From: Companilactobacillus formosensis
GTDB taxonomy: Bacteria > Bacillota > Bacilli > Lactobacillales > Lactobacillaceae
Assembly (NCBI RefSeq): GCF_005405305.1
Contig: NZ_BJDU01000001.1
Coordinates: 184,791 to 248,790, forward strand
Direction of reading: 5' to 3'
Length of the DNA stretch: 64,000 nt
Below the pieces are notes generated by a model. That model was not told the origin of the DNA and ran no database searches. It was given only the letters and a program-made list of their open reading frames with translations. The position numbers and the translations under genes were made by a program. Below, piece by piece: positions 1 through 64,000 of the stretch (the stretch's first letter is position 1; every line of letters begins with the position of its first letter).

Positions 1-116
1 AAGAAAGAAAAATTGCGAATGGTTTTGATTTGTTGCTTGGTAATTATGAGGGAATCAAGTTAAACAAAGGAACAGTAACTTTACGACCATATGAATCAGT
101 CATGTTGGAAAAATAA
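1..116 (+). CDS. C-terminal end of a GH13 glucosidase (partial; possibly phosphotrehalase)
   Basis: The open frame entering from the left edge (codons in phase with base 3) reads to TAA at 114-116. Its last 37 residues include LLLGNY and then LRPYESVMLEK, which resemble the C-terminal beta domain of GH13 oligo-1,6-glucosidases and trehalose-6-phosphate hydrolases. Those enzymes hydrolyse phosphorylated or short alpha-glucosides in the cytoplasm. The catalytic (beta/alpha)8 barrel lies outside the window, so the substrate cannot be read. A GntR/UTRA regulator follows on the same strand, an arrangement familiar from treA-treR pairs; trehalose use is therefore an inference only. Confidence 0.6.
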   Translation, partial: ERKIANGFDLLLGNYEGIKLNKGTVTLRPYESVMLEK

Positions 117-117
117 T

Positions 118-232
118 TAATTAGGATTCTTTTTAAACCTTATCTAGTCAGTAGTGACAGCTTTGTGGATGCTCAGTACGTTCCAGCATCCACAAAGCCG
201 AACGAACGACGGCATATGATATTAACCTAATT
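118..232. repeat. Intergenic palindromic element, copy 1
   Basis: A perfect 14-bp inverted repeat (160-173 with 185-198, 11-nt loop) is followed by a GC-richer tail at 195-214 (AAAGCCGAACGAACGACGGC). There is no T-run, so it is a poor intrinsic terminator. The loop and tail, from CGTTCCAGC at 179 to the ACGACGGCA tail, reappear at 37197-37233 with few differences. The outer flanks AATTAGGATT and AACCTAATT are also roughly complementary. I read it as one copy of a small dispersed intergenic repeat. Confidence 0.5.
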
Positions 233-294
233 AAAAAAAGCTCGATTAGAGAGGGTATTTCAAATTTTGCACTACCGAAATTGAGGAGAAAAAA

Positions 295-1026
295 ATGCCA
301 AAGAACTTATATTCAGATATTTATCATATATTAAAAGGCGAAATTGATAGTAATGTTTATCCACCTAAGACAATTTTGCCAGGTGAAGAAGATTTATCAC
401 AACGTTTTAGCGTAACTAGAAATACAATTAGAAGAGCACTGAAAAAGCTTCAATCTGATGGTCTAGTTTATACAGTAAAAGGTCGCGGAGTAGTTGTTTT
501 GGAACCGATTGTGGATAACCGAGTGATTTTCTCAGCAGCTAACCACTATGGATTCCAAGATTTGATGAGTTTTCCTCAGAATAAGTTCATTAAAAAATTG
601 AGTACCAAGGTTTTGAAATTTGAAGAAGTTGAAATCGATGATGAATTGTCAAAGCATACTTCTTTTACAATTGGAGATATGGCTTACTATGTTGAACGTT
701 TACGTTTAGTTAATGGTAAAGCTATGGCTATGGATACAAGTTATTTCAGACAAGAAAACATGCCTAATTTAACGATTGAGAATGCTCAAAATTCGATTTA
801 TCAATATATTCGTGATGAAAAATTATTTAAAATTGCGGCAGCACGTTCAGTCGCTACAGTTGAAACAGTAACTCAAAAAGAAGCTGACGTTTTAAATCTT
901 AAAAAAGCCAACTGCGTAGGTGCTTTAAAGAAATATGTTTACACCGATTTGGGTAATTTATTCGAATGTACTGAAACTAAATACGTGCCAGATCATTTCT
1001 CATTAGTGGGATTTGAATCATATTAA
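295..1026 (+). CDS. GntR-family transcriptional regulator with UTRA domain
   Basis: This 243-residue protein has an N-terminal winged helix of the GntR/HutC type (residues about 5-70: LPGEEDLSQRF, TRNTIRRALKKL, DGLVYTVKGRGVVV). A UTRA ligand-binding domain follows (about 100-240), ending in ECTETKYVPDHFSL, typical of sugar-responsive repressors. GAGGAG lies 8 nt before the ATG. It follows the GH13 glucosidase, so it may be the local sugar repressor (TreR-like), but the effector cannot be read from sequence. It is convergent with a clear paralogue at 1059-1781 and shares a bidirectional terminator with it. Family assignment is firm; target is inferred. Confidence 0.85.
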   Translation: MPKNLYSDIYHILKGEIDSNVYPPKTILPGEEDLSQRFSVTRNTIRRALKKLQSDGLVYTVKGRGVVVLEPIVDNRVIFSAANHYGFQDLMSFPQNKFIKKLSTKVLKFEEVEIDDELSKHTSFTIGDMAYYVERLRLVNGKAMAMDTSYFRQENMPNLTIENAQNSIYQYIRDEKLFKIAAARSVATVETVTQKEADVLNLKKANCVGALKKYVYTDLGNLFECTETKYVPDHFSLVGFESY

Positions 1027-1060
1027 AAAAAGTCGACCAAAAATGGTCGGCTTTTTTTTT
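1025..1060. terminator. Bidirectional intrinsic terminator
   Basis: A 9-bp stem (1031-1039 with 1044-1052) has a four-A loop, an A-run on its left and a T-run on its right. It can therefore end transcription of both convergent GntR genes. Confidence 0.85.
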
Positions 1061-1781
1061 AGAATTTAATGATTTGATTAAAAATAAAGTTGTCAGGAAT
1101 AAAATGTGATTCTGTATATTCGAATTGCTTACCATCGTCATTAAAAGCAAAACTAACCATGTTACCGACACAATTGTTGATACCAAGGTTCAAATTCTCA
1201 TAATCGACTTGTTCAGCATGTTCGATTCTTAATTGACGTTTGACGACAGCAATTTTCATCTTCATATCATCTTTAATATAAGAATAAATGGAATCTTTAG
1301 CAATTTCTGCAGTGATGCCAGGAACGATTTGCGCATTGAAATAGTTCAAATCCAAAACAGCATTTTTATTGTTGATTCGACGTACACGTTTGATTGCATA
1401 CACCGGAATACCTACGGCAAAAGAAGTTTTATGACTGAGTTTTTCATCCACGATTATTTGTTGAAAATCGGCGATGATCGTTGCTCGTTTAATATCTTCT
1501 GCTTTGTTCAAGTTTTGTAAACTATTAATATCACGAAGGCTCAAGTTGATTTCTTGAGTTTTGGGTGTTTGCTCCAGGACAACAACACCCTTTCCCTTGA
1601 CGCTGTATACTAGTCCTTCATCAGAAAGTTGTTTGATTGCCTTGCGGATAGCATAACGACTAGCATTAAATTCCGCAATTAATGATTCCTCAGTGGGTAA
1701 ACGCATTTTTATATTATATTTTCCATTGATTACACGTTGTTTAAGTTCTTGGTAAATATCTTTGTTAGTAGTCTCAGCCAT
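1059..1781 (-). CDS. GntR-family transcriptional regulator with UTRA domain (paralogue)
   Basis: A 240-residue GntR/HutC-type regulator: winged helix at about residues 5-72 (LPTEESLIAEF, SRYAIRKAIKQL, GLVYSVKGKGVVVLE) and UTRA domain to the end (YTESHFIPDNF). Several blocks match the regulator at 295-1026, notably the VKGxGVVVLE wing, the SIYxYI stretch and NCVG. The pair is therefore paralogous, although the DNA-recognition helix differs (ASRYAIRK against VTRNTIRR). The region upstream (about 1800-1850) is very AT-rich with overlapping dyads that could hold an autoregulatory operator. The ligand is unknown. The SGNH hydrolase gene lies upstream on the same strand, 147 bp away. Confidence 0.85.
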   Translation of the reverse strand: MAETTNKDIYQELKQRVINGKYNIKMRLPTEESLIAEFNASRYAIRKAIKQLSDEGLVYSVKGKGVVVLEQTPKTQEINLSLRDINSLQNLNKAEDIKRATIIADFQQIIVDEKLSHKTSFAVGIPVYAIKRVRRINNKNAVLDLNYFNAQIVPGITAEIAKDSIYSYIKDDMKMKIAVVKRQLRIEHAEQVDYENLNLGINNCVGNMVSFAFNDDGKQFEYTESHFIPDNFIFNQIIKF

Positions 1782-1928
1782 TTATAACGCTCCAATACAA
1801 TTGATCAATATATACTATTAATAATATATTATATTGAAAATGATTTAAATACGATATTGCAAGAAATAGTACATTTATGTATATTGCTATATTCCAAAAT
1901 TTAATATTAATAGAAATTTCGGGAATAA

Positions 1929-3005
1929 TTAAATCATTTTTTTTCTAATCAGCTGTTCTTTAATATAGTTGGCAACGATTTTGCCACCATCGCTAGAAAA
2001 ATGAACATGATCTCCACAATCGAATTCTGGTTTAAGGTGATGGTTCTCGCTGACGAGAGTTGATAGGTCAATGATGTGTGGCATCTTCAGTAGTTCACGA
2101 TTGATTGTCAAACGCAATTGTTCTTTTTTATCATTCCATCCAGGTAAATTGTCATTCATATTGCCGTAAGCGGGTGTTATCGTCATTGGTACAAAAGTTG
2201 CATCGTGTTTCTTACATTTAGCCTTTAAAAGATGAATTGCTGTAACAACTGCACGAGAAGTAGGTAATTCGCTAATGGGAGTACCAGTACCGGGGTGTAG
2301 TAGATCATTGATACCTTCCATAAAGACAACAATATTGGGTTGAAAATTAGCCAACATATGATCAAAGCGAGTGAAGCCAGCTTCGCCAAAACTAGTGGAC
2401 CACTCAGAAGTACTGTTCCCTTGATGTAAAAGCCGGTTGCCTGATATCCCAAAATTACCTGTCATAATATGAAAATTCTGTTCTAAATCTTTTGCTAGGG
2501 GTGCAGAGAAATTACCTTGATTAGTTAGAGAATCACCAAAGAATGCTATTTTCTCATAAGTCCGATCAGTCTGGATTTGGATAGCTGATATTCCAAAAAA
2601 GTATTTAGGCATTTGAGGATGATTGATCTTGGTTTTGACTAAATCGTTAGAAATAGTTAGGCCAACTGAATGGATCGTAATTTTAGGTGAAGTGATATCG
2701 ACTGACAAGAATGTGTTAGAAGGTAAGTCAATATCAATCCAATCTGACCATTGAATTAAGCGAGGTTCAATTTGAAAGCTAGTCTTATTATTCAGTGTTA
2801 CGGGAATTTTGTGAGACTCTGAATCATAAATTTTCATGTGTGTGATTACAAGTGGCGTTTCATCGTAAAGATTATTTAATTGAAAACGAATTTTTTTAGT
2901 TGCTAAAGGTTGAAAAATTTGTAGATGTTGAAATTGAGTTCGGTTAACCTCAGTTAAATTGTCATAATTAGTAAAATTATGTTTCCACGTCGTCGTAATA
3001 ATCAT
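1929..3005 (-). CDS. SGNH/GDSL-family hydrolase
   Basis: A 358-residue protein without a signal peptide. The first ~165 residues look like a beta-rich accessory domain. The SGNH hydrolase core then shows its blocks: FFGDSLTNQG (catalytic Ser, block I), GISGNRLL (block II Gly), MEGINDL (block III, oxyanion Asn) and DHVHFSSDGG near the C-terminus (block V Asp and His). Such enzymes deacylate esters of sugars, lipids or peptidoglycan. AAGAAGG precedes the ATG on the minus strand. The lack of an export signal suggests an intracellular substrate, perhaps acetylated sugars; this is inference. It could be co-transcribed with the GntR gene downstream. Confidence 0.8.
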   Translation of the reverse strand: MIITTTWKHNFTNYDNLTEVNRTQFQHLQIFQPLATKKIRFQLNNLYDETPLVITHMKIYDSESHKIPVTLNNKTSFQIEPRLIQWSDWIDIDLPSNTFLSVDITSPKITIHSVGLTISNDLVKTKINHPQMPKYFFGISAIQIQTDRTYEKIAFFGDSLTNQGNFSAPLAKDLEQNFHIMTGNFGISGNRLLHQGNSTSEWSTSFGEAGFTRFDHMLANFQPNIVVFMEGINDLLHPGTGTPISELPTSRAVVTAIHLLKAKCKKHDATFVPMTITPAYGNMNDNLPGWNDKKEQLRLTINRELLKMPHIIDLSTLVSENHHLKPEFDCGDHVHFSSDGGKIVANYIKEQLIRKKMI

Positions 3006-3104
3006 TTTTATGCCTTCTTTAAGTGATAAATTATTCTCTACTAATATGATAGCATGTTTAAACAGTTTAAACTTAAGAAAAATACAAAAAATAATAAAAT
3101 TTTT

Positions 3105-3142
3105 GCAAAAAAATCCATAGAATCTAATTAAAGATCCTATGG
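3105..3142 (-). terminator. Intrinsic terminator of the WxL gene
   Basis: On the minus strand CCATAG (3137-3142) pairs with CTATGG (3115-3120), followed by a run of seven T, just after the stop codon of the WxL gene. Confidence 0.65.
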
Positions 3143-3157
3143 TAAATAAGAGAATAA

Positions 3158-3979
3158 TTATTGAGTTACGCTAGGCTTAGCACTTAAAGTCCAAGTGATT
3201 ACGGCGTTTCTCTTCTTAGCTGATTGTTCAGTTCCATCATTAGTACCACCAACATGTAATTTTGCTGAATCAGGTGTATTGAATTTGGCACTGACGATAC
3301 CAGCATTATAACTGCCTTTTTCAAGATTCATAACAGTTGCAGGAGCATCTTGTTTAGTACTGTCAATTGTTGCAGCTTGAGTAGATAAATCTTTTGAACT
3401 ATTGGAAATATTTTGTTGGTTGCCGTTCAATAGTGGAATAGCACTTAAATAAAGAATGGCATCTAAGTCAGCTGAAGTATCGGTATCAATTGTTTTGAGC
3501 GGACCCATAGAAGCTGTCAAAGTAAAGCCAGGCATGTCGCTAGTCATATTACGTGAATCAATAACTTCCAAAAGTCCGTCGTCGTTACCGTCGATACCAG
3601 CCGTGGATCCATCAGTAAAACCAGTTGTGTCAGTAGTGTTGCTCTTTAATTTACCAGTTGAGTTAGCCATCAATGAACCAAAATTGAAGTTAGGTACCGC
3701 TTCCAAAGTTAAAATTCCAGAAAGTACAGTGACACTAACATTTGATTGAGCAGTAGTATTGCCATCACCAGTCGTACTATCAGAAGTTGTAGTGTCTGAT
3801 TCTGCTACTGCAGTTGACTCTGATTCGGGCAAAGCATTGTAAGTTGTTGTAATTGAATTGGTATCGTTTTGAACTTGAAGTGCCTTCGTTGCTGCTTGAG
3901 CTGTGGTTAAAGGAGACAGAGATAGACTAAGGCTGACTAGTAGCAATAAACGAACGACATTTTTAAACCATTTCATCAT
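3158..3979 (-). CDS. WxL-domain cell-surface protein
   Basis: A 273-residue exported protein. It has a signal peptide (basic WFKNVVR, hydrophobic core, cleavage near AQAA at about residue 29), a Ser/Thr/Asp-rich linker to about residue 75, then a WxL domain that binds peptidoglycan non-covalently. Diagnostic features are LTLEAVPNFNFG, IDSRN and the distal motif WTLSA close to the C-terminus. The proximal motif, expected as WxL, reads GFTL here, so its Trp is replaced by Phe. WxL proteins usually occur in clusters with DUF916 and LPxTG partners; none is adjacent, so this looks like a solitary copy. AGGGGGA precedes the start. Confidence 0.8.
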   Translation of the reverse strand: MMKWFKNVVRLLLLVSLSLSLSPLTTAQAATKALQVQNDTNSITTTYNALPESESTAVAESDTTTSDSTTGDGNTTAQSNVSVTVLSGILTLEAVPNFNFGSLMANSTGKLKSNTTDTTGFTDGSTAGIDGNDDGLLEVIDSRNMTSDMPGFTLTASMGPLKTIDTDTSADLDAILYLSAIPLLNGNQQNISNSSKDLSTQAATIDSTKQDAPATVMNLEKGSYNAGIVSAKFNTPDSAKLHVGGTNDGTEQSAKKRNAVITWTLSAKPSVTQ

Positions 3980-4283
3980 TTGTCCCCCTAACTTTTTATT
4001 TAGGTTTCAAAACGCACCTATACCATGTCTAAAGTTTAGCAAAATAAATCATACGGTTTGTATCGTAATTCATAAATGTTTTTTATCTAAACTGAAACAA
4101 GATTAATTTTTACGAACTATTATTTTAGTTTGCCAGTATTTGAAAAATATTTTTACTGAGACTTATAAATTGCTTTCGAACAAATTATTTGATAGTCTTT
4201 GTCTTTACTGATAAGTTTGAGATGAAGAAAGAAATCACTAGTAATGACTTCCTAACAAACAAAAAAAAGAGGTTAGGTAAGAT
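3980..4283. other. Intergenic region between WxL gene and rpsN
   Basis: Divergent 304-bp AT-rich spacer that must carry promoters for the WxL gene (minus) and the S14 gene (plus). I see no consensus promoter I would defend, no small ORF with a ribosome-binding site, and no Zur-like palindrome. CCTAAC (4251-4256) can pair with GTTAGG (4272-4277) next to the S14 ribosome-binding site. Confidence 0.4.
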
Positions 4284-4553
4284 ATGGCTCGTAAAGCTAA
4301 AATTGAACGTGAAAAAAGATTACAGGAGACAGTTGCTCATTATGCTAGTTTGCGTAAACAATTGAAGGCAGCTCATGACTATCAAGGATTAAGCGAATTA
4401 CCAAGGGATGCATCACCTGTTAGAATGCATTCTCGTGATCAATATGATGGTCGTCCACATGCATACTTGAGAAAATTTGGTATGTCTAGATTAACTTTTC
4501 GTAAGTTAGCTCATGAAGGTAAAATTCCCGGTGTGAGAAAAGCTAGCTGGTAA
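4284..4553 (+). CDS. rpsN: 30S ribosomal protein S14, zinc-independent form
   Basis: An 89-residue basic protein with the S14 signature [28 protein letters not shown] and C-terminal KASW. It lacks the CxxC...CxxC zinc ribbon of the short (61-residue) S14, so it is the longer C-minus form. S14 binds 16S rRNA in the head of the small subunit. The gene stands alone rather than in the S10/spc ribosomal operon, as expected for a second paralogue that replaces the zinc form when zinc is scarce. No Zur operator is obvious upstream. AGAGG precedes the ATG, and a terminator follows. Confidence 0.93.
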
Positions 4554-4590
4554 TAGTAAGCTTTGTCTAAATTGATTTAAAAATAGAAGA

Positions 4591-4632
4591 AGGACCTTAT
4601 TAGAATGACAAATTCTGGTGAGGTCTTTTTTA
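4591..4632 (+). terminator. Intrinsic terminator after rpsN
   Basis: GACCT (4593-4597) pairs with AGGTC (4621-4625) and AGAAT (4602-4606) with ATTCT (4612-4616), followed by a T-run at 4626. Confidence 0.7.
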
Positions 4633-5088
4633 ATGCTCTCAAACATAATCATCTATTAATTTAATTATTAAAGATATTGATAGGAAATAACTGCCTAACA
4701 ATATCGTCATTAAGAAAACGTTTTATCTTACAAAAATGTCACATGAGACTAACACTTTGGTCATTGTATCAAGCATTTATTTACTTTTGAAAACTCGCGG
4801 ATAATAATGAAAAACGGTTGTTGGGAAGTTCGCCACACGAGGTTTTGCTAAATGAAATAGTCAAAATGCAAAACTACAGAGCGTATATTTTGAAATGCAA
4901 TTATTAATAAATTATAATTAATTTGTTTAAACAGAAGCGACGAAAACCCGCAACGAAATAGGAAATAATCAAAAAAGACAAATAATTTTTACGAAACGAG
5001 CCAACTATGAACAATTATTTTTTTATTATAATGTTTATACAGGTGATATAGAAATAACAATATTCAATTATTTTGATTCGTTTTTTGG
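4633..5088. other. Long non-coding stretch upstream of the dlt operon
   Basis: About 450 bp with no ORF that has a credible ribosome-binding site. Two stems are visible: GATATTG/CAATATC (4673-4679 with 4699-4705, plus AGG/CCT inside) and GTTTTGC/GCAAAAC (4842-4848 with 4868-4874). It could hold an unrecognised small RNA or upstream regulatory sites for dlt. I recognise no known RNA family. Confidence 0.35.
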
Positions 5089-5089
5089 T

Positions 5090-5118
5090 TTGACACCATT
5101 TATTTTGAATGGTTATAT
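5090..5118 (+). promoter_or_regulatory. Promoter of the dlt operon
   Basis: Consensus -35 TTGACA at 5090-5095, 17-bp spacer, -10 TTATAT at 5113-5118. It lies about 40 bp before dltX with no gene in between. Confidence 0.8.
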
Positions 5119-5158
5119 AGTTTCCGCATGAGCGAAGTCTTTTATCGAGGTGTTATTT

Positions 5159-5308
5159 ATGAAAAATAACTTTCTAGATTTTTTAAAGAAGCCAATCACA
5201 ATGTTCGTTATAAAAACAATTGTATTTTTCGCAATTTTCATTGTGCTTTTATACATTTATGGATACAACGGCGTCGGAAGTGCCAAATTTATTTATAACG
5301 AGTTTTAG
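5159..5308 (+). CDS. dltX: DltX, small membrane protein of teichoic acid D-alanylation
   Basis: A 49-residue ORF starting ATG at 5159, with GAGGTG at 5148-5153. The protein has a short basic N-terminus, one transmembrane helix (about residues 12-33) and the DltX C-terminal signature: YIYGYNG followed by FIYNEF at the very end. DltX is known to work with DltB and DltD and is required for D-alanine transfer to lipoteichoic acid. It is the first gene of the dlt operon, 20 bp before dltA. Confidence 0.93.
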   Translation: MKNNFLDFLKKPITMFVIKTIVFFAIFIVLLYIYGYNGVGSAKFIYNEF

Positions 5309-5328
5309 TGAGAAGAAGGGAAAATTGT

Positions 5329-6849
5329 ATGAATAAGATTATTGAGAAAATCACAACTACCGCATTACAAAACCCCGAAAAGATTTGCTACCAAAATGGT
5401 GAAGAAACACATACCTATCAAGAACTACTACAAAAGTCAGATCAAGTTGCTAATTTTTTGCAGGATAAATTCTTACCTGCGAAGAGTCCTTTGATCATTT
5501 TTGGAGGACAACAATTTGAAATGCTAGTTTTGTTCTTGGGTTCAATCAAAGCTGGACATCCTTATATTCCAGTTGATGATGCTTCCGATCCATCACGAGT
5601 TATTCAAATTAACGGGGTGGCAAAACCAAGCTTAATTTTAAATTGGAGTAATATTAAGGATTTTGGTGTGGAAACTCCTCAAGCCACTAAGACTGAATTG
5701 CAACAAGTTTTATCATCTGACAATAATATTTACGACAGCAACAAAAGTGTTGGATTAGACGATGACTTCTATATCATCTTTACATCTGGTACAACGGGAA
5801 CTCCTAAAGGTGTACAGATAAGTACGAATAACATTTTGGATTTTGCACATTGGGCTCAAGAGAAGTTTGATTATACCGACCAAATGAATATGTTGTTACA
5901 AGCACCTTTTTCATTTGATTTGTCAGTCTTTGATATTTATCCAGGATTGATGAGTGGCGTCACTTTAAATGTTGTGGATAAAGATACGACTAAGAATTTT
6001 GGTAAATTGCAACAAGCTATTTTAAAATCCAACTTTAATACTTGGGTTTCAACACCATCATTTTTTGAAATGTGTTTGTTGTTTAGAAGTTTTGATGAAG
6101 AACACCTACCTCAATTAAACAAATTCATGTTCTGTGGCGAAGAGTTGACTCACGCTACTGCTCAAAAGCTATTGAAGAAATTCCCAAGTGCCAAAGTTTA
6201 TAACACCTATGGCCCAACTGAAAATACTGTAGCTATTACGTCCGTATTGATTGATCAAGCAGCATTAGATAAATATGATCGTTTACCAATCGGTTATCTC
6301 AAATCTAATATGGAACACAAAATTTTGGGCAGCGTTGATTCAAAGACCGGTATGATGACAGGTGAATTGTTAGTCAGTGGTCCAGATGTTTCTAAAGGAT
6401 ACTTAAATAATCCGATTCAAACTCAAAAGGCTTTTGAAAATATCGATGGAAAGATTTTCTATCATACTGGTGATATGGTCAGCGAAGCTGAAGATGGCTT
6501 GCTATATTACCATGGCCGAACAGACTTTCAGATTAAGATGCACGGTTATCGAATTGAACTAGAAGAAGTAGATTCGCTTTTGGGTAATCTTAAACAAGTT
6601 AAACAATCTTGTACTGTACCGCTTTATAACAAAAAGAAACAAGTTAATAAAATGATTGCTTGTATCGTTTTAGAAGACGAATATAGCAATCTTGATACGA
6701 ATGAATTAACAGATACGATTAAAAATTCACTTAAAGAAACGACGATGGAATACATGATTCCAAATGTTCTCAAGTTCGTCAAACAGTTGCCAATTAGTAA
6801 AAATGGAAAAATTGATAGAAAGACTTTGATAGGCGAGATTAATGAATAA
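5329..6849 (+). CDS. dltA: D-alanine--D-alanyl carrier protein ligase DltA
   Basis: A 506-residue adenylate-forming enzyme that activates D-alanine with ATP and loads it on the phosphopantetheine arm of DltC in the cytoplasm. The ATP-binding loop FTSGTTGTPKG is at about residue 150, YGPTEN at about 293, and the hinge and C-terminal motif GYRIELEEV is near 405; the catalytic Lys is in ISKNGKIDRKTL at the end. I start at ATG 5329, which has AGAAGGG 8 nt upstream, rather than at an in-frame GTG at 5308 that overlaps the dltX stop. The 3' end overlaps dltB by 8 bp, indicating translational coupling. Confidence 0.96.
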   Translation: MNKIIEKITTTALQNPEKICYQNGEETHTYQELLQKSDQVANFLQDKFLPAKSPLIIFGGQQFEMLVLFLGSIKAGHPYIPVDDASDPSRVIQINGVAKPSLILNWSNIKDFGVETPQATKTELQQVLSSDNNIYDSNKSVGLDDDFYIIFTSGTTGTPKGVQISTNNILDFAHWAQEKFDYTDQMNMLLQAPFSFDLSVFDIYPGLMSGVTLNVVDKDTTKNFGKLQQAILKSNFNTWVSTPSFFEMCLLFRSFDEEHLPQLNKFMFCGEELTHATAQKLLKKFPSAKVYNTYGPTENTVAITSVLIDQAALDKYDRLPIGYLKSNMEHKILGSVDSKTGMMTGELLVSGPDVSKGYLNNPIQTQKAFENIDGKIFYHTGDMVSEAEDGLLYYHGRTDFQIKMHGYRIELEEVDSLLGNLKQVKQSCTVPLYNKKKQVNKMIACIVLEDEYSNLDTNELTDTIKNSLKETTMEYMIPNVLKFVKQLPISKNGKIDRKTLIGEINE

Positions 6850-8050
6850 CATTACTCCTTATAGCAGTCCACATTACTTTATCTATTTACTATTACTTTT
6901 ATTGCCAATCATGATTGGACTGTGGTTTGGCAAACGGATTCACATTTATGATTTCTTCGCAACTGTAGTGATTCTTTGGATCACGTTCTTTGGTGGAAAC
7001 ATGTCGCAGGGGATTTCATTGATCTTTTACATTCTCTACGAGATGTTACTAGTATTTATTTACTTGTCGTATCGTAAAAAACACAATAATTTCTGGATCT
7101 TTACAATGTTTGTTGTATTGGCGATTGTGCCACTGGTCTTCGTCAAATTGGATCCGCTGTTGAAAAACGCCACGATTTCCTTATTTGGTTTCATGGGAAT
7201 CAGTTATTTAACCTTCAAAGCGGTTGAAATTATCATGGAGATTCGTGATGGGGCAATTAAGAATATTAAACCTTATGAGTTCGTCAGGTTCTTGCTATTC
7301 TTCCCAACCATTTCTTCAGGACCAATTGATCGTTTCAGACGTTTCCAAAAAGATGTTTTAAAGGTTCCTAGCCGTGATGAATACGTTGAACTATTGCATA
7401 GTGGTGTTAATAAATTAATGCAAGGTTTGGCTTATAAATTCATTATCGGTTACTTCTTTGGAACCTTATTATTACCAAAGATTCAAATTTTAACTTTGTC
7501 TTATCGTGGTGAAACACCATTAGGAATTTCCTGGGCTTTGGTGGCTTATATGTACGTATATAGTATGTATTTGTTCTTTGATTTCGCTGGATATTCACTA
7601 TTTGCCGTTTCAATCAGTAATTTCATGGGTATCAAGACGCCAATGAACTTCAAGGCACCATTTAAGTCCAAAAACATCAAGGATTTCTGGAATAGATGGC
7701 ATATTACCTTGTCATTCTGGTTCCGTGATTTCATCTACATGCGTTTGATGTTTACGATGATCAAACACAAGTGGATCAAGAATCGTGTCAATATCGCTAA
7801 CTTCGGTTACTTGACCTTGTTCTTGATCATGGGATTCTGGCATGGTGAGACTTGGTACTACATCGTTTATGGTTTGTTCCACGCCGGAGCAATGATCACT
7901 AACGATGCTTGGTTGAGATTTAAGAAGAGACATCGTAAGAGTATTCCAAGTAATAAATTTACGCATGCGTTCGCCGTCTTCTTGACTTTCAACGTCGTAT
8001 GTTTCAGTTTTATGATTTTTTCAGGTATTTTAGATAAATTATGGTTTTAG
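6842..8050 (+). CDS. dltB: D-alanyl transfer protein DltB (MBOAT acyltransferase)
   Basis: A 402-residue polytopic membrane protein of the MBOAT family. It moves D-alanine from DltC across or at the membrane for transfer to lipoteichoic acid. Conserved motifs are SSGPIDRF, the FWNRWHITLSFWFRDF block, and the invariant catalytic His in GFWHGETWYY at about residue 332. Roughly ten hydrophobic helices are visible. It overlaps dltA by 8 bp, is followed 15 bp later by dltC, and its length is normal for the family. Confidence 0.96.
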   Translation: MNNITPYSSPHYFIYLLLLLLPIMIGLWFGKRIHIYDFFATVVILWITFFGGNMSQGISLIFYILYEMLLVFIYLSYRKKHNNFWIFTMFVVLAIVPLVFVKLDPLLKNATISLFGFMGISYLTFKAVEIIMEIRDGAIKNIKPYEFVRFLLFFPTISSGPIDRFRRFQKDVLKVPSRDEYVELLHSGVNKLMQGLAYKFIIGYFFGTLLLPKIQILTLSYRGETPLGISWALVAYMYVYSMYLFFDFAGYSLFAVSISNFMGIKTPMNFKAPFKSKNIKDFWNRWHITLSFWFRDFIYMRLMFTMIKHKWIKNRVNIANFGYLTLFLIMGFWHGETWYYIVYGLFHAGAMITNDAWLRFKKRHRKSIPSNKFTHAFAVFLTFNVVCFSFMIFSGILDKLWF

Positions 8051-8065
8051 TTAGGAGAGCTTATT

Positions 8066-8305
8066 ATGGATGAAATTAAAAACAAAATTGTGGATATTTT
8101 AAAAGATGTTACAGGTTTGGATGATGCAGGTTCAGACGCCGATCAAGATTTATTTAAAGATGGTGTTCTAGATTCAATGGCAACAGTAGAAGTTCTAGTT
8201 ACATTACAAGATACTTTTGGTATCCAAGTACCAGTTTCAGAATTTGACCGTTCACAATGGTCAACCGTAAATAAAATTGCTCAACGTGTACAAGAATTGG
8301 AATAG
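8066..8305 (+). CDS. dltC: D-alanyl carrier protein DltC
   Basis: A 79-residue acidic acyl-carrier-like protein. The phosphopantetheine attachment Ser lies in the motif GVLDSMATVE at about residue 37. It carries D-alanine as a thioester from DltA to the DltB/DltD membrane machinery. AGGAGAG precedes the ATG, and it sits in canonical order between dltB and dltD. Confidence 0.96.
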   Translation: MDEIKNKIVDILKDVTGLDDAGSDADQDLFKDGVLDSMATVEVLVTLQDTFGIQVPVSEFDRSQWSTVNKIAQRVQELE

Positions 8306-8313
8306 AGTAGATT

Positions 8314-9570
8314 ATGAAAAAAAAGTTATGGATGATTTTTGGACCTGTTATAGTTGCTATTGTTGCATTGTTGATTCTTCTATTTGCACCAATCAATTTT
8401 AAAACTGTCACTCCTAAAAAAATTGACCAAGCGGCCACTTCATTGGATGTGCGAGTTTTAAAAGGTGAGAGTGTTAAGAATGCTGCTGAAAAAGAAAACT
8501 ACATTCCTATTATTGGTTCATCGGAACTTTCTAGAATGGATCCGTTCCACCCATCTTCCATGGCACAAAAATATCATTGGAAGAATAAACCATTCTTGCA
8601 AGGTAATCCTGGTACTGCCTCACTGACTCAAGCTATTAACGTCGGCGGAATGTCTAATCTGAAAGGGAATAAAGCTGTCTTTATCATTTCACCACAGTGG
8701 TTTACGAAAACCGGTGTTCCTTCTGACGCGTTCAAGTACTTCTTATCACCATTACAATTGACGGGATTTATTTTAAATTCTGATCACGGTGATAAAGCAA
8801 TGAATAAATACATCGCTAAAAGAGTGCTTGATCTGGGTGTTAGCAAAGGTCCAATTGAAGACGGTGCTTTGAAGCGTATTTCCAAAGGTCAACAGATTAC
8901 TAACTTCCAACGGATGTACATTCAAAGAATTTCACGTTCAAGTTTACAAAGTCAAGATAATCTCTTTGGAGCACTTTCAATGAATGATCATCAAAAGATG
9001 ATTGATAAAGCAGCTAGTCAGTTACCTGATACTTATGATTACAAGCATTTGAATCAATTAGCTGTTAAATTAGCAAAGAAACATTCAACTGATAATGATT
9101 TGCAAATTGGTAATTCTTTTTACAAGAAGGAATTGAAAAAGAGAATCATCAAGTATAAGAATGCGCATAGACACGTTACTTATACACGTTCCCCTGAATA
9201 CAACGACTTTCAAGCTTTGTTATATATGTTTGCTCAAAATAAGACTGAAGTAATGTTCGTCATTCAACCAATTAATCCTTATTGGGTCAAATATACAGGA
9301 ATGCCAATGAGTTCCATTACTAATTTTGATAAAAAGATCAAATATCAATTGAAGTCTCAAGGTTTCAATAATATTGTAGATTTATCAAACGTTAAGAATC
9401 CTAACTACATTGCTGAAGATACGATTCACATGGGTTGGCGTGGCTGGTTAATGCTAGATAAGAGCCTTAAAGGTTATTATCAAACTAAGAAAGCTGATCC
9501 TAAGAATACGCAATATCACATGAATAGTTACTTCTTAACAAAAGAATGGGCTAGCGATAATCAATTTTAA
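8314..9570 (+). CDS. dltD: DltD, D-alanyl-lipoteichoic acid biosynthesis protein
   Basis: A 418-residue protein with an N-terminal transmembrane anchor (residues about 5-25) and an extracellular SGNH-like domain. GSSELSRMDPFHPS at about residue 68 provides the nucleophile Ser, and EDTIHMGWRGW near the C-terminus provides the Asp and His. It performs the last transfer step to lipoteichoic acid outside the membrane. D-alanylation lowers wall negative charge and raises resistance to cationic peptides. It closes the operon; a strong terminator follows within 15 bp. Confidence 0.95.
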   Translation: MKKKLWMIFGPVIVAIVALLILLFAPINFKTVTPKKIDQAATSLDVRVLKGESVKNAAEKENYIPIIGSSELSRMDPFHPSSMAQKYHWKNKPFLQGNPGTASLTQAINVGGMSNLKGNKAVFIISPQWFTKTGVPSDAFKYFLSPLQLTGFILNSDHGDKAMNKYIAKRVLDLGVSKGPIEDGALKRISKGQQITNFQRMYIQRISRSSLQSQDNLFGALSMNDHQKMIDKAASQLPDTYDYKHLNQLAVKLAKKHSTDNDLQIGNSFYKKELKKRIIKYKNAHRHVTYTRSPEYNDFQALLYMFAQNKTEVMFVIQPINPYWVKYTGMPMSSITNFDKKIKYQLKSQGFNNIVDLSNVKNPNYIAEDTIHMGWRGWLMLDKSLKGYYQTKKADPKNTQYHMNSYFLTKEWASDNQF

Positions 9571-9575
9571 GAATC

Positions 9576-9613
9576 AAAAAAACCTCCCTGGATGGTCAGG
9601 GGGGCTTTTTTTA
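9576..9613 (+). terminator. Intrinsic terminator of the dlt operon
   Basis: CCTCCCTG (9583-9590) pairs with CAGGGGGG (9597-9604, one G-U), followed by a seven-T run; an A-run precedes it. Confidence 0.85.
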
Positions 9614-9641
9614 TGGATAAATGTTATTATCAACACTATAT

Positions 9642-9657
9642 ATTAAGTTAACTTTAG
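9642..9657. promoter_or_regulatory. Probable MerR operator (AAGTTAACTT dyad)
   Basis: A perfect 10-bp palindrome AAGTTAACTT (9645-9654) with near-symmetric flanks sits about 30 bp before the merR start. It resembles the GTTAAC-centred dyads bound by AdhR-type MerR regulators. Autoregulation is inferred. Confidence 0.45.
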
Positions 9658-9680
9658 GTCAATGAGAAATTAAGGAGATT

Positions 9681-10112
9681 ATGATGCAAGAAATAGAAAC
9701 TACTTATTCAATCGGTGAAGTAGCTGAGAAATTCGGCTTGTCAGTGCCCACATTACGTTACTATGATAAAGAAGGTTTGATCCCTAATTTAAATAAAAAC
9801 GCTGCTGGGGTACGCCGTTTTACTGAAGAAAATTTAAGTACATTACAAATAGTTGAGTGTGTAAAGAACGCAGGGATGCCAATCAAAGAAATCAAGCAAT
9901 TCATCAAGTGGACGACTGAAGGCGACGAGTCGTTACAAGAACGCTTTGATATGTTCTTACAATTACGTCTATCGGTTCAAGAACAAATGCGCCAACTACA
10001 AGAAACACTCGATGTCATCAATTTTAAATGTGAATATTATGGTAAGGCAACTAATGATGGTACGGAAAAGTACGTTAAAGAAGAAATGCATTTAGATAAG
10101 CCTAAGCTTTGA
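9681..10112 (+). CDS. MerR-family transcriptional regulator
   Basis: A 143-residue MerR regulator: YSIGEVAEKFGLSVPTLRYYDKEGL (winged helix, residues about 10-35), RRFTEENL, then a coiled coil ending in an FKCEYYGKA-like stretch seen in AdhR/YfmP-type members, which sense small electrophiles. Two ATGs are in tandem; AAGGAG at 9672-9677 is better spaced for the second (9684). It lies just upstream of acyl-CoA dehydrogenase-etfBA on the same strand and is the obvious candidate regulator. A terminator-like hairpin separates it from those genes. No cluster of metal-binding cysteines is seen. Confidence 0.85.
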   Translation: MMQEIETTYSIGEVAEKFGLSVPTLRYYDKEGLIPNLNKNAAGVRRFTEENLSTLQIVECVKNAGMPIKEIKQFIKWTTEGDESLQERFDMFLQLRLSVQEQMRQLQETLDVINFKCEYYGKATNDGTEKYVKEEMHLDKPKL

Positions 10113-10161
10113 TATACATAAATAATTATCTGTATATAATATTGTTATATTTACTTTATAC

Positions 10162-10210
10162 CCAAACTAATATATCATGTGGCTAGATAGATTAGTTTGG
10201 TATTTTTTTA
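10162..10210 (+). terminator. Terminator-like hairpin before acyl-CoA dehydrogenase gene (possible attenuator)
   Basis: A perfect 10-bp stem (CCAAACTAAT 10162-10171, ATTAGTTTGG 10191-10200) is followed by TATTTTTTTA. It ends only about 40 bp before the start codon at 10250. That leaves little room for a promoter plus ribosome-binding site, so transcription of the downstream genes probably crosses it. Confidence 0.75.
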
Positions 10211-10249
10211 TCCTCATATGTGAAAAAATTAACATGCAAGGAGAGCGTT

Positions 10250-11374
10250 ATGGATCAAAATAAGACAAGCAAAGAAATCCTCTTACGAATGGTTAAATCA
10301 TTCACAGAAAATGAAGTAGCACCATTTGATATGGAAATTGATCACACAAGATCGTATGTAAATGACTTGTTGAATAAAATAAAAGAAACAGATTTGCTGA
10401 GTACAATGTTGCCTAAAGAGTACGGTGGAGCAGGTTTTGATGGTTCAACGACTGCTGAGATGATCAAAGAGATCGCCCGTGGCAATGCTAGTTTGGCGGT
10501 TACCTTGGAAGGTCATTTCAAGTCGATTGATCAAATCGTTAAGTTCGGTAATCAGGCTTTAAAAGATGAGTATTTACCTCAAGCAAAATCACGAATTATT
10601 GCTTTTTCAATGACTGAACCGAGTGGTGGATCCAATCCTTTAGGAATTAACTCACATGCAGAACACGTTGGTAACAAATGGATTATTAATGGCGATAAGA
10701 TCATGATCACAAATGGTGGACTAGCAGAAATTTATTGTGTTCTTGTCAAAACTGCCCCTGAAGAATTGTCTTTCTTTATTGTCGATAAAGATATGGAAGG
10801 CTTTGAATTTGGTAAGCAAGAGAACTTCTTAGGTTTGACAGGTGTTCCAGTTGGCGAAATTGTCATGAATAATATTGAAGTTGATGAGAATCACTTGTTA
10901 GGTAAAGTTGGTATGGGTAAGGAAATCGGCGACAGTGCTCACAATGATGCACGAGTTTTGATGGGTGCCGTTTTGACTGGCATCATGGAACACGAGTTAG
11001 ATATCGTGACAGATTACGCAACTCACAGAAAAGCTATCGATACGCCAATCATTCAAATGCAAGGTATTCAAAGAAAAGTCGCTGATATCGCCATTGCTAA
11101 GGAAACAACTAAACTGCTTTATCAAAAAGCTGCTTGGTTAAAAGACAATCGCCAAGATTACGAAGAAGAGGCTGCCATGGCTAAAGCATATGGAAGTCGG
11201 AGCGCTGTTAAATCCGGTGACGATGCTTTACAAATTTTAGGTGGATACGGTTATAGTCTAGATTATCCAGTTGAGCATTTGATCAGAGATGCCAGAGCAA
11301 TGGAATTAGCTGAAGGTACAGTTGAAAAAATGCGGACAGAGATTGCTTTGATTGAAGCAAAGAATAGAGCCTAG
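10250..11374 (+). CDS. Acyl-CoA dehydrogenase
   Basis: A 374-residue FAD-dependent acyl-CoA dehydrogenase. It shows the AFSMTEPSGGSNP flavin/substrate block, the helical C-terminal domain with LQILGGYGYSLDYPVEHLIRDAR, and the catalytic base Glu in AEGT at about residue 359. These enzymes oxidise (or, with a suitable ETF, reduce) the alpha-beta bond of acyl-CoA and exchange electrons with ETF. I start at ATG 10250, after AAGGAGAG, not at an upstream in-frame GTG. Gene order acd-etfB-etfA matches bcd/car-type clusters. No other beta-oxidation gene is nearby, so the substrate is unknown. Confidence 0.9.
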   Translation: MDQNKTSKEILLRMVKSFTENEVAPFDMEIDHTRSYVNDLLNKIKETDLLSTMLPKEYGGAGFDGSTTAEMIKEIARGNASLAVTLEGHFKSIDQIVKFGNQALKDEYLPQAKSRIIAFSMTEPSGGSNPLGINSHAEHVGNKWIINGDKIMITNGGLAEIYCVLVKTAPEELSFFIVDKDMEGFEFGKQENFLGLTGVPVGEIVMNNIEVDENHLLGKVGMGKEIGDSAHNDARVLMGAVLTGIMEHELDIVTDYATHRKAIDTPIIQMQGIQRKVADIAIAKETTKLLYQKAAWLKDNRQDYEEEAAMAKAYGSRSAVKSGDDALQILGGYGYSLDYPVEHLIRDARAMELAEGTVEKMRTEIALIEAKNRA

Positions 11375-11383
11375 GAGGAAGTT

Positions 11384-12181
11384 ATGAAAATAGTTGTTGG
11401 TATTAAACAAGTTCCTGAAACGACAAACGTCAAGATTAATGAAAAAACTAAAAATATTGATCGACGTGGCCTAGGTGGTGTTATCAATTCTTATGATTTG
11501 CACGCTTTGCAAGCGGCTTTAGCAATTAGAGATCAAGTTGGCGGAGAAGTTATCACTCTATCTATGGGTCCAGATGATTTTGCTGTTTCCTTGCAAGAAA
11601 CTTTGGCCCTTGGCGCTGATAAAGCAGTTCTTTTGTCTGATCGTGCATTTGCTGGTGCGGATACTCTAGCAACCGCATACGTACTAGGTGAAGCTATCAA
11701 AAAAATTGATGGGGTCGATTTAGTATTGGTAGGACAACAGTCGGTTGATGCTGACACCGGTCAAGTAGGGCCAATCATTGCTGAAATGTTGAACGTTCCT
11801 CAAGTTACTTATGCTGATAAGATTGAAGCTTTTGAAGATCATTTGGTAATTGATCGTAAATTGGAAAATGTAGAACAAACAATTACCGCTAAATTACCGC
11901 TTCTTCTAACGGCTACTGACAAGGCTAATAGTCCTAAATATACTAATGTCGTTGAGATTGCTAAGAGTTTTGATAAACCCATCATTACTTGGCATGCTAA
12001 TGATTTGAATTTAGACGAACAACGAGTTGGACAAGCAGGTTCTCCAACAATTGTCCGTTCAATTTCAGAACCTAAAAAAGTTGCTAAGAAAAATCATCGT
12101 TTGTCTGATAACCCAGTAACGGCTGCTCGTGAATTAGTTGATATTTTGAAGCAGAAAAATATTTTGACGGAGGACAAATAA
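11384..12181 (+). CDS. etfB: Electron transfer flavoprotein beta subunit
   Basis: A 265-residue EtfB. N-terminal MKIVVGIKQVPET, the DLHALQAALAIRD segment, VLVGQQSVDADTGQVGP (the dinucleotide-binding loop) and a C-terminal arm are all family hallmarks. It forms the EtfAB heterodimer that accepts electrons from the dehydrogenase encoded 9 bp upstream. GGAGGAAG precedes the ATG. EtfA begins on the base after its stop codon, so the two are translated together. Whether this ETF bifurcates electrons cannot be judged by eye. Confidence 0.93.
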   Translation: MKIVVGIKQVPETTNVKINEKTKNIDRRGLGGVINSYDLHALQAALAIRDQVGGEVITLSMGPDDFAVSLQETLALGADKAVLLSDRAFAGADTLATAYVLGEAIKKIDGVDLVLVGQQSVDADTGQVGPIIAEMLNVPQVTYADKIEAFEDHLVIDRKLENVEQTITAKLPLLLTATDKANSPKYTNVVEIAKSFDKPIITWHANDLNLDEQRVGQAGSPTIVRSISEPKKVAKKNHRLSDNPVTAARELVDILKQKNILTEDK

Positions 12182-13150
12182 ATGACAGTTATAAAAGAAA
12201 ATTGGATTTTCGCAGAAAATGATTTAAACGAAATTAATCCCGTCACTTTTCAATTGATTACTAAAATGAATCAAATTAGTCATGATCCAGTGGTAGCTAT
12301 TTTGATTGAAAAGACCACTGCCAATTTAGAAACTACTTTGAGTGCTTATGGCCCAGACAAAATTATCACTATTAAAGATGACGCTTTAGCTGATGGTGAT
12401 GATTTAGAAATCACGGATGCTTTAGCTAATTTAATTAAACAAAAAGGCACTCCTAATACTTTGATTTTTCCAGCTACAGTTGCCGGTCGTTCAATTGCTC
12501 CAAGATTGCAAGCACGTTTACAAACTGGATTGACAGCTGACTGTTTAGATTTGCATTTTGAAGATGATTTGTTAGTACAAACTAAACCTTCATACGGCGA
12601 CAATATTATGTGTGAAATTACGATTCCAGATCGCCGACCACAGATGGTCACAGCCCGTCCTAATGTTTTCACCGCTGAAAAGAAAACTAACTCTAATTTG
12701 CAAATGGAAACCATTTCCAACATACAATGGAAGAAAGACAATCAATTACAAATAAAAAGTCGTGTTTTACCTACCCAAAAAGCTAAAGATATCAAGCAAT
12801 CTAAACACGTTGTAGCTATCGGTCGAGGTAGTAAAACGGTTAAAGATATTGAAGTTGCCAAGAGTTTATCTCAGAAGTTAAACGCCAGTCTCGGAGTGAC
12901 GCGTCCATTGACTGATTTGGAAGAGTTTACAATTGCTGATCAAATTGGTCAAAGCGGTCAAACAATTGCCCCTGATTTATTGATTAATTTAGGAATTTCT
13001 GGAGCCGTTCAATATACTTCTGGAATATCAAATGCCAAGGTCGTTGTTTCGATTAATACGGATAAAAACGCACAAATTTTTAAGCATTCGGATTATTTTT
13101 TTGTTGGGAATGCTCAAGAATTCGCTAAGTCGCTCGAAGCTATACTATAA
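12182..13150 (+). CDS. etfA: Electron transfer flavoprotein alpha subunit
   Basis: A 322-residue EtfA. Its C-terminal FAD-binding domain contains GRGSKT, the RPLTDLEE region, QIGQSGQTIAPDLLINLGISGAVQYTSG and INTDKNAQIF, which bind FAD and contact EtfB. The N-terminal domain is more divergent. It starts immediately after etfB, with the ribosome-binding site (GGAGGA) inside the etfB end. It presumably shuttles electrons for the upstream acyl-CoA dehydrogenase; no ETF:quinone oxidoreductase is visible in this window. A strong terminator follows. Confidence 0.92.
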   Translation: MTVIKENWIFAENDLNEINPVTFQLITKMNQISHDPVVAILIEKTTANLETTLSAYGPDKIITIKDDALADGDDLEITDALANLIKQKGTPNTLIFPATVAGRSIAPRLQARLQTGLTADCLDLHFEDDLLVQTKPSYGDNIMCEITIPDRRPQMVTARPNVFTAEKKTNSNLQMETISNIQWKKDNQLQIKSRVLPTQKAKDIKQSKHVVAIGRGSKTVKDIEVAKSLSQKLNASLGVTRPLTDLEEFTIADQIGQSGQTIAPDLLINLGISGAVQYTSGISNAKVVVSINTDKNAQIFKHSDYFFVGNAQEFAKSLEAIL

Positions 13151-13160
13151 CTACAATACG

Positions 13161-13196
13161 TCTCCTATTCTAATTTACGAATAGGGGATTTTTTTT
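13161..13196 (+). terminator. Intrinsic terminator of acd-etfBA
   Basis: TCTCCTATTC (13161-13170) pairs with GAATAGGGGA (13179-13188, one G-U), followed by a run of eight T. Confidence 0.85.
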
Positions 13197-13359
13197 GGAA
13201 TAAACAGTTTAAAAGAATAGTAATAATTTGCATAAGCAAAATATATTTGTTAGGGTTATAAGGGTCGTTGTTATTTCTTTATTGTTAAATAACAGCTTTT
13301 TTATTTCTAATTATTGAGCATAAAAGTAAGTTTAATCAATTCCAAGAATGGGGGATTTA

Positions 13360-14571
13360 ATGAGTACTAATAAAAGTACAAAAGTAGAAGTCAAAAACCT
13401 AACGAAAATCTTTGGTAAGAGAATCGCCAAAGCCAAAGAGTTAAGCAGACAAGGAAAAGATAAATCAGAAATTCTCAAAGAAACAGGTGCCACAGTTGGT
13501 GTAGACCGAGCAAATTTCAAGATTTACGATGGTGAAATTTTCGTTATCATGGGTCTATCCGGTAGTGGTAAGTCAACATTGGTAAGAATGATCAATCGTC
13601 TTATCGACCCAACAGAGGGTGAAGTTTTGATTGATGGCGAAAACGTCATGAAGATGGATAAGAAAAAACTTCGTGATGTTCGTCGAAAGAAAATGAGTAT
13701 GGTTTTCCAAAACTTTGGATTATTACCTAATCGAACAGTTTTAGAAAATACTGAATATGGCTTGGAAATTCAAGGAGTAGATAAAGATACTCGTGAAAAG
13801 AAAGCCAATGAAGCACTAGAAACAGTCGGAATTACAGGTTATAACAATGAATACCCTGATCAATTGTCAGGTGGTATGCAACAACGTGTTGGTTTAGCTC
13901 GTGCATTAGCCAACGACCCCGAAATACTTTTAATGGATGAGGCTTTCTCAGCTCTTGATCCATTGAACAGAACCGACATGCAAGATCAGCTATTGGATAT
14001 TCAAGATCGCTTGCATAAAACAATCATTTTTATCAGTCACGATTTGAATGAAGCATTAAAGATTGGTGATCGAATTATGATTATGAAGGATGCTAAGGTT
14101 ATTCAAACTGGTACACCAGAAGATATCTTGACACATCCTGCTAATGAATATGTCGAAAACTTTATTGAAAATGTGGATAGAAGTAAGGTTCTTACTGCTG
14201 GTAATGTTATGATTCGTCCAATGACGATTAATATTGAAAAAGCTGGTCCACGTTTGACATTGAAGATGATGAAAGCTAACGAAGTTTCAACAGCTTACAT
14301 TATCAACAATGAACGTAAGTTACTAGGTGTCGTTGATGCCAACGATGTGATTAAATTAGTTCGCGAGAAGAAAGGGGATATTACACCTATTATTCAAACC
14401 AAAGTTCCTACAACAGATGAAGATACTCCAATTTCAGACTTGATGGATGATATCTCACAAACAGGTATTCCATTTGCTGTTGTAAACGACAAGAAGCAAC
14501 TGAAAGGAATCATTGTTCGTGGTGCCGTACTAGGTGCCCTTGCAGGAAATGAGGTGAGCGATTTTGAATAG
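13360..14571 (+). CDS. opuAA: Glycine betaine/proline-type ABC transporter ATP-binding protein
   Basis: A 403-residue ATPase of the OpuA/ProV type. Walker A GLSGSGKS is at about residue 64, signature LSGGMQQR at about 169, Walker B LLMDEAFSALD and an H-loop SHDLNEAL follow. Two C-terminal CBS motifs (about 275-400) act as the ionic-strength/nucleotide sensor in this family. The N-terminal GKRIAKAKEL extension is typical. An in-frame ATG at 13348 contains the GGGGGA ribosome-binding site, so ATG 13360 is more likely. It energises uptake of compatible solutes with the permease and binding protein downstream, overlapping the permease by 8 bp. Confidence 0.92.
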   Translation: MSTNKSTKVEVKNLTKIFGKRIAKAKELSRQGKDKSEILKETGATVGVDRANFKIYDGEIFVIMGLSGSGKSTLVRMINRLIDPTEGEVLIDGENVMKMDKKKLRDVRRKKMSMVFQNFGLLPNRTVLENTEYGLEIQGVDKDTREKKANEALETVGITGYNNEYPDQLSGGMQQRVGLARALANDPEILLMDEAFSALDPLNRTDMQDQLLDIQDRLHKTIIFISHDLNEALKIGDRIMIMKDAKVIQTGTPEDILTHPANEYVENFIENVDRSKVLTAGNVMIRPMTINIEKAGPRLTLKMMKANEVSTAYIINNERKLLGVVDANDVIKLVREKKGDITPIIQTKVPTTDEDTPISDLMDDISQTGIPFAVVNDKKQLKGIIVRGAVLGALAGNEVSDFE

Positions 14572-15430
14572 TCTTTTACTATTAGGTAGTATTCCAAAAC
14601 TTCCATTAGCTAATTGGATCGATAGTTTTGTTGATTGGCTAGTTCAATTCACTGGCTTCTTCAATGCTATTACTAATTTTATTGGTTCAATCAATAGTGC
14701 CTTTCAATGGGTTTTTGATCTGATTCCAATTTGGTTATTTATTATTTTAGTATTAGCTCTAACTTATTTTGTTAATCGAGATAAGCAAAACTGGGGTCTG
14801 TTAATTTTTGAGTTCCTAGGATTATTGTTAGTTTGGAACTTAGATTACTGGCGTGATATGACCCAAACATTATCATTGGTTCTAACATCTAGTTTGATTG
14901 CCATCATAATTGGTATTCCACTAGGAATTTTGATGGCTAAGAGTCACACGGCTGAAGTTATCTTGAAACCAATTCTTGATTTCATGCAGACAATGCCAGC
15001 CTTCGTTTACTTGATTCCTGCTGTTGCCTTGTTCGGTATCGGTATGGTTCCAGGTATCGTAGCTTCAGTTATTTTCGCTATGCCACCAACAGTTAGAATG
15101 ACTAATATGGGTATTCGTGAAGTTCCTAATGAATTGATCGAAGCCGCAGATTCATTTGGTTCAACTGAATGGCAAAAATTGTTCAAGGTTGAATTACCAA
15201 TCGCCAAAACTAGTTTGATGGCTGGTGTCAACCAAAGTATGATGCTTTCACTATCAATGGTTGTTATTGCTTCTATGATCGGTGCTATGGGACTTGGTAC
15301 ACAAGTTTACTTCGCCGTTGGTAGAAACGATGCTGGTAATGGTTTCGCCGCTGGTTTGGCAATCGTTATCTTGGCAATTATTTTGGATAGATTGACTCAA
15401 TCACTAACAAGAACACGCAGAAAAAACTAG
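14564..15430 (+). CDS. opuAB: Glycine betaine ABC transporter permease
   Basis: A 288-residue inner-membrane permease with about 7-8 hydrophobic helices and the EAA loop EAADSFGSTEWQKLFKVELP, which contacts the ATPase. It starts at TTG 14564, preceded by GAGGTGAG, and overlaps the ATPase gene by 8 bp. Length and sequence are typical of OpuAB/GbuB, in which the permease is a separate polypeptide rather than fused to the binding protein as in lactococcal OpuABC. Confidence 0.92.
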   Translation: MNSLLLLGSIPKLPLANWIDSFVDWLVQFTGFFNAITNFIGSINSAFQWVFDLIPIWLFIILVLALTYFVNRDKQNWGLLIFEFLGLLLVWNLDYWRDMTQTLSLVLTSSLIAIIIGIPLGILMAKSHTAEVILKPILDFMQTMPAFVYLIPAVALFGIGMVPGIVASVIFAMPPTVRMTNMGIREVPNELIEAADSFGSTEWQKLFKVELPIAKTSLMAGVNQSMMLSLSMVVIASMIGAMGLGTQVYFAVGRNDAGNGFAAGLAIVILAIILDRLTQSLTRTRRKN

Positions 15431-15440
15431 GAGGGATTTT

Positions 15441-16340
15441 TTGAAAAAACAAAAGTTTATTAAACTTTTCTTATTAGCTTTACTAATTATCCCAATTATT
15501 TCCGCATGTAGTTCCCAAACAGCTCCATACAACAGTAAGGAAAAGTTGGGTCCCCAAATTAATTACACTATTACTGGTATTGATGCTGGTGCTGGTGAAA
15601 TGAGTACAACACAAACTGCTTTGAAGAAATACAAGCTGGAAGATCACAATTGGCAACTACAACCAAGTTCTACTTCAGCTATGACTAGTACTTTGGATAA
15701 AGCTTATAAAAACAAACAGCCAATCGTAATTACTGGTTGGCAACCACACTGGATGTTTAAGAAGTATAAATTAAAATTCTTAAAAGATCCTAAAAATGTT
15801 TATGGTAAAGCTGAGCATATTAGTACCATCGTTCGTAAAGGTTTAAAGAAGGATTCTCCAGAAGCATATACGATTTTGGACAGATTCCACTGGACACCAT
15901 CACAAATGTCTGATGTTATGTTGGATGTTAATGCTGGTATGTCACCTAAGAAGGCTGCTAACAAATGGATCAAGAAGAATCCTAAAATTGTTGATCAATG
16001 GACTAAAGGTGTTAAGAAAGTTCATGGCAAATCAATCAAGCTTACTTATGTTGCTTGGGATTCAGAAATTGCCTCAACTAACGTAATTGCTCAAGTCTTG
16101 AAGAAACAAGGTTACAAAGTAACTATTCAATCAATGGAAATGCAACCAGTTTGGGCTTCAATTGCTACCAACGCTGCTGATGCTACTGTCAGTGCTTGGT
16201 TGCCTAAGACTGCTGCTAAATTCTATTCTGATTATAAGGGCAGATTTGTTGATTTAGGTGCCAACTTGAATGGTGCCAAAGTTGGATTGGCTGTACCAAC
16301 TTATATGAAGAATATCAATTCTATTGAAGATTTAAAATAA
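15441..16340 (+). CDS. opuAC: Glycine betaine-binding lipoprotein
   Basis: A 299-residue substrate-binding protein anchored as a lipoprotein: the signal peptide ends in the lipobox IISAC (modified Cys near residue 23). Trp-rich segments such as ITGWQPHWMF and YVAWDSE fit the aromatic cage that binds quaternary ammonium groups. AGGAGG precedes a TTG start at 15441. It is the last gene of the three-gene importer and is followed by a terminator. Confidence 0.92.
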   Translation: MKKQKFIKLFLLALLIIPIISACSSQTAPYNSKEKLGPQINYTITGIDAGAGEMSTTQTALKKYKLEDHNWQLQPSSTSAMTSTLDKAYKNKQPIVITGWQPHWMFKKYKLKFLKDPKNVYGKAEHISTIVRKGLKKDSPEAYTILDRFHWTPSQMSDVMLDVNAGMSPKKAANKWIKKNPKIVDQWTKGVKKVHGKSIKLTYVAWDSEIASTNVIAQVLKKQGYKVTIQSMEMQPVWASIATNAADATVSAWLPKTAAKFYSDYKGRFVDLGANLNGAKVGLAVPTYMKNINSIEDLK

Positions 16341-16346
16341 GAAGTT

Positions 16347-16375
16347 AAAAAATGGAAGAAATTCCATTTTTTTTT
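16347..16375 (+). terminator. Intrinsic terminator of the opuA operon
   Basis: AAAATGGAA and TTCCATTTT form a stem with a GAAA tetraloop, followed by a T-run. Confidence 0.85.
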
Positions 16376-16560
16376 GCGCTAAAAATCTCTTTTATATACT
16401 AATGGAATATTTAATTGATTTGTTATTCCTTAAATCATATGAAATAATATTAAAAAACAAGACAAATTATCTACTTAGTATGGAATTCAATGACATGGTA
16501 TAAGGGAGGGTATATAATTAAATTAATTATAATATGAAATTTTTATATAGGGGCGATGGC

Positions 16561-17424
16561 GTGGATATACAAACGTTTATTGATAAAAGAAAAAAATTAG
16601 GTCTCTCCCAAAAAGAATTAAGTAATGGCATCTGTACTCAAGCAACGCTTAGCAAATTTGAAAACAATGGTAAAATTCCTTCCTTGAAGATTTTGATTCA
16701 ATTATGCAATCGTTTAGATTTGTCTTTAGATAGTATCATTGGTGTCAGTGATAATAAGAGTCAACAAGTTATCAAGCAAATGAACAAGGCTGAATTTAAT
16801 TTGATAATTCAAGAATATGAAGATTCTTGGAAAATCATTAAATCGATTGATCCAAAAGATTTGGCTGATGATCGTGATGCTATGATGCAATATTATTATC
16901 TTAAAGGTTACTTAAATGTCTTGGATGATGGAGACTTGTTTGATGCGGTCTTTGACTTTAATCGAATTTTGTCTGAATTAGATAGTCGCGGCGAAACTAT
17001 TTTTACTTTCTTGTCCTTTGTTGGCATGGGAATGGTTTACGCCAAACAAGGCGATGATCAAAAGAGCGAGTATTATTTCAGTAAAGTATTTAGTAATATT
17101 TATACAATGTCGATTGATGATGTTAATAAGATCTGGCGCTATATTAATATTATTTTTTATTGTGCTATTTATTACTCAGAAAGAAATGATTTGGAAACAG
17201 CTAATGCACTTTTAAAATATGGTGTAAAGATCTGTGCACAAAATCATGTGACTTATTATATTGCTCGAATTTATGCTCAGCTAGCAATGAATGAAAGTCG
17301 TGTTAATGGTAACAATAAGAAAGTACGTAACTTTATGAATAAAGCGTTAGTCTTTTCAGAATTTAATCAGAATGAAAAAGAAATAGCTTTGATTAAACGT
17401 TGGGTCGCAAGTAATAAATTATAA
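16561..17424 (+). CDS. XRE-family regulator with TPR-like C-terminal domain
   Basis: A 287-residue protein with an N-terminal Cro/C1-type helix-turn-helix (KLGLSQKELSNG, ATLSKFENNGKIPSL) and a long all-helical C-terminal region resembling the TPR repeats of Rgg/PlcR-type, often peptide-responsive regulators. The longest frame starts ATG 16534, but that ATG has no ribosome-binding site at proper distance. GTG 16561 is preceded by AGGGGC and places the helix-turn-helix at the normal distance from the N-terminus. No small peptide-pheromone gene was recognised beside it. Targets are unknown; the AI-2E-type exporter follows. Confidence 0.75.
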   Translation: MDIQTFIDKRKKLGLSQKELSNGICTQATLSKFENNGKIPSLKILIQLCNRLDLSLDSIIGVSDNKSQQVIKQMNKAEFNLIIQEYEDSWKIIKSIDPKDLADDRDAMMQYYYLKGYLNVLDDGDLFDAVFDFNRILSELDSRGETIFTFLSFVGMGMVYAKQGDDQKSEYYFSKVFSNIYTMSIDDVNKIWRYINIIFYCAIYYSERNDLETANALLKYGVKICAQNHVTYYIARIYAQLAMNESRVNGNNKKVRNFMNKALVFSEFNQNEKEIALIKRWVASNKL

Positions 17425-17432
17425 TTCTTATT

Positions 17433-17472
17433 AAAGAAGACTTCACAATAATCTTGTGGGGTCTTCTTTTTT
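17433..17472 (+). terminator. Intrinsic terminator after the XRE gene
   Basis: AAAGAAGAC pairs with GTCTTCTTT around an inner TTCACAA/TTGTGGG stem, followed by a T-run. Confidence 0.8.
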
Positions 17473-17509
17473 GTTATCATAGACAATAAGTATAGTTAGG
17501 AGAGAAATT

Positions 17510-18631
17510 ATGAATGTTAACCGCAAGCAAATTATCAAATACGGAATAGTAATTGTTTTAGTACTATTTTTAATTATCTATCCAGTACAGATTTATAAAA
17601 TTGCTCTGAATCTTTTTAGTGTAATTTTACCGTTAGTTTTAGGGGCTGTTTTGGCTTATGCACTCAATATTTTGTGTGTCCGTTTGGAAAAACATTTCTT
17701 TCCTAACACTAAAATAAAATGGATTCAGAAGACTCGGCGCATGTGGGTGATTTTGCTATCGCTCTTGATTGTTATTTTAGTCATGGCTGGAGTATTTAGA
17801 CTAGTTTTACCGCAATTTATCAGTGCTCTGACTAACTTCTTCAAGTCGATTCCCTCGATTTTTAGTGATTTAGCAAACTTTGCCGAAAAACTCAATAAGA
17901 ATTCAGTAATATCCGATCAATTGGAATCGGTCAATGTTGATTGGACTAGTGTTCAAAATAAAGTTATGAAGTTCTTAACTAGTGGCGTTGGTGGAGTCTT
18001 TGGCTCTTCAATCAAAATAGTTACTGGTTTTGCTAAAGGACTCTTCAATTTTATTTTGGCTTTCACCTTTGCTATTTATATTTTGGCTTCCAAAGAAAAA
18101 TTGGGTGCACAATTCAAAAAAGCAGGCCGTGCTTTTATCAAACCAGAACACTTAAAAAAGACGGATTACGTTTTATCAGTAACTAATAAAATGTTCAGTA
18201 GCTTTATCGTTGGACAAGTTACAGAAGCTATTATTTTGGGAACTTTGTGTTCATTAGGAATGGTTTTGTTCAGATTTCCTTATGCACTGCCGGTTGGAGC
18301 TTTTGTTGGCGTAACATCATTGATTCCAATTTTAGGTGCTTGGATGGGTGGCGCAGTTGGTTTCTTATTGATTGCTGTGAAATCGCCACTTGATGCCGTA
18401 TTGTTCATTATCTTTATCTTGGTATTGCAACAATTGGAAAGTAATTTGATTTATCCCAAAGTCGTGGGTACTTCGATTGGTTTACCAGGAATTTGGGTAT
18501 TAGGTGCCATCACTGTTGGTGGCGGTCTAGGTGGAATCGTTGGAATGTTGTTGGGCGTTCCGGTAGCAGCAACGATTTATCAATTAGTTAAAAATGAAGC
18601 TAATCGTCGTTTGAGTAAAACGAATTTATAA
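17510..18631 (+). CDS. AI-2E-family transporter (membrane protein)
   Basis: A 373-residue membrane protein of the AI-2E transporter family (TqsA/YdbI-like). It shows paired N-terminal helices (about residues 8-55), a third around 75-95, a soluble segment, then five or so helices, with the family blocks ASKEKLGAQF, FIVGQVTEAIILG and the C-terminal LESNLIYPKVVGTSIGLPG. Members export signalling molecules or act as ion antiporters; the substrate cannot be told here. GGAGAG precedes the ATG. It lies 12 bp upstream of a second membrane-protein gene, probably co-transcribed. Confidence 0.85.
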   Translation: MNVNRKQIIKYGIVIVLVLFLIIYPVQIYKIALNLFSVILPLVLGAVLAYALNILCVRLEKHFFPNTKIKWIQKTRRMWVILLSLLIVILVMAGVFRLVLPQFISALTNFFKSIPSIFSDLANFAEKLNKNSVISDQLESVNVDWTSVQNKVMKFLTSGVGGVFGSSIKIVTGFAKGLFNFILAFTFAIYILASKEKLGAQFKKAGRAFIKPEHLKKTDYVLSVTNKMFSSFIVGQVTEAIILGTLCSLGMVLFRFPYALPVGAFVGVTSLIPILGAWMGGAVGFLLIAVKSPLDAVLFIIFILVLQQLESNLIYPKVVGTSIGLPGIWVLGAITVGGGLGGIVGMLLGVPVAATIYQLVKNEANRRLSKTNL

Positions 18632-18643
18632 AAATGAGGTGCA

Positions 18644-19438
18644 ATGATTGTGTGGGATAGTTATTTTGGTTTCGTAATCACTTTCGTAGCTGTTTTTACG
18701 TTAGTTCCTTATTTGACATCTTTATTAACATCATGGCTAGGACATCTTTCAAAAATTACCTTAGTTAATAATTTAGGCAATAATAGTCAATTAGTCGTTG
18801 GCGGCTTGGGCGTGATAATACATGAATTAGGGCATGCCATCTTTGCTTATTTATTTGGACATCAAGTAACTAAGGTGCAATTGTTGAATCTGAATTATCG
18901 ACAATCAGGATCTTTAGGTTCGGTTGATCATCGTTATAACGACCGTAACGTATATCAATTGTTAGGTAATTTCTTCATTGGCCTGGCACCATATTATACG
19001 TGTTCAATGGCGTTGTATTTTTTACAAAAGTTTTTGTTGAAAGCTCAATTCAGTGTGACTTCGTTAGCTCAAGGTTTGGATACTAATACTACGTTGTCGT
19101 TTCGTTTGATCTTTGAGTCTGTTTTGGACAATTTAAAATCTAGTTTTGCTAATGCTTCTTGGTCGATGGTGGCCTTGTATATTTTGTTGACGATCATGAT
19201 TGCTAGCACAGGTTACGACTTGAGTAGAAATGATTTTATGACAGTAAACAAGGGAATCTTGCCCTGGGTAGTCGTCTTGATAGTGTTTGGATCGATTTTT
19301 TATTGGTTTAATATCAGAACAGCTATTATTAGTGGTTCAGTTTACTTCATTTCGTTTTCAATTTTGTTTATGATCCATGCGATTATTAGTATTGTGATAG
19401 CTATGTTAGTAATTAAAATACTGGGAATGTTTCATTAA
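18644..19438 (+). CDS. M50-like integral membrane protein (HELGH motif)
   Basis: A 264-residue membrane protein with about six hydrophobic segments. The motif VIIHELGHAIFAYLFGH at about residues 61-77 matches the HExxH zinc-binding site of M50/site-2-protease-like peptidases (M50B type). I do not see the usual second motif with an Asp ligand near the C-terminus, so proteolytic activity is uncertain. GAGGTG precedes ATG 18644. It follows the AI-2E-type gene by 12 bp and shares a bidirectional terminator with the convergent MFS gene. Confidence 0.65.
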   Translation: MIVWDSYFGFVITFVAVFTLVPYLTSLLTSWLGHLSKITLVNNLGNNSQLVVGGLGVIIHELGHAIFAYLFGHQVTKVQLLNLNYRQSGSLGSVDHRYNDRNVYQLLGNFFIGLAPYYTCSMALYFLQKFLLKAQFSVTSLAQGLDTNTTLSFRLIFESVLDNLKSSFANASWSMVALYILLTIMIASTGYDLSRNDFMTVNKGILPWVVVLIVFGSIFYWFNIRTAIISGSVYFISFSILFMIHAIISIVIAMLVIKILGMFH

Positions 19439-19442
19439 AAGT

Positions 19443-19498
19443 AAAAAAATATCCTTTTAGACGGTTGTTGATCAATCATATCTAAAAGGATATTTTTT
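19443..19498. terminator. Bidirectional intrinsic terminator
   Basis: A long stem AAATATCCTTTTAGA / TCTAAAAGGATATTT with A- and T-runs on either side serves the convergent genes. Confidence 0.85.
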
Positions 19499-20708
19499 AA
19501 ATTTGTTTATAATTTTCAGCTTTGAGATTAGTGATGGTTAACATTACTAGCAAACTGATGATGTAAAGCGTTGAAATGAAGACCATTACGGTCATGATAT
19601 TGTAGTTGTCTAGAATGAATCCAATGGCCAAACTTGAGAAACCACCGATACAACGACCAACATTCATGATGACGTTGTTGGCTGTAGCTCTGACTTCAGT
19701 TGGATAAAGACGGCTAACGATGGCACCATAACCGGCGAACATTCCGTTAGAGAAGTAACCAACGACTGCACCGACGAGAATCAATGACCAGACGTTACTT
19801 GGTAGAGTTAAAACATAAACGCCAATAGCTGAAGCAGCTAAGAAAATTCCGAAGGCTAGACGTGGTCCTAAGTTGTCCAAGATCCAACCGAAAGTTAACA
19901 TTCCGGCACACATACCTAGAATTGTTGCAATCATCCAAGTTGAAGCGCCAACAGTCAAGTTCATTTGTTTTTGCATGATAGTTGGTAGCCAATTCATCAA
20001 ACCAAAGTAGCCAGCGATTTGGACGATAGCCATGATCATTAAAGCAATAGTTTGATAAGCAATCTTAGGTGTAGCAAAGAGTTGCTTGATGTTACCATGT
20101 TTTTCTTTGGAGGAATTAGTGAAAGCAGTACTTTCTTTCAAATGTCTTCTGATGAAGAAGGTAATAACGACGGGGATGACACCGAATAAGAAGAGTGCGT
20201 GCCAACCCAATGTAGGTAGAATCAAGGCCGCTAGTAGTGAAGCAAAGATAGCTCCGACTTGACCAGCCATACCGACCCACGATGAAACGCGACCTAATTT
20301 TTCCTTTGAAAAGCTTTCGGCTAGAACAGTCATACCGATTCCATATTCACCACCGGCACCGATACCAGCGATGAAACGACAAATATAAATTGCTGTAAGA
20401 TTATGAGCGAAGAACATTGCTGCCGTCGCAAAGGCAAAGATAAAGATTGTATGACTGAAAGTTTTGATACGACCGATTTTATCGGCTAAAATTCCAAAAA
20501 AAATACCACCTAATAACATACCAATGTTAGTGATTGTTGAAATCAATCCTGCTTGCGTGCCGCTAAGATGCAATTCAGCGATGATGGATGAAAGGGCAAA
20601 GGACAAGAACATTACGTCCATGTTTTCCAATCCAAATCCTGAAGCTGTCGAAGCAACTACTTTAGCTTGGTAGTTATCGAGCTGGTTCTGTTTTGATACT
20701 ATTTTCAT
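19497..20708 (-). CDS. MFS transporter, AAHS/sugar-porter-like
   Basis: A 403-residue, 12-helix major facilitator. The loop 2-3 motif GILADKIGRIKTF, the RFIAGIGAGGEYGIG motif C-like region and the loop 8-9 counterpart place it among aromatic-acid/H+ or sugar-type symporters. Substrate is unknown. I start at ATG 20708, after GGAGGG; a longer frame begins at 20744 but places that ribosome-binding site inside the coding region. It is monocistronic. Confidence 0.85.
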   Translation of the reverse strand: MKIVSKQNQLDNYQAKVVASTASGFGLENMDVMFLSFALSSIIAELHLSGTQAGLISTITNIGMLLGGIFFGILADKIGRIKTFSHTIFIFAFATAAMFFAHNLTAIYICRFIAGIGAGGEYGIGMTVLAESFSKEKLGRVSSWVGMAGQVGAIFASLLAALILPTLGWHALFLFGVIPVVITFFIRRHLKESTAFTNSSKEKHGNIKQLFATPKIAYQTIALMIMAIVQIAGYFGLMNWLPTIMQKQMNLTVGASTWMIATILGMCAGMLTFGWILDNLGPRLAFGIFLAASAIGVYVLTLPSNVWSLILVGAVVGYFSNGMFAGYGAIVSRLYPTEVRATANNVIMNVGRCIGGFSSLAIGFILDNYNIMTVMVFISTLYIISLLVMLTITNLKAENYKQI

Positions 20709-20825
20709 TTTTTTCCCTCCAAAATTGATGCTCACTGACATCATTTATTTTGCTTGAATGTATAATAGCACAAGGCATTTTTTTAAACAACCCAACATCA
20801 ATGAAATAGGTAGACATTTAGACAG

Positions 20826-20866
20826 TAAAAAAGCTAGCTGATAAGTTTTATCAACTAGCTAATTTT
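20826..20866 (-). terminator. Intrinsic terminator of the EIIA-like gene
   Basis: On the minus strand TTAGCTAGTTGATAA pairs with TTATCAGCTAGC, followed by TTTTTT. Confidence 0.8.
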
Positions 20867-21315
20867 TAGTCTGTAAATGATTGATTCAATTTATTCAATT
20901 CGCTGCCATTGAATTTAATATCATCCAATTGGTCAGCTTTTTCATGTAAAGTGTTGGTAATTTTATCAGTTAAAAGATCGACATCACTTTGAGAAGTATT
21001 GCTTGGGAATATTCCAACAATTAAGTAATCGATAGGAGTTCTGTCATTTCCCCAAGCCACAGGGTCTTTGAAAGTCAAAGTCATAGTGTGAGCTCGACTC
21101 TTCTTATCGCTAGTAACGAACATGAAGACAGCACGATCTTCGATGAAATTGTCATCTTGAGCAGCACTAGCAAAAATACTACTTTGAATATTTTGTTCAT
21201 CAACGTTGAACTCTTCAGCAGTCTTTGAAGCAGCTAATTTTAAAGCACTCATTTCATTGTTATCTTTTAATTCGATGTTTGCGGTTGTGTGGTTCTTTCT
21301 GAAAATTTTGAACAT
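20866..21315 (-). CDS. Orphan protein resembling a PTS EIIA type-2 domain, active-site His absent
   Basis: A 149-residue soluble protein. The pattern KDPVAWGND..PIDYLIVGIFP followed by helices resembles the second half of the fructose/mannitol-type EIIA fold (usually PVxWDxxPVxLVFLIAxP). At the position where EIIA has its phosphorylated histidine in a G-I-A-x-P-H context, this protein reads EDRAVFMFVTS, with no His. It is therefore either a regulatory relic without phosphotransfer or a different fold. No other PTS gene is adjacent. AAGGGAG precedes the ATG. Function unknown. Confidence 0.5.
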   Translation of the reverse strand: MFKIFRKNHTTANIELKDNNEMSALKLAASKTAEEFNVDEQNIQSSIFASAAQDDNFIEDRAVFMFVTSDKKSRAHTMTLTFKDPVAWGNDRTPIDYLIVGIFPSNTSQSDVDLLTDKITNTLHEKADQLDDIKFNGSELNKLNQSFTD

Positions 21316-21424
21316 AATTGTTATCTCCCTTGCATAATTATTTTACAAGTATCGACATGTCTAACTCTTTACAACCATTATGTTATCTTATCGAACCCGT
21401 TTCATAGCAAGGGTAAAAACTAAA

Positions 21425-22078
21425 TTATTTAAATTTTTTTACTGCGTCAGGAATATCATCAACATGGTCGACAATTAATTCGGCACCGGAGTCTTTTAAT
21501 TCTTGATGATCACCGAAACCATAAGTGATTCCCAAAGTGTGGACGTTATTTTGAACTCCACCTTGCATATCGGTCATGCGGTCGCCAATCATAATAGAAT
21601 CTTCAGCAGCGGATTCACTGTTATCGAGACCATATTTGAGAATAGCTGGTTTAGTGTTACGAGTGAATCCATCTTCAGATTGACCGTAAAAACCTTCAAA
21701 ATAATTGTCCAAACCTAAATGGGGAATAAGGATTTTTAACATTGATTCAGTTTTGACTGATGAAATATAAAGGTTATAACCAGCATCTTTTAATTGTTGT
21801 AGCATGTCTTTCATGCCGGAATATAATTCTAGTTGATAAACACCCTTCGTGTTGTAGTAACTTTGGAAAGATTTGACCGCTTCTTGATAGCGAGCTTTAG
21901 GGAAATCAGGATAAAATCTCTCAAGACTATCGACTAGAGAAGGTCCAATGAATTTCTTGTAAGTATCGACACCAAGATGTTCCATTTTCAAGTCATTGAC
22001 CATATATTCTAGGGCATTAACGATACCCTCTTGGGTATTAGCAATCGTACCATCAAAATCAAAAAACAAATTCTTCAT
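21425..22078 (-). CDS. HAD-family hydrolase, phosphoglycolate phosphatase-like
   Basis: A 217-residue HAD phosphatase. Motif I FFDFDGTIANT gives the nucleophile Asp, motif II is ISSVKT, motif III includes NTKP, and motif IV reads MIGDRMTDMQGG. The alpha-helical cap lies between motif I and II, as in PGP/beta-phosphoglucomutase-like members. It hydrolyses a small phosphomonoester in the cytoplasm; the substrate is not determined. GAGGAG precedes the ATG. Confidence 0.88.
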   Translation of the reverse strand: MKNLFFDFDGTIANTQEGIVNALEYMVNDLKMEHLGVDTYKKFIGPSLVDSLERFYPDFPKARYQEAVKSFQSYYNTKGVYQLELYSGMKDMLQQLKDAGYNLYISSVKTESMLKILIPHLGLDNYFEGFYGQSEDGFTRNTKPAILKYGLDNSESAAEDSIMIGDRMTDMQGGVQNNVHTLGITYGFGDHQELKDSGAELIVDHVDDIPDAVKKFK

Positions 22079-22127
22079 AAATTTTTCTCCTCAATGATTT
22101 ATATTATTTAATTATAGTACAGAATAA

Positions 22128-23309
22128 TCAATGTTCTGCAATAGGTTGATGGTGGGCAATTAAAATTCCCGATAAAACGAGTAGAACAGATACTAATACT
22201 AGAATTGCTAAAACTAGATTCCAGGAATTCAGAGCATTTTCTAAGTATCCGAATAAAACTGGACCAATGGCACCTAGTAGATAGCCGGCAGATTGAGCCA
22301 TACCGGATACTTCGGCAGTTTGATAATGATTGGTTGTCTTTTCAGTGAAGAAGATAACCGCCATATTGAAAGCAATTCCAGAACCAAAGCCGGTCACGAC
22401 TGTTACGATGCTCAGAAAAATCAAATTGCCAGTAGGGAACAAATATCCAAGTGGGGCAATGGCATAACCAATTGTTAGCATGATCAATAAATGCTTGAAA
22501 CCGTGCTTTTTAGTTGAGAAATAGGGCACAATAAATGAACAAGGCAAACCACTCAACTGCAAAATAGTTAATAAATTACTAGCTAAAATGGCACTAACTC
22601 CATGGCTTTCTAACATTGAAGGTAACCACGTAACGAATGAATAATAAACTAATGATTGAAAGCCAAAAAAGGCAGTGATCAACCAACCGAGTGATTGATT
22701 CCAAACGCTACGGTAACTGACGTGCTTAGTACTAGCAGTATCACGTTGATTATAGCGCAAATTTGGAATCCAAAAAATTAGAGCAATAATAGCCGCAACC
22801 GATAAAATCATCAAGGTAAGTTGCAGACTGATTTTGGTAATTAACACACCGGCTAAAGCTGTTCCAATTGCGCCAATCAATAACATCGACATTGTATATA
22901 AACTGGTTCCTAAGGGAATTTGATTAGGGAGGTGGTCCTTGATCATGGCTGGGACCAAAACGTTCCCACTATCGATACCGACTCCGACTAGAAAAGTTCC
23001 GAACATCAGAGCTCCAATAGTAGGGATAACGCGTAAATAACTACCGATAATTAACAGTATAAAAAATAAGAAAACCGTCAATTCATTACCAAATTTTTTG
23101 GCAACTTTGACGATAATTGGTGAAAGTAAGGCAAAGGTAACTAGTGGAATTGATGTGATGAGTCCGGCCAAAGATTTAGGAATGCCAAGATCTTTTTCAA
23201 TCGTGCTGAGTAGTGGTGGAATCATGGTGATTGGTAATCTTAAGTTAGCAGCAATTAACATCATGCTAAATAAGAACCACGATTTATTGATTTTTGTGGA
23301 TGCTTTCAT
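22128..23309 (-). CDS. MFS transporter, CynX/NimT type
   Basis: A 393-residue, 12-helix transporter. The opening segment (IAANLRLPITMIPPLLSTI) and the distribution of helices match the CynX/NimT (cyanate/2-nitroimidazole) branch of the major facilitators. Start ATG 23309 is preceded by GGGGAG; an in-frame upstream ATG would add about 20 residues and has no ribosome-binding site. Substrate unknown. Confidence 0.82.
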   Translation of the reverse strand: MKASTKINKSWFLFSMMLIAANLRLPITMIPPLLSTIEKDLGIPKSLAGLITSIPLVTFALLSPIIVKVAKKFGNELTVFLFFILLIIGSYLRVIPTIGALMFGTFLVGVGIDSGNVLVPAMIKDHLPNQIPLGTSLYTMSMLLIGAIGTALAGVLITKISLQLTLMILSVAAIIALIFWIPNLRYNQRDTASTKHVSYRSVWNQSLGWLITAFFGFQSLVYYSFVTWLPSMLESHGVSAILASNLLTILQLSGLPCSFIVPYFSTKKHGFKHLLIMLTIGYAIAPLGYLFPTGNLIFLSIVTVVTGFGSGIAFNMAVIFFTEKTTNHYQTAEVSGMAQSAGYLLGAIGPVLFGYLENALNSWNLVLAILVLVSVLLVLSGILIAHHQPIAEH

Positions 23310-23410
23310 AATTTCTCCCCAAGTGTTTGTTATTAATTTAATTTTAAACCTAATAAAAGATTGTGCCAAATTTGCTTTAATATGGAGGACGGCAAGATAA
23401 ACACTAACTA

Positions 23411-23449
23411 AAAAAGCCTCATCAAAATGAATTAATCATCTTGATGAAA
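23411..23449 (-). terminator. Intrinsic terminator after ndt-tetR
   Basis: On the minus strand TCATCAAGATGA pairs with TCATTTTGATGA around TTAAT, followed by GGC and a T-run. Confidence 0.7.
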
Positions 23450-23462
23450 CTTAAAAATAAGC

Positions 23463-24014
23463 TTATTTAGACCATTTGGCGAAGAAATTCTCAGTAAATT
23501 CGATAAATTTAGTTCGAGAAACTTTAAAATCGTTATCTTCTAAATATTCAACTAATCCAATCAAACCACCAACAATAAAACTGATCATTAACTCAGGTGC
23601 GTCTGATTCGGTAATCATTTTGATTAGAGGATCTTTTTGACTATTAGGATCTTTACTTTTAGTTTTGACAATATCTTGGAGAATGCTTCTAAACTCAGGA
23701 TAGAGGTTAGCTTTCGTTTGATATTGTGGAGAAATATGGTGGATAAAATTGCTATTCTTTTCCATGAAATCAGCGATTTGGTAAACAATTGTTTTCGCAT
23801 TGGAAGTGTTGTTGATTAAATCATCCAATAGGTAAGAAAAGACTGAATGTAGCAATTCATATTTATCACTAAAGTAGCGGTAGAAGGTACTATGGTTAAT
23901 TAGAGCCTCGTCACAAATATCACCAACAGTGATTTTTTCGAATGGTTTCTTTTGAAGTAAGGAAATCATCGCGGTGATAATCGATTTTTCTGTTCGTTGT
24001 GTTACTTGTGACAT
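23463..24014 (-). CDS. TetR-family transcriptional regulator
   Basis: A 183-residue regulator with an N-terminal TetR helix-turn-helix (FEKITVGDICDEALINHSTFYRYFSDKYEL, residues about 20-50) and a C-terminal domain like that of DhaS-type members (FIVGGLIGLVEY). It is 11 bp downstream of the nucleoside deoxyribosyltransferase gene on the same strand, so the two form an operon. Its ligand is unknown; control of its own operon is a reasonable inference. AGGAGG precedes the ATG. Confidence 0.85.
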   Translation of the reverse strand: MSQVTQRTEKSIITAMISLLQKKPFEKITVGDICDEALINHSTFYRYFSDKYELLHSVFSYLLDDLINNTSNAKTIVYQIADFMEKNSNFIHHISPQYQTKANLYPEFRSILQDIVKTKSKDPNSQKDPLIKMITESDAPELMISFIVGGLIGLVEYLEDNDFKVSRTKFIEFTENFFAKWSK

Positions 24015-24025
24015 TTTTGTTCCTC

Positions 24026-24499
24026 CTAGAACACTTTTACATTTTCATAACGAGTCATCAATGAATTGAAATCATAATCTTTGATGTCTTGAATGTTTTT
24101 AGAACCATTAAAGAAAGCAGTTAAACTGGCAGCTAGCATTAAGTTAAGTGGTTGATCGTCAATGTTTCTAACGCCAATAACAGGAATATTGTGAGCTGCT
24201 GCATAGCCACATTCCCAAACAGTTCCAGAGTCTGGTTCAAACTCGTTTTCTTCTATTTTATAGTCTAACATTGCAACGACTACATCTGAAACATTAATAT
24301 TGTTAATATCATGTTTGAAGACAGCTGTTTGCCATTCAAATGAACCAAACTCAGCTGCATCGTAAGCATGCTTGCCAGGACGGAAGACGTCACCAATAGT
24401 AGGATTTTGTTCTAAGAGTGCTTGAACGTCATCTAGACGTTTGACTTGTTGATCACTGAAAAATGGGCCTGCTAAGTAAACACGATTCTTTTTTTCCAT
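24026..24499 (-). CDS. ndt: Nucleoside 2-deoxyribosyltransferase
   Basis: A 157-residue enzyme that exchanges the base of 2'-deoxyribonucleosides, a salvage reaction typical of lactobacilli. VYLAGPFFSDQQ opens the Rossmann-like fold; EPDSGTVWECGYAAA carries the nucleophilic Glu (about residue 100); NLMLAASLTAF is the C-terminal segment contributed to the neighbouring subunit. Length is normal. It is the first gene of the ndt-tetR pair. Confidence 0.93.
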   Translation of the reverse strand: MEKKNRVYLAGPFFSDQQVKRLDDVQALLEQNPTIGDVFRPGKHAYDAAEFGSFEWQTAVFKHDINNINVSDVVVAMLDYKIEENEFEPDSGTVWECGYAAAHNIPVIGVRNIDDQPLNLMLAASLTAFFNGSKNIQDIKDYDFNSLMTRYENVKVF

Positions 24500-24703
24500 G
24501 GTTTTAGTAATAACTCCTTTATGTTTATACTTTAATTATACTGAAATGTTCGGAGAATGCTCGTGAAATCGTTTTTAAAGGGTGATATTAATTCCTTAAT
24601 AATTAGTAAAATCTGTAAATAATAATTGTTAAAAATGTCAAAAAAGCCTTTTCATCTGATTCATAAGATGATATAACTTTTCTAGGGCATGGAGGCAATG
24701 CTT

Positions 24704-24802
24704 ATGAATAAAAAATTACCAAAGGCCAACAATGACAAGAAAAAAGTCAGTTGGTTAGCCGCATTCGGGATTCTTTTAGCGGTACTTCTTTTAATTTTTT
24801 AG
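24704..24802 (+). CDS. Small single-pass membrane protein (32 residues)
   Basis: An ORF starting ATG 24704, 8 nt after GGAGG (24691-24695), encodes 32 residues: a Lys/Asn-rich N-terminus (residues 1-16) and one hydrophobic helix (about 17-32) ending at the C-terminus. An in-frame ATG at 24698 is too close to the ribosome-binding site. I do not recognise a family. Strong Shine-Dalgarno sequence, membrane-helix composition and isolation between terminators suggest a real expressed peptide. Function unknown. Confidence 0.6.
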   Translation: MNKKLPKANNDKKKVSWLAAFGILLAVLLLIF

Positions 24803-24857
24803 GATTAAACGTGCTTATAGATGGGAAGAAATGTAGTATTCTTAATATGTAGAAAAG

Positions 24858-24890
24858 TTAAACTGAGGCTAGAATATAGTCTCAGTTTTT
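24858..24890 (+). terminator. Terminator-like hairpin just before the ADP-ribosylglycohydrolase gene
   Basis: AAACTGAG (24860-24867) pairs with CTCAGTTT (24881-24888), followed by TTT. It can terminate the small-peptide transcript. It ends only about 20 bp before the next start codon, so the downstream gene may be expressed by read-through or by a promoter upstream of the hairpin. Confidence 0.7.
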
Positions 24891-24909
24891 TGATGGGAGA
24901 TGAATTAAA

Positions 24910-25851
24910 ATGCAAGCGTACCAAATTGAGAATATCCTTTATGCTGGTGTAGTTGGGGATGCATTAGGGGTTCCAGTTGAATTTGATAAGAGAGATTCAT
25001 ATTATATCGACTCAATGACTACAGGCACTTGGGAACAGCCTGCGGGAAGCTGGTCAGATGATACGTCTTTCACTTTGCCTCTAATTGAGAATTTAATGGC
25101 AAATCAAAATTATGACGACTTGATGCAAAAGTTCGTTAATTACATGTTCCACAATGAATACACACCTAACGGGGTAGCGTTTGGAATTGGTAACACTTGT
25201 GCAAAAGCTTTACGTAATTGGTCAGTTAATCATTATCCAGCTTTGGAGTCCGGGGATAAAAGCGTGGAAGCAAATGGCAATGGAGCATTAATGCGGCTAG
25301 CACCATTGGCAATTGACTTAGTTAATGAAATTAATTTGGATCGACGTCTCCAATTAGAACGTGAGTACACTAGTTTGACACATCGTCATCCACGAAGTAT
25401 CGTTGCTAGTTATATTTATTTAGAAATTATTCATAATTTATTAAATGGTCGTTCATTACGAGCTACCTTAGATGTTTTACCTAATCAACTTACGAAAGCT
25501 TTAGAGAAACGTCCAAGTGAGCTAAAAGAATTACCTTATTTTGAAGCAATGTTCCAACCAGAATTTGCTACAACTTTGCGCAAAGATATTAAATCTACTG
25601 GTTACGTTGTAGATACATTGTTAGCTAGTACATGGAGTATTTTAAACTCTACCAGTATTGACGGAGCGGTAATTTTAGCAGTCAACTTGGGTGAGGATAC
25701 TGATACGATTGCCAGTATTACTGCTACATTGGCAAGTTGTGAGAATTTAAGTGATCATATCAGCGATAAGTGGAAGAGTCAGTTACAGAATAAGCCACTA
25801 TTAGATAAATTTATTAAGCCATTTGCTAAAAAAGAAGCAACAAAAAAGTAA
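24910..25851 (+). CDS. ADP-ribosylglycohydrolase-family protein
   Basis: A 313-residue protein of the DraG/ARH fold. The metal-binding motifs are all present: GDALGVPVEF near the N-terminus, SWSDDTSFTL at about residue 48, NGNGALMRLAP in the middle and LGEDTDTIASI near the C-terminus, whose Asp residues bind the dinuclear Mg site. Such enzymes remove ADP-ribose from proteins or small molecules. No ADP-ribosyltransferase is adjacent. GGGAGA precedes the ATG, directly after a terminator-like hairpin. Confidence 0.85.
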   Translation: MQAYQIENILYAGVVGDALGVPVEFDKRDSYYIDSMTTGTWEQPAGSWSDDTSFTLPLIENLMANQNYDDLMQKFVNYMFHNEYTPNGVAFGIGNTCAKALRNWSVNHYPALESGDKSVEANGNGALMRLAPLAIDLVNEINLDRRLQLEREYTSLTHRHPRSIVASYIYLEIIHNLLNGRSLRATLDVLPNQLTKALEKRPSELKELPYFEAMFQPEFATTLRKDIKSTGYVVDTLLASTWSILNSTSIDGAVILAVNLGEDTDTIASITATLASCENLSDHISDKWKSQLQNKPLLDKFIKPFAKKEATKK

Positions 25852-25889
25852 AACTCGTTAAACCTGTCTGAGAGGTCTAACGAGTTTTT
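25850..25889. terminator. Bidirectional intrinsic terminator
   Basis: AAACTCGTTA pairs with TAACGAGTTT, with an A-run before and a T-run after, between convergent genes. Confidence 0.85.
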
Positions 25890-26740
25890 TATTTTTCAGG
25901 CTGAATTAACGAGTTATCAGAATTACCAAACCATTTCTTATTGATTTGTTGTAATTCACCGGTGTTGGCTAAGTTTTGTAAACCTTGATCAATTTTCTTC
26001 TTCAAAGTTTTATCACCTTTTCTCATACCAGCGGCGAAATCTTCACCTGTGAAACCACCACTAGTAATGCGATATGAGTCAGGATTCTTTTCTTTGCTAA
26101 TGTAGTAACCAGCATAGACGCTATCGATTAAAAGACCTTGAATTCGGTTGGCATCTAAGTCCATTAGAGCATTGTTGAAAGAATCATAGAGGACTGGCGT
26201 TTTATTTTTGATGTAATTTTTTAGCATTGCAGGGTGTTCGTCCAATAGACTGGCACCAGAAGAACTCGTTTGAGCTCCAAGAGTTTTACCTTTCATACCC
26301 TTAAATGAAGTGATATTTTGGTTGGTCTTGGTAACAAGAACTTGGCGGTTAGCCATGTAAGGACGTGAGAACATCAATTGTTTCTTACGAGCTGGCGTAA
26401 TTGTGTAACCATTCCAAATCAAATCAATAGTTCGATTTCTTAGTTCAGTTTCCTTCATATTCCAATCGATAGGTTGAAAGTCAGCTTTGATACCGTATTG
26501 TTTGAAAACGGCTTTGGCTAAATCAATATCGTAGCCAACTAAGTTACCATCTTTTTGACGAAAACCCATGGGAACGAATGTATCGTCCAGCCCGATAATG
26601 ACACGACCTCTTTTTTTGATAGATGACCAAGTATCAGTCGTATTGGCTTCTTGAGCTACAGATTTTTTATTGCTGCTACAACCAGCTAATAAACCAAAGA
26701 AGGCTAAGAAGGTCATGAATAATAATATTTTTTTCTTCAT
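25889..26740 (-). CDS. Amino-acid ABC transporter substrate-binding lipoprotein
   Basis: A 283-residue family-3 solute-binding protein. The signal peptide ends with lipobox LLAGC (Cys about residue 21). The mature part has VIIGLDDTFVPMGF, LVGYDIDLAKAVF and the ligand-binding loop DLIWNGYTITPARKKQ typical of polar amino-acid receptors. It is the last gene of a permease-ATPase-receptor operon read from the minus strand and controlled by a T-box. The His-like specifier in that leader suggests histidine as substrate, which is inference. Confidence 0.9.
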   Translation of the reverse strand: MKKKILLFMTFLAFFGLLAGCSSNKKSVAQEANTTDTWSSIKKRGRVIIGLDDTFVPMGFRQKDGNLVGYDIDLAKAVFKQYGIKADFQPIDWNMKETELRNRTIDLIWNGYTITPARKKQLMFSRPYMANRQVLVTKTNQNITSFKGMKGKTLGAQTSSSGASLLDEHPAMLKNYIKNKTPVLYDSFNNALMDLDANRIQGLLIDSVYAGYYISKEKNPDSYRITSGGFTGEDFAAGMRKGDKTLKKKIDQGLQNLANTGELQQINKKWFGNSDNSLIQPEK

Positions 26741-26758
26741 AATTTAATCCCCCTATAA

Positions 26759-27397
26759 TTAGTTGTTCAGTGGTTTTACTTCTAGTAATTGATCAGCAAT
26801 TTTTTTGGCAAAGTCAGGGTCGTGGGTGATGACAATTTGAGTGATACCTGTTTTTTTCAAATCCAAAATAACTTGAGCAACGGTGTCACGAAGACTTGGG
26901 TCTAGCGCTGAAGTTGGTTCATCATAACAGAGAATTTGTGGTTTCATGGCTAAAGCACGGGCGATAGCAACACGTTGTTTTTGACCACCAGATAATTCGA
27001 AAGGATATTGATTTTTGAGACTAGTTAAGCCTAATTGTGCTAAAAGTTCATCAACGTTTTTTTGAACAGTTTGTTTGTCTTGTTTTAGGACCATTTGTGG
27101 AGCTAAAGCAACGTTTTCCATAACGGATAAATGAGGGAAGAGATTGAAATCTTGGAAAACAACGCCAACAACGCGTTCTTTAACTGATTCATCGAAAGGA
27201 TCAAAAGGCTTATCGTTGAGAATAAAGCTACCAGAATCAATTTTTTCTAGTCCAGCGATACAACGTAAGAGAGTAGTTTTACCAGCACCACTAGGTCCAA
27301 CGATACTTAAAATTGAATTATCTTTAACTTCGAGATTTAGATTATTTAAGATGGTTTTGCCATCAAAGCTTTTAGTAATATTATTTAATTTCAACAT
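26759..27397 (-). CDS. Amino-acid ABC transporter ATP-binding protein
   Basis: A 212-residue ATPase of the polar amino-acid uptake family: Walker A GPSGAGKT at about residue 34, Q-loop VVFQDFNLFPH, signature LSGGQKQR, Walker B ILCYDEPTSALD and H-loop THDPDFA. It is slightly short (usual ~240), being trimmed at the C-terminus, but all catalytic motifs are present. It lies 12 bp after the permease gene and 18 bp before the receptor gene. Confidence 0.92.
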   Translation of the reverse strand: MLKLNNITKSFDGKTILNNLNLEVKDNSILSIVGPSGAGKTTLLRCIAGLEKIDSGSFILNDKPFDPFDESVKERVVGVVFQDFNLFPHLSVMENVALAPQMVLKQDKQTVQKNVDELLAQLGLTSLKNQYPFELSGGQKQRVAIARALAMKPQILCYDEPTSALDPSLRDTVAQVILDLKKTGITQIVITHDPDFAKKIADQLLEVKPLNN

Positions 27398-27409
27398 ATT
27401 TTCTCTCTC

Positions 27410-28063
27410 CTAACGATAATAACTGAAACGTTTTTCTAGAACTTTTAGTACCCAAGTACAAATCAACGTTAATAGTAAGTAGATGATACCAACTAAGACC
27501 AATGGAAGTAAGGTAACGTCACGTGAACTGGCGATATTTCCGGCACGAAGCAAGTCGCCTAAACCAATTACGTAAACTAAAGATGAATCCTTAACCAAAT
27601 TGATTACTTCATTACCAATTGAAGGTAAGACGATTTTGACAACTTGAGGAATGATGATTTTTCGAATTGTTTGCCAATAACTGAGTCCTAAAACCTTAGC
27701 ACCTTCAAATTGTCCTTTGCTAACAGTTGAAAAACCACCACGGAAGATTTCAGCAAAGTAAGCAGTGTAATTAAGAATGAAAGCGAACAATGCGGCGTCA
27801 TATCTTTCAAAGACGATATGTGCAAATGGCATGTTAGGTAAGCCATAGAAAACGAAAATTAGTTGTAGTAGTAAAGGAGTTCCTCGCATGACCCAGATGT
27901 AAAAAGAAATGATCCAACTTAGTGGCTTAAATTTGGAACTGCGTCCTAGTGATACCAAAACTCCTAATGGCAATGAACAAATAAGTGTCCAAAAGAAAAC
28001 TTTCAAAGTCATTACCGTACCACTTAGAAGTGACGGTAAAATTTCAAAAATATAGTTCATCAT
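27410..28063 (-). CDS. Amino-acid ABC transporter permease
   Basis: A 217-residue HisM-type permease with about five membrane helices. It carries the N-terminal GTVMTLKVFFWTL segment and the cytoplasmic EAA loop EGAKVLGLSYWQTIRKIIIPQ, which contacts the ATPase. First gene of the three-gene importer; its ribosome-binding site (GGGGAG) lies just after the second terminator of the T-box leader. Confidence 0.92.
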   Translation of the reverse strand: MMNYIFEILPSLLSGTVMTLKVFFWTLICSLPLGVLVSLGRSSKFKPLSWIISFYIWVMRGTPLLLQLIFVFYGLPNMPFAHIVFERYDAALFAFILNYTAYFAEIFRGGFSTVSKGQFEGAKVLGLSYWQTIRKIIIPQVVKIVLPSIGNEVINLVKDSSLVYVIGLGDLLRAGNIASSRDVTLLPLVLVGIIYLLLTLICTWVLKVLEKRFSYYR

Positions 28064-28085
28064 AATATCTCTCCCCTTTACAAAT

Positions 28086-28450
28086 ATAAAAAAACGCCCA
28101 CTAGCATATAGCTAGAGGACGTCTTGACGTGGTTCCACCTCGAGTTCGTTAGTATCTCACAACACTAACCTCAAGAAGTTATTGTAAAAAAATACCCTCC
28201 TAGTCAAAAGACTAAGAGGGCGAATATTCGCGGTTCCACCTCTGGTTCCCAATACCTCACGATATTAGGCTCACGAAGTTACAATAACTTCAGCTTTAAC
28301 GGTGCTACCGAAATGACCTACTTGATTCAATCATTCAACTTACAGATGTGTTTCACCAAGGACTAGATCAACTCACACCAACGTTGATTCTCTGGACTAG
28401 TTAACTCAGTTACTCTTCTGTCGTCGCTTTTTATATTTGTTTGAAATGTT
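28086..28450 (-). promoter_or_regulatory. T-box leader with two serial antiterminator/terminator modules; specifier reads His
   Basis: Read on the minus strand. Stem I contains ACAGA/UCUGU at its base, an AGUA S-turn opposite GAA, AGAGA, and a GNUG-type distal loop. After GAA and one base comes CAC then A, giving a His specifier. The first T-box sequence AGAGGTGGAACCGCG is at 28229-28243 with a terminator at about 28187-28222. A second copy, CGAGGTGGAACCACG, lies at about 28127-28142 with a terminator at about 28088-28125. Each T-box is preceded by its own stem-III-like hairpin, but only one stem I is present. Uncharged tRNA should permit read-through into the importer genes. Confidence 0.88.
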
Positions 28451-28456
28451 GCAACT

Positions 28457-28485
28457 ATCGTACGGCCTAGAATAAATAATGTCAA
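28457..28485 (-). promoter_or_regulatory. Promoter of the T-box/amino-acid importer operon
   Basis: On the minus strand: -35 TTGACA (28480-28485), 17-bp spacer, -10 TACGAT (28457-28462), starting the leader a few bases later. Confidence 0.75.
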
Positions 28486-28556
28486 GGTTTATTTATCAAA
28501 AAATATTTTTGATGTTAATACATCGCTGCTGATCCGCCATTTTTAGTCTATAAAAA

Positions 28557-28585
28557 TTGACATATAATGTTATTTATAATATATT
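28557..28585 (+). promoter_or_regulatory. Promoter of the padR operon
   Basis: -35 TTGACA at 28557-28562, 17-bp spacer, -10 TATATT at 28580-28585. The predicted start (about 28592) lies just before the palindrome at 28598. Confidence 0.75.
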
Positions 28586-28597
28586 GTTACTGAAATG

Positions 28598-28618
28598 ATA
28601 TTATACGACGTATAGTAT
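28598..28618. promoter_or_regulatory. Probable PadR operator
   Basis: A 21-bp palindrome ATATTATACG-A-CGTATAGTAT (9 of 10 arm positions symmetric) directly follows the predicted transcription start and precedes the padR ribosome-binding site. Position and symmetry fit an autorepressor site. Confidence 0.55.
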
Positions 28619-28637
28619 TAGGAAATGAGGAGATAAT

Positions 28638-28955
28638 ATGGCAATTCAAGCTTCGACTGAGATCCTTGAAGGTTCAGTTTTAGCTCTGTTAACTACGCAA
28701 GATTACTATGGTTATGCGATTACTCGTGAGATAAAGAAGAGTTTTCCCATTTCAGAATCAACAATGTATCCAATTCTTCGTCGGTTAAAAAAAGAAGAGT
28801 GGTTGAGTACATATGATGAAGCTTACGAAGGTAGAAATCGTCGTTATTATCAAATAACAGATTTAGGCAGAGAACACTTGGAACAAATTAAAGTTAATTG
28901 GAAAGAATTAAAGGCGGCCACAGATGCTATCTTGGAGGGGAAAAATGAAGAATAA
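28638..28955 (+). CDS. PadR-family transcriptional regulator
   Basis: A 105-residue winged-helix PadR regulator: LEGSVLALLTTQDYYGYAITREI, then the recognition region STMYPILRRLKKEEWL and the wing NRRYYQITDLGREHL. Members bind envelope-stress or drug ligands and repress adjacent transporter or membrane-protein genes. GAGGAG precedes the ATG. Its 3' end overlaps the DUF1700 gene by 11 bp. The palindrome at 28598-28618 is its likely own operator. Confidence 0.92.
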   Translation: MAIQASTEILEGSVLALLTTQDYYGYAITREIKKSFPISESTMYPILRRLKKEEWLSTYDEAYEGRNRRYYQITDLGREHLEQIKVNWKELKAATDAILEGKNEE

Positions 28956-29607
28956 CGCAATAGATTCGTACATTGATGAATTTAGAATTTATTTGCATCA
29001 ATTAGATGAAAAAGAACAAGATGATGTTATTGAATTTTATCGTGAATATATGATTGATGCCAATTTACAGACTTCAAATAATATAATCAATGAATTGGGT
29101 ACACCCAAAAATTTGGCACGCAAAGTTTTAGCAGATTATTCAATTAAAATGTCTGAAGAAAATTATCAGAACGTTAATAATGGCCAAATTTCTAGTAACG
29201 AACGTGCTTCACGTAATTTAAAGATGATTGGGCTGGTTATTTTAGCTTTGATGGCTTCTCCAGTAGCTATCATGATTGCTATTATTTTGATACCGCTGAT
29301 TTTGACTTTCTTTGGAATGATTGTTTTCATGATTCTACTATTCTTATTCTTGGTAGCAATGTCAGTCGTAGGGGGAATTGGTGCCATTTTTATCGGTTTA
29401 TCAGTCATTTTTCAATCATTTTGGACGACTATTTTCTATGTCGGAATTGGTTTATTGATCTTGGGAGTAGATTTTTTCTTAATTCCTATCGTTATAGCGC
29501 TAGTTAAATGGTGCTTTAGTGTAGTAGTTATCTTCTTCCGTTGGTTAGGTAAAAAATTACTTTATGGACGTAAAACACCAATGAAGGGGGATAAGACTAA
29601 TGCGTAA
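28945..29607 (+). CDS. DUF1700-family membrane protein
   Basis: A 220-residue protein with a DUF1700/HAAS-type N-terminal helical domain (YIDEFRIYLHQLDEKEQDDVIEFYREYM and LGTPKNLARKV, about residues 5-70) followed by about four membrane helices. I start at ATG 28945, preceded by GGAGGGG, so it overlaps padR by 11 bp. PadR-DUF1700-DUF4097 is a recurrent Firmicutes cell-envelope module; its exact mechanism is unsettled. Confidence 0.85.
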   Translation: MKNNAIDSYIDEFRIYLHQLDEKEQDDVIEFYREYMIDANLQTSNNIINELGTPKNLARKVLADYSIKMSEENYQNVNNGQISSNERASRNLKMIGLVILALMASPVAIMIAIILIPLILTFFGMIVFMILLFLFLVAMSVVGGIGAIFIGLSVIFQSFWTTIFYVGIGLLILGVDFFLIPIVIALVKWCFSVVVIFFRWLGKKLLYGRKTPMKGDKTNA

Positions 29608-30532
29608 GTATTTCGTAACGGGTTTTTATTTATTGATAATTGGTGGAATTCTTCTACTCGGTGGCGTTTTGATGGGAGCCAATCGTTCCGTCGTTTGGGA
29701 TCATGGCTTCAAAGTAGCACAAAGCGTAAATGAAACTTATCCATTATCTGATTTTAAAAATGTCTACGTTGAAGGTCGAGATACAAATATCAATTTTAAA
29801 TTAGGTGACCGTTATAAGATTCATGTCGATGGCGACAAGTCACAGATGCCAAGTTACAAAGTAAGAAATGATACTTTGACTATTACTGGCAAAAAGAAAA
29901 ACAAACATGTCGGTGTTGATGTATTGGGGCGTGCTAAAGTAACTATCACGATTCCAATGGATAAAACACTTGATAATGTCAGTTTGCGATTAGCCAATAG
30001 TGCTATATATGTTAATGATGTAACGATAGAACATCTCGTTAAAACCGCTAAAGATATGGATTATGATGCACAACTTTATATCAAAAATGCAACGATAAAC
30101 AATTTAGACAAGATCAATTTGTATGATGCTAATTTTGAAGTGGATAATTCAAAAATAAATAATATGACTTTAGTTGCTAATCAATATTCTGACGTTGTCA
30201 TAAAGAATTCAACGTTAGTTAAAACTAGTATCAATCTAAATGAATCTGCTTTAAAGGTGAAACAATCTAATCTAGATACAATGAATTCTTTATCAAGTCA
30301 TGGCCGTATTACGATGGATAAAGTAGTTTTTATGAATAAAAATGATTTCCGTATCTTTAGTAATGGGCATTTTACGGGTAGTGACGTTACAGCTGATGGC
30401 TTAGATTTAACAACCGAAGATGGCATTGTTAGATTTATGGATAAGAATTATGGTCATGAGTATCAAAATAAAGTTGATGCAAGTAATTTATTGACTGTCA
30501 AAGCAACCAAAGGCTCAATTACAATGAAGTAA
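29600..30532 (+). CDS. DUF4097-family beta-strand repeat protein
   Basis: A 310-residue protein with one N-terminal transmembrane helix (about residues 7-27) and a long beta-solenoid-like extracytoplasmic region with repeated short strands (such as LTITGKKK, VTITIPMDKTLDNVSLRLANS, ITMDKVVF). This is the DUF4097 adhesin-like fold, also found in LiaX-type envelope-stress proteins. It overlaps the DUF1700 gene by 8 bp, indicating coupled expression. It probably acts at the outer face of the membrane; its ligand is unknown. Confidence 0.82.
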   Translation: MRKYFVTGFYLLIIGGILLLGGVLMGANRSVVWDHGFKVAQSVNETYPLSDFKNVYVEGRDTNINFKLGDRYKIHVDGDKSQMPSYKVRNDTLTITGKKKNKHVGVDVLGRAKVTITIPMDKTLDNVSLRLANSAIYVNDVTIEHLVKTAKDMDYDAQLYIKNATINNLDKINLYDANFEVDNSKINNMTLVANQYSDVVIKNSTLVKTSINLNESALKVKQSNLDTMNSLSSHGRITMDKVVFMNKNDFRIFSNGHFTGSDVTADGLDLTTEDGIVRFMDKNYGHEYQNKVDASNLLTVKATKGSITMK

Positions 30533-30591
30533 ATTAGTAGCTAGTAATTATCTTTGTTATAATGGCGTTATTGTAATTGTGAGGGATATAG

Positions 30592-31377
30592 ATGAATAAT
30601 AATCGAATATCTGCCTTGGAGATCAGACGTGAGGCTCACAGAGCTTTTCGTAAAGATATTAAGGGAAATATTTCTCTTAATGTTGTTCCAATACTTTTGA
30701 GATTTTTGGCAGTGTACTTTGGAACCAAAATTTACACGACTTGGATGGCTAATTTGAATGTTAATTTAGCTGATCCATCTCAGGCAAGTCAACGACTATC
30801 AGAAATATCTGCCAGCATGGCTAATGACCCTAGTTCGGCTAACCAGTTTATGTTGACACTAACTCCTGAAACGAGTGTTGCTGTCTATGCTTTTATGTTT
30901 TTCTTTATTATGATTTGTGTCGGCGTTTCGTATGCTTTGATTGATAAATTACGTAATCCTGATTATCAAATCAACGCTTTAAAGGATAGCTTACGAGCCT
31001 TTTCGGGCCGTTATTTCTTTCCACTATTGTTCATAACGGCGTTATTTGGACTATTCTTGGAAGCGGGATTAATGTTGTATATTATTCCTGGTATTTGGTT
31101 TTTGATGATCTTTTCACAGACTTTCTTTATTTTTAAGGATGATGTGGCTGATCAAAATAAATGGACTTTACGTATGGCTTTTTCTAGTTTTAGTCGTAGT
31201 TCAGTTTTAATGCGTGGATATAAGTGGGCTTATTTCTCATTTTGTCTTGAATTTTTCTTTTGGGAAATTTTAAATGCTTTAACACATGAATTACTATCAA
31301 TTTGGTTACAACCATATGAACAATTGACAATGGCTATTTTTTATCAAAAAGTTTTAGAAAATAATCGCAAAAAATAA
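30592..31377 (+). CDS. DUF975-family integral membrane protein
   Basis: A 261-residue protein with about five to six membrane helices and a DUF975-like pattern: N-terminal ALEIRREAHRAF, a central helix-rich region, LMLYIIPGIWFLMIFSQTFFIF, and RGYKWAYFSFCLEFFFWEIL near the end. It is 59 bp downstream of the DUF4097 gene and GAGGG precedes the ATG. Possibly part of the same envelope module; function unknown. Confidence 0.78.
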   Translation: MNNNRISALEIRREAHRAFRKDIKGNISLNVVPILLRFLAVYFGTKIYTTWMANLNVNLADPSQASQRLSEISASMANDPSSANQFMLTLTPETSVAVYAFMFFFIMICVGVSYALIDKLRNPDYQINALKDSLRAFSGRYFFPLLFITALFGLFLEAGLMLYIIPGIWFLMIFSQTFFIFKDDVADQNKWTLRMAFSSFSRSSVLMRGYKWAYFSFCLEFFFWEILNALTHELLSIWLQPYEQLTMAIFYQKVLENNRKK

Positions 31378-31420
31378 AAGAATCTTCAGTGTGAGCAATC
31401 ACATTGAAGATTCTTTTTTT
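31376..31420. terminator. Bidirectional intrinsic terminator
   Basis: AAGAATCTTCAGTGTGA pairs with TCACATTGAAGATTCTT, with an A-run before and T-run after. Confidence 0.87.
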
Positions 31421-32069
31421 AACGTGTTTCCACGAAAATATAATCGATGGCCTTAGCACCAATTGTTAAGTTTGAACCATCTGCTTTTTTAACGACTAAT
31501 GAATTGTCGAATTTTTCATGTTTGATAACTTCGATTGTGTCATCAATTTCAAGATTTAAACTGCCAAAGTATTGAAGAAAATCATAGTTATCAGACACAC
31601 GGACAATTTGAACCTTAGTTCCATCAGGAATCATGCTGAGCAATTTATCATCAGCATCAGTTTCACCTTGACCGTTTCCGGGGATAATTCCACCATGTGG
31701 ACAACGTTGAGGATGACCAAGAAAGTCGTTCAAGTGATCAATCAAATCGTCGTCAGAAGCATGTTCTAGTGCATCAGCGTTATGGTGAACGTTATCGACA
31801 GGGTATTTGAGACATTGATTAAGAAATACTTCCCAAAGTCTATGTGTACGAACTAGTTTTTCAGAAACTTTATTTCCCTTAGGTGTTAAAACGATTTTGT
31901 TATATGGGGAATGTGTTAAATAGCCTTCACTTGCTAAAGCATTCAACATTTCGGTAACAGATGGAGCAGACACATTCATGATTTCTGAAATACGTTTGTT
32001 AGTAATCTTTGTGAAGTCATAATTCAATTCATAAATGGTTTTTAAATAATTTTCTTTGTTAGGGGACAA
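31419..32069 (-). CDS. DtxR/MntR-family metal-dependent transcriptional regulator
   Basis: A 216-residue regulator. The winged helix (residues about 1-60: ENYLKTIYEL, RISEIMNVSAPSVTEMLNALASEGYL) is followed by the DtxR dimerisation/metal domain with VRTHRLWEVF, HHNADALEHASD and a CPHGG segment, then a C-terminal FeoA/SH3-like domain. It senses Mn or Fe and represses metal uptake. The start is TTG at 32069. No metal transporter gene is adjacent. Confidence 0.88.
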   Translation of the reverse strand: MSPNKENYLKTIYELNYDFTKITNKRISEIMNVSAPSVTEMLNALASEGYLTHSPYNKIVLTPKGNKVSEKLVRTHRLWEVFLNQCLKYPVDNVHHNADALEHASDDDLIDHLNDFLGHPQRCPHGGIIPGNGQGETDADDKLLSMIPDGTKVQIVRVSDNYDFLQYFGSLNLEIDDTIEVIKHEKFDNSLVVKKADGSNLTIGAKAIDYIFVETR

Positions 32070-32197
32070 TTTTACAACCTTTCGTTTAGCCTAATAATAT
32101 TCTTAGCCCTTTTATTATAGCGCATATCGTTCAACTTTGATATTGCTTAATGTTAAAATAAAAATGTGATTGAGAATTTGAGAAGGGGAAGATTTAT

Positions 32198-32719
32198 ATG
32201 AGTGAACCAAAGCGCCATTTTGATTGGTTTGGTTTCATCATTGGTTTAATTTCTTTATATGCGGGTTATTTGGTATTGTGGTATCCGCTAAAAAGTTTAT
32301 CGACCATTGCTGGAATTTTTGGCTTTTTTATAATTTTACGAGGAATTTATCAATTGTGGTTTGGATCTCAAATGACACGCTTTTTGGGTGTTAGAAGTGG
32401 TTGGACAATTTTTTCAGCTATTGTGAATATTATTATCGGTATTATTTTCATTGCCCACCTGAATGTAGGAGTCATCGCAATTATTTACATGTTTTCAATT
32501 TGGTTTTTGCTGGATGCGGCTTTCCAAATTTTTACCGCTCGTTTCTATCATTTCTTTGGTAAAAAGTACTATTGGTTGATCGTTATTTTGGCAGGCTTGA
32601 ATCTCTTGTTTGCGATTATTCTATTATTCAATCCAGTTTTAGCAGGAGGCTTCATTGTTTTCCTATTAGCCTTTTTCTTCTTTGCCACCGGAGTAGCCGA
32701 AATTATTGAAGCATTTTAA
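32198..32719 (+). CDS. HdeD/DUF308-family membrane protein
   Basis: A 173-residue protein made of three DUF308 repeats, each a pair of membrane helices (about six helices in all), as in the HdeD acid-resistance membrane protein. Segments such as IAGIFGFFIILRGIYQLWFG and the repeat NIIIGIIFI support this. AAGGGGA precedes the ATG. Role in acid or envelope stress is inferred from the family. Confidence 0.8.
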   Translation: MSEPKRHFDWFGFIIGLISLYAGYLVLWYPLKSLSTIAGIFGFFIILRGIYQLWFGSQMTRFLGVRSGWTIFSAIVNIIIGIIFIAHLNVGVIAIIYMFSIWFLLDAAFQIFTARFYHFFGKKYYWLIVILAGLNLLFAIILLFNPVLAGGFIVFLLAFFFFATGVAEIIEAF

Positions 32720-32772
32720 TTAAAAGCATTCTCTACAGTATCTAAATTTGCTAAAATGTAGGGAGTGTTAAT

Positions 32773-32846
32773 GCCGTCTTAGCTCAGATAGGTAGAGCAT
32801 CACCATGGTAAGGTGGGGGTCGTCGGTTCAAATCCGATAGACGGCT
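32773..32846 (+). tRNA. tRNA-Thr (GGT)
   Basis: 74 nt folding into a full cloverleaf: acceptor GCCGTCT/AGACGGC with discriminator T, D arm GCTC/GAGC, anticodon stem TCACC/GGTGG with loop ATGGTAA (anticodon GGT), and T arm GTCGG/CCGAT with TTCAAAT loop. CCA is not encoded. A terminator follows. Confidence 0.95.
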
Positions 32847-32849
32847 GTA

Positions 32850-32888
32850 TGTAGCAGTTGTACGTTTTTGTACAGCTGCTTTTTTTAT
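32850..32888 (+). terminator. Intrinsic terminator after tRNA-Thr
   Basis: AGCAGTTGTAC pairs with GTACAGCTGCT around a T-rich loop, followed by a seven-T run. Confidence 0.88.
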
Positions 32889-33027
32889 TTAAAAAATTAA
32901 TAATGGTTAATTATTAAACATATGGTTTTAAAAACTAGATTACATAGTTTACAGAATTAAAATTAATGGTATTATTAATCGGTGACTTAAATAAAGTAAG
33001 TCATTATTTAATTTGAGGGGGTAGACT

Positions 33028-33897
33028 ATGTATCAAATTTTAACGGATTCAGAATGCGACCTACCTTTGGCAACTCTGAAGGATAGCAATGTTGATGCAA
33101 TCTGCTTCCATACAAAAATTGGTGCTGAAGATATCTACAATGATTTTGGTCAAAGTTATGATATTGAGGAATTTTACCAAAAGATTCAAAAAGGAATCAT
33201 GCCAACTACTACACAAGTTAATATTGGTGAATATGTGGAATTTTTTAAGCCCTATGTGGAAAAGAAAACGCCAATCGTCTATATTGGCTTTTCTGGTGGA
33301 TTGAGTGGCTCTCTTTCTAGTGCCAAACAGGCTAAGGACATCTTATTAGAATCATTTCCAGAAGCAATAATAGAAATTGTTGATACAGCTGCTGCTAGTG
33401 GTGGTGAGGGTCTGTTAGTTTTGCAAGCAATCAGACTTCAAAAAGCTGGCAAAAGTTTGCAAGAATTAGTGGAATGGTTTAGTAATAATAAATTACGTCT
33501 TCAACAATGGTTTACCGTTGATAATTTAAATTATTTGTATCATGGTGGCCGAATTTCTCATACATCAGCTGCTTTGGGTACACTCTTAAAAGTGAAGCCC
33601 ATTTTGGATGTTGATCCTAATGGTAAGCTACGTATGGTCGAAAAAACTCGCACACGTAAAAAATCACTTTTAGATTTAGCCAGCAAGATAACTCCGGCAA
33701 TTAAAAATGATGTTAACCAACCAATTATTATTACAACGAGTGGTGATTATGAAGCTGCTCAAGTTGTTAAAAATAAAATTCAAGAGTCGATTCCTGAAGC
33801 TGATATTCAAATTTATCCAATTGGTATGACTATTTCAAGTCACACAGGTTTTGGTTGTGTAGCAGTCTTTGCTATGGGATCTGCCGATCGACAATAA
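33028..33897 (+). CDS. DegV-family fatty-acid-binding protein
   Basis: A 289-residue DegV protein. ILTDSECDLP opens the N-terminal domain, PTTTQVN and the fatty-acid-contacting Ser region FSGGLSGSLSSAKQA follow, then GGRISHTSAALGTLLKVKPIL and the C-terminal SSHTGFGCVAVFAMG. DegV (FakB-like) proteins present fatty acids to the kinase FakA. The FakA gene is not in the window. GAGGGGG precedes the ATG. Confidence 0.9.
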   Translation: MYQILTDSECDLPLATLKDSNVDAICFHTKIGAEDIYNDFGQSYDIEEFYQKIQKGIMPTTTQVNIGEYVEFFKPYVEKKTPIVYIGFSGGLSGSLSSAKQAKDILLESFPEAIIEIVDTAAASGGEGLLVLQAIRLQKAGKSLQELVEWFSNNKLRLQQWFTVDNLNYLYHGGRISHTSAALGTLLKVKPILDVDPNGKLRMVEKTRTRKKSLLDLASKITPAIKNDVNQPIIITTSGDYEAAQVVKNKIQESIPEADIQIYPIGMTISSHTGFGCVAVFAMGSADRQ

Positions 33898-33930
33898 TTT
33901 TTCTCCCCACGACTATTTATGAAATAATTA

Positions 33931-33962
33931 AAAAAGTTCAATTCTTATGAATTGGACTTTTT
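33931..33962 (+). terminator. Intrinsic terminator of degV
   Basis: AAAGTTCAATT pairs with AATTGGACTTT (one G-U), followed by a T-run. Confidence 0.8.
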
Positions 33963-33984
33963 GTTTGTCAAAAAAAAGAATAAA

Positions 33985-34087
33985 AATCACATAAAAGTAA
34001 ACTTTTTTTATTTTTGCATAAATGCTTAATAATGCTGTTAAATCAATCTTTCTTTTAACATTTATGCAATAAAAAAGTTATGTGATT
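33985..34087. repeat. Large imperfect inverted repeat upstream of the adhesin promoter
   Basis: Left arm 33985-34024 and right arm 34059-34087 share AATCACATAA, a CTTTTTTTATT core and GCATAAATG in inverted orientation, with a 6-nt and a 3-nt insertion in the left arm. The ~34-nt centre has a smaller TTAAA/TTTAA pairing. It ends about 16 bp before a TTGACA promoter. Confidence 0.65.
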
Positions 34088-34103
34088 ATAATCTAATATT
34101 AAT

Positions 34104-34132
34104 TTGACAATATTTTGGAGTAGCGTAATAAT
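34104..34132 (+). promoter_or_regulatory. Promoter of the surface adhesin gene
   Basis: -35 TTGACA at 34104-34109 and -10 TAATAA/AATAAT at 34126-34132 (16-17 bp spacer), about 80 bp before the start codon. Confidence 0.65.
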
Positions 34133-34212
34133 TTTCATAAATAATATTATTACCTGATTTATTACCACTAGATAATAATTATTCTAAATTGAAGAGGGAG
34201 ATTTAGTTAATT

Positions 34213-36024
34213 ATGTTAATGAAAAAGGGAAAAGAATGGGCTTTATCTTGTGTAGCTGTCAGCGCAGCAGTTTTGATGGGGATGTCAACAACAACCCAAA
34301 CTAATGCCGCAACTACTGTCAATAATGGTTTCAATAATAGTACTTCTGTAAGCGAGAGCTCAACTGCATCGCAAACAGCAAATACTACGAATGATGTTGC
34401 GACAACTCAAGGTTCAGCACAATCAACAAGTAATACAGCAACAACGCAAAGTACAACACAATCTCAAACAGCCGTTACTCAATCCGTAAATGATGAGGTT
34501 CAAGATGGTGGAAGTGTTAGTGATGACTTTAGTAATGAAAATAGTAATCAATTGGGTTATGCATCAAACTTCCATATTTTTGCCAATGAAGCAACTTTGA
34601 ATGCTCATACTAATGGTAATTTAGCTGTTGGTACTTTGAATGGAAACGTTAATTTCGGTACAAATATCCGTGAAGGCTATTTGAATAAAGATATTTCTTA
34701 TGTTCAAAATCACAATGCTATCGCTTCAAGTTCGTTTGTCCAAGGAAATGCTGATCGTACTAATAAAGTTGTTTTCGGTGAAGGTAATGATATTGATGTT
34801 ACTGACACGACTCGGACTAAAGTTGATGGAACTAACATTGATCACTTGACTAAAGATGAAACGTATCAAGATAAGAATGGTAATACATATATTGATTTTG
34901 GTTCACAGTTCTCACAATTAGAGAGCAAATCAAATACACTTTCCAATATGGAACCGACAGTTTCAGTTCAAGCTAGTGATTTTCCAGATCGTAATCAACG
35001 TGTTATCAACTTGGAGAATTATAATCCTAATGCAAACAACCAAATCATTATCAATTTGGATGCTGATGTCTTAAATACTGATACCCCAATTTATATTACC
35101 GGTTTATCCGCTGACAAGGGTGGAACGAGTGTCATTATTAACGTCGATACCAAAGGCCAAGATCCATATGATGTTAATTCACAAGTTAAATTGACCTTTA
35201 ATGATGGTGAAGGTGCTAACGCCAATCAAAAGGATCGTCCTAACCAAGAAACAGAATACTTTGATGACAACCACTTACTATGGAACTTCTATGACAGCAC
35301 AGCTAGCGATAATTTGTACACAGGAACAATTGACGTCAAACGTCCATTCCAAGGTAGTGTTTTGGCTCCAAAGGCAACTGTTATAGCTGATGCTAACCTT
35401 GATGGTAATATTGTAGCTGACAAAGTGATCGTCAACGCCGAAACTCACAGATGGGATCTTCAAGACGATAACGCTACTGAAACAGAGTTTGAAAGACCTG
35501 TAACAATTCCAGGAGAACTTCCTGATGGATTACCAGATGAAGGAGACGGCGACGAAAACGACGGTGGCAATATCGAAAACCCTGATGAAGAAGAAGAGGA
35601 AGAAGATATTGACCCTGACACTGGTGATTTAATCGAAGTTGATGGCGGTTCAGAAGGTCAAAAGCCAGATACTGATGATAATGGTGAAGAAGATAAAGAC
35701 GAAGATAATGAAGGCTCAGAGGAAGAAAATAATGGTTCTGATGAGTCTAATGAATCCGAAGAAGCTGGAGAAGAAGAAGGAACTGACGGACTATTAGATA
35801 GTGATGGCAATGCCATTACAAATGGTGGTTCAGAAGGAAATTCTGAAGGATTATTACCAGGTGTTGCTGGTAGTAATATTGCCGAATCACAAGGCTCAAG
35901 TTCAGATTCTGGAACATTGCCACAAACTAGTGAGACAACTGGAATTCTTGCCACAATCCTAGGTGTAATTTTGGCAGCTTTTGGTGCAATTTTGAAATTT
36001 ACTAGAATCAAAAAAGAAGATTAA
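34213..36024 (+). CDS. LPxTG-type surface protein with choice-of-anchor A domain
   Basis: A 603-residue wall protein. It has a signal peptide with a KGKEWALSCVAV-type start and cleavage near TNAATT (about residue 35), a Ser/Thr/Gln-rich stretch to about 95, and a choice-of-anchor A/collagen-binding-like domain (about 110-415: GYASNFHIFANEATL, GNLAVGTLNGNVNFG, FQGSVLAPKATV). A strongly acidic Asp/Glu-rich stalk (about 430-530) follows, then sorting motif LPQTS (Ser in place of Gly), a hydrophobic helix and RIKKED tail. It is probably anchored by sortase and involved in adhesion. The gene is single, with its own promoter and terminator. Confidence 0.82.
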   Translation: MLMKKGKEWALSCVAVSAAVLMGMSTTTQTNAATTVNNGFNNSTSVSESSTASQTANTTNDVATTQGSAQSTSNTATTQSTTQSQTAVTQSVNDEVQDGGSVSDDFSNENSNQLGYASNFHIFANEATLNAHTNGNLAVGTLNGNVNFGTNIREGYLNKDISYVQNHNAIASSSFVQGNADRTNKVVFGEGNDIDVTDTTRTKVDGTNIDHLTKDETYQDKNGNTYIDFGSQFSQLESKSNTLSNMEPTVSVQASDFPDRNQRVINLENYNPNANNQIIINLDADVLNTDTPIYITGLSADKGGTSVIINVDTKGQDPYDVNSQVKLTFNDGEGANANQKDRPNQETEYFDDNHLLWNFYDSTASDNLYTGTIDVKRPFQGSVLAPKATVIADANLDGNIVADKVIVNAETHRWDLQDDNATETEFERPVTIPGELPDGLPDEGDGDENDGGNIENPDEEEEEEDIDPDTGDLIEVDGGSEGQKPDTDDNGEEDKDEDNEGSEEENNGSDESNESEEAGEEEGTDGLLDSDGNAITNGGSEGNSEGLLPGVAGSNIAESQGSSSDSGTLPQTSETTGILATILGVILAAFGAILKFTRIKKED

Positions 36025-36033
36025 TTTTAGATA

Positions 36034-36070
36034 AAAATAAAGCCTCCACGATTTCGTGAAGGTTTTTTAT
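36034..36070. terminator. Bidirectional intrinsic terminator
   Basis: CCTCCACG (36043-36050) pairs with CGTGAAGG (36055-36062, one mismatch), with an A-rich left side and a T-run on the right, between convergent genes. Confidence 0.75.
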
Positions 36071-37140
36071 TTTCTCTTTTTAGAATTACCAGTTAACAAG
36101 TAATTGATACCGGGAATCCAATTTAATATCCAAATAATAACAATCGACAAAGCTAAGACAACGATGTATCTCAAGAAAGTAGCAGCTAATCCGTGAATAG
36201 CAACGTGATTCATGAACCAAGGTTCGATGAAAAGAATTAATAAATTGTGAATCAAGTAAACTCCGAATACTAAAGGCGATAAGAACTCAAAAGTTTTAAT
36301 TGTGATGTTGGATTTGATTTTGCTCCCCCATTTTTGTAAAAGAATAAAAGCAGCAACTGACATGATAGGAATATAAATAGAAGTGACATAATAGCCGTTA
36401 TTGCTGTCGAAAATTCTAGGAACGGCTTCAGAAATGAAATTACCACCCATACCGGCAATTAGAAAAATAACAAGTAAGATAAGATTGTTAGCTTTTTCAA
36501 CTTTTAGTTTTGTTAATAAATAACCAAGAATAAAATAGCCTGTGAAACCTCCAACTAAGAAGAAGTTAGCTACTGGCGATAGAGTAAGAATCTTTGTGTA
36601 GTCCTTTGGCAACATTACGGCAAGGGATGGTAATAGTGAACAAGTAACTAACCAAATTCCTGTGACATAAATCAACATTTCATTAGAAGCATGTTCAACA
36701 AAAGTTCTGATAACTGGAGAAAGAATATAAATTCCAACGAGTGGATACATGAACCAAAGCGTTGGAGAAGTTGGTTGATAAAGGATAGTTTTGACAACAC
36801 TCATTACGTTTTTAAATGATAATGAATGTGCATAAATCCCAACAACAATAGGTGAAATTATTGACCACAAGATAAAGGGAATAGCCACATGCGGGATTCT
36901 TTTTTTCCAAGTATAACTTAAAGAAGTTGTTTTTTTACTATTGAGCAATAGTGATCCAGAAATCATAAAGAAGACGGGGACACTGATGTGAGCAAAGTAA
37001 TTTAAAATTTTGGTGATCTGCCATTGTCCACTGCCAACATTCAAAGTAGTATCAATAGCAGAAACGTGGATAAAGACCACTAAGAGAATGGCAATAACAC
37101 GGATAAAGTCTAAATAAAAAATCCGATGATTCTTATTCAT
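36067..37140 (-). CDS. Acyltransferase family 3 membrane protein
   Basis: A 357-residue protein with about ten membrane helices. The first helix contains YLDFIRVIAILLVVFIHVSA, with the Arg and His conserved in OafA/WecH-type acyltransferases; ISVPVFFMISGSLLL is the second family block. These enzymes O-acetylate or acylate surface polysaccharides. Start ATG 37140 is preceded by GGAGGG; a frame beginning at 37158 would cover that site. No polysaccharide cluster is adjacent, so the acceptor is unknown. Confidence 0.85.
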   Translation of the reverse strand: MNKNHRIFYLDFIRVIAILLVVFIHVSAIDTTLNVGSGQWQITKILNYFAHISVPVFFMISGSLLLNSKKTTSLSYTWKKRIPHVAIPFILWSIISPIVVGIYAHSLSFKNVMSVVKTILYQPTSPTLWFMYPLVGIYILSPVIRTFVEHASNEMLIYVTGIWLVTCSLLPSLAVMLPKDYTKILTLSPVANFFLVGGFTGYFILGYLLTKLKVEKANNLILLVIFLIAGMGGNFISEAVPRIFDSNNGYYVTSIYIPIMSVAAFILLQKWGSKIKSNITIKTFEFLSPLVFGVYLIHNLLILFIEPWFMNHVAIHGLAATFLRYIVVLALSIVIIWILNWIPGINYLLTGNSKKRK

Positions 37141-37162
37141 AAAAAAAAATCCCTCCAAATGC

Positions 37163-37250
37163 AGGTTTGGCTAAGATGTCGTCGTCGTGCCCACAGCGTT
37201 CCAGCGTTTTCCAAGGCCGAACGGACGACGGCAATTTAATGTCAAACCTA
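37163..37250. repeat. Intergenic palindromic element, copy 2
   Basis: Terminal AGGTTTG (37163-37169) pairs with CAAACCT (37243-37249). Inside, GTCGTCGTCGTGCC roughly pairs with the GGACGACGGCA tail (37223-37233). From CGTTCCAGC (37197) to the tail it matches the element at 179-214, with 19 of 21 bases identical over the tail. It lies upstream of the acyltransferase gene. Confidence 0.55.
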
Positions 37251-37345
37251 AATACTCTATTAATAATAGTTGAAAACAAGAAGAAAATGAAGTATTGGCG
37301 TATGATATAATGACAAAGTAAAATTATTGATTGGAAGAAGTTATT

Positions 37346-38011
37346 ATGCGCGTAGGAGAATCTCCAGGAACAGATTTTGTCAGATATTTAATATGGATAG
37401 CATTTTCCATCGTAACATTGATGTTGAAAAATAATGCGGCAAATAGCAAAGGATTGGATATGCCAATCGTGATAGTCTTCTTTGTCGTTGGATTAATTAC
37501 GCTATTTTTGATGATTAGAAAGTATATTCGAGAAGAAAAATCATTTTCCGATACAGCTGATGGTTTCGTATATTCGTTATTATCTAATGCTGGATTGGTC
37601 AGCTTAATGATAATTTTGGTTTGCTTGATGCGAATCATGGTCAGTTATTTGCAAATTACTGGTAAATTACCCAAGTTTGCTAACGATGACGTTTCAAGTG
37701 CTGAGCAGAGTGTTTTTGTCTTTAACATGGTTGCAAATGTTTTTGTTATAACGATTCAGCAGCAATTAGTGCAAACTGGATTTTTCTTTAATTATTTCTT
37801 TAGAAAGAGTTCGGCTTACAGTGCCATTATGGGAATTTTATTGAGCGGGGTCATTGCTGGATTGATCAGTTTGCCTGGTTCTATATTGCAATTCTTTATG
37901 ATGATGGCTTTAGGCTGGTGCTATGCTTTAACTTATTTGTACACTAAGGATGAAAAGATGGCTATCTTTGTAGCTATGGTTAGTGCAGCAGTTGGAACAA
38001 TAATTATTTAG
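37346..38011 (+). CDS. Membrane protein resembling a CPBP-family protease without catalytic residues
   Basis: A 221-residue protein with about six hydrophobic helices. The segment IQQQLVQTGFFFNYFF sits where CPBP (Abi) intramembrane proteases have EExxFRG, and the two later His-containing motifs (FxxxH, HxxxN) have no His. If the relationship is right, the catalytic Glu pair has become Gln-Gln and zinc/His residues are lost, so it would be inactive. The alternative is an unrelated polytopic protein. Start ATG 37346 follows GGAAG. Function unknown. Confidence 0.5.
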   Translation: MRVGESPGTDFVRYLIWIAFSIVTLMLKNNAANSKGLDMPIVIVFFVVGLITLFLMIRKYIREEKSFSDTADGFVYSLLSNAGLVSLMIILVCLMRIMVSYLQITGKLPKFANDDVSSAEQSVFVFNMVANVFVITIQQQLVQTGFFFNYFFRKSSAYSAIMGILLSGVIAGLISLPGSILQFFMMMALGWCYALTYLYTKDEKMAIFVAMVSAAVGTIII

Positions 38012-38023
38012 ATATTTATTATA

Positions 38024-38068
38024 AGTCTAGTGTCGTAGTTCAAAACTATGGCATTGGGCTTTTTTTTA
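38024..38068 (+). terminator. Intrinsic terminator
   Basis: A 17-nt imperfect stem AGTCTAGTGTCGTAGTT / AACTATGGCATTGGGCT is followed by eight T. Confidence 0.8.
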
Positions 38069-38173
38069 GTTTAATAAGTATCGTATAAGTTGATAAATAC
38101 CATTTAGAGTTAACTAAGTATCGCTATACTAAACATAATCAACCCAATATAATTAATACAAGAGGTGATTAGG

Positions 38174-39304
38174 ATGAAGTTGGACATGAGTAAGATTATT
38201 TTACAAAAACGCAAAGAAAAGCAAGTTACACAACAACAATTAGCTGATTTTGTCGGTGTATCTAAGGCTTCAGTTTCCAAATGGGAAAATAATCAAACGT
38301 ATCCTGATGTAACATTGCTGCCTTTATTAGCAAGCTATTTTGATATCACCGTGGATCAATTGCTAAGTTATAGTAACAATTTATCTGCAAGTCAAATTAG
38401 AAAAATTTATCAATCCTTAGCTAATTCTTTTAAAGATAATCCACCTGAACAAGTTTATAAATCATTTGAGGAAATTATTCATCGCTATTATTCTTGTGCA
38501 CCATTAATTTTAGAAATGGGACAGTTTTTAGTTAATCACGGGGACTTGTTTCCTGGTGACAATCAAAAAGATAAAACTGAAAAATATTTAATTCAGGCAC
38601 AAAACCTTTTTCAACACGTTTCTGAAATATCAAACGATCCGGAACTTTTGGCAAAAGCTAAAAATTTCTCAGCTTATTGTTCACTAGTTTTACAAAAACC
38701 AGATGAAGTTTTGCACAAATTAGGCCAGTACGTACCCGAATATTATCCAGTAGAAAGCTTGATAGCCTGGGCTTATCAATTAAAAGGTGAAAATGACAAG
38801 GCCGTGGCAACAACTCAAAGTGCTTTATTTCAGTACATTGCCGTTATGATGAGTCAGTTAACTAATTATTTGCAATTAATCGTCAATCAACCACAAAAGT
38901 TTTTGGCTACTTATCAACGTGGACAACAAATAATCGTGGCTTTTTCTGTCAAAAAATTAAATCCAACTATCGTAATTAACTTTTTGACCTCGGCAGCGTT
39001 TGGATTTGCTCAAATCAAAAATGATGAGATGGTCAAGCAATGTTTGTCCGAGTATGTTGCACTACTAGAAAATATTAAATTTCCACTTAAGCAGCACGGA
39101 GATAAGTATTTTGACCAAATAGATGATTGGCTAGAGCAAACTGATTTGGGTGACACTTTGCCTAGAAGCGACCAACAATTAAAAACTGACTTTGTAACGA
39201 TAATCACGCAGACCCCAATTTTTATGGCATATCAAAACGATGAGGAGTTTAAAGAGATTTTTACCCATTTAAACAAAATAAAGGAGAATTTGGATGATGA
39301 ATAA
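38174..39304 (+). CDS. XRE-family regulator with helical C-terminal sensor domain
   Basis: A 376-residue protein: N-terminal Cro/C1 helix-turn-helix (VTQQQLADFVGVSKASVSKWENNQTYPD, about residues 14-42) and a long helical, TPR-like C-terminal region. It is the first of four overlapping genes, followed by a PLDc_N protein and an ABC transporter pair. I start at ATG 38174, with AGAGGTGA upstream. The first helix-turn-helix plus helical sensor arrangement suggests a regulator of its own ABC operon; inducer unknown. Confidence 0.82.
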   Translation: MKLDMSKIILQKRKEKQVTQQQLADFVGVSKASVSKWENNQTYPDVTLLPLLASYFDITVDQLLSYSNNLSASQIRKIYQSLANSFKDNPPEQVYKSFEEIIHRYYSCAPLILEMGQFLVNHGDLFPGDNQKDKTEKYLIQAQNLFQHVSEISNDPELLAKAKNFSAYCSLVLQKPDEVLHKLGQYVPEYYPVESLIAWAYQLKGENDKAVATTQSALFQYIAVMMSQLTNYLQLIVNQPQKFLATYQRGQQIIVAFSVKKLNPTIVINFLTSAAFGFAQIKNDEMVKQCLSEYVALLENIKFPLKQHGDKYFDQIDDWLEQTDLGDTLPRSDQQLKTDFVTIITQTPIFMAYQNDEEFKEIFTHLNKIKENLDDE

Positions 39305-39506
39305 TCCAGATATTTTTTTCGATAATCTACCGCTATTTATTCCATTAATAATTTTAGAACTAGTTCTGGATATCGTAGCTTTAGTACATATCTTCAAGCA
39401 TCAGAAGTATCGTTTTGGCAACAGAATTTTGTGGATAATTCTAGTATTATTATTCCAACCAATTGGTGCCGTTGTTTATTTGTTAGTCGGCAAGGAGAAT
39501 GAATAA
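39294..39506 (+). CDS. PLDc_N-domain small membrane protein
   Basis: A 70-residue protein with two membrane helices. LPLFIPLIILELVLDIVALVHI, then LWIILVLLFQPIGAVVYLLVG are characteristic of the PLDc_N (cardiolipin synthase N-terminal) module, here standing alone without any phospholipase D catalytic domain. It overlaps the XRE gene by 11 bp and the ATPase gene by 1 bp, so translation is coupled. Such stand-alone proteins often accompany ABC-2 exporters and may be accessory subunits. Confidence 0.85.
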   Translation: MMNNPDIFFDNLPLFIPLIILELVLDIVALVHIFKHQKYRFGNRILWIILVLLFQPIGAVVYLLVGKENE

Positions 39507-40411
39507 TGTCAGTTTTGGAGTTACACAATGTCAAAAAAAGCTTTGGTGATAAAGAAATCATTAAAGGATTAGACTTTTCTGTTCCAAAGGGTTCAATTTT
39601 TGGCTTTGTTGGTGAAAATGGTGCTGGAAAAACTACTACGATGAGAATGATTCTGGGCTTAGAAACAATTGATTCAGGTGATATTGAAGTAAATGAGAAA
39701 AAAGTCCATTACGGCAATTCCCTCACTAACCGAGTTATAGGTTATTTGCCAGATGTTCCTGAATACTATGATTATATGAATCCCAGTGAATACTTAACTC
39801 TTTGCGGACAATTAACTAATATTCCTAGAAAGGAATTGTCGCAACGTATCAAACAACTTTTAAAAACGGTTGATTTACCAATCAATAAAAAGAGAATTGG
39901 TGGTTTTTCTCGAGGAATGAAGCAACGTTTAGGAATCGCTCAAGCATTATTGAATCAGCCTAAATTACTGATTTGCGATGAACCAACTTCAGCGCTTGAT
40001 CCGATTGGAAGAAGTGACTTTTTAGATTTGTTGGCAAGCTTACGTGGCGAAATGACGATTATTTTTTCAACTCATATTTTGAGTGACGTTGAAAGAATCA
40101 GTGATCGCGTAGGTATACTCGATGATGGAGTTTTAAAAGTAAACGATACGCTTGATAATTTAAAAAATGACTACGCCAAACCACGAATAGTATTGAAATT
40201 TGATTCTGAAAAAATGGCTCAAAAAGCAAATATTTCATTGAATCAACAAGCGCTTCAAAATAATGCGCAATTGACTATTGATTATCGAGGCTCTTATCAA
40301 GAGAGTGCTAAAGTTATTTTAGAAAGGCTCTTGAAAGCTGGCTTAGTACCAATTTCTATGAATAAGCAAGTCACTAGTTTGGAAGATATCTTTATGGAGG
40401 TAACCCGATGA
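39506..40411 (+). CDS. ABC transporter ATP-binding protein
   Basis: A 301-residue exporter-type ATPase: Walker A GENGAGKT at about residue 39, Q-loop IGYLPDVPEYY, signature GFSRGMKQRLG, Walker B LLICDEPTSALD and H-loop FSTHILSDVER. The C-terminal extension (about 220-301) is like those of bacitracin/lantibiotic exporters. It overlaps both neighbours by a few bases. Likely works with the adjacent ABC-2-like permease to expel an antimicrobial peptide or similar; the substrate is inferred. Confidence 0.88.
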   Translation: MSVLELHNVKKSFGDKEIIKGLDFSVPKGSIFGFVGENGAGKTTTMRMILGLETIDSGDIEVNEKKVHYGNSLTNRVIGYLPDVPEYYDYMNPSEYLTLCGQLTNIPRKELSQRIKQLLKTVDLPINKKRIGGFSRGMKQRLGIAQALLNQPKLLICDEPTSALDPIGRSDFLDLLASLRGEMTIIFSTHILSDVERISDRVGILDDGVLKVNDTLDNLKNDYAKPRIVLKFDSEKMAQKANISLNQQALQNNAQLTIDYRGSYQESAKVILERLLKAGLVPISMNKQVTSLEDIFMEVTR

Positions 40412-41172
40412 GAATTTGGATTTTTATGCGTAAAGAATTATTGGAATCGTGGCGTAATTATCATTTATTGATTATTGTGGCTATCTTTGTAGTTTTTGGA
40501 ATTGAGGGACCACTAATGGCCAAGTTAACACCAGATTTATTAAAACTAGCTTCAACTAGTCAGATGACTATCAAGATGCCTGATCCTACCAGTGTTGAGG
40601 CGTGGCAACAGTATTATAAGAACATAACTCAAATCGGAATTTTTATTTTAGCGGTTATTTTTAGTGGAACCATTAGTAATGAAATATCTAAAGGAACTTT
40701 AGTCAATTTAGTAGCGAAAGGGCTGCCACGTTATGCGGTAGTTATTGCCAAATATGTCGTCGCTATGTTGCAGTGGTGTTTGGCAGTAATCATAGCCTTC
40801 TTGATCAACTGGGGCTATACGACGTACTATTTTCCAGATGATAAAAGTCCTAATATTTGGATGGGGATGTGGCCTTTATTAGTCTTTGGTCTATTGTTCG
40901 TTGCAGTGGTTATTTTGGGTTCAACGTTGAGCAAGAGTAATTATGTTGGCTTTTTGATGTCAGTAATTTTGTTCATCAGTTTGATGTTAGTGAATATGTT
41001 TGAAAAATTGCAGAAGTATAATCCAATATCGTTAGTCAATGATAATTTGGATTTAGTCAAAGGCACAGAAAAGATATCTCATATTTATCCAGCTATTGGG
41101 ATAAGTGTTGTGGCAGCGATGATAGTTTTGTCAATCTCAATTTTGATTTTAAACAAGAAAAAAATTGGTTAA
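40408..41172 (+). CDS. ABC-2-type transporter permease
   Basis: A 254-residue membrane protein with six hydrophobic segments in an ABC-2 arrangement: an N-terminal helix after MRIWIFMRKELLESWRN, a large outside loop, SGTISNEISKGTLVNLVAKGLPR just before the second helix (typical coupling region), then four more helices. It overlaps the ATPase gene by 4 bp. It forms the channel of the exporter; substrate unknown. Confidence 0.85.
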   Translation: MRIWIFMRKELLESWRNYHLLIIVAIFVVFGIEGPLMAKLTPDLLKLASTSQMTIKMPDPTSVEAWQQYYKNITQIGIFILAVIFSGTISNEISKGTLVNLVAKGLPRYAVVIAKYVVAMLQWCLAVIIAFLINWGYTTYYFPDDKSPNIWMGMWPLLVFGLLFVAVVILGSTLSKSNYVGFLMSVILFISLMLVNMFEKLQKYNPISLVNDNLDLVKGTEKISHIYPAIGISVVAAMIVLSISILILNKKKIG

Positions 41173-41212
41173 TATTATCACTGACTGAATAAGAATAAAT
41201 GAAGGTGACATC

Positions 41213-41740
41213 ATGCAAGAGTGGTTAGTTAGAAAGAATGTAAAGTTGAAGATTTCTGATCCTAAAGATGCCGAGAGTCTTTATGAACAAATTGAGAAAA
41301 CCAGACCTCAATTAGCTAAGTTTATGCCCTGGGGTGAGTCGACTAAATCAGTTGCTGGCGAACGGGCTTTCCTAGAATATTGTCAAGAACGTATGGCCGC
41401 AAAGAAACTGTGGAATGCTAGTATTTGGATCAATGGACATCCAGTTGGCATGATCGATTTGCACAATATTGATCTTGATAACAAACATGCTGAAGTTGGC
41501 TATTGGCTTGGAGGAGAGTTCCAGGGTAACGGCGTTATGACCGATTGCCTGAAAAAGCTGCTAGAAATTGGCTTTGATGAACTAGGTTTACACAAAATTA
41601 AACTAATGGCGGAAGAAGTCAATCTTGCTAGTAATGCGGTTGCTAAAAAAGTCGGCTTTCAATTTGAAGGTACATTGAAGGATGAAATCTTTTCAGCTGG
41701 AAAATATCACGATGCATCATTATATGGATTAGTAAAGTAG
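41213..41740 (+). CDS. GNAT-family N-acetyltransferase, RimJ/RimL type
   Basis: A 175-residue acetyltransferase. GMIDLHNIDLDNKHAEVGYWLGGEFQGNGVMTDCLKKLL carries the acetyl-CoA-binding motif (G-x-x-G-x-G/A analogue GEFQGNGV), and LHKIKLMAEEVNLASNAVAKKVGFQFEGTLKD is the RimL-type C-terminal signature. It transfers acetyl groups from acetyl-CoA to an amine, often ribosomal-protein N-termini; substrate unknown. GAAGGTGA precedes ATG 41213. Confidence 0.88.
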   Translation: MQEWLVRKNVKLKISDPKDAESLYEQIEKTRPQLAKFMPWGESTKSVAGERAFLEYCQERMAAKKLWNASIWINGHPVGMIDLHNIDLDNKHAEVGYWLGGEFQGNGVMTDCLKKLLEIGFDELGLHKIKLMAEEVNLASNAVAKKVGFQFEGTLKDEIFSAGKYHDASLYGLVK

Positions 41741-41752
41741 TCAGAAAATAGC

Positions 41753-41801
41753 AAAAACTCCAATGGGATACCCACATAGGATATTTCATTGGAGTTTTTA
41801 A
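41753..41801. terminator. Bidirectional intrinsic terminator
   Basis: AAAACTCCAATG pairs with CATTGGAGTTTT across a longer inner stem, with flanking A and T runs. Confidence 0.85.
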
Positions 41802-41802
41802 T

Positions 41803-44076
41803 TTATTGTTCAGAAATCAAATCTGAGGACTCGTTACTTAATAATGGGGAAACTGTACCATCGACACACAGAGTCAAACTGTGCATGGCTCGAGTACAGA
41901 TAGTATAAAGAACATCAGTACTACGACTGTCAGGATAGTTTATGTTCGAGATGTCGTGTCCGATAACCGCATCAAATTCCAAACCTTTTGCCAAATAAAT
42001 TGGTAGGACTAGAATGCCCTTAGGAATTGAACGAAAATCAGCATCAACTAAAGTAATAATAGATTCATCGCTGAAGTGGGTATAAATTTGTTCAGCTTGA
42101 GCTTGATTACGCGTCAAGATAGCGACTGTTTCGTATTTCTTGTTGAGTTCTTTAGCCGTTTCCTTTAAACCTTGATAGTAATTATCATTGTCAAAGACCT
42201 TGATAACGGGATCTTCACCTTGACGAGAGAAAGCTTTGATTTCTTCACCATTTGGCAAAAGTTTAGTGGCAAAGTTAGTTATTTCAGCAGTTGAACGATA
42301 ACTTTGATTTAACGTAATAGTGTTGATACGTTTTTTACTGAATAATTCGTTAACTTCGGTAACAAGATCTTTTTGACGGTAGGAACTAGTTAATACATCT
42401 TGAGCACGATCACCCAACAGAGTCATTTTGGCATTTGGAAAAGCATGGGCGATGTATTTGAGTTGAGCCATCGTATAATCTTGCACCTCATCGATGAAGA
42501 TGTGTTGAATCGAATGATTGACACCACCGTCAGTAACGATATCACGTAAATAAAGAATGGCGATTGAATCACTGAGATTTAGTTTGTGAGCTTCAATATT
42601 GTTGTCGATAGCTTCAATCATTGTTTGCCAAACACTATCAGAAACCAAATCTTGGTCCATCTCGTTGAGCAAGAAGAGATATTCCTTATAAGGGTTAAAG
42701 AAATAGTCGTTGATGAGGGCGTTATAAATTGGTGCGTAACGTTCCTTCAAAAATTCTTCGGCAATAATTTCACGTTGGTTAGTTGACTCTTCAATGTTGT
42801 GGTCGGTAATAATTTGTTGGAAGTCTTCATCAGATAAATTGTCGATTTCAGCTTGAACCCAATCTTCATTACGATCTTCATGGATTCTTCTTTGGAGACG
42901 TTTGATCAAAGCATTTTTCGTCTTTAAGAAACGATCGGTAATGTGGTAAGCATGATTGACTGAATCATAAATTTCAGCCATTTCTTCTTTAGTGAAGAAA
43001 GGTTTACCCTCAAAGATAATGTCTTCAAAATGCAAAATATGTTCAGGATGATTTTCTTCAAGTTCGGCTAACTTGTCTAAGAAATCGCCACTTTCTTTAT
43101 AAAGACGCATTTTAACAGTTGATTCTGGCAAATTGCGTTCGTCTTTTTCATAGCGTTCAAATAGAGTTTCAACTTGAACACCAGTTAGTCTTAAGGAAAT
43201 GAATTCATTTAAAGTAACCTGACGCATGTTTCGTTCACCTAAACTAGGTAAGACTTCAGAAATGTAATTACTGAATAATTTATTAGGGGAGAACAAGACA
43301 ATATTATCGGCATTCATCGTTGAGCGACTGTGATAAAGCAAGTAAGCAACACGTTGTAAAATGGCAGAAGTTTTACCAGATCCAGCGACACCTTGAACTA
43401 ATAAAACGTCAGAACGAGTGTCACGGATAATAACGTTTTGTTCATGTTGAATAGTAGCTACGATATTCTTTAGATATTCATCACTGTATTCGCTTAAGAC
43501 AGATTGGAGAATTTCATCCCCAACGGTTTCATTGGTATCAAACATATTACGAATATTATTTTTAACAATTTGAAATTGACGTTTCTTCTTTAGTTCGACT
43601 TCGGCTTTACCATTGGGAGTTTGGTAGTGTACTTTACCAAGCATCCCGTTGTAGTAAATTCCCGAAATGGGAGCACGCCAATCATAAATTAGGAAGTTTC
43701 CGTCATCATCTTGCAAAGTAGAAGTACCGATATAAAGAGTATCTTCTTCACCATCTTCAACGATATCAATTCGTCCAAAATAAGGTGAGCCTTGGAGATT
43801 TTCTAGTTTAAGACGGTTGGCGTTTAAAATATTTTCGTTTTCGACTGCCAAGGCAACTAATTGCTTTTGTTGTTGAACAGAAGCGTTAGTTTCCATTTGG
43901 TCATCGACTTCAAAAATATTAACTTTGGTATTTTCACCATAGTTACGATAAATACGATGTGTTTCTTGATGAGCTTGGGCAATACTTTGGTCAACTCGTT
44001 TGATCTTGTTGTCGATTTTTTCAGCAACTGAATTGACTCTTTGTTGTTCTTCATCTTTTGATTGATTAATCGTCAT
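41803..44076 (-). CDS. helD: HelD-type UvrD/Rep-like ATPase (RNA polymerase recycling factor)
   Basis: A 757-residue superfamily-1 ATPase with a long N-terminal coiled coil (residues about 1-90), characteristic of HelD, which inserts into RNA polymerase and releases it from DNA. Walker A GVAGSGKTSA is at about residue 224, Walker B-like IFIDEVQDYT further on, QSYRST and, near the end, KGLEFDAVIG are helicase motifs. I start at ATG 44076, preceded by GAGAGGG; a longer in-frame start at 44091 covers that site. It is divergent from the T-box of trpS. Confidence 0.85.
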   Translation of the reverse strand: MTINQSKDEEQQRVNSVAEKIDNKIKRVDQSIAQAHQETHRIYRNYGENTKVNIFEVDDQMETNASVQQQKQLVALAVENENILNANRLKLENLQGSPYFGRIDIVEDGEEDTLYIGTSTLQDDDGNFLIYDWRAPISGIYYNGMLGKVHYQTPNGKAEVELKKKRQFQIVKNNIRNMFDTNETVGDEILQSVLSEYSDEYLKNIVATIQHEQNVIIRDTRSDVLLVQGVAGSGKTSAILQRVAYLLYHSRSTMNADNIVLFSPNKLFSNYISEVLPSLGERNMRQVTLNEFISLRLTGVQVETLFERYEKDERNLPESTVKMRLYKESGDFLDKLAELEENHPEHILHFEDIIFEGKPFFTKEEMAEIYDSVNHAYHITDRFLKTKNALIKRLQRRIHEDRNEDWVQAEIDNLSDEDFQQIITDHNIEESTNQREIIAEEFLKERYAPIYNALINDYFFNPYKEYLFLLNEMDQDLVSDSVWQTMIEAIDNNIEAHKLNLSDSIAILYLRDIVTDGGVNHSIQHIFIDEVQDYTMAQLKYIAHAFPNAKMTLLGDRAQDVLTSSYRQKDLVTEVNELFSKKRINTITLNQSYRSTAEITNFATKLLPNGEEIKAFSRQGEDPVIKVFDNDNYYQGLKETAKELNKKYETVAILTRNQAQAEQIYTHFSDESIITLVDADFRSIPKGILVLPIYLAKGLEFDAVIGHDISNINYPDSRSTDVLYTICTRAMHSLTLCVDGTVSPLLSNESSDLISEQ

Positions 44077-44092
44077 TAAAATCCCTCTCACG

Positions 44093-44121
44093 TTGACAAT
44101 TTGTCGATTTTTAATTATGCT
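44093..44121 (+). promoter_or_regulatory. Promoter of the trpS leader
   Basis: -35 TTGACA (44093-44098), 17-bp spacer, -10 TATGCT (44116-44121), about 40 bp before stem I of the T-box. Confidence 0.7.
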
Positions 44122-44157
44122 AATAGCAATTAGAGTACATTAAAGCATAAGCATTTT

Positions 44158-44342
44158 TTAGTACTAATTCAAGTAAGTTGGTTCAGAGAATAACTTCACG
44201 GCTGCAAAAGTTATCGACCTTGAGTTAGGAAGTGGGTATGGTTAGTCACCTTATAACTTTGAGCGGTAGAGTAATCTACAAGACAGGTGGCACCACGCTT
44301 TTGCGTCCTATTATTTAAGATAATAGGGCGCTTTTTTTATTG
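44158..44342 (+). promoter_or_regulatory. T-box leader of trpS
   Basis: Base helix ACUAAUU/GGUUAGU, AGUA on the 5' side of the specifier loop and GAA-G-UGG-G on the 3' side (Trp codon), AGAGA bulge and a GCUG distal loop. The T-box AGGTGGCACCACGC lies at about 44285-44298, followed by a terminator formed by GCGTCCTATTATT/AATAATAGGGCGC with a T-run at 44332. It allows trpS expression when uncharged tRNA-Trp is present. Confidence 0.92.
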
Positions 44343-44401
44343 TGGAGAGCCATTATACCACCAGAAAAATCTTTGTGCATTAATTAATTCAGGAGGAAAA
44401 C

Positions 44402-45418
44402 ATGAAAACAAATACTATTTTAACTGGGGATCGTCCCACAGGAAAATTACATATCGGACATTATTTAGGTTCATTGAAAAACCGCGTTAAGCTCCAAAAT
44501 GAGGGCAAGTATAAGATGTTTATCATGATTGCTGATATGCAAGCTTTGACTGATAACGCCCGCGACCCTCAAAAAGTTCGTAACAGTTTGATTCAAGTTG
44601 CTTTGGATTATCTTTCAGTTGGAATCGATCCTGCTAAAACTAATATTTTGGTACAATCACAAATTCCTGCTTTGAATGAATTAACGATGTATTATCTAGA
44701 TCTAGTAACGGTTTCTCGTTTGGAAAGAAATCCAACTGTTAAATCAGAAATCAAACAAAAGAGTTTTGGTCAAAGTATCCCCGCAGGATTCTTAACTTAC
44801 CCAGTTAGTCAAACTGCTGATATTACAGCCTTCAAGGCCGATACAGTTCCTGTTGGTGACGACCAAGAACCAATGATGGAACAAGCTCGTGAAATCGTTC
44901 GTACCTTCAATAACACTTACAACGTTGATACTTTAGTAGAACCAGAGGGTTACTTCCCACCTAAGGGACAAGGTCGTCTACCTGGTATCGATGGCAATGC
45001 TAAGATGAGTAAATCATTAGGCAACTGTATTTATCTATCCGATTCAGCGGATGAAGTTACTAAGAAAGTTATGTCTATGTATACTGATCCCGACCACATT
45101 CACGTTGAAGATCCTGGTAAAATTGAAGGCAATACTGTCTTTACTTACCTTGACGCATTTGGTACTGATAAAGAAAAGATTGCTCAATTAAAGGAGCAAT
45201 ATCAAGCCGGTGGTTTAGGTGATGTTAAAGTTAAACGTTATCTAAATGATGTCTTGCAAGAAATCCTTGAGCCAATTCGTAATCGTCGTGCTGAATATGA
45301 AAAAGATATTCCTGGTGTTTACGATATCCTTAAAAAGGGTAGTGACAATGCTAATATCATTGCTAACCAAACTTTATCTGAAGTTAGAAAAGCCATTGGT
45401 GTTAACTATTTCGACTAA
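44402..45418 (+). CDS. trpS: Tryptophanyl-tRNA synthetase
   Basis: A 338-residue class-I aminoacyl-tRNA synthetase: GDRPTGKLHIGHYLGSL contains the HIGH motif at about residue 15-18, and NAKMSKSLGN the KMSKS loop at about 202. It charges tRNA-Trp. AGGAGGAAA precedes the ATG. The T-box upstream with a UGG specifier confirms the amino acid. Confidence 0.97.
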   Translation: MKTNTILTGDRPTGKLHIGHYLGSLKNRVKLQNEGKYKMFIMIADMQALTDNARDPQKVRNSLIQVALDYLSVGIDPAKTNILVQSQIPALNELTMYYLDLVTVSRLERNPTVKSEIKQKSFGQSIPAGFLTYPVSQTADITAFKADTVPVGDDQEPMMEQAREIVRTFNNTYNVDTLVEPEGYFPPKGQGRLPGIDGNAKMSKSLGNCIYLSDSADEVTKKVMSMYTDPDHIHVEDPGKIEGNTVFTYLDAFGTDKEKIAQLKEQYQAGGLGDVKVKRYLNDVLQEILEPIRNRRAEYEKDIPGVYDILKKGSDNANIIANQTLSEVRKAIGVNYFD

Positions 45419-45445
45419 TTTCTGAAAATTAAAAACGCTTTTACA

Positions 45446-45503
45446 GAAAAATGCTATGCTTAACTCTTGATTTTATCAAGAGTCGGGTGTAGCATATTTT
45501 TTG
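45446..45503 (+). terminator. Intrinsic terminator of trpS
   Basis: A long stem ATGCTATGCTTAACTCTTGA / TCAAGAGTCGGGTGTAGCAT with a small ATTTTA loop, followed by ATTTTTTG. Confidence 0.88.
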
Positions 45504-45547
45504 TTCTAAAATATTAAAAGTTTTTTTTTGAAAAATGAGGTGACTTA

Positions 45548-45976
45548 ATGGACGATTATAATTTGGTTGGATTCGTGATGCGATATTCGATGATCAAGAA
45601 GCGAATTGCTGCTAAGTATTTGAAAGAAGAGGATCTGAATACTTTTGAAAGTATCCTCTTGGGCATCGTTTATAAAAAGCAAGAATGCAGCCAAGATAAA
45701 ATCGGTGAGATCACATTATTTGACGGTGCTAGCATCGCCAGAGCTTTGAAAAAACTTGAGGATCGCGGATTTGTATCCCGGCAAGCTGATCCTAATAATC
45801 GTCGTAAGAAGTTGGTTACCATTACTGACGCAGGACAGGAGCTTTACGATGAAGTCCGTAAAGCTTTTCATAAGGGTAATGATGCCATCTTTAAAGGCAT
45901 AACTTCTGAGGAACAAAAAGAATTAGAAAATATTTTAATGAAAGTTTATAAGAATTTAGACGCTATTAAAATATAG
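45548..45976 (+). CDS. MarR-family transcriptional regulator
   Basis: A 142-residue MarR regulator: winged helix ECSQDKIGEITLFDGASIARALKKLEDRGFVSRQADPNNRRKKLVTITDAG (about residues 45-95) flanked by dimerisation helices. The family senses phenolics or drugs. It is 29 bp upstream of a DHA2 multidrug transporter gene, which it probably represses. GAGGTGA precedes ATG 45548. Confidence 0.9.
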   Translation: MDDYNLVGFVMRYSMIKKRIAAKYLKEEDLNTFESILLGIVYKKQECSQDKIGEITLFDGASIARALKKLEDRGFVSRQADPNNRRKKLVTITDAGQELYDEVRKAFHKGNDAIFKGITSEEQKELENILMKVYKNLDAIKI

Positions 45977-46005
45977 AAATAAAAAGAGAAGAGGAATTTG
46001 TTATT

Positions 46006-47502
46006 ATGGCGAATAATAATAAAGCAATTGTGGATGCACATGGGAAGCCTTTCAACCGTAATCTTTTGGTCTTAGTGCTTCTTGTGGGTACTTTTTGTAC
46101 GGTTTTAAACGGTACAATTTTAACTACAGCTTTTCCAACTTTGATGAAGGAATTCAGTGTTAGCACATCAGATGTACAATGGTTAACTACTGGTTTCTTA
46201 ATGGTTAACGGAATTATGATTCCGGTCACTGCTTGGTTGAGTAATAATTTTAGTACAAAAATTTTATATATCATCGCAATGTCAACGTTCTTAGTCGGAA
46301 CGATTATGTGTTTTGTGGCACCAACATTTGGTACTATCTTAGCCGGTCGTTTGATTCAAGCGGTTGGTGTTGGTGTTACTATGCCTTTGATGCAAGTTGT
46401 AATGTTGTCGATATTCCCACCTGAAAAACGTGGTGCTGCCATGGGACTAAATGGTTTGGTTGTCGGACTTGCTCCTGCTATTGGACCTACACTTTCAGGT
46501 TTCATTATTGATAACTCATCATGGAGATATCTTTTCGGAATGATTATTCCTATCGTTGTAGTTGTTTTGATTTTGGCACTTATCTTTATGCGTCCAGTTC
46601 TTCAAACACATCGTACTAAATTGGATGTCTTGTCATTAGTAGAATCCACGGTTGGATTCGGGGCCGTATTGTATGGTTTCTCATCAGTTGGTGATGAGGG
46701 CTGGGGTTCCATGACCGTTATCGGTTCAATCATTGTTGGTATAATTTTCATTGTCCTATTTGGACTTCGTCAATTACACATGGACAAGCCTTTCTTGGAA
46801 TTACGTGTTTTCAAGGAAAAGAAATTTGCTATCGCTGCCGCTTTGTCATCTGTTACTAATATGGCAATGGTCGGTGTTGAAATGGTTCTACCATTATATC
46901 TTCAAATCGTTAAGGGAATGTCAGCTTTCCATTCTGGATTGACATTGCTTCCTGGTGCTTTGATGATTGGTATCATGAGTCCTATTACTGGTAATGCTTT
47001 TGATAAGTATGGACCTAAGGATCTTGCCCGTATGGGTATGTTCTTGCTAACAGCTGGAACAATTCCTTTCTTGTTCTTGACAAAATCAACTCCAGTACTA
47101 GATATCGTTATCTTGTACATGATCCGTATGTTTGGTATCTCAATGGTCTTGATGCCTGTTACAACAGATGGTATGAACTCATTGCCATTGAACTTGATGA
47201 GTCACGGTACAGCCGTTAATAACACTGTTAGACAAGTCTTCAGTTCAATGGGTACAGCTATTTTGGTCAGTGTCTTGACTAACGTAACTAATAATTTGAA
47301 ACCTGGTAAGTCACTCTTATCAGCAAGTCCACTTAAATATCAAGATAGCTACATTAATTCTACCTTGAGTGGTTATCATGCCGCCTTTGCCGTAGCTATT
47401 GTCTTCTGTTTGATTGGTTTCTTCATTACTTTCATGGTTAAGAATAAGGCTAAATCAAGAGACATTGATATGAAGAATACAGAATTGGCAGGTGAAGAAT
47501 AA
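46006..47502 (+). CDS. DHA2-family multidrug MFS transporter (EmrB/QacA type)
   Basis: A 498-residue, 14-helix major facilitator. TTAFPTLMKEFSVSTSDVQWLTTGFLMVNGIMIPVTAWL, the motif C region LNGLVVGLAPAIGPTLSGFI and the GRLIQAVGVGVTMPL block define the drug:H+ antiporter-2 family. It expels toxic organic compounds using the proton gradient. It is flanked by a MarR gene upstream and a DUF4811 gene that starts on its last base. Confidence 0.92.
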   Translation: MANNNKAIVDAHGKPFNRNLLVLVLLVGTFCTVLNGTILTTAFPTLMKEFSVSTSDVQWLTTGFLMVNGIMIPVTAWLSNNFSTKILYIIAMSTFLVGTIMCFVAPTFGTILAGRLIQAVGVGVTMPLMQVVMLSIFPPEKRGAAMGLNGLVVGLAPAIGPTLSGFIIDNSSWRYLFGMIIPIVVVVLILALIFMRPVLQTHRTKLDVLSLVESTVGFGAVLYGFSSVGDEGWGSMTVIGSIIVGIIFIVLFGLRQLHMDKPFLELRVFKEKKFAIAAALSSVTNMAMVGVEMVLPLYLQIVKGMSAFHSGLTLLPGALMIGIMSPITGNAFDKYGPKDLARMGMFLLTAGTIPFLFLTKSTPVLDIVILYMIRMFGISMVLMPVTTDGMNSLPLNLMSHGTAVNNTVRQVFSSMGTAILVSVLTNVTNNLKPGKSLLSASPLKYQDSYINSTLSGYHAAFAVAIVFCLIGFFITFMVKNKAKSRDIDMKNTELAGEE

Positions 47503-48230
47503 TGATTTTAATTTCAATCTTACTTTGTGCCGTTTTGGCATATATCTTCGCCGTCTTTCTACCCAACAAGAAAGTTGGATATAGTTTATCCTTCACTTTT
47601 ATCGGTTTGTTTTTAATCGCTTTAGTTTTATTGATTTCAAATGAATACAGTCATTTTGGAATGAAACAAGTAACGTCTGAGAGCACTTATCAAATTCAAT
47701 CTGCTCAAAAGGGCAGTAATCTTTTATTAGAAAAAGAATTGGGTACTAGTGGTAAAGAAAACGTCTATATTTATCGGACTCCAGAAACTGCTAATGCCAA
47801 AAAGCCTCAAACAACAAAAGTTGATTCTCATGTCAAAAATGTCGTTAAAACAGGCAATTATAAGAATGCCACATTAACGAAGAAGACTACTCGTTGGGAA
47901 TACAAGAACGGTTTCTATTCATTCTTATTCGGAATCTCTGACAACAATAAGGAATTTGTTAAACAAACAAATACCTTTAAAGTTGGCAATGATTGGTTAG
48001 TATTAACAACAGCACAAGCTAAACAGTTACAAAAGAAGATGAATAGTAAATCTTTCAAAGCTCAAATGAAGCAAGAAGGTGCAGCTTTTGTTAAAGCAGA
48101 AGTTACTAAGGCTATGACTCAAAACCCTGCTATGACAACTGCTCAACAAAAGCAAGTTACTAAGCAGGCTCAACAAGCTTTCCAAGCACAAGCTCAAGCT
48201 AAATTGATCCAAGAAATTAAAAATAAATAG
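47502..48230 (+). CDS. DUF4811-type membrane-anchored protein
   Basis: A 242-residue protein with two N-terminal membrane helices (about residues 2-20 and 28-46) and a soluble, probably extracytoplasmic region that ends in a Gln/Lys/Ala-rich coiled segment. It resembles DUF4811 proteins that accompany DHA2 exporters in lactobacilli. The start codon shares one base with the transporter's stop. A role as accessory subunit of the pump is inferred. Confidence 0.7.
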   Translation: MILISILLCAVLAYIFAVFLPNKKVGYSLSFTFIGLFLIALVLLISNEYSHFGMKQVTSESTYQIQSAQKGSNLLLEKELGTSGKENVYIYRTPETANAKKPQTTKVDSHVKNVVKTGNYKNATLTKKTTRWEYKNGFYSFLFGISDNNKEFVKQTNTFKVGNDWLVLTTAQAKQLQKKMNSKSFKAQMKQEGAAFVKAEVTKAMTQNPAMTTAQQKQVTKQAQQAFQAQAQAKLIQEIKNK

Positions 48231-48257
48231 TGATTTTTTATCACTCATGAAATTAAT

Positions 48258-48298
48258 TAAAAAGCACAAATTCTGTTGTAGAGTTTGTGCTTTTTTTG
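48258..48298 (+). terminator. Intrinsic terminator of the marR-DHA2 operon
   Basis: AAAAGCACAAA pairs with TTTGTGCTTTT, followed by a T-run. Confidence 0.87.
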
Positions 48299-48444
48299 AT
48301 GTAATTTTTTAAACAATCATTTTAAATAATGATAAAAATCAAAATATAGGAAAACAATTAACCACTTTCATAAATATATTTTATATTTTCATATTGATTA
48401 ATAATTGCAACTATTCCATAATTATTCCTTGAAAGGGGAATGTT

Positions 48445-49674
48445 ATGGGATTAAAGAGAAAAGTGCTCTATGCCACGATTTTGGCCTCCAGTTGTTTACT
48501 TTCAACTACGGTTGTTAAAGCTGACCAAGTCGATGCAAATAAAGAGCAAAATGTTAGTCAAAACGTTACGAACCAACTTAATAGTTCGGTAAGCGATAAG
48601 TCAGTTAATAACGCTTTAGACCAGACTGAAACACCAGACAAAACGACTCCAAAAGAATCAACGACGATTCAAAATCAGAAGCAGAGTCAGAGTCAAATCA
48701 ATAATCAAAGCAACGTCCAGACTACTCAAGCGAATAGTCAAATTGCTTCTGACAAACAAATTGATGGTGTCTATACGGTAAATAGTAATGGATTTATTCC
48801 TTTATATTATGCCGATGGATCAGTTGAGACTAATCGTGCTTTAGCTGCTAACAGTGCTTGGTATACAGACACTTATCATACTTTAGATAGTGGCAATAGT
48901 TATTATCGTGTTGCTACTAATGAATATGCCAGTGCTAAAGATGGTACTTATAAATCATATGTTCAACCATATTCTGGCGATGCTACAGTGGTTTATCAAT
49001 CAGGCTCTAGTATTCATTCTTTCAAAGGTTATGGTAATCGCGCTGTTTATGAAGGCAATGATTTAAGTACTGGTACGAGTTGGAAAGTAAATAACCACGC
49101 TAATATTGGTGGTAAAGAGTGGTATCAGATTGGTTCTGATACTTGGGTTCCACAAGATTATGTAGTTATCAATAATGGAAATTATAAAGAAGCAGATTGG
49201 ATTTCAGGTGTTCCTTTGATTGCTCAAAGACCAGAACTTCCTAATGGTTGTGAAATCACTGCCGTAACGATGATGTTGCAATACGCTGGTGCCAATGTTG
49301 ATAAGATGCAAATGGCCAGAGAAATGCCACGTAGCAGCGATCCAAACTATGGTTATATCGGTCAACCTTGGGATGGAACGGGAATTACGATCTTCCCACC
49401 TGCTTTGATGAATTTGGTTGAAAAGTACGCTGGTACTGCTAAGAATTTGACTGGTCAAAATTTTGATGCAATTAAATATCAAATTAATATCGGACACCCA
49501 GTTGTTACTTGGAATACACTTTATGGATTTCCATATCATGCATTAGTGGTTACCGGTTATGATAGCAATTACGTTTATTACAACGATTGTTGGACTGATC
49601 AGACTTTGCAAATGGGGATTACGCAATTTATCAATAATTGGAATACACAAAATAGACGTGCAATAAGTTATTAG
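48445..49674 (+). CDS. Secreted C39-like cysteine peptidase with N-terminal wall-type module
   Basis: A 409-residue exported protein: signal peptide to about residue 26 (VVKADQ), a long Gln/Asn/Ser/Thr-rich linker, a beta-rich module (about 105-235: LYYADGSVETNRAL, SYYRVATNEYAS, YQIGSDTWVPQDYV) like SLAP-type repeats, and a C-terminal C39-2 papain-fold domain. The catalytic Cys is in NGCEITAVTMML (about residue 270) and the His in PYHALVVTGYD (about 363). GGGGAA precedes the ATG. It is followed 12 bp later by an NlpC/P60 protein sharing the same module; both probably act on cell-wall peptides. Confidence 0.82.
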   Translation: MGLKRKVLYATILASSCLLSTTVVKADQVDANKEQNVSQNVTNQLNSSVSDKSVNNALDQTETPDKTTPKESTTIQNQKQSQSQINNQSNVQTTQANSQIASDKQIDGVYTVNSNGFIPLYYADGSVETNRALAANSAWYTDTYHTLDSGNSYYRVATNEYASAKDGTYKSYVQPYSGDATVVYQSGSSIHSFKGYGNRAVYEGNDLSTGTSWKVNNHANIGGKEWYQIGSDTWVPQDYVVINNGNYKEADWISGVPLIAQRPELPNGCEITAVTMMLQYAGANVDKMQMAREMPRSSDPNYGYIGQPWDGTGITIFPPALMNLVEKYAGTAKNLTGQNFDAIKYQINIGHPVVTWNTLYGFPYHALVVTGYDSNYVYYNDCWTDQTLQMGITQFINNWNTQNRRAISY

Positions 49675-49686
49675 GGGGATAGAAAA

Positions 49687-51144
49687 ATGAATAAAAAATC
49701 AAAAATGTTTTTTGTTTGTAGTTTTGCACTAGCAATGTTGGCTGTAACTACACAACAAAATGTAAAAGCTGATACAACAACTGAAACTTCAGTTGAAAAT
49801 GTTCAACAACCAGTTGCTCAGGCTACACAAGAAGTTTCAACACCAGAAGAGACAGCCACACAAACTGCTGATCAAAATCAAACTGAAACACAAGCCACTG
49901 ACCAAACACAAACACCAGTTGTCAATGATGCCACGACAACAGATGCTCAACCAGCTGCAGAAACTAAAACACAAGCAGACAGTACAACATCTAACATTAC
50001 TCAAATCAAAGGTGTCGTAACTACTGGAAATCAGATCACTTACCTTTATACACAAGATGGTCAAAAGTTAACTAACCGTGCTCTAGGACCTAATACTCCT
50101 TGGTACACAGATCAAAGAATGGCTTATAACGGTGGAACATATTATCGTGTTGCTACTAATGAATTTGCTGATGGTCAAAACGTTACCTTGTCATACGGAA
50201 GCGCTGCGGATGGAATCGTTCGTGTTCAACCATATGGTGCCGTAAATTACACACGTAATGACACAGGCTTTGCTAGAAGTGGTCAACCCAACTTTGATGG
50301 AAATTCAGTTTGGAAATACAATCGTACTGATAACGCCAATGGCAAGACTTTCTATCAAATCGCCAGCAATGTTTGGATCAACAGTGATGATGCTACAACA
50401 GCACCAGCTTACCAAAATCCAAATGGATGGCTTCAAATTCATGATGAACAAATCAAACCCGTTGGTAATGTAGGTTATCCTTTGTATAACGGTGTTGAAG
50501 GAATTAAGACTTGGCTAGTAAGAAAGTATTTTGGCTACTCAAATGCCCACACAATTTATGATGGCAATGTTGCCAATAGTGTTAGAAGTCTTCAATCAAG
50601 AAAAGGTCTTCCTGTCACAGGTATCGTTGATTTAAACACTTGGAAGGCTATGGGCTTCACAGAAACTAGTTGGTATGGAATTGACTCATACGTTGCTCCA
50701 TTAAGAACTAATATTACAAGTACTAGATCAGACCATATTGAAGCTATGATCAACGAAGCATACAGATACTTGGGACAACCTTGGATCTCAGGAGCTTCAA
50801 GTTCTCCTGATTATGGTGTTGATTGTTCTGGATTAGTTACCCAAGCACTTTATGCCTCAGGAATTGATTCAGCTCCAGTTTCATCAATTCAACACGCTCA
50901 ACCAGGTAATGAATGGAATTGTCAAATGTACTGGGACGATGTTAGAATTCCTCACGTAAACTTTAATGAACGTCAAAGAGGAGATTTAATCTTCTTTACA
51001 GACCCATCAAGTGGTATGTTATGGCACGTTGGTATCTTGTTGGATGCTTCAACAATGATTGAATCATGGCCATACGCCGTTCAAGTTCACTCAATCTATT
51101 CAGGTCGTGGAAACATCGCCGGAGTAAAACGTGTCTTTGCTTAA
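49687..51144 (+). CDS. Secreted NlpC/P60 endopeptidase with peptidoglycan-binding domain
   Basis: A 485-residue secreted wall enzyme. It has a signal peptide to about residue 28 (VKADTT), a Thr/Gln-rich linker, a beta-rich module (about 115-245: YLYTQDGQKLTNRAL, TYYRVATNEFADG, YQIASNVWINSDD) shared with the preceding protein, and a PG_binding_1 helical domain (about 260-325: VRSLQSRKGLPVTGIVDLNTWKAMG). The C-terminal NlpC/P60 domain follows (about 355-485), with the catalytic Cys in DCSGLVTQAL and His in WHVGILLD. It likely cleaves D-Glu-DAP/Lys bonds. Confidence 0.88.
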   Translation: MNKKSKMFFVCSFALAMLAVTTQQNVKADTTTETSVENVQQPVAQATQEVSTPEETATQTADQNQTETQATDQTQTPVVNDATTTDAQPAAETKTQADSTTSNITQIKGVVTTGNQITYLYTQDGQKLTNRALGPNTPWYTDQRMAYNGGTYYRVATNEFADGQNVTLSYGSAADGIVRVQPYGAVNYTRNDTGFARSGQPNFDGNSVWKYNRTDNANGKTFYQIASNVWINSDDATTAPAYQNPNGWLQIHDEQIKPVGNVGYPLYNGVEGIKTWLVRKYFGYSNAHTIYDGNVANSVRSLQSRKGLPVTGIVDLNTWKAMGFTETSWYGIDSYVAPLRTNITSTRSDHIEAMINEAYRYLGQPWISGASSSPDYGVDCSGLVTQALYASGIDSAPVSSIQHAQPGNEWNCQMYWDDVRIPHVNFNERQRGDLIFFTDPSSGMLWHVGILLDASTMIESWPYAVQVHSIYSGRGNIAGVKRVFA

Positions 51145-51162
51145 TATTTTTATATGATCAAA

Positions 51163-51220
51163 TAAATGCATCTGTTTAGATAATAGTTAATCGACTATAT
51201 CTGAATGGATGTTTTTTTCG
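51163..51220 (+). terminator. Intrinsic terminator after the wall hydrolase genes
   Basis: CATCTGTTTAGATA pairs with TATCTGAATGGATG around AATAG...CTA, followed by a T-run. Confidence 0.82.
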
Positions 51221-51328
51221 CCGAAAAATTGATAAAATATGTTTCTTATGTATTAATTCTTTTGTAAGCTAATTGTTAGTAACTAGGAAGTTTCTTAGGG
51301 ATAATGTTATAAGAACAGAGGTGGGATT

Positions 51329-51973
51329 GTGGAAAATATATTTCAAATTAAACATCTTTTTTATAAAGTTGATGAAACAACAATTTTAAAAGATATAAAT
51401 TTAGAAATTCAAAGAGGAAAATACATTACGATCGTTGGACCATCTGGTAGTGGGAAAAGTACTTTAATGCGTATCTTAGCATCAATGATTAGTTCAACTT
51501 CTGGAGAAGTAATCTTCGATGGCAAATCAATTGAAACTTATGATCCAATTTTATATCGTCAAAAAGTTTCATATGCCTTTCAACAACCAACTTTATTTGG
51601 TAAGACAGTCAGAGAAAATTTAGAGTTTCCATTTGAAGTGCGTAAAAAAGAAGTTGATGAAGCAAAGGTTATTGATTATTTGAAGATGGTCAACTTAGAT
51701 GAATCTTATATCGATAAAAGCGTTAACGATGTTTCCGGTGGAGAAAAACAGCGGATTGCCTTGTTGCGTAATTTGTTGTTTCCACCAGAAGTGTTGATAA
51801 CTGATGAGGTCACGGCTGGTTTGGACGCTGAAAATAAGGAAATAGTGCATAAAATGCTAAATCAATTCAATCAACGGGGATTAACGATTTTACGAGTGAC
51901 TCACGATGAGACTGAAATTGATGCAGCAACCGATAAAATTACCATCAGAAAAGGAGAGTTAGTAAATGACTAA
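51329..51973 (+). CDS. fetA: FetA-like ABC transporter ATP-binding protein
   Basis: A 214-residue ATPase of the FetA/YbbL type: Walker A GPSGSGKST at about residue 36, Q-loop AFQQPTLFG, signature DVSGGEKQR, Walker B VLITDEVTAGLD and H-loop VTHDETE. It starts at GTG 51329 after GAGGTGGGA, and overlaps the permease gene by 8 bp. FetAB exports iron and protects against iron stress in known examples; metal specificity here is inferred from the partner. Confidence 0.85.
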   Translation: MENIFQIKHLFYKVDETTILKDINLEIQRGKYITIVGPSGSGKSTLMRILASMISSTSGEVIFDGKSIETYDPILYRQKVSYAFQQPTLFGKTVRENLEFPFEVRKKEVDEAKVIDYLKMVNLDESYIDKSVNDVSGGEKQRIALLRNLLFPPEVLITDEVTAGLDAENKEIVHKMLNQFNQRGLTILRVTHDETEIDAATDKITIRKGELVND

Positions 51974-52739
51974 TTTAACAGTTTCTAATTCGACATTAGC
52001 GCTAGGTTTTGTCCTAGTTTTGGTAGCGTTAGTTATTGGTTATGTTGAAAAGCTCCATATTAATAAAGATATTTTAATTGGTGTCGTGCGGGCAATTATT
52101 CAATTATCGATTGTTGGATACATTCTGAAATTCGTTATCAAGGCTGATGATATTTGGTTAACCGGTGCCTGCTTTGTTATTATCGTTATCAATGCTTCAT
52201 GGAATGCGGGTAAACGTGGTAATGGAATACCGAAAGCCTTTCAATCTTCATTATTGGCAATTTCAGTCGGGACGGTTATTACTTTGGGAACCTTAGTGTG
52301 GACGGGTTCAATCAAATTCGTACCCGAGCAAATCGTGCCAGTGACCGGAATGATTGCTAGTAATATCATGGTTGCCATCGGTCTTTGTTATCGCAATATG
52401 ATGCAGACTTTTACCGATCGACATCAACAAGTTTTAGAAAAACTAGCTCTGGGTGCGGATATTAAAATGGCTTCTTTGGATATTTTACGAGACAGTATCA
52501 GAAGCGGGATGCAGCCAACAATTGATTCTATCAAGACTCTAGGATTAGTTAGTTTACCAGGGATGATGTCTGGTTTGATTTTTGCGGGAGTTGATCCAGT
52601 CAAAGCTATCAAGTATCAAATCATGGTAACTTTCATGCTTTTAGCCTCAACTGGTTTAGGCTCAATTATTTCTTGTTATTTGGCTTATAAACAGTTCTTC
52701 AATGAAAGAAAACAATTGCGAAACGAGTTAATTTCGTAA
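51966..52739 (+). CDS. fetB: FetB-like (UPF0014) ABC transporter permease
   Basis: A 257-residue protein with about seven hydrophobic helices and the UPF0014/FetB hallmarks: VRAIIQLSIVGYIL, ASWNAGKRGNGIPKAF, PVTGMIASNIMVAIGL and the LVSLPGMMSGLIFAGVDPVKAIKYQI region. It forms an exporter with the overlapping FetA-like ATPase, probably for iron. A bidirectional terminator follows. Confidence 0.87.
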   Translation: MTNLTVSNSTLALGFVLVLVALVIGYVEKLHINKDILIGVVRAIIQLSIVGYILKFVIKADDIWLTGACFVIIVINASWNAGKRGNGIPKAFQSSLLAISVGTVITLGTLVWTGSIKFVPEQIVPVTGMIASNIMVAIGLCYRNMMQTFTDRHQQVLEKLALGADIKMASLDILRDSIRSGMQPTIDSIKTLGLVSLPGMMSGLIFAGVDPVKAIKYQIMVTFMLLASTGLGSIISCYLAYKQFFNERKQLRNELIS

Positions 52740-52774
52740 AAAAAGCGTATATCATTTTCGATATACGTTTTTTT
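52738..52774. terminator. Bidirectional intrinsic terminator
   Basis: AAAAAAGCGTATATC and GATATACGTTTTTT form the stem, shared by fetB and the convergent hydratase gene. Confidence 0.85.
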
Positions 52775-52779
52775 GATAC

Positions 52780-53595
52780 TTAATTTACTTGTAAGTTAAC
52801 GCTACCCAAGTCATTGTCAAAATCAGCTCGCCAGTTCCCTTTAGTCAATGATGGTGGTAGGACAAAAGTTCCAGAAGATACTCGTTGACCTTTTAATAAT
52901 TGTTTTCCTTGAGAGTCTAATTTCTTTACCAACCATTGTAAGGACTTCAAAGGATTGTCGAGAACTTCTGAAGATTTACCGGATTTCAATTTTTCTTGAT
53001 CGTGAAAGAGGGTGGCGGAGACGTTTGCTAGAGCTTCGACTGACCCTAGAGTTTTAGTGTCTTTTTCATCTCCATAAACGACTAGCCCGCTGACAGCTCC
53101 ATCTGACATGACCATGTATTTGGACAAGCTAGGAAACCAGTTGCTGAAGCGAGAGTCGGGAACTTCTAGGGCTGGTGCTACGGTAGTTTTTTCCAGTAAG
53201 TCTTCTAGAGAATCTGTCGGCAAGAGGTCCTCTTTGGCTCGGAAGCACAATTCAACTTCTACTAGAGGCTCCATTAGGTTCTTCAGTGAGACCACGGCGG
53301 TAGATTTCAAAAAATTATTGGTCATTTCAGCGCCATACAAGGGTTCATTTGCATCAAACATGTCTTGAGTTTGTTTGCTAGTCAATGAGACCTTGTATCC
53401 ACCGACGGAATCATCTTTCAAGTCGGTAAAGGCGTCTTGAACTTGATAGGCTGAGTTCTCGTCGGTGACCAAATTAGTCCAGTCATCTTCTAATAAAGGC
53501 TTTTTAGATTGCAGCGCTTCTGCTAATTCGTTTGCAAATTCCTTTTGGTCATAAGTTAAAGTAGTAGTTTGAGTTGTAGTTGTATTTTGTGTCAT
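52780..53595 (-). CDS. 2-keto-4-pentenoate hydratase/FAH-fold family protein
   Basis: A 271-residue protein like MhpD-type 2-keto-4-pentenoate hydratases and 4-oxalocrotonate decarboxylases. SVGGYKVSLTSKQTQ, EPLYGAEMTNN, PLVEVELCFRAKEDL and APALEVPDSR supply the metal-binding Glu cluster. The enzymes act on small unsaturated 2-keto acids; no aromatic pathway is present here, so the substrate is unclear. I start at ATG 53595, preceded by GGAGG; the longer frame from 53610 covers this ribosome-binding site. Transcription is controlled by a T-box (53710-54000). An overlapping upstream ORF may control translation. Confidence 0.8.
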   Translation of the reverse strand: MTQNTTTTQTTTLTYDQKEFANELAEALQSKKPLLEDDWTNLVTDENSAYQVQDAFTDLKDDSVGGYKVSLTSKQTQDMFDANEPLYGAEMTNNFLKSTAVVSLKNLMEPLVEVELCFRAKEDLLPTDSLEDLLEKTTVAPALEVPDSRFSNWFPSLSKYMVMSDGAVSGLVVYGDEKDTKTLGSVEALANVSATLFHDQEKLKSGKSSEVLDNPLKSLQWLVKKLDSQGKQLLKGQRVSSGTFVLPPSLTKGNWRADFDNDLGSVNLQVN

Positions 53596-53677
53596 AAGTG
53601 GTTCCTCCATGGATTTTATTTTTTAATTTAATCTGAATCTGAGAATCGTTGTTAATGCCACTAATATCGCTTTCCAT
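53549..53677 (-). CDS. Ile-rich upstream ORF overlapping the hydratase start
   Basis: A 42-residue ORF starts ATG 53677 (minus strand), 6 nt after GAGGTGG, and runs out of frame across the hydratase start to TGA at 53549-53551. Five of its first 22 codons are Ile (four ATT, one ATC). The region before its ATG (GTGGTTCC, 53680-53687) is complementary to the hydratase ribosome-binding region (GGAACCAC, 53598-53605). I read it as a translated leader ORF, not a functional protein; no family is recognised. Confidence 0.5.
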   Translation of the reverse strand: MESDISGINNDSQIQIKLKNKIHGGTTYDTKYNYNSNYYFNL

Positions 53678-53711
53678 TTGGAACCACCTCACTTTTTTGA
53701 ATTTTAATTTA

Positions 53712-54000
53712 ACAAAAAACGCCCTCTGATGACTAGAATCATCAAAGGACGTTTACCGCGTGTTACCACCTTTTATTCGTAATATTATTACTAATATTAC
53801 CTTGCACAAACTAATAAATAATTTGTCGGCACGTTAATGGGTGCAACCAGCGTTTTCTACTCGGATAAACCTTTTGAATCGCAACTGACAGGTGATTGAA
53901 TCAATTTTTTGATATTATCTCGCATCAACCGATAACTTTCTGAATCAAGTCGATCGACTCGTTTCCTGCTGAACGTTTTTTATTAAATTAATTGTTGCGA
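53712..54000 (-). promoter_or_regulatory. T-box leader of the hydratase gene; specifier reads Ile
   Basis: Read on the minus strand: stem I with GCAGG/CCUGU at the base and GUUAUC/GAUAAU below a GNUG-type loop; the specifier position (one base after the GAA-like slot, before A) reads AUC, an Ile codon. The T-box AAAGGTGGTAACACGCGG lies at about 53757-53774 and the terminator (ACGTCCTTTGATGAT / ATCATCAGAGGGCGT plus T-run) at about 53713-53752. The S-turn AGUA is not clean, so the Ile assignment is tentative; the T-box itself is clear. Confidence 0.85.
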
Positions 54001-54002
54001 GT

Positions 54003-54031
54003 AATTTAAACCCAATTTAAAATAATGTCAA
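54003..54031 (-). promoter_or_regulatory. Promoter of the T-box/hydratase transcript
   Basis: On the minus strand: -35 TTGACA (54026-54031), 17-bp spacer, -10 TAAATT (54003-54008). Confidence 0.7.
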
Positions 54032-54112
54032 CAGTTAGATTAAAAAAAGATTAAAATAATTTAATTTTACAGCTTTCTGTAATTAAGCCTACTATATGGA
54101 CCAGTTTTTTTA

Positions 54113-54118
54113 TATAAT
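54113..54118 (+). promoter_or_regulatory. -10 element of the ppx promoter
   Basis: TATAAT at 54113-54118; no matching -35 is evident. The predicted start is near 54125, downstream of an in-frame ATG at 54096, which argues against that ATG as translation start. Confidence 0.5.
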
Positions 54119-54143
54119 TGGTACAATGGGATGTGATGTAGAT

Positions 54144-55064
54144 TTGAAGTTAGCAGTTATTGAAATTGGGTCTAACTCCATTAGAACATCAGTGTATAGA
54201 TCTTCAAAAAAGAATCGTTTTAAAACTTTGGATCGTTGGCGTGAGCCTGTTAGACTTGGAAAATCGATCACACAGAGTCGACTTTTGACTAATGATCAGA
54301 TTGAAGAAACAATTGATGTTTTAAAGAAATTTCAAGACCGAATTGAACGCTATCAAGTAGATAGAATAAGCTTGATTGCCACTGCCGCAGTAAGAATGGC
54401 TAAGAATCAAGAGCAATTGATCTTTGCTGTTCTAAAAGAAACCGGATTGCAACTAGATATCATCAATGAAAAAGAAGAAGCTTATTATGATTATGTGGCT
54501 GTTAGAAGTACGATGCGCATTAAAGATGCTTTGATTGTTGACGTTGGTGGCGGTAGTAGTGAAATCAGTTTAGCCAAAAAAGGACGTCTAAAATATGGAC
54601 TAAGTATTCCGATTGGCGCTATTTCAATTTCGGACTTGTATTTGGCAAGTGACCCAATAAAAGCAGAACAATTAACAAAAGCAAGACAAGATATTAGTCG
54701 GCGTTTAGAAGACTTGCATTGGATGAAAACTCCAGCCACTTTTGTTGGTCTCGGTGGAACTTTGCGAGCTGTCACTAGTATTTTGAACCGTGAAGGCAAA
54801 AACAAAAAAAACTTACATAATTCTGTGATTTCATGCGAGCAGATTGATGAACTCTTTGATAAATTGATTCACACTTCATTGGAAGAACGTAGTCAGATCA
54901 AAGAACTCAGTGATGGAAGATATGAAGTCATTTTAGGTGGGATTTTGATAATCTCAGAAATTATAAAGAAAACCCCCTCTAAGGAAATCCGTTTTTCGAA
55001 TTTCGGCGTTAGAGAAGGCTATGTTTTTAATTACTTTCACAAGATGAATCTTCAAGAAAATTAA
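54144..55064 (+). CDS. Ppx/GppA-family exopolyphosphatase/pppGpp phosphatase
   Basis: An ASKHA-fold phosphatase (306 residues from TTG 54144). KLAVIEIGSNSIRTSVYR is the phosphate-1 loop; IATAAVRMAKN, DVGGGSSEIS (phosphate-2 loop, about residue 132) and FVGLGGTLRAVTS (adenosine-type motif) follow. It hydrolyses polyphosphate or pppGpp in the cytoplasm. The frame extends upstream to ATG 54096, but a TATAAT lies between the two; a start at TTG 54144 gives the usual short N-terminus. Its stop codon abuts that of the convergent PEBP gene. Confidence 0.87.
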   Translation: MKLAVIEIGSNSIRTSVYRSSKKNRFKTLDRWREPVRLGKSITQSRLLTNDQIEETIDVLKKFQDRIERYQVDRISLIATAAVRMAKNQEQLIFAVLKETGLQLDIINEKEEAYYDYVAVRSTMRIKDALIVDVGGGSSEISLAKKGRLKYGLSIPIGAISISDLYLASDPIKAEQLTKARQDISRRLEDLHWMKTPATFVGLGGTLRAVTSILNREGKNKKNLHNSVISCEQIDELFDKLIHTSLEERSQIKELSDGRYEVILGGILIISEIIKKTPSKEIRFSNFGVREGYVFNYFHKMNLQEN

Positions 55065-55568
55065 TTATGCACGACTAGGAATGGTTTGTTTAGCACTAGC
55101 CAAAATATGACCATCCATTTTGTGTAGCAATTCATTCATCCAGAAACCATTTTCCAAATCAAGATTGTCGTCTAGAGCAAACACCTTGAGTACATAATCA
55201 TGGGTTTGGTCTGGTGGATAAGGTCCGTTGTAACCCGTGGCCACATCTTTAGGACCATCGAGTAAGGGACTGGCAGAACTATTCTTTCCTTGAACAACTG
55301 GAGCTGTAGCTGTTTGACTGAAATCTTCAGTGATTTCTTGATCAACAGGAATGTTAGCAGCTGTCCAATGAATCCATTCAAAACCACAAACAGGAATTGA
55401 ATCAGGATCAGTAAAAGTTAGAGCAATAGTTTTGGCATCTGCTGGTATGTCTGATAACTTAATTGGGAAACTGATAACCGGTTTCCCATTTTTTATTGCT
55501 TGAGGGTTCGCATATTTACCGTATTTGTCTGGTAATAAGTTATTTGGTAAATCAACTTTTATTTCCAT
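55065..55568 (-). CDS. YbhB/YbcL-family phosphatidylethanolamine-binding-like protein
   Basis: A 167-residue PEBP-fold protein: KTIALTFTDPDSIPVCGFEWIHWTAANIP is the conserved anion-site block (DPD...HW), GYNGPYPPDQTHDYVLKVFALD the second block. Bacterial YbhB/YbcL proteins bind small anions or phospholipid headgroups; function in bacteria is unclear. AAAGGAG precedes the ATG. Its stop codon directly abuts that of the convergent ppx gene. Confidence 0.9.
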   Translation of the reverse strand: MEIKVDLPNNLLPDKYGKYANPQAIKNGKPVISFPIKLSDIPADAKTIALTFTDPDSIPVCGFEWIHWTAANIPVDQEITEDFSQTATAPVVQGKNSSASPLLDGPKDVATGYNGPYPPDQTHDYVLKVFALDDNLDLENGFWMNELLHKMDGHILASAKQTIPSRA

Positions 55569-55599
55569 GCAAAAATCTCCTTTATATGAGGTATTAATA

Positions 55600-56556
55600 A
55601 TGAAACAAATAGATATTAATGAACTACCTGAGAATATTGTAAATCAGGTTGAAAAAATAGAACAAGATTATAATAAAAAAATCGAATTTTTTTCCGATTA
55701 TACGCAACAAGATTATTTAACTTTGGATCAAGCTAGTCATACGATGAAAGATGACACGATCAAAGTAATTATTACTAACGAGAAGTACGCTGATTTCGTC
55801 TTAGCGCACGAATTGCATCATATTGAACTAGAACTATCTGATGAACCAGAAATTGATTGTGCCGTTACTAGTGGACAAAAAGATCGTGATGGACAAGTTT
55901 TGATGGTCGCTAATTCAGTATTTGAAACTTTGGAGCACGTTACTGTTTTGCAACGTCAAAAAGAAGATGGTACTTATACTGCTGAAATCAAACAAGAGTA
56001 TCTCAAAGGAATTGATATAGCTCTTCGCCCCAAAGTATCGATGGATATGGCTAATATGCGTTTCTATCGTACTTTAGTTATGTTTGATGGAATTATCTTT
56101 GGTGAACATCAAAAAGATGCTGATTGGAAGGATAACTTCCCCAAGTCATTTAAGTATGCTAGTCAATTAGCTGAGATAGCTGAGCAAAATGATTTATCAG
56201 TTCCTTTCCAATTCCGTCGTGCATTGGTCAACTGTTTAGACGCCTACAATGAAATTATTATCTCTAACGGCTATCAAGGACTTCATTTCCACACCTTCTT
56301 GAATGTCACACCAATCATTTCCAAACGTCAGTTGCGCTTGTCACTTAATCAAGTTTATCAAATCAAACATTCTGAATACAAAAATCGCGCTACTGGTCGA
56401 GACGGTTTTGTCTTGATTGCTATCAATGATGGTCAAGGAGTGGCAACTCTAAATCTAGATCCAAATAAAGTAACACCTGAATTTTACAAAGCATTTTACC
56501 AATACACAGTTCAAGAAGTATTTGAAAAAGAGGGTATCAAATATTTAATTAGATAG
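55600..56556 (+). CDS. Protein with HELHH metallopeptidase-like motif, beside a sirtuin
   Basis: A 318-residue soluble protein. YADFVLAHELHHIELEL (about residues 65-81) is a HExxH zinc motif followed by an Asp/Glu-rich segment (SDEPEIDC), similar to ImmA/IrrE-like metallopeptidases; the rest is helical and not recognised. GAGGT precedes ATG 55600; a longer frame from 55525 overlaps the divergent PEBP gene and has no ribosome-binding site. It is 11 bp upstream of the Sir2 gene, so the two form an operon. Function unknown. Confidence 0.6.
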   Translation: MKQIDINELPENIVNQVEKIEQDYNKKIEFFSDYTQQDYLTLDQASHTMKDDTIKVIITNEKYADFVLAHELHHIELELSDEPEIDCAVTSGQKDRDGQVLMVANSVFETLEHVTVLQRQKEDGTYTAEIKQEYLKGIDIALRPKVSMDMANMRFYRTLVMFDGIIFGEHQKDADWKDNFPKSFKYASQLAEIAEQNDLSVPFQFRRALVNCLDAYNEIIISNGYQGLHFHTFLNVTPIISKRQLRLSLNQVYQIKHSEYKNRATGRDGFVLIAINDGQGVATLNLDPNKVTPEFYKAFYQYTVQEVFEKEGIKYLIR

Positions 56557-56567
56557 GGGTAAAATTT

Positions 56568-57281
56568 ATGATCGATAAAATCGAAGAGTTTAAAACGTTA
56601 TTGGACCAAGCAAAATTCGTAACTTTTCTTACTGGTGCTGGAGTTTCCGTACCATCAGGAATTCCTGATTATCGTTCAAAAAATGGACTCTACAAACGGG
56701 AGAAATACAATTTCCCACCAGAATACATGTTGAGTCACGATAATTTGATCAAGCATCCAGATGTTTTTCATGATTTCGTTGTCCACAATATGTATTTCCC
56801 AGACGCTAAACCAAATATCATTCATCAAAAAATGGCTGAGATCAGTAACCAAAAGGGTGCAATCGTTACCCAAAATGTTGACAAATTGCACACTAAAGCT
56901 GGTGCAAAAAATGTCGTGGAATTTCATGGTAATTTATACGATAATATTCATTGCTTAACATGTGGAAAACAATTTGATTATCATGATTACTTAAAAGATT
57001 TTAGACACCATGAAGATAATGGTATTATTCGTCCCGGAACGACAGTTTTATATGGCGAGAACATCAATCCTAACAACTTTCAAAATGCGGCTTTGATGGT
57101 TCAAAAAGCTGACTTGTTAGTAGTTGTTGGCACTAGTTTTAAGGTTTATCCCTTTGCTGGATTATTAGAATACAGTTCACCCAAAGCTAAATTGGTCGTC
57201 ATTAATAAAGAAGATTTAGATATCGATTCATCAATTCTGGCAATCGCTGACGATGCCACGAACGTTTTTTCACAAATATAA
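56568..57281 (+). CDS. Sir2-family NAD-dependent protein deacylase
   Basis: A 237-residue sirtuin: LTGAGVSVPSGIPDYRS (NAD loop), TQNVDKLH and the catalytic His in VEFHGNLYD (about residue 125). The zinc ribbon is incomplete: CLTCG supplies two Cys, but the second Cys pair expected before RPG is missing (only KDFRHHEDNG). C-terminal VVVGTSFKVYPFAG completes the Rossmann fold. It removes acyl groups from lysines, consuming NAD. AGGGG precedes the ATG. It is co-transcribed with the HELHH protein. Confidence 0.88.
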   Translation: MIDKIEEFKTLLDQAKFVTFLTGAGVSVPSGIPDYRSKNGLYKREKYNFPPEYMLSHDNLIKHPDVFHDFVVHNMYFPDAKPNIIHQKMAEISNQKGAIVTQNVDKLHTKAGAKNVVEFHGNLYDNIHCLTCGKQFDYHDYLKDFRHHEDNGIIRPGTTVLYGENINPNNFQNAALMVQKADLLVVVGTSFKVYPFAGLLEYSSPKAKLVVINKEDLDIDSSILAIADDATNVFSQI

Positions 57282-59347
<2,066 letters not shown>

Positions 59348-59348
<1 letters not shown>

Positions 59349-60109
59349 TGAAAATATTTGATACGCACACACATTTAAATGATCCAGCCTTTAGTGGCAA
59401 TACTCAGCAATTTATTGATAACGCTAAGGAACTTGATGTTGATGAGATGGCTATTATTGGTTCTAACGAGGAATTCAATATTGAAGCCATTCGCTTAGCT
59501 CAAAATTATCAACCATTGCATGCGGTTATTGGTTGGCATCCTGAGTTTGCTAAAGAATACAATGAGGAACAACTAGTTAATCAAATCAAACTTCCTGAAG
59601 TAGTCGGAATTGGTGAAATTGGTTTGGACTACCACTGGGAAGAAGATCCAGAACCTAAGATTCAACAAAAAGTTTTGATTCAACAATTGGATGTGGCTCA
59701 GCAATATAACATGCCAGTTTCAATTCATTGTCGTGATGCCTTTGATGATATGTACCAGATTTTAAAGAATCATGACATGTCAAAATCAGGTATTATCATG
59801 CATAGTTTCAATGGGGATGTTGAATGGCTCAACAAGTTCTTGGATTTGGGACTTTGGATTTCATATAGTGGTGTCGTTTCATTCAAAAATGCTCCTGAAG
59901 TTCACGAATCAGCTAAGGAAACGCCATTAGATAGATTACTAGTTGAAACGGATGCACCTTATTTAACACCGGAACCTTATCGAGGGCACACTAATCAACC
60001 AGCTTATACGCGCTATGTGGTTGATGCGATTGCAAAATACAAAGGTATTACACCTGATGAAGTGGCTGAACATACTTTTAACAATGCCCACCAAGTGTAT
60101 AATCTATAA
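59348..60109 (+). CDS. TatD-family metal-dependent DNase
   Basis: A 253-residue TIM-barrel hydrolase. FDTHTHLNDPAF (HxH), GEIGLDYHW, SIHCRDAFDD and VETDAPYLTPEPYRG provide the divalent-metal ligands. TatD proteins are Mg-dependent 3'-5' exonucleases. It starts within the metG stop codon and is followed 2 bp later by rnmV, the conserved Firmicutes order. Confidence 0.94.
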
Positions 60110-60111
60110 TT

Positions 60112-60687
60112 ATGAAAAAAATAAAAGAAATTATTGTAGTTGAAGGAAAATCGGATACGAATCGCTTGAAAGATTGTTTAGGTGATGTGGACACGATTGA
60201 AACGACTGGATCGGCTTTGAGTGAAGAAACCATTAAACAAATTAAGATTGCTCAAAAAAAACGTGGCGTTATTATTTTCACGGATCCAGATTTTAATGGC
60301 AATCGCTTGCGAACAATTATTCAAAAAGCAGTCCCAGATGCTAAGCAGGCTTTTTTACCTCGAGCTAAAGCAGTTCCTAAGAAGAGCGATGGTAGTTTAG
60401 GAATCGAGCATGCTAAAGATGAAGATATCAAAGCGGCCTTAGCTGCTGTTTATACTCATGCTGAAACTGATTTTCAAGCTTATGATCACGCTGATATGGT
60501 CAATTTAGGTTTAGTTGGCAAGCCGGATTCTCACCAAAGAAGATTGTTCGTTGGTTCAGAATTAAAAATTGGCTATACGAATGCTAAACAATTTTTGAAT
60601 CGACTAAATATGTTTCAAGTGGCACCTGATGTTTTGGTAGCTGCGGTTAAAAATTTTGATGAAGGAAGTACTCATGACACAAAATAG
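60112..60687 (+). CDS. rnmV: Ribonuclease M5
   Basis: A 191-residue Toprim-domain nuclease that matures 5S rRNA. IIVVEGKSDTNRLK gives the catalytic Glu, FTDPDFNGNRLR the DxD metal motif. The C-terminal part (about 120-190) is the family domain that contacts the 5S precursor with L18. It overlaps the start of rsmA by 14 bp, the usual gene order. Confidence 0.94.
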   Translation: MKKIKEIIVVEGKSDTNRLKDCLGDVDTIETTGSALSEETIKQIKIAQKKRGVIIFTDPDFNGNRLRTIIQKAVPDAKQAFLPRAKAVPKKSDGSLGIEHAKDEDIKAALAAVYTHAETDFQAYDHADMVNLGLVGKPDSHQRRLFVGSELKIGYTNAKQFLNRLNMFQVAPDVLVAAVKNFDEGSTHDTK

Positions 60688-61555
60688 ATTAAGTATTGCT
60701 GATCCTATTCGCACGAATGACATCATGCGTAAATACAAATTACGTGCAAAGAAAAGTTTAGGACAAAATTTCTTAACCAATGAAAAAGTTTTGGACGATA
60801 TCGTTGATGCTAGTGGTTTAACTCCTGATGAAATTGCCATTGAAATTGGACCTGGTATCGGTGCTTTGACTGAAAAGTTAGCTCAAGTGGCAGAAAAAGT
60901 TTTTGCTTTTGAAATTGACGATAATTTGATCCCAGTTTTGGCAGATACGTTGCAGTATTACGATAATATCGAAGTTATCAACCAAGATATTTTAAAAGTT
61001 GACCTAGACAAATTCGTTAAAGAGCATGGTTTGGAAGGTAAGACTATCAAAGTCGTTGCTAACTTGCCTTACTACATTACGACACCAATTATGTTGAATT
61101 TGATCAACAGTGATTATCCATTCCAATCTTTAGTTTTGATGATGCAAAAAGAAGTTGCTCAACGTATCACTGCTAAACCCGGTCATCGTGAATACGGTTC
61201 TCTGACAATTGCTGTTCAAACACAGATGAATGCACGAATCGACCGAATTGTTGGCAGCAGTTCTTTCATTCCTAGACCAAAAGTTGATTCTGCAGTAGCA
61301 GTTTTGGATCGACTACCTAAAGATCAAATTGATATCGAAGATCCAAAATTCTTCAATCAAGTAGTTCGCTCTGCTTTCATGCAAAAACGTAAGAGTTTGA
61401 TGAATAATTTACTCAATTGGTTAGGTAGAACTGATGAAAACCGTGCGAAAATAAAAAAAGTTTTTGAAAATTGTGATATCGCCGAAAATGCCCGTGCAGA
61501 GCAAGTTTCCATTGAACAATTCAAAAAAATGGCGTTAGAATTTAGTAAAATTTAG
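60674..61555 (+). CDS. rsmA: 16S rRNA (adenine1518/1519-N6)-dimethyltransferase
   Basis: A 293-residue SAM-dependent methyltransferase (KsgA). LGQNFLTNEKVLDDIV, EIGPGIGALT (SAM loop, about residue 57) and the catalytic VVANLPYYITTPI (about 122-134) are diagnostic. It dimethylates two adenines in helix 45 of 16S rRNA. Start ATG 60674 follows AAGGAAG; the longer frame from 60656 includes that site. Confidence 0.95.
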   Translation: MTQNRLSIADPIRTNDIMRKYKLRAKKSLGQNFLTNEKVLDDIVDASGLTPDEIAIEIGPGIGALTEKLAQVAEKVFAFEIDDNLIPVLADTLQYYDNIEVINQDILKVDLDKFVKEHGLEGKTIKVVANLPYYITTPIMLNLINSDYPFQSLVLMMQKEVAQRITAKPGHREYGSLTIAVQTQMNARIDRIVGSSSFIPRPKVDSAVAVLDRLPKDQIDIEDPKFFNQVVRSAFMQKRKSLMNNLLNWLGRTDENRAKIKKVFENCDIAENARAEQVSIEQFKKMALEFSKI

Positions 61556-61575
61556 ATTACAAGTTTATTATTTTC

Positions 61576-61604
61576 TTGCAGTTTTCAAAGAAACGTGGTA
61601 AAAT
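61576..61604 (+). promoter_or_regulatory. Promoter of veg
   Basis: -35 TTGCAG (61576-61581), 17-bp spacer, -10 TAAAAT (61599-61604). The following CACTCCT-A-AGGAGTG palindrome (61606-61620) covers the ribosome-binding site of veg. Confidence 0.75.
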
Positions 61605-61630
61605 TTCACTCCTAAGGAGTGATTATTATA

Positions 61631-61906
61631 ATGCCAACATCATTGAAGACAATTAAGAGTCGATTAGATTCACACTTAGGTGAGAATTTGACAATTGTTG
61701 CACAAGCAGGTCGTAAGAAGGTTGTCCGCCGTCGCGGTACCCTATCAGAAACATTCCATTCAGTTTTTGTTGTAGATTTGGATCAAAATGAAAACTCATT
61801 TGAAAGAGTTTCATATAGTTATGCTGATTTATTGACAAAATCAATTGATATTAAGTTTGATGGTGAAGAATCAGACGATTCAGAACCAGAAGCTGAAGTT
61901 GAATAA
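61631..61906 (+). CDS. veg: Veg family protein
   Basis: A 91-residue protein of the Veg family (MPTSLKTIKSRL, QAGRKKVVRRRGTLSETFHSVFVVDL). In Bacillus subtilis Veg influences biofilm-gene expression and its promoter is very strong; the position between rsmA and purR is the same here. ATG 61631 follows AAGGAG; an in-frame GTG at 61619 overlaps that site. A glutamate-rich tail (about 78-91) is typical of lactobacillar versions. Confidence 0.93.
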   Translation: MPTSLKTIKSRLDSHLGENLTIVAQAGRKKVVRRRGTLSETFHSVFVVDLDQNENSFERVSYSYADLLTKSIDIKFDGEESDDSEPEAEVE

Positions 61907-61927
61907 AATAATAAGCGTTCATTAGAA

Positions 61928-61964
61928 TAGAGGTTTGGACAAAATCGTTCAGACCTCTTTTTTT
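61928..61964 (+). terminator. Intrinsic terminator of veg
   Basis: GAGGTTTGGA pairs with TCAGACCTC (one mismatch), followed by a T-run. Confidence 0.75.
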
Positions 61965-62081
61965 GTGTGAAGGCTGAAGGCAAAGTTTGGGGAAAGACAT
62001 GTTTTACTTTGAAAAAAACATGAATTGTTCATTGTTTTGCTTTATAATCTTGTAGGAAGATATGTTTTAGGAGAAAAAAAG

Positions 62082-62924
62082 ATGAAAACACGAAGAAGCG
62101 AACGTTTAATTGATATGACTCGCTATTTGCTGGAACGACCACATACATTAATTTCATTAGCATTTTTTGCTGATCGTTACGAATCAGCTAAGTCATCAAT
62201 TTCTGAGGATTTAGGAATTTTACGAAGAACTTTTATGATTAGAGGAATTGGTGTTTTGGAAACTTTGCCTGGAGCTGGTGGCGGAGTTATCTTTACACCG
62301 GGAATCTCTAAGAAAGAAGCTACAGAATTTATTGAGGATACTTCCAAGCGTTTGGTTGAACCTAATCGAATTTTGCCTGGTGGATATTTGTATTTGACTG
62401 ATTTATTGGCAGATCCAGAATTGTTGAGAACAGTGGGTCGCATGATTGCTACACAATATTCACAAAGTTCTATTGATGTTGTCATGACAGTGGCAACTAA
62501 AGGTATACCAATTGCCCAAAGTGTAGCTAATTTCTTGAACATTCCATTTGTCATTGTTCGTCGTGACTCTAAAATTACAGAAGGTTCAACCATTAGTGTT
62601 AACTATGCATCTGGTTCATCTGATCGTGTGGAAAAGATGGAATTATCAAAGCGTAGTTTGGACGAAGGTTCTAGAGTCTTAGTCGTTGATGACTTTATGA
62701 AAGGCGGCGGTACTATCAATGGTTTGCAAAGTTTGATTTCTGAATTTAATGCTATCTTTGTTGGTGCGACCGTTTTTGCTGAAAATATCAATATCCACAG
62801 TCAATTTAGTGATGACGATATTACGTCAATCTTTAAAGTAACTAAAATCGATACTAAAAACCGAATTCTCAATGTAGAACCAGGAAATTATTTAACTAAT
62901 ACCGATTTCAGTTATTTTGAATAA
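62082..62924 (+). CDS. purR: Pur operon repressor
   Basis: A 280-residue PurR of the Gram-positive type: N-terminal winged helix (SERLIDMTRYLLERPHTLISLAFFA, about residues 5-30) and a phosphoribosyltransferase-like domain with the PRPP motif VLVVDDFMKGGGTI at about residue 203. It represses purine genes, with PRPP as inducer. ATG 62082 is preceded by AGGAG; a longer frame starting at 62025 has none. Confidence 0.94.
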   Translation: MKTRRSERLIDMTRYLLERPHTLISLAFFADRYESAKSSISEDLGILRRTFMIRGIGVLETLPGAGGGVIFTPGISKKEATEFIEDTSKRLVEPNRILPGGYLYLTDLLADPELLRTVGRMIATQYSQSSIDVVMTVATKGIPIAQSVANFLNIPFVIVRRDSKITEGSTISVNYASGSSDRVEKMELSKRSLDEGSRVLVVDDFMKGGGTINGLQSLISEFNAIFVGATVFAENINIHSQFSDDDITSIFKVTKIDTKNRILNVEPGNYLTNTDFSYFE

Positions 62925-62942
62925 ATTCTAGATTGAGCAGTC

Positions 62943-62966
62943 ATATATAATAATGCTATTATATAT
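62943..62966. promoter_or_regulatory. AT-rich palindrome before glmU
   Basis: Perfect 10-bp arms (ATATATAATA / TATTATATAT) around ATGC, about 33 bp before the glmU start; it contains a TATAAT-like -10. It could be an operator or simply a promoter core. Confidence 0.35.
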
Positions 62967-62998
62967 AAGGATATTTGAATGACTGAAGGGAGTTTCTG

Positions 62999-64000
62999 AT
63001 GTCGAATCGTTATGTAATAATTCTTGCTGCCGGAAAAGGTACAAGAATGAAGTCAAGATTGTACAAAGTATTGCATCCTGTTGCTGGTAGAGCCATGGTT
63101 GACCATGTTTTAACACAAGTTGAAAAAATCAAGCCCGACCAAATCGAAACTGTAATTGGTAATGGTGCTGATAAGGTTGAAGCATTACTTGGTGACAGAA
63201 CTAAATATGCTTTGCAATCTGAACAACTAGGTACAGGTCATGCTGTATTGCAAACTGAAAAAGATTTAGGTGACAAGGATGGTATTACTTTGGTAGTTAC
63301 CGGTGATACTCCTTTGTTCACTGCGCAAACTTTTGAGAATCTTTTGGACTTTCACGAAAAGGAACAAGCTAGTGCAACTATTTTAACAGCTCACGCTGAC
63401 GATCCATTTGGTTATGGCCGAATCGTTCGTGATAGCAATGGCAATGTTGAAAAAATTGTTGAACAAAAAGATGCTTCTCGTAGTGAACAAGAGATTCAAG
63501 AAATCAATACTGGCGTTTTGTGCTTTGATAATAAATTGTTATTTGAGAATTTGCACAAAGTCAATAATGACAACGCTCAAGGTGAATACTACTTACCAGA
63601 TGTTATTTCACTATTGAAACAACAAGGTAAGAAAGTTTCAGCTTATCAAATGGCTGATCTTAGTGAATCATTAGGTGTTAATGACCGTGTAGCTTTATCA
63701 AAAGCTGAAAAGATCATGCAAAGAAGAATCAATGAAGCACATATGCGTGACGGTGTAACAATCGTTGATCCTGATAATACTTACATTGATGTTGACGTTG
63801 AAATTGGCAATGATACTGTCATTGAACCAAACGTTAAGATTTTCGGTAAAACGACTATCGGTTCAGAATGTGTTATCGGTTCTGGTTCAAGAATTTCAGA
63901 TTCTGAGATTCAAGATAACGTTGAAGTTATCAGTTCTACAATTGAAAAAGCTATTATGCACAAGGGTAGCAACATTGGACCTAACTCACACTTACGTCCT
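62999..64000 (+). CDS. glmU: Bifunctional UDP-GlcNAc pyrophosphorylase/GlcN-1-P acetyltransferase (partial)
   Basis: The open frame from ATG 62999 (after GAAGGGAG) runs off the right edge after 334 codons; the full protein is usually about 455. The N-terminal uridyltransferase motif [19 protein letters not shown] is at residues 10-28 and [10 protein letters not shown] at about 80. Hexapeptide-repeat residues of the left-handed beta-helix acetyltransferase begin near residue 250 ([20 protein letters not shown]). It makes UDP-GlcNAc for wall synthesis. Confidence 0.95.

Follow-up and report, generated by a model that had tools for sequence, protein, structure and literature searches.

Taken in aggregate, the comparisons and models suggest that the hydratase leader in this 64,000-nucleotide stretch of Companilactobacillus formosensis (the window) appears to gauge isoleucine twice: a tRNA-binding switch comes first, followed by a ribosome that translates an Ile-coded mini-gene. 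A two-layer isoleucine-starvation switch, in which an Ile T-box precedes a translational attenuator built on an upstream open reading frame (uORF), is the best reading of evidence that is computational throughout, and is probably correct. Sequence comparison provides four elements of this reading: the T-box and its specifier; the uORF and its Ile codons; a co-varying helix; and an enzyme free of isoleucine.

The proposed switch would operate as follows. In the transcriptional layer, the Ile T-box would terminate unless uncharged tRNA-Ile binds. In the translational layer, the ribosome-binding sites of the uORF (arm 1) and the hydratase (arm 2) would pair in the read-through RNA, leaving both closed in the complete leader. 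The uORF site is transcribed first, and a ribosome could load there before arm 2 is made. With uncharged tRNA-Ile, this ribosome would pause when Ile codon 5 enters its A site and would go on covering arm 1, so that arm 2 would be free and the hydratase translated. With plentiful isoleucine, the ribosome would advance, and either arm 1 would re-pair with arm 2 or the hydratase start would be overrun in the +1 frame; hydratase translation would remain low. The stalling, its consequence and the role of the hydratase in isoleucine supply are the steps that we infer.

The hydratase gene (52780-53595, minus strand; ATG 53595; 271 amino acids) encodes a relative of HpaH and 2-keto-4-pentenoate hydratase. 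The T-box leader lies at 53742-53982 of the same strand, where an Rfam covariance search matches RF00230 over the full model (1-219) at 85.7 bits (E 4.5e-19); a genome-wide T-box search returned this score at the same place. A gathering-threshold scan of the whole window missed the element because this score falls below the gathering score of 93. The hallmarks are present: the antiterminator motif GGTGGTAAC; and a competing intrinsic terminator, a hairpin with a T run (53714-53751, minus), which forms a long hairpin in the predicted read-through leader fold. The specifier codon, read by eye from the Rfam alignment, is AUC (Ile; 53894-53896, minus). What the original prediction had called an apparent Ile T-box is thus borne out by match and specifier. 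An ATC specifier is likewise seen by eye in 15 of 17 Companilactobacillus loci, the T-box of the other two (L004 and L005) lying outside the stretch inspected.

The hydratase gene occurs in 17 of 36 Companilactobacillus genomes and 1 of 24 others searched, and is therefore not universal. The closest named relative among the best 80 of 90 loci is C. futsaii JCM 17355, with 96% hydratase identity by tblastn. Imperfect-repeat insertions between T-box terminator and uORF or gene (L004, L005, L008, L186, L190, L193 and others) displace leader elements, apparently without removing them. Elsewhere in the window, a second T-box (28100-28433, minus; Rfam 111.7 bits) has a specifier that is probably CAC (His); another antiterminator/terminator-like element follows it, upstream of an amino-acid ABC transporter operon (both by eye).

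The uORF (53549-53677, minus; 42 codons) encodes MESDISGINNDSQIQIKLKNKIHGGTTYDTKYNYNSNYYFNL and overlaps the hydratase start in the +1 frame. Its predicted ATG (53677-53675) and Shine-Dalgarno sequence, GAGGTGG (53690-53684, minus), are present in the sequence, as are the five Ile codons claimed among its first 22: codons 5, 8, 14, 16 and 22. Codon 5 (ATT; 53663-53665, minus) is the putative main stall site, on grounds of conservation and modelling. Codons 8, 14 and 16 (ATT; 53630-53656, minus) follow, the latter two within CAGATTCAGATT. The uORF stop at 53549 is 47 nt within the hydratase gene; full translation of the uORF would therefore cross the hydratase start.

The 8-nt complementarity first proposed between the two ribosome-binding regions holds, with GTGGTTCC (53687-53680) opposite GGAACCAC (53605-53598), and the helix exceeds it: AGGTGGTTCC (53689-53680) faces GGAACCACTT (53605-53596) in 10 pairs including G-U, and a second segment joins ATGGA (53677-53673) to TCCAT (53613-53609). 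The additional ATGG/CCAT match had been placed correctly at ATGG (53677-53674), which does face CCAT; the CCAT itself lies at 53612-53609 and not at 53607-53610. Arm 1, AGGTGGTTCC...ATGGA (53673-53689, minus), comprises the uORF ribosome-binding site and start. Arm 2, TCCAT...GGAACCACTT (53596-53613, minus), encloses the hydratase Shine-Dalgarno sequence GGAGG (53608-53604). The assignment of both arms draws on the duplex and on co-variation, and folding of the leader RNA, a check suggested at the outset, places their helix in the minimum free energy (MFE) fold.

The effect of a ribosome on this helix was modelled as the cost of opening the hydratase site, from -18 to +13, in the 17 Companilactobacillus loci. 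The probability that GGAGG is unpaired was abandoned as a measure because in the window clade this motif lies partly in an internal loop of the helix; L001 gave 0.60 unpaired although enclosed. Without a ribosome, the mean modelled cost is 12.7 kcal/mol. A ribosome initiating on the uORF lowers it to 5.8, and one whose A site holds the first Ile codon to 6.7; for the second Ile codon it is 12.1, and for the last CAGATT 11.7, or 8.1 if a second ribosome queues behind. The corresponding values for the window are 9.6, 5.2, 5.6, 9.7, 7.0 and 7.0, and a ribosome at codons 14-18 is predicted to give a partial drop too. The drop at codon 5 is modest, from 9.6 to 5.6 in the window and from 9.6 and 9.5 to 7.4 in its two nearest relatives. 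L016, whose uORF is fused to the hydratase, shows no useful modelled release (13.5 to 11.4).

A scan of stall positions puts codon 5 near the last position at which the modelled ribosome lies over arm 1. This depends on the footprint: if it extends 10 nt upstream of the P site, release stops short of codon 5, and 13-19 nt carry it to codons 5-7. The models thus predict opening of the hydratase site by a ribosome at the uORF start or codon 5. In the model, the original proposal that ribosomes on the uORF open the site stands for these positions and fails at Ile codon 8. The uORF site itself would cost 14.5 kcal/mol to open in the full leader vs 6.5 before arm 2 is transcribed, which makes early ribosome loading plausible. 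As the uORF continues through the hydratase start, a ribosome that does not stall would collide with initiation there, not aid it.

A broader comparison covered 80 Lactobacillaceae loci from named genomes (the best 80 of 90). The T-box core is found by pattern in 78 of the 80; covariance searches detect a T-box in the other two and in six more (8 of 8 tested), with three above the gathering score (L034, 121.6; L030, 116.3; L059, 97.9 bits) and five at 75.2-91.2 bits. The ATC specifier is recognized by pattern in 69 of 79 named loci and by eye in the other 10, L059 being unscored. When uORFs are chosen by Shine-Dalgarno sequence only, 73 of 80 loci contain one, and the first Ile falls at codon 5-8 in 71 of these 73, mostly at codon 5, with a second Ile block usually at codons 13-17. 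The uORF and its Ile codons are thus conserved among relatives, a point on which comparison had been suggested. An Ile uORF is also present by eye in L059, L079 and L100; none was seen in 6 of the 80 loci (L078, L082, L086, L091, L093 and L096, from Paucilactobacillus, Fructobacillus and Convivina). Within codons 2-18, Ile is encoded by ATT 220 times, ATA 8 times and ATC twice, counts that are biased because the selection rule demanded ATT at codon 5-8.

Among 72 modelled leaders, chosen by that rule, the cost falls by at least 3 kcal/mol at the first Ile codon in 18; of the Companilactobacillus loci 9 of 10 belong to this group, and of the named Apilactobacillus loci 6 of 6 (the latter with a fall of at least 3.8 kcal/mol). 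One family-wide mechanism of pairing between ribosome-binding sites is ruled out, as 54 of 72 leaders release less than 3 kcal/mol. By this modelling, the helix between the two sites is a Companilactobacillus trait; in most other genera, the T-box and Ile uORF are retained but the models show no release of the hydratase site. Apilactobacillus is predicted to reach the same outcome through a different, three-arm relay. For L048 and L085, folding predicts that arm 1 is bound to arm 2 in the free leader and that arm 3 hides the hydratase Shine-Dalgarno sequence; a ribosome at codon 5 would shift arm 2 onto arm 3 and so release the site. L095 was rejected as a similar relay: its gene-start hairpin is predicted to form in both states, though its opening cost falls.

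Two further features were noted around these leaders. ACACATA or CACATA repeats lie between uORF and hydratase in L053, L042, L065, L079, L088 and L094, and behind brnQ in L182 and L183 (Secundilactobacillus, Lactiplantibacillus and Lentilactobacillus). Three spaced copies of the motif occur in 3 of 5 genomes searched, either within the leader of the hydratase (G426, G427) or following a brnQ gene (G425, G427), vs 0 matches for the reversed pattern; the repeats are perhaps an RNA-binding or linker element. In the Fructobacillus locus L096, a TPP riboswitch (4521-4626; 69.3 bits) lies downstream of the hydratase.

The modelled release at the uORF start bears on the question of what is sensed. 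An initiating ribosome alone accounts for the fall from 12.7 to 5.8 kcal/mol, which is what translational coupling without amino-acid sensing would need: any loading of the uORF would open the hydratase site, and the Ile codons would reflect low complexity or descent. The position of the first Ile, constant to within codons 5-8 in nearly all Shine-Dalgarno-chosen uORFs (71/73), argues against this, as does the occurrence of cognate codons under T-boxes of other specificity (85 and 109 of 100,000 label shuffles). Simple coupling is accordingly considered unlikely, though it is the alternative that survives best.

The evidence from other T-boxes begins in the same genome, where an Ile T-box also lies upstream of brnQ, with the leader MDSDISGIKSPSQIRNNIF.... 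Across the genus, inspection by eye shows a similar leader at 22 of 24 brnQ loci; in L307, L310, L312 and L313, the T-box is not visible within the 330-nt stretch inspected. Across five genomes, 150 of 195 reported T-boxes were surveyed for a uORF led by a Shine-Dalgarno sequence before the gene, with specifiers assigned by eye. Under a lax rule that allows GTG and TTG starts, 41 of the 150 have one. The cognate fraction exceeds that under shuffled labels, which reach it in 85 of 100,000 cases; for the presence of any cognate codon the figure is 109 of 100,000. Stacks of this kind were found for Ile (hydratase, brnQ), Val (brnQ), Trp (trpB, trpD, trpE and a solute-binding protein) and Tyr (nhaC).

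Many of these peptides place arginine directly before the cognate residue. Such Arg-cognate pairs number 13 vs 3.4 expected (0/100,000 shuffles), by a statistic picked after the peptides were seen. Arg-Trp occurs in 8 of 8 Trp uORFs, upstream of trpB-, trpD- and trpE-like genes and a solute-binding protein; RY in 2 of 4 Tyr uORFs; and RV in 2 of 3 Val uORFs. The Arg codon is CGA in 12 of 12 Trp, Tyr and Val pairs, the thirteenth pair (Ile, L135) using AGG; the share of CGA across long ORFs at the named loci is 570 of 3405 Arg codons (16.7%). Companilactobacillus brnQ loci with a Val T-box carry CGA-GTG in five of six cases (L328-L332); in L327 the leader was not found. Slow translation of CGA is described from a leader-peptide assay in Salmonella (PMC4046918). 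The pattern CGATGGCAA is in itself no rarity, occurring in 43 of 151 genomes vs 37 of 151 for CGTTGGCAA; 11 of 30 sampled loci of the former lie under a T-box, all 11 in frame, vs 0 of 10 sampled for the latter.

The pattern has gaps. By the survey rule, no uORF precedes at least one trpE-like gene (L259), the trpS genes (L198, L238, L292) or the PanE-like genes; four uORFs under His T-boxes contain zero His; and the Val content of Val uORFs is not raised (0.042 vs 0.056). Matches of aminoacyl-tRNA synthetase type (L132, L192, L226, L252) have uORFs starting with GTG or TTG only, and the short ORF MKSLWLRPT before the Met T-box gene of L190 was rejected as non-cognate. Nor is CGA exclusive: the leaders of L365 and L366, MINSNVQLNARWQSR and MTNSSLQLNIRWQSR, use CGT-TGG. 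These two show no T-box pattern in the stretch examined and have a terminator-like hairpin and a substrate-binding-protein-like gene downstream, possibly representing an ordinary Trp leader-peptide attenuator in lactobacilli. T-boxes also precede PanE/ketopantoate-reductase-like genes in other genera (L219, L220, L241, L249, L268, L276), with an ATC specifier in L249; these genes are possible further members of the Ile-responsive set.

If ribosomes are held on such leaders, the peptide itself might be the cause, through nascent-chain arrest by its sequence and not through hungry Ile codons. The recurrent arrangement M-x-x-x-I...QIQI, together with GG-x-x-R-V and GG-x-x-R-Y in other leaders, would fit. 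The residues between the Ile codons vary, however (D, S, N, G, Q, K), and from general knowledge a chain at codon 5 is too short for the exit tunnel constriction. Arrest by peptide sequence therefore seems decidedly improbable.

Within Companilactobacillus, comparison of the 17 loci supports both the uORF and the helix of the two-layer switch. In all 15 loci where the uORF was parsed, it runs unbroken from an ATG, its codon 5 is ATT and its relative frame is constant. The distance from uORF start to hydratase start is 76, 82, 85 or 88 nt, in one frame throughout, with spacer steps that are multiples of three, and the uORF stops 20-68 nt inside the hydratase gene (15/15). L016 and L019 were examined separately. 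The L019 leader matches the 15; L016 is the exception, with a distance of 84 nt and a uORF that starts with GTG and is fused in frame to the hydratase. Far from being broken or absent elsewhere, the uORF is open in 17 of 17 loci. In C. nodensis L017/L019 (G015) and in L099, the hydratase match is split across two frames, with the leader intact.

This frame conservation bears on a further alternative, in which the helix serves a low constant translation rate or RNA protection and the uORF is a by-product of a start-like arm 1. A conserved helix by itself needs no translation. Yet the frame is preserved over four spacer lengths in 15 of 15 loci, and uORFs remain in genera that have no helix; a helix acting alone is thus very improbable.

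In the window sequence alone, the complementarity of the arms is unremarkable against chance: when the 152-nt leader is shuffled with its dinucleotides preserved, 285 of 2000 shuffles yield a perfect inverted repeat of at least 8 nt, and for MFE the z-score of the leader is -1.5, an equally stable fold arising in 18 of 200 shuffles. The arms become significant through comparison with relatives. Own arm pairs average -19.3 kcal/mol vs -15.9 for swaps between species, a difference equalled by 0 of 100,000 partner permutations; as the test draws 14 distinct arm pairs from 17 loci of related species, this is not a strict probability. The arms therefore do not vary independently between relatives, the outcome that would have spoken against the original prediction. 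An arm 1 does not in every locus pair best with its own arm 2, which ranks 11 of 14 in L019 and 6 of 14 in L016. Examples of arm pairs are GTGGTTCC/GGAACCAC in the window, GTGAGTCC/GGATTCAC in L004, GGGTCC/GGATCC in L009 and GGTGGGGCTC/GGGGCTCCACT in L016.

The L010-L015 clade has a bulged version of the pairing. Column-fixed pairing over all 17 loci was set aside because the register of the tucceti/nodensis clade has one bulged base, and clades were counted separately. In clade A (8 sequences), 93.3% of cells are paired vs 37-56% in a slid register; the covariation score and the five doubly changed cells are matched by 0 of 500 shuffles, and the two pairs changed on both sides by 330 of 500. 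In clade B (8 sequences), 97.3% of cells pair, with zero two-sided changes. The candidate explanation that the arms are two copies of one ribosome-binding site was ruled out by their complementarity and co-variation. Chance complementarity of two ribosome-binding sites, with which the window alone is compatible (285/2000 shuffles), deserves next to no credence given the co-variation of the arms within the genus.

The enzyme itself is unusual in composition. It matches NCBIfam TIGR02312 with E 3e-26 and 92.6 bits, missing the equivalog cut-off of 351.5, and by sequence is only a distant relative of the 2-oxo-hept-4-ene-1,7-dioate hydratase HpaH. Its relatives of known structure (HpaH/HpcG, MhpD) include PDB 2eb4 (E 8.1e-23) and 1sv6 and 2wqt (both E 2.8e-18); no Pfam family matches up to E 10. 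The window hydratase contains zero Ile, the sole such case among 47 ORFs of at least 200 amino acids, of which the next lowest has 4.0%. The hydratases of the 80 named loci contain 7 Ile in 20,944 residues, and 74 of 80 contain none. In Companilactobacillus, 15 of 16 are Ile-free, the exception with 4 being L016, the locus of the fused uORF. An order-wide search gave 16 of 17 family members without Ile, from strains that partly overlap the 80-locus set; in homologues from the order's other families, Ile stands at 2.9% (11 loci), and in two remote ones at 7.3%. Neighbouring ORFs of at least 200 amino acids average 6.5% Ile. Of 256 such ORFs, 12 fall below 1%, all hydratases by their N-termini, leaving 0 of 244 non-hydratases below that level.

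Loci that lack the Ile uORF help to place this depletion. The hydratases of L082, L091, L093 and L096 contain zero Ile and those of L078 and L086 one each; with four of six Ile-free, composition is independent of the leader-peptide layer. On sequence grounds, Ile depletion tracks the T-box rather than the leader peptide. An Ile-free enzyme would be expected of a protein made under Ile starvation, and the near-complete loss of Ile points to a protein needed once isoleucine is exhausted. Enzymes that supply an amino acid are described as tending to contain little of it (PMC4209129). The hydratase is likewise low in the amino acid that it may help to supply, with a depletion here almost complete, and its family offers a strong case of low cognate bias in nature.

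The original claim that no T-box had been described together with a translational attenuator does not hold, as the anti-TRAP operon of Bacillus subtilis (rtpA) is a precedent, described as being under both a Trp T-box and tRNA-dependent ribosome stalling (PMC11255114). In anti-TRAP, as proposed here, a T-box acts on transcription and a leader peptide on translation, both through the same tRNA. Anti-TRAP senses Trp and its product is a regulator; here, the amino acid would be Ile, the product is an enzyme and the bacterial family is another. The B. subtilis leader peptide has about 10 codons, three of them for Trp, and ends before the gene. Here, unlike in anti-TRAP, the uORF extends across the gene start, and its ribosome-binding site pairs with that of the gene. 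The tandem arrangement, an Ile T-box and then a uORF with Ile codons, is present; with an Ile specifier and a hydratase product, the leader would work like that of an at operon, yet it is not an at operon.

Other known attenuators share parts of this design. In the drug-induced ermC and cat systems, a ribosome held on a leader ORF likewise frees a hidden ribosome-binding site; their signal is an antibiotic, whereas here it would be uncharged tRNA, with a T-box in front. The Apilactobacillus leader is predicted to fold as a relay of the ermC/cat type. The his, trp and ilv attenuators likewise sense charged tRNA with repeated cognate codons. These act on transcription, whereas the present leader peptide comes after a T-box and would act on translation initiation. 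The two devices, T-box and leader peptide, are generally regarded as alternatives; in Firmicutes, for example, leader peptides are described as replacing T-boxes (PMC2965389). A work that lists lactobacillar T-box genes mentions no hydratase in its main text (PMC2494555). In a non-exhaustive search of the open-access literature, no description was found of a lactobacillar T-box with a leader peptide or with a hydratase, nor of stacked examples besides B. subtilis anti-TRAP.

A joint reading would extend the two-layer switch to a general double control by tRNA charging in Lactobacillaceae, combining T-box transcription control with cognate leader-peptide translation control, CGA as a pause helper and a hydratase purged of Ile; its prospects appear evenly balanced. 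In leaders with a single sensor codon, CGA, with its weak inosine-adenosine decoding, would sharpen the pause from its place directly before that codon. A hydratase purged of Ile could still be made at zero isoleucine. CGA before the sensor codon would then be a testable rule for spotting such leaders. The Ile-free hydratase is a lead toward a further step of lactobacillar isoleucine supply. A second, wider set of double sensors, for Ile, Trp, Tyr and Val, would allow it to be asked why cells read one tRNA twice, with speed, threshold or noise as candidate reasons.
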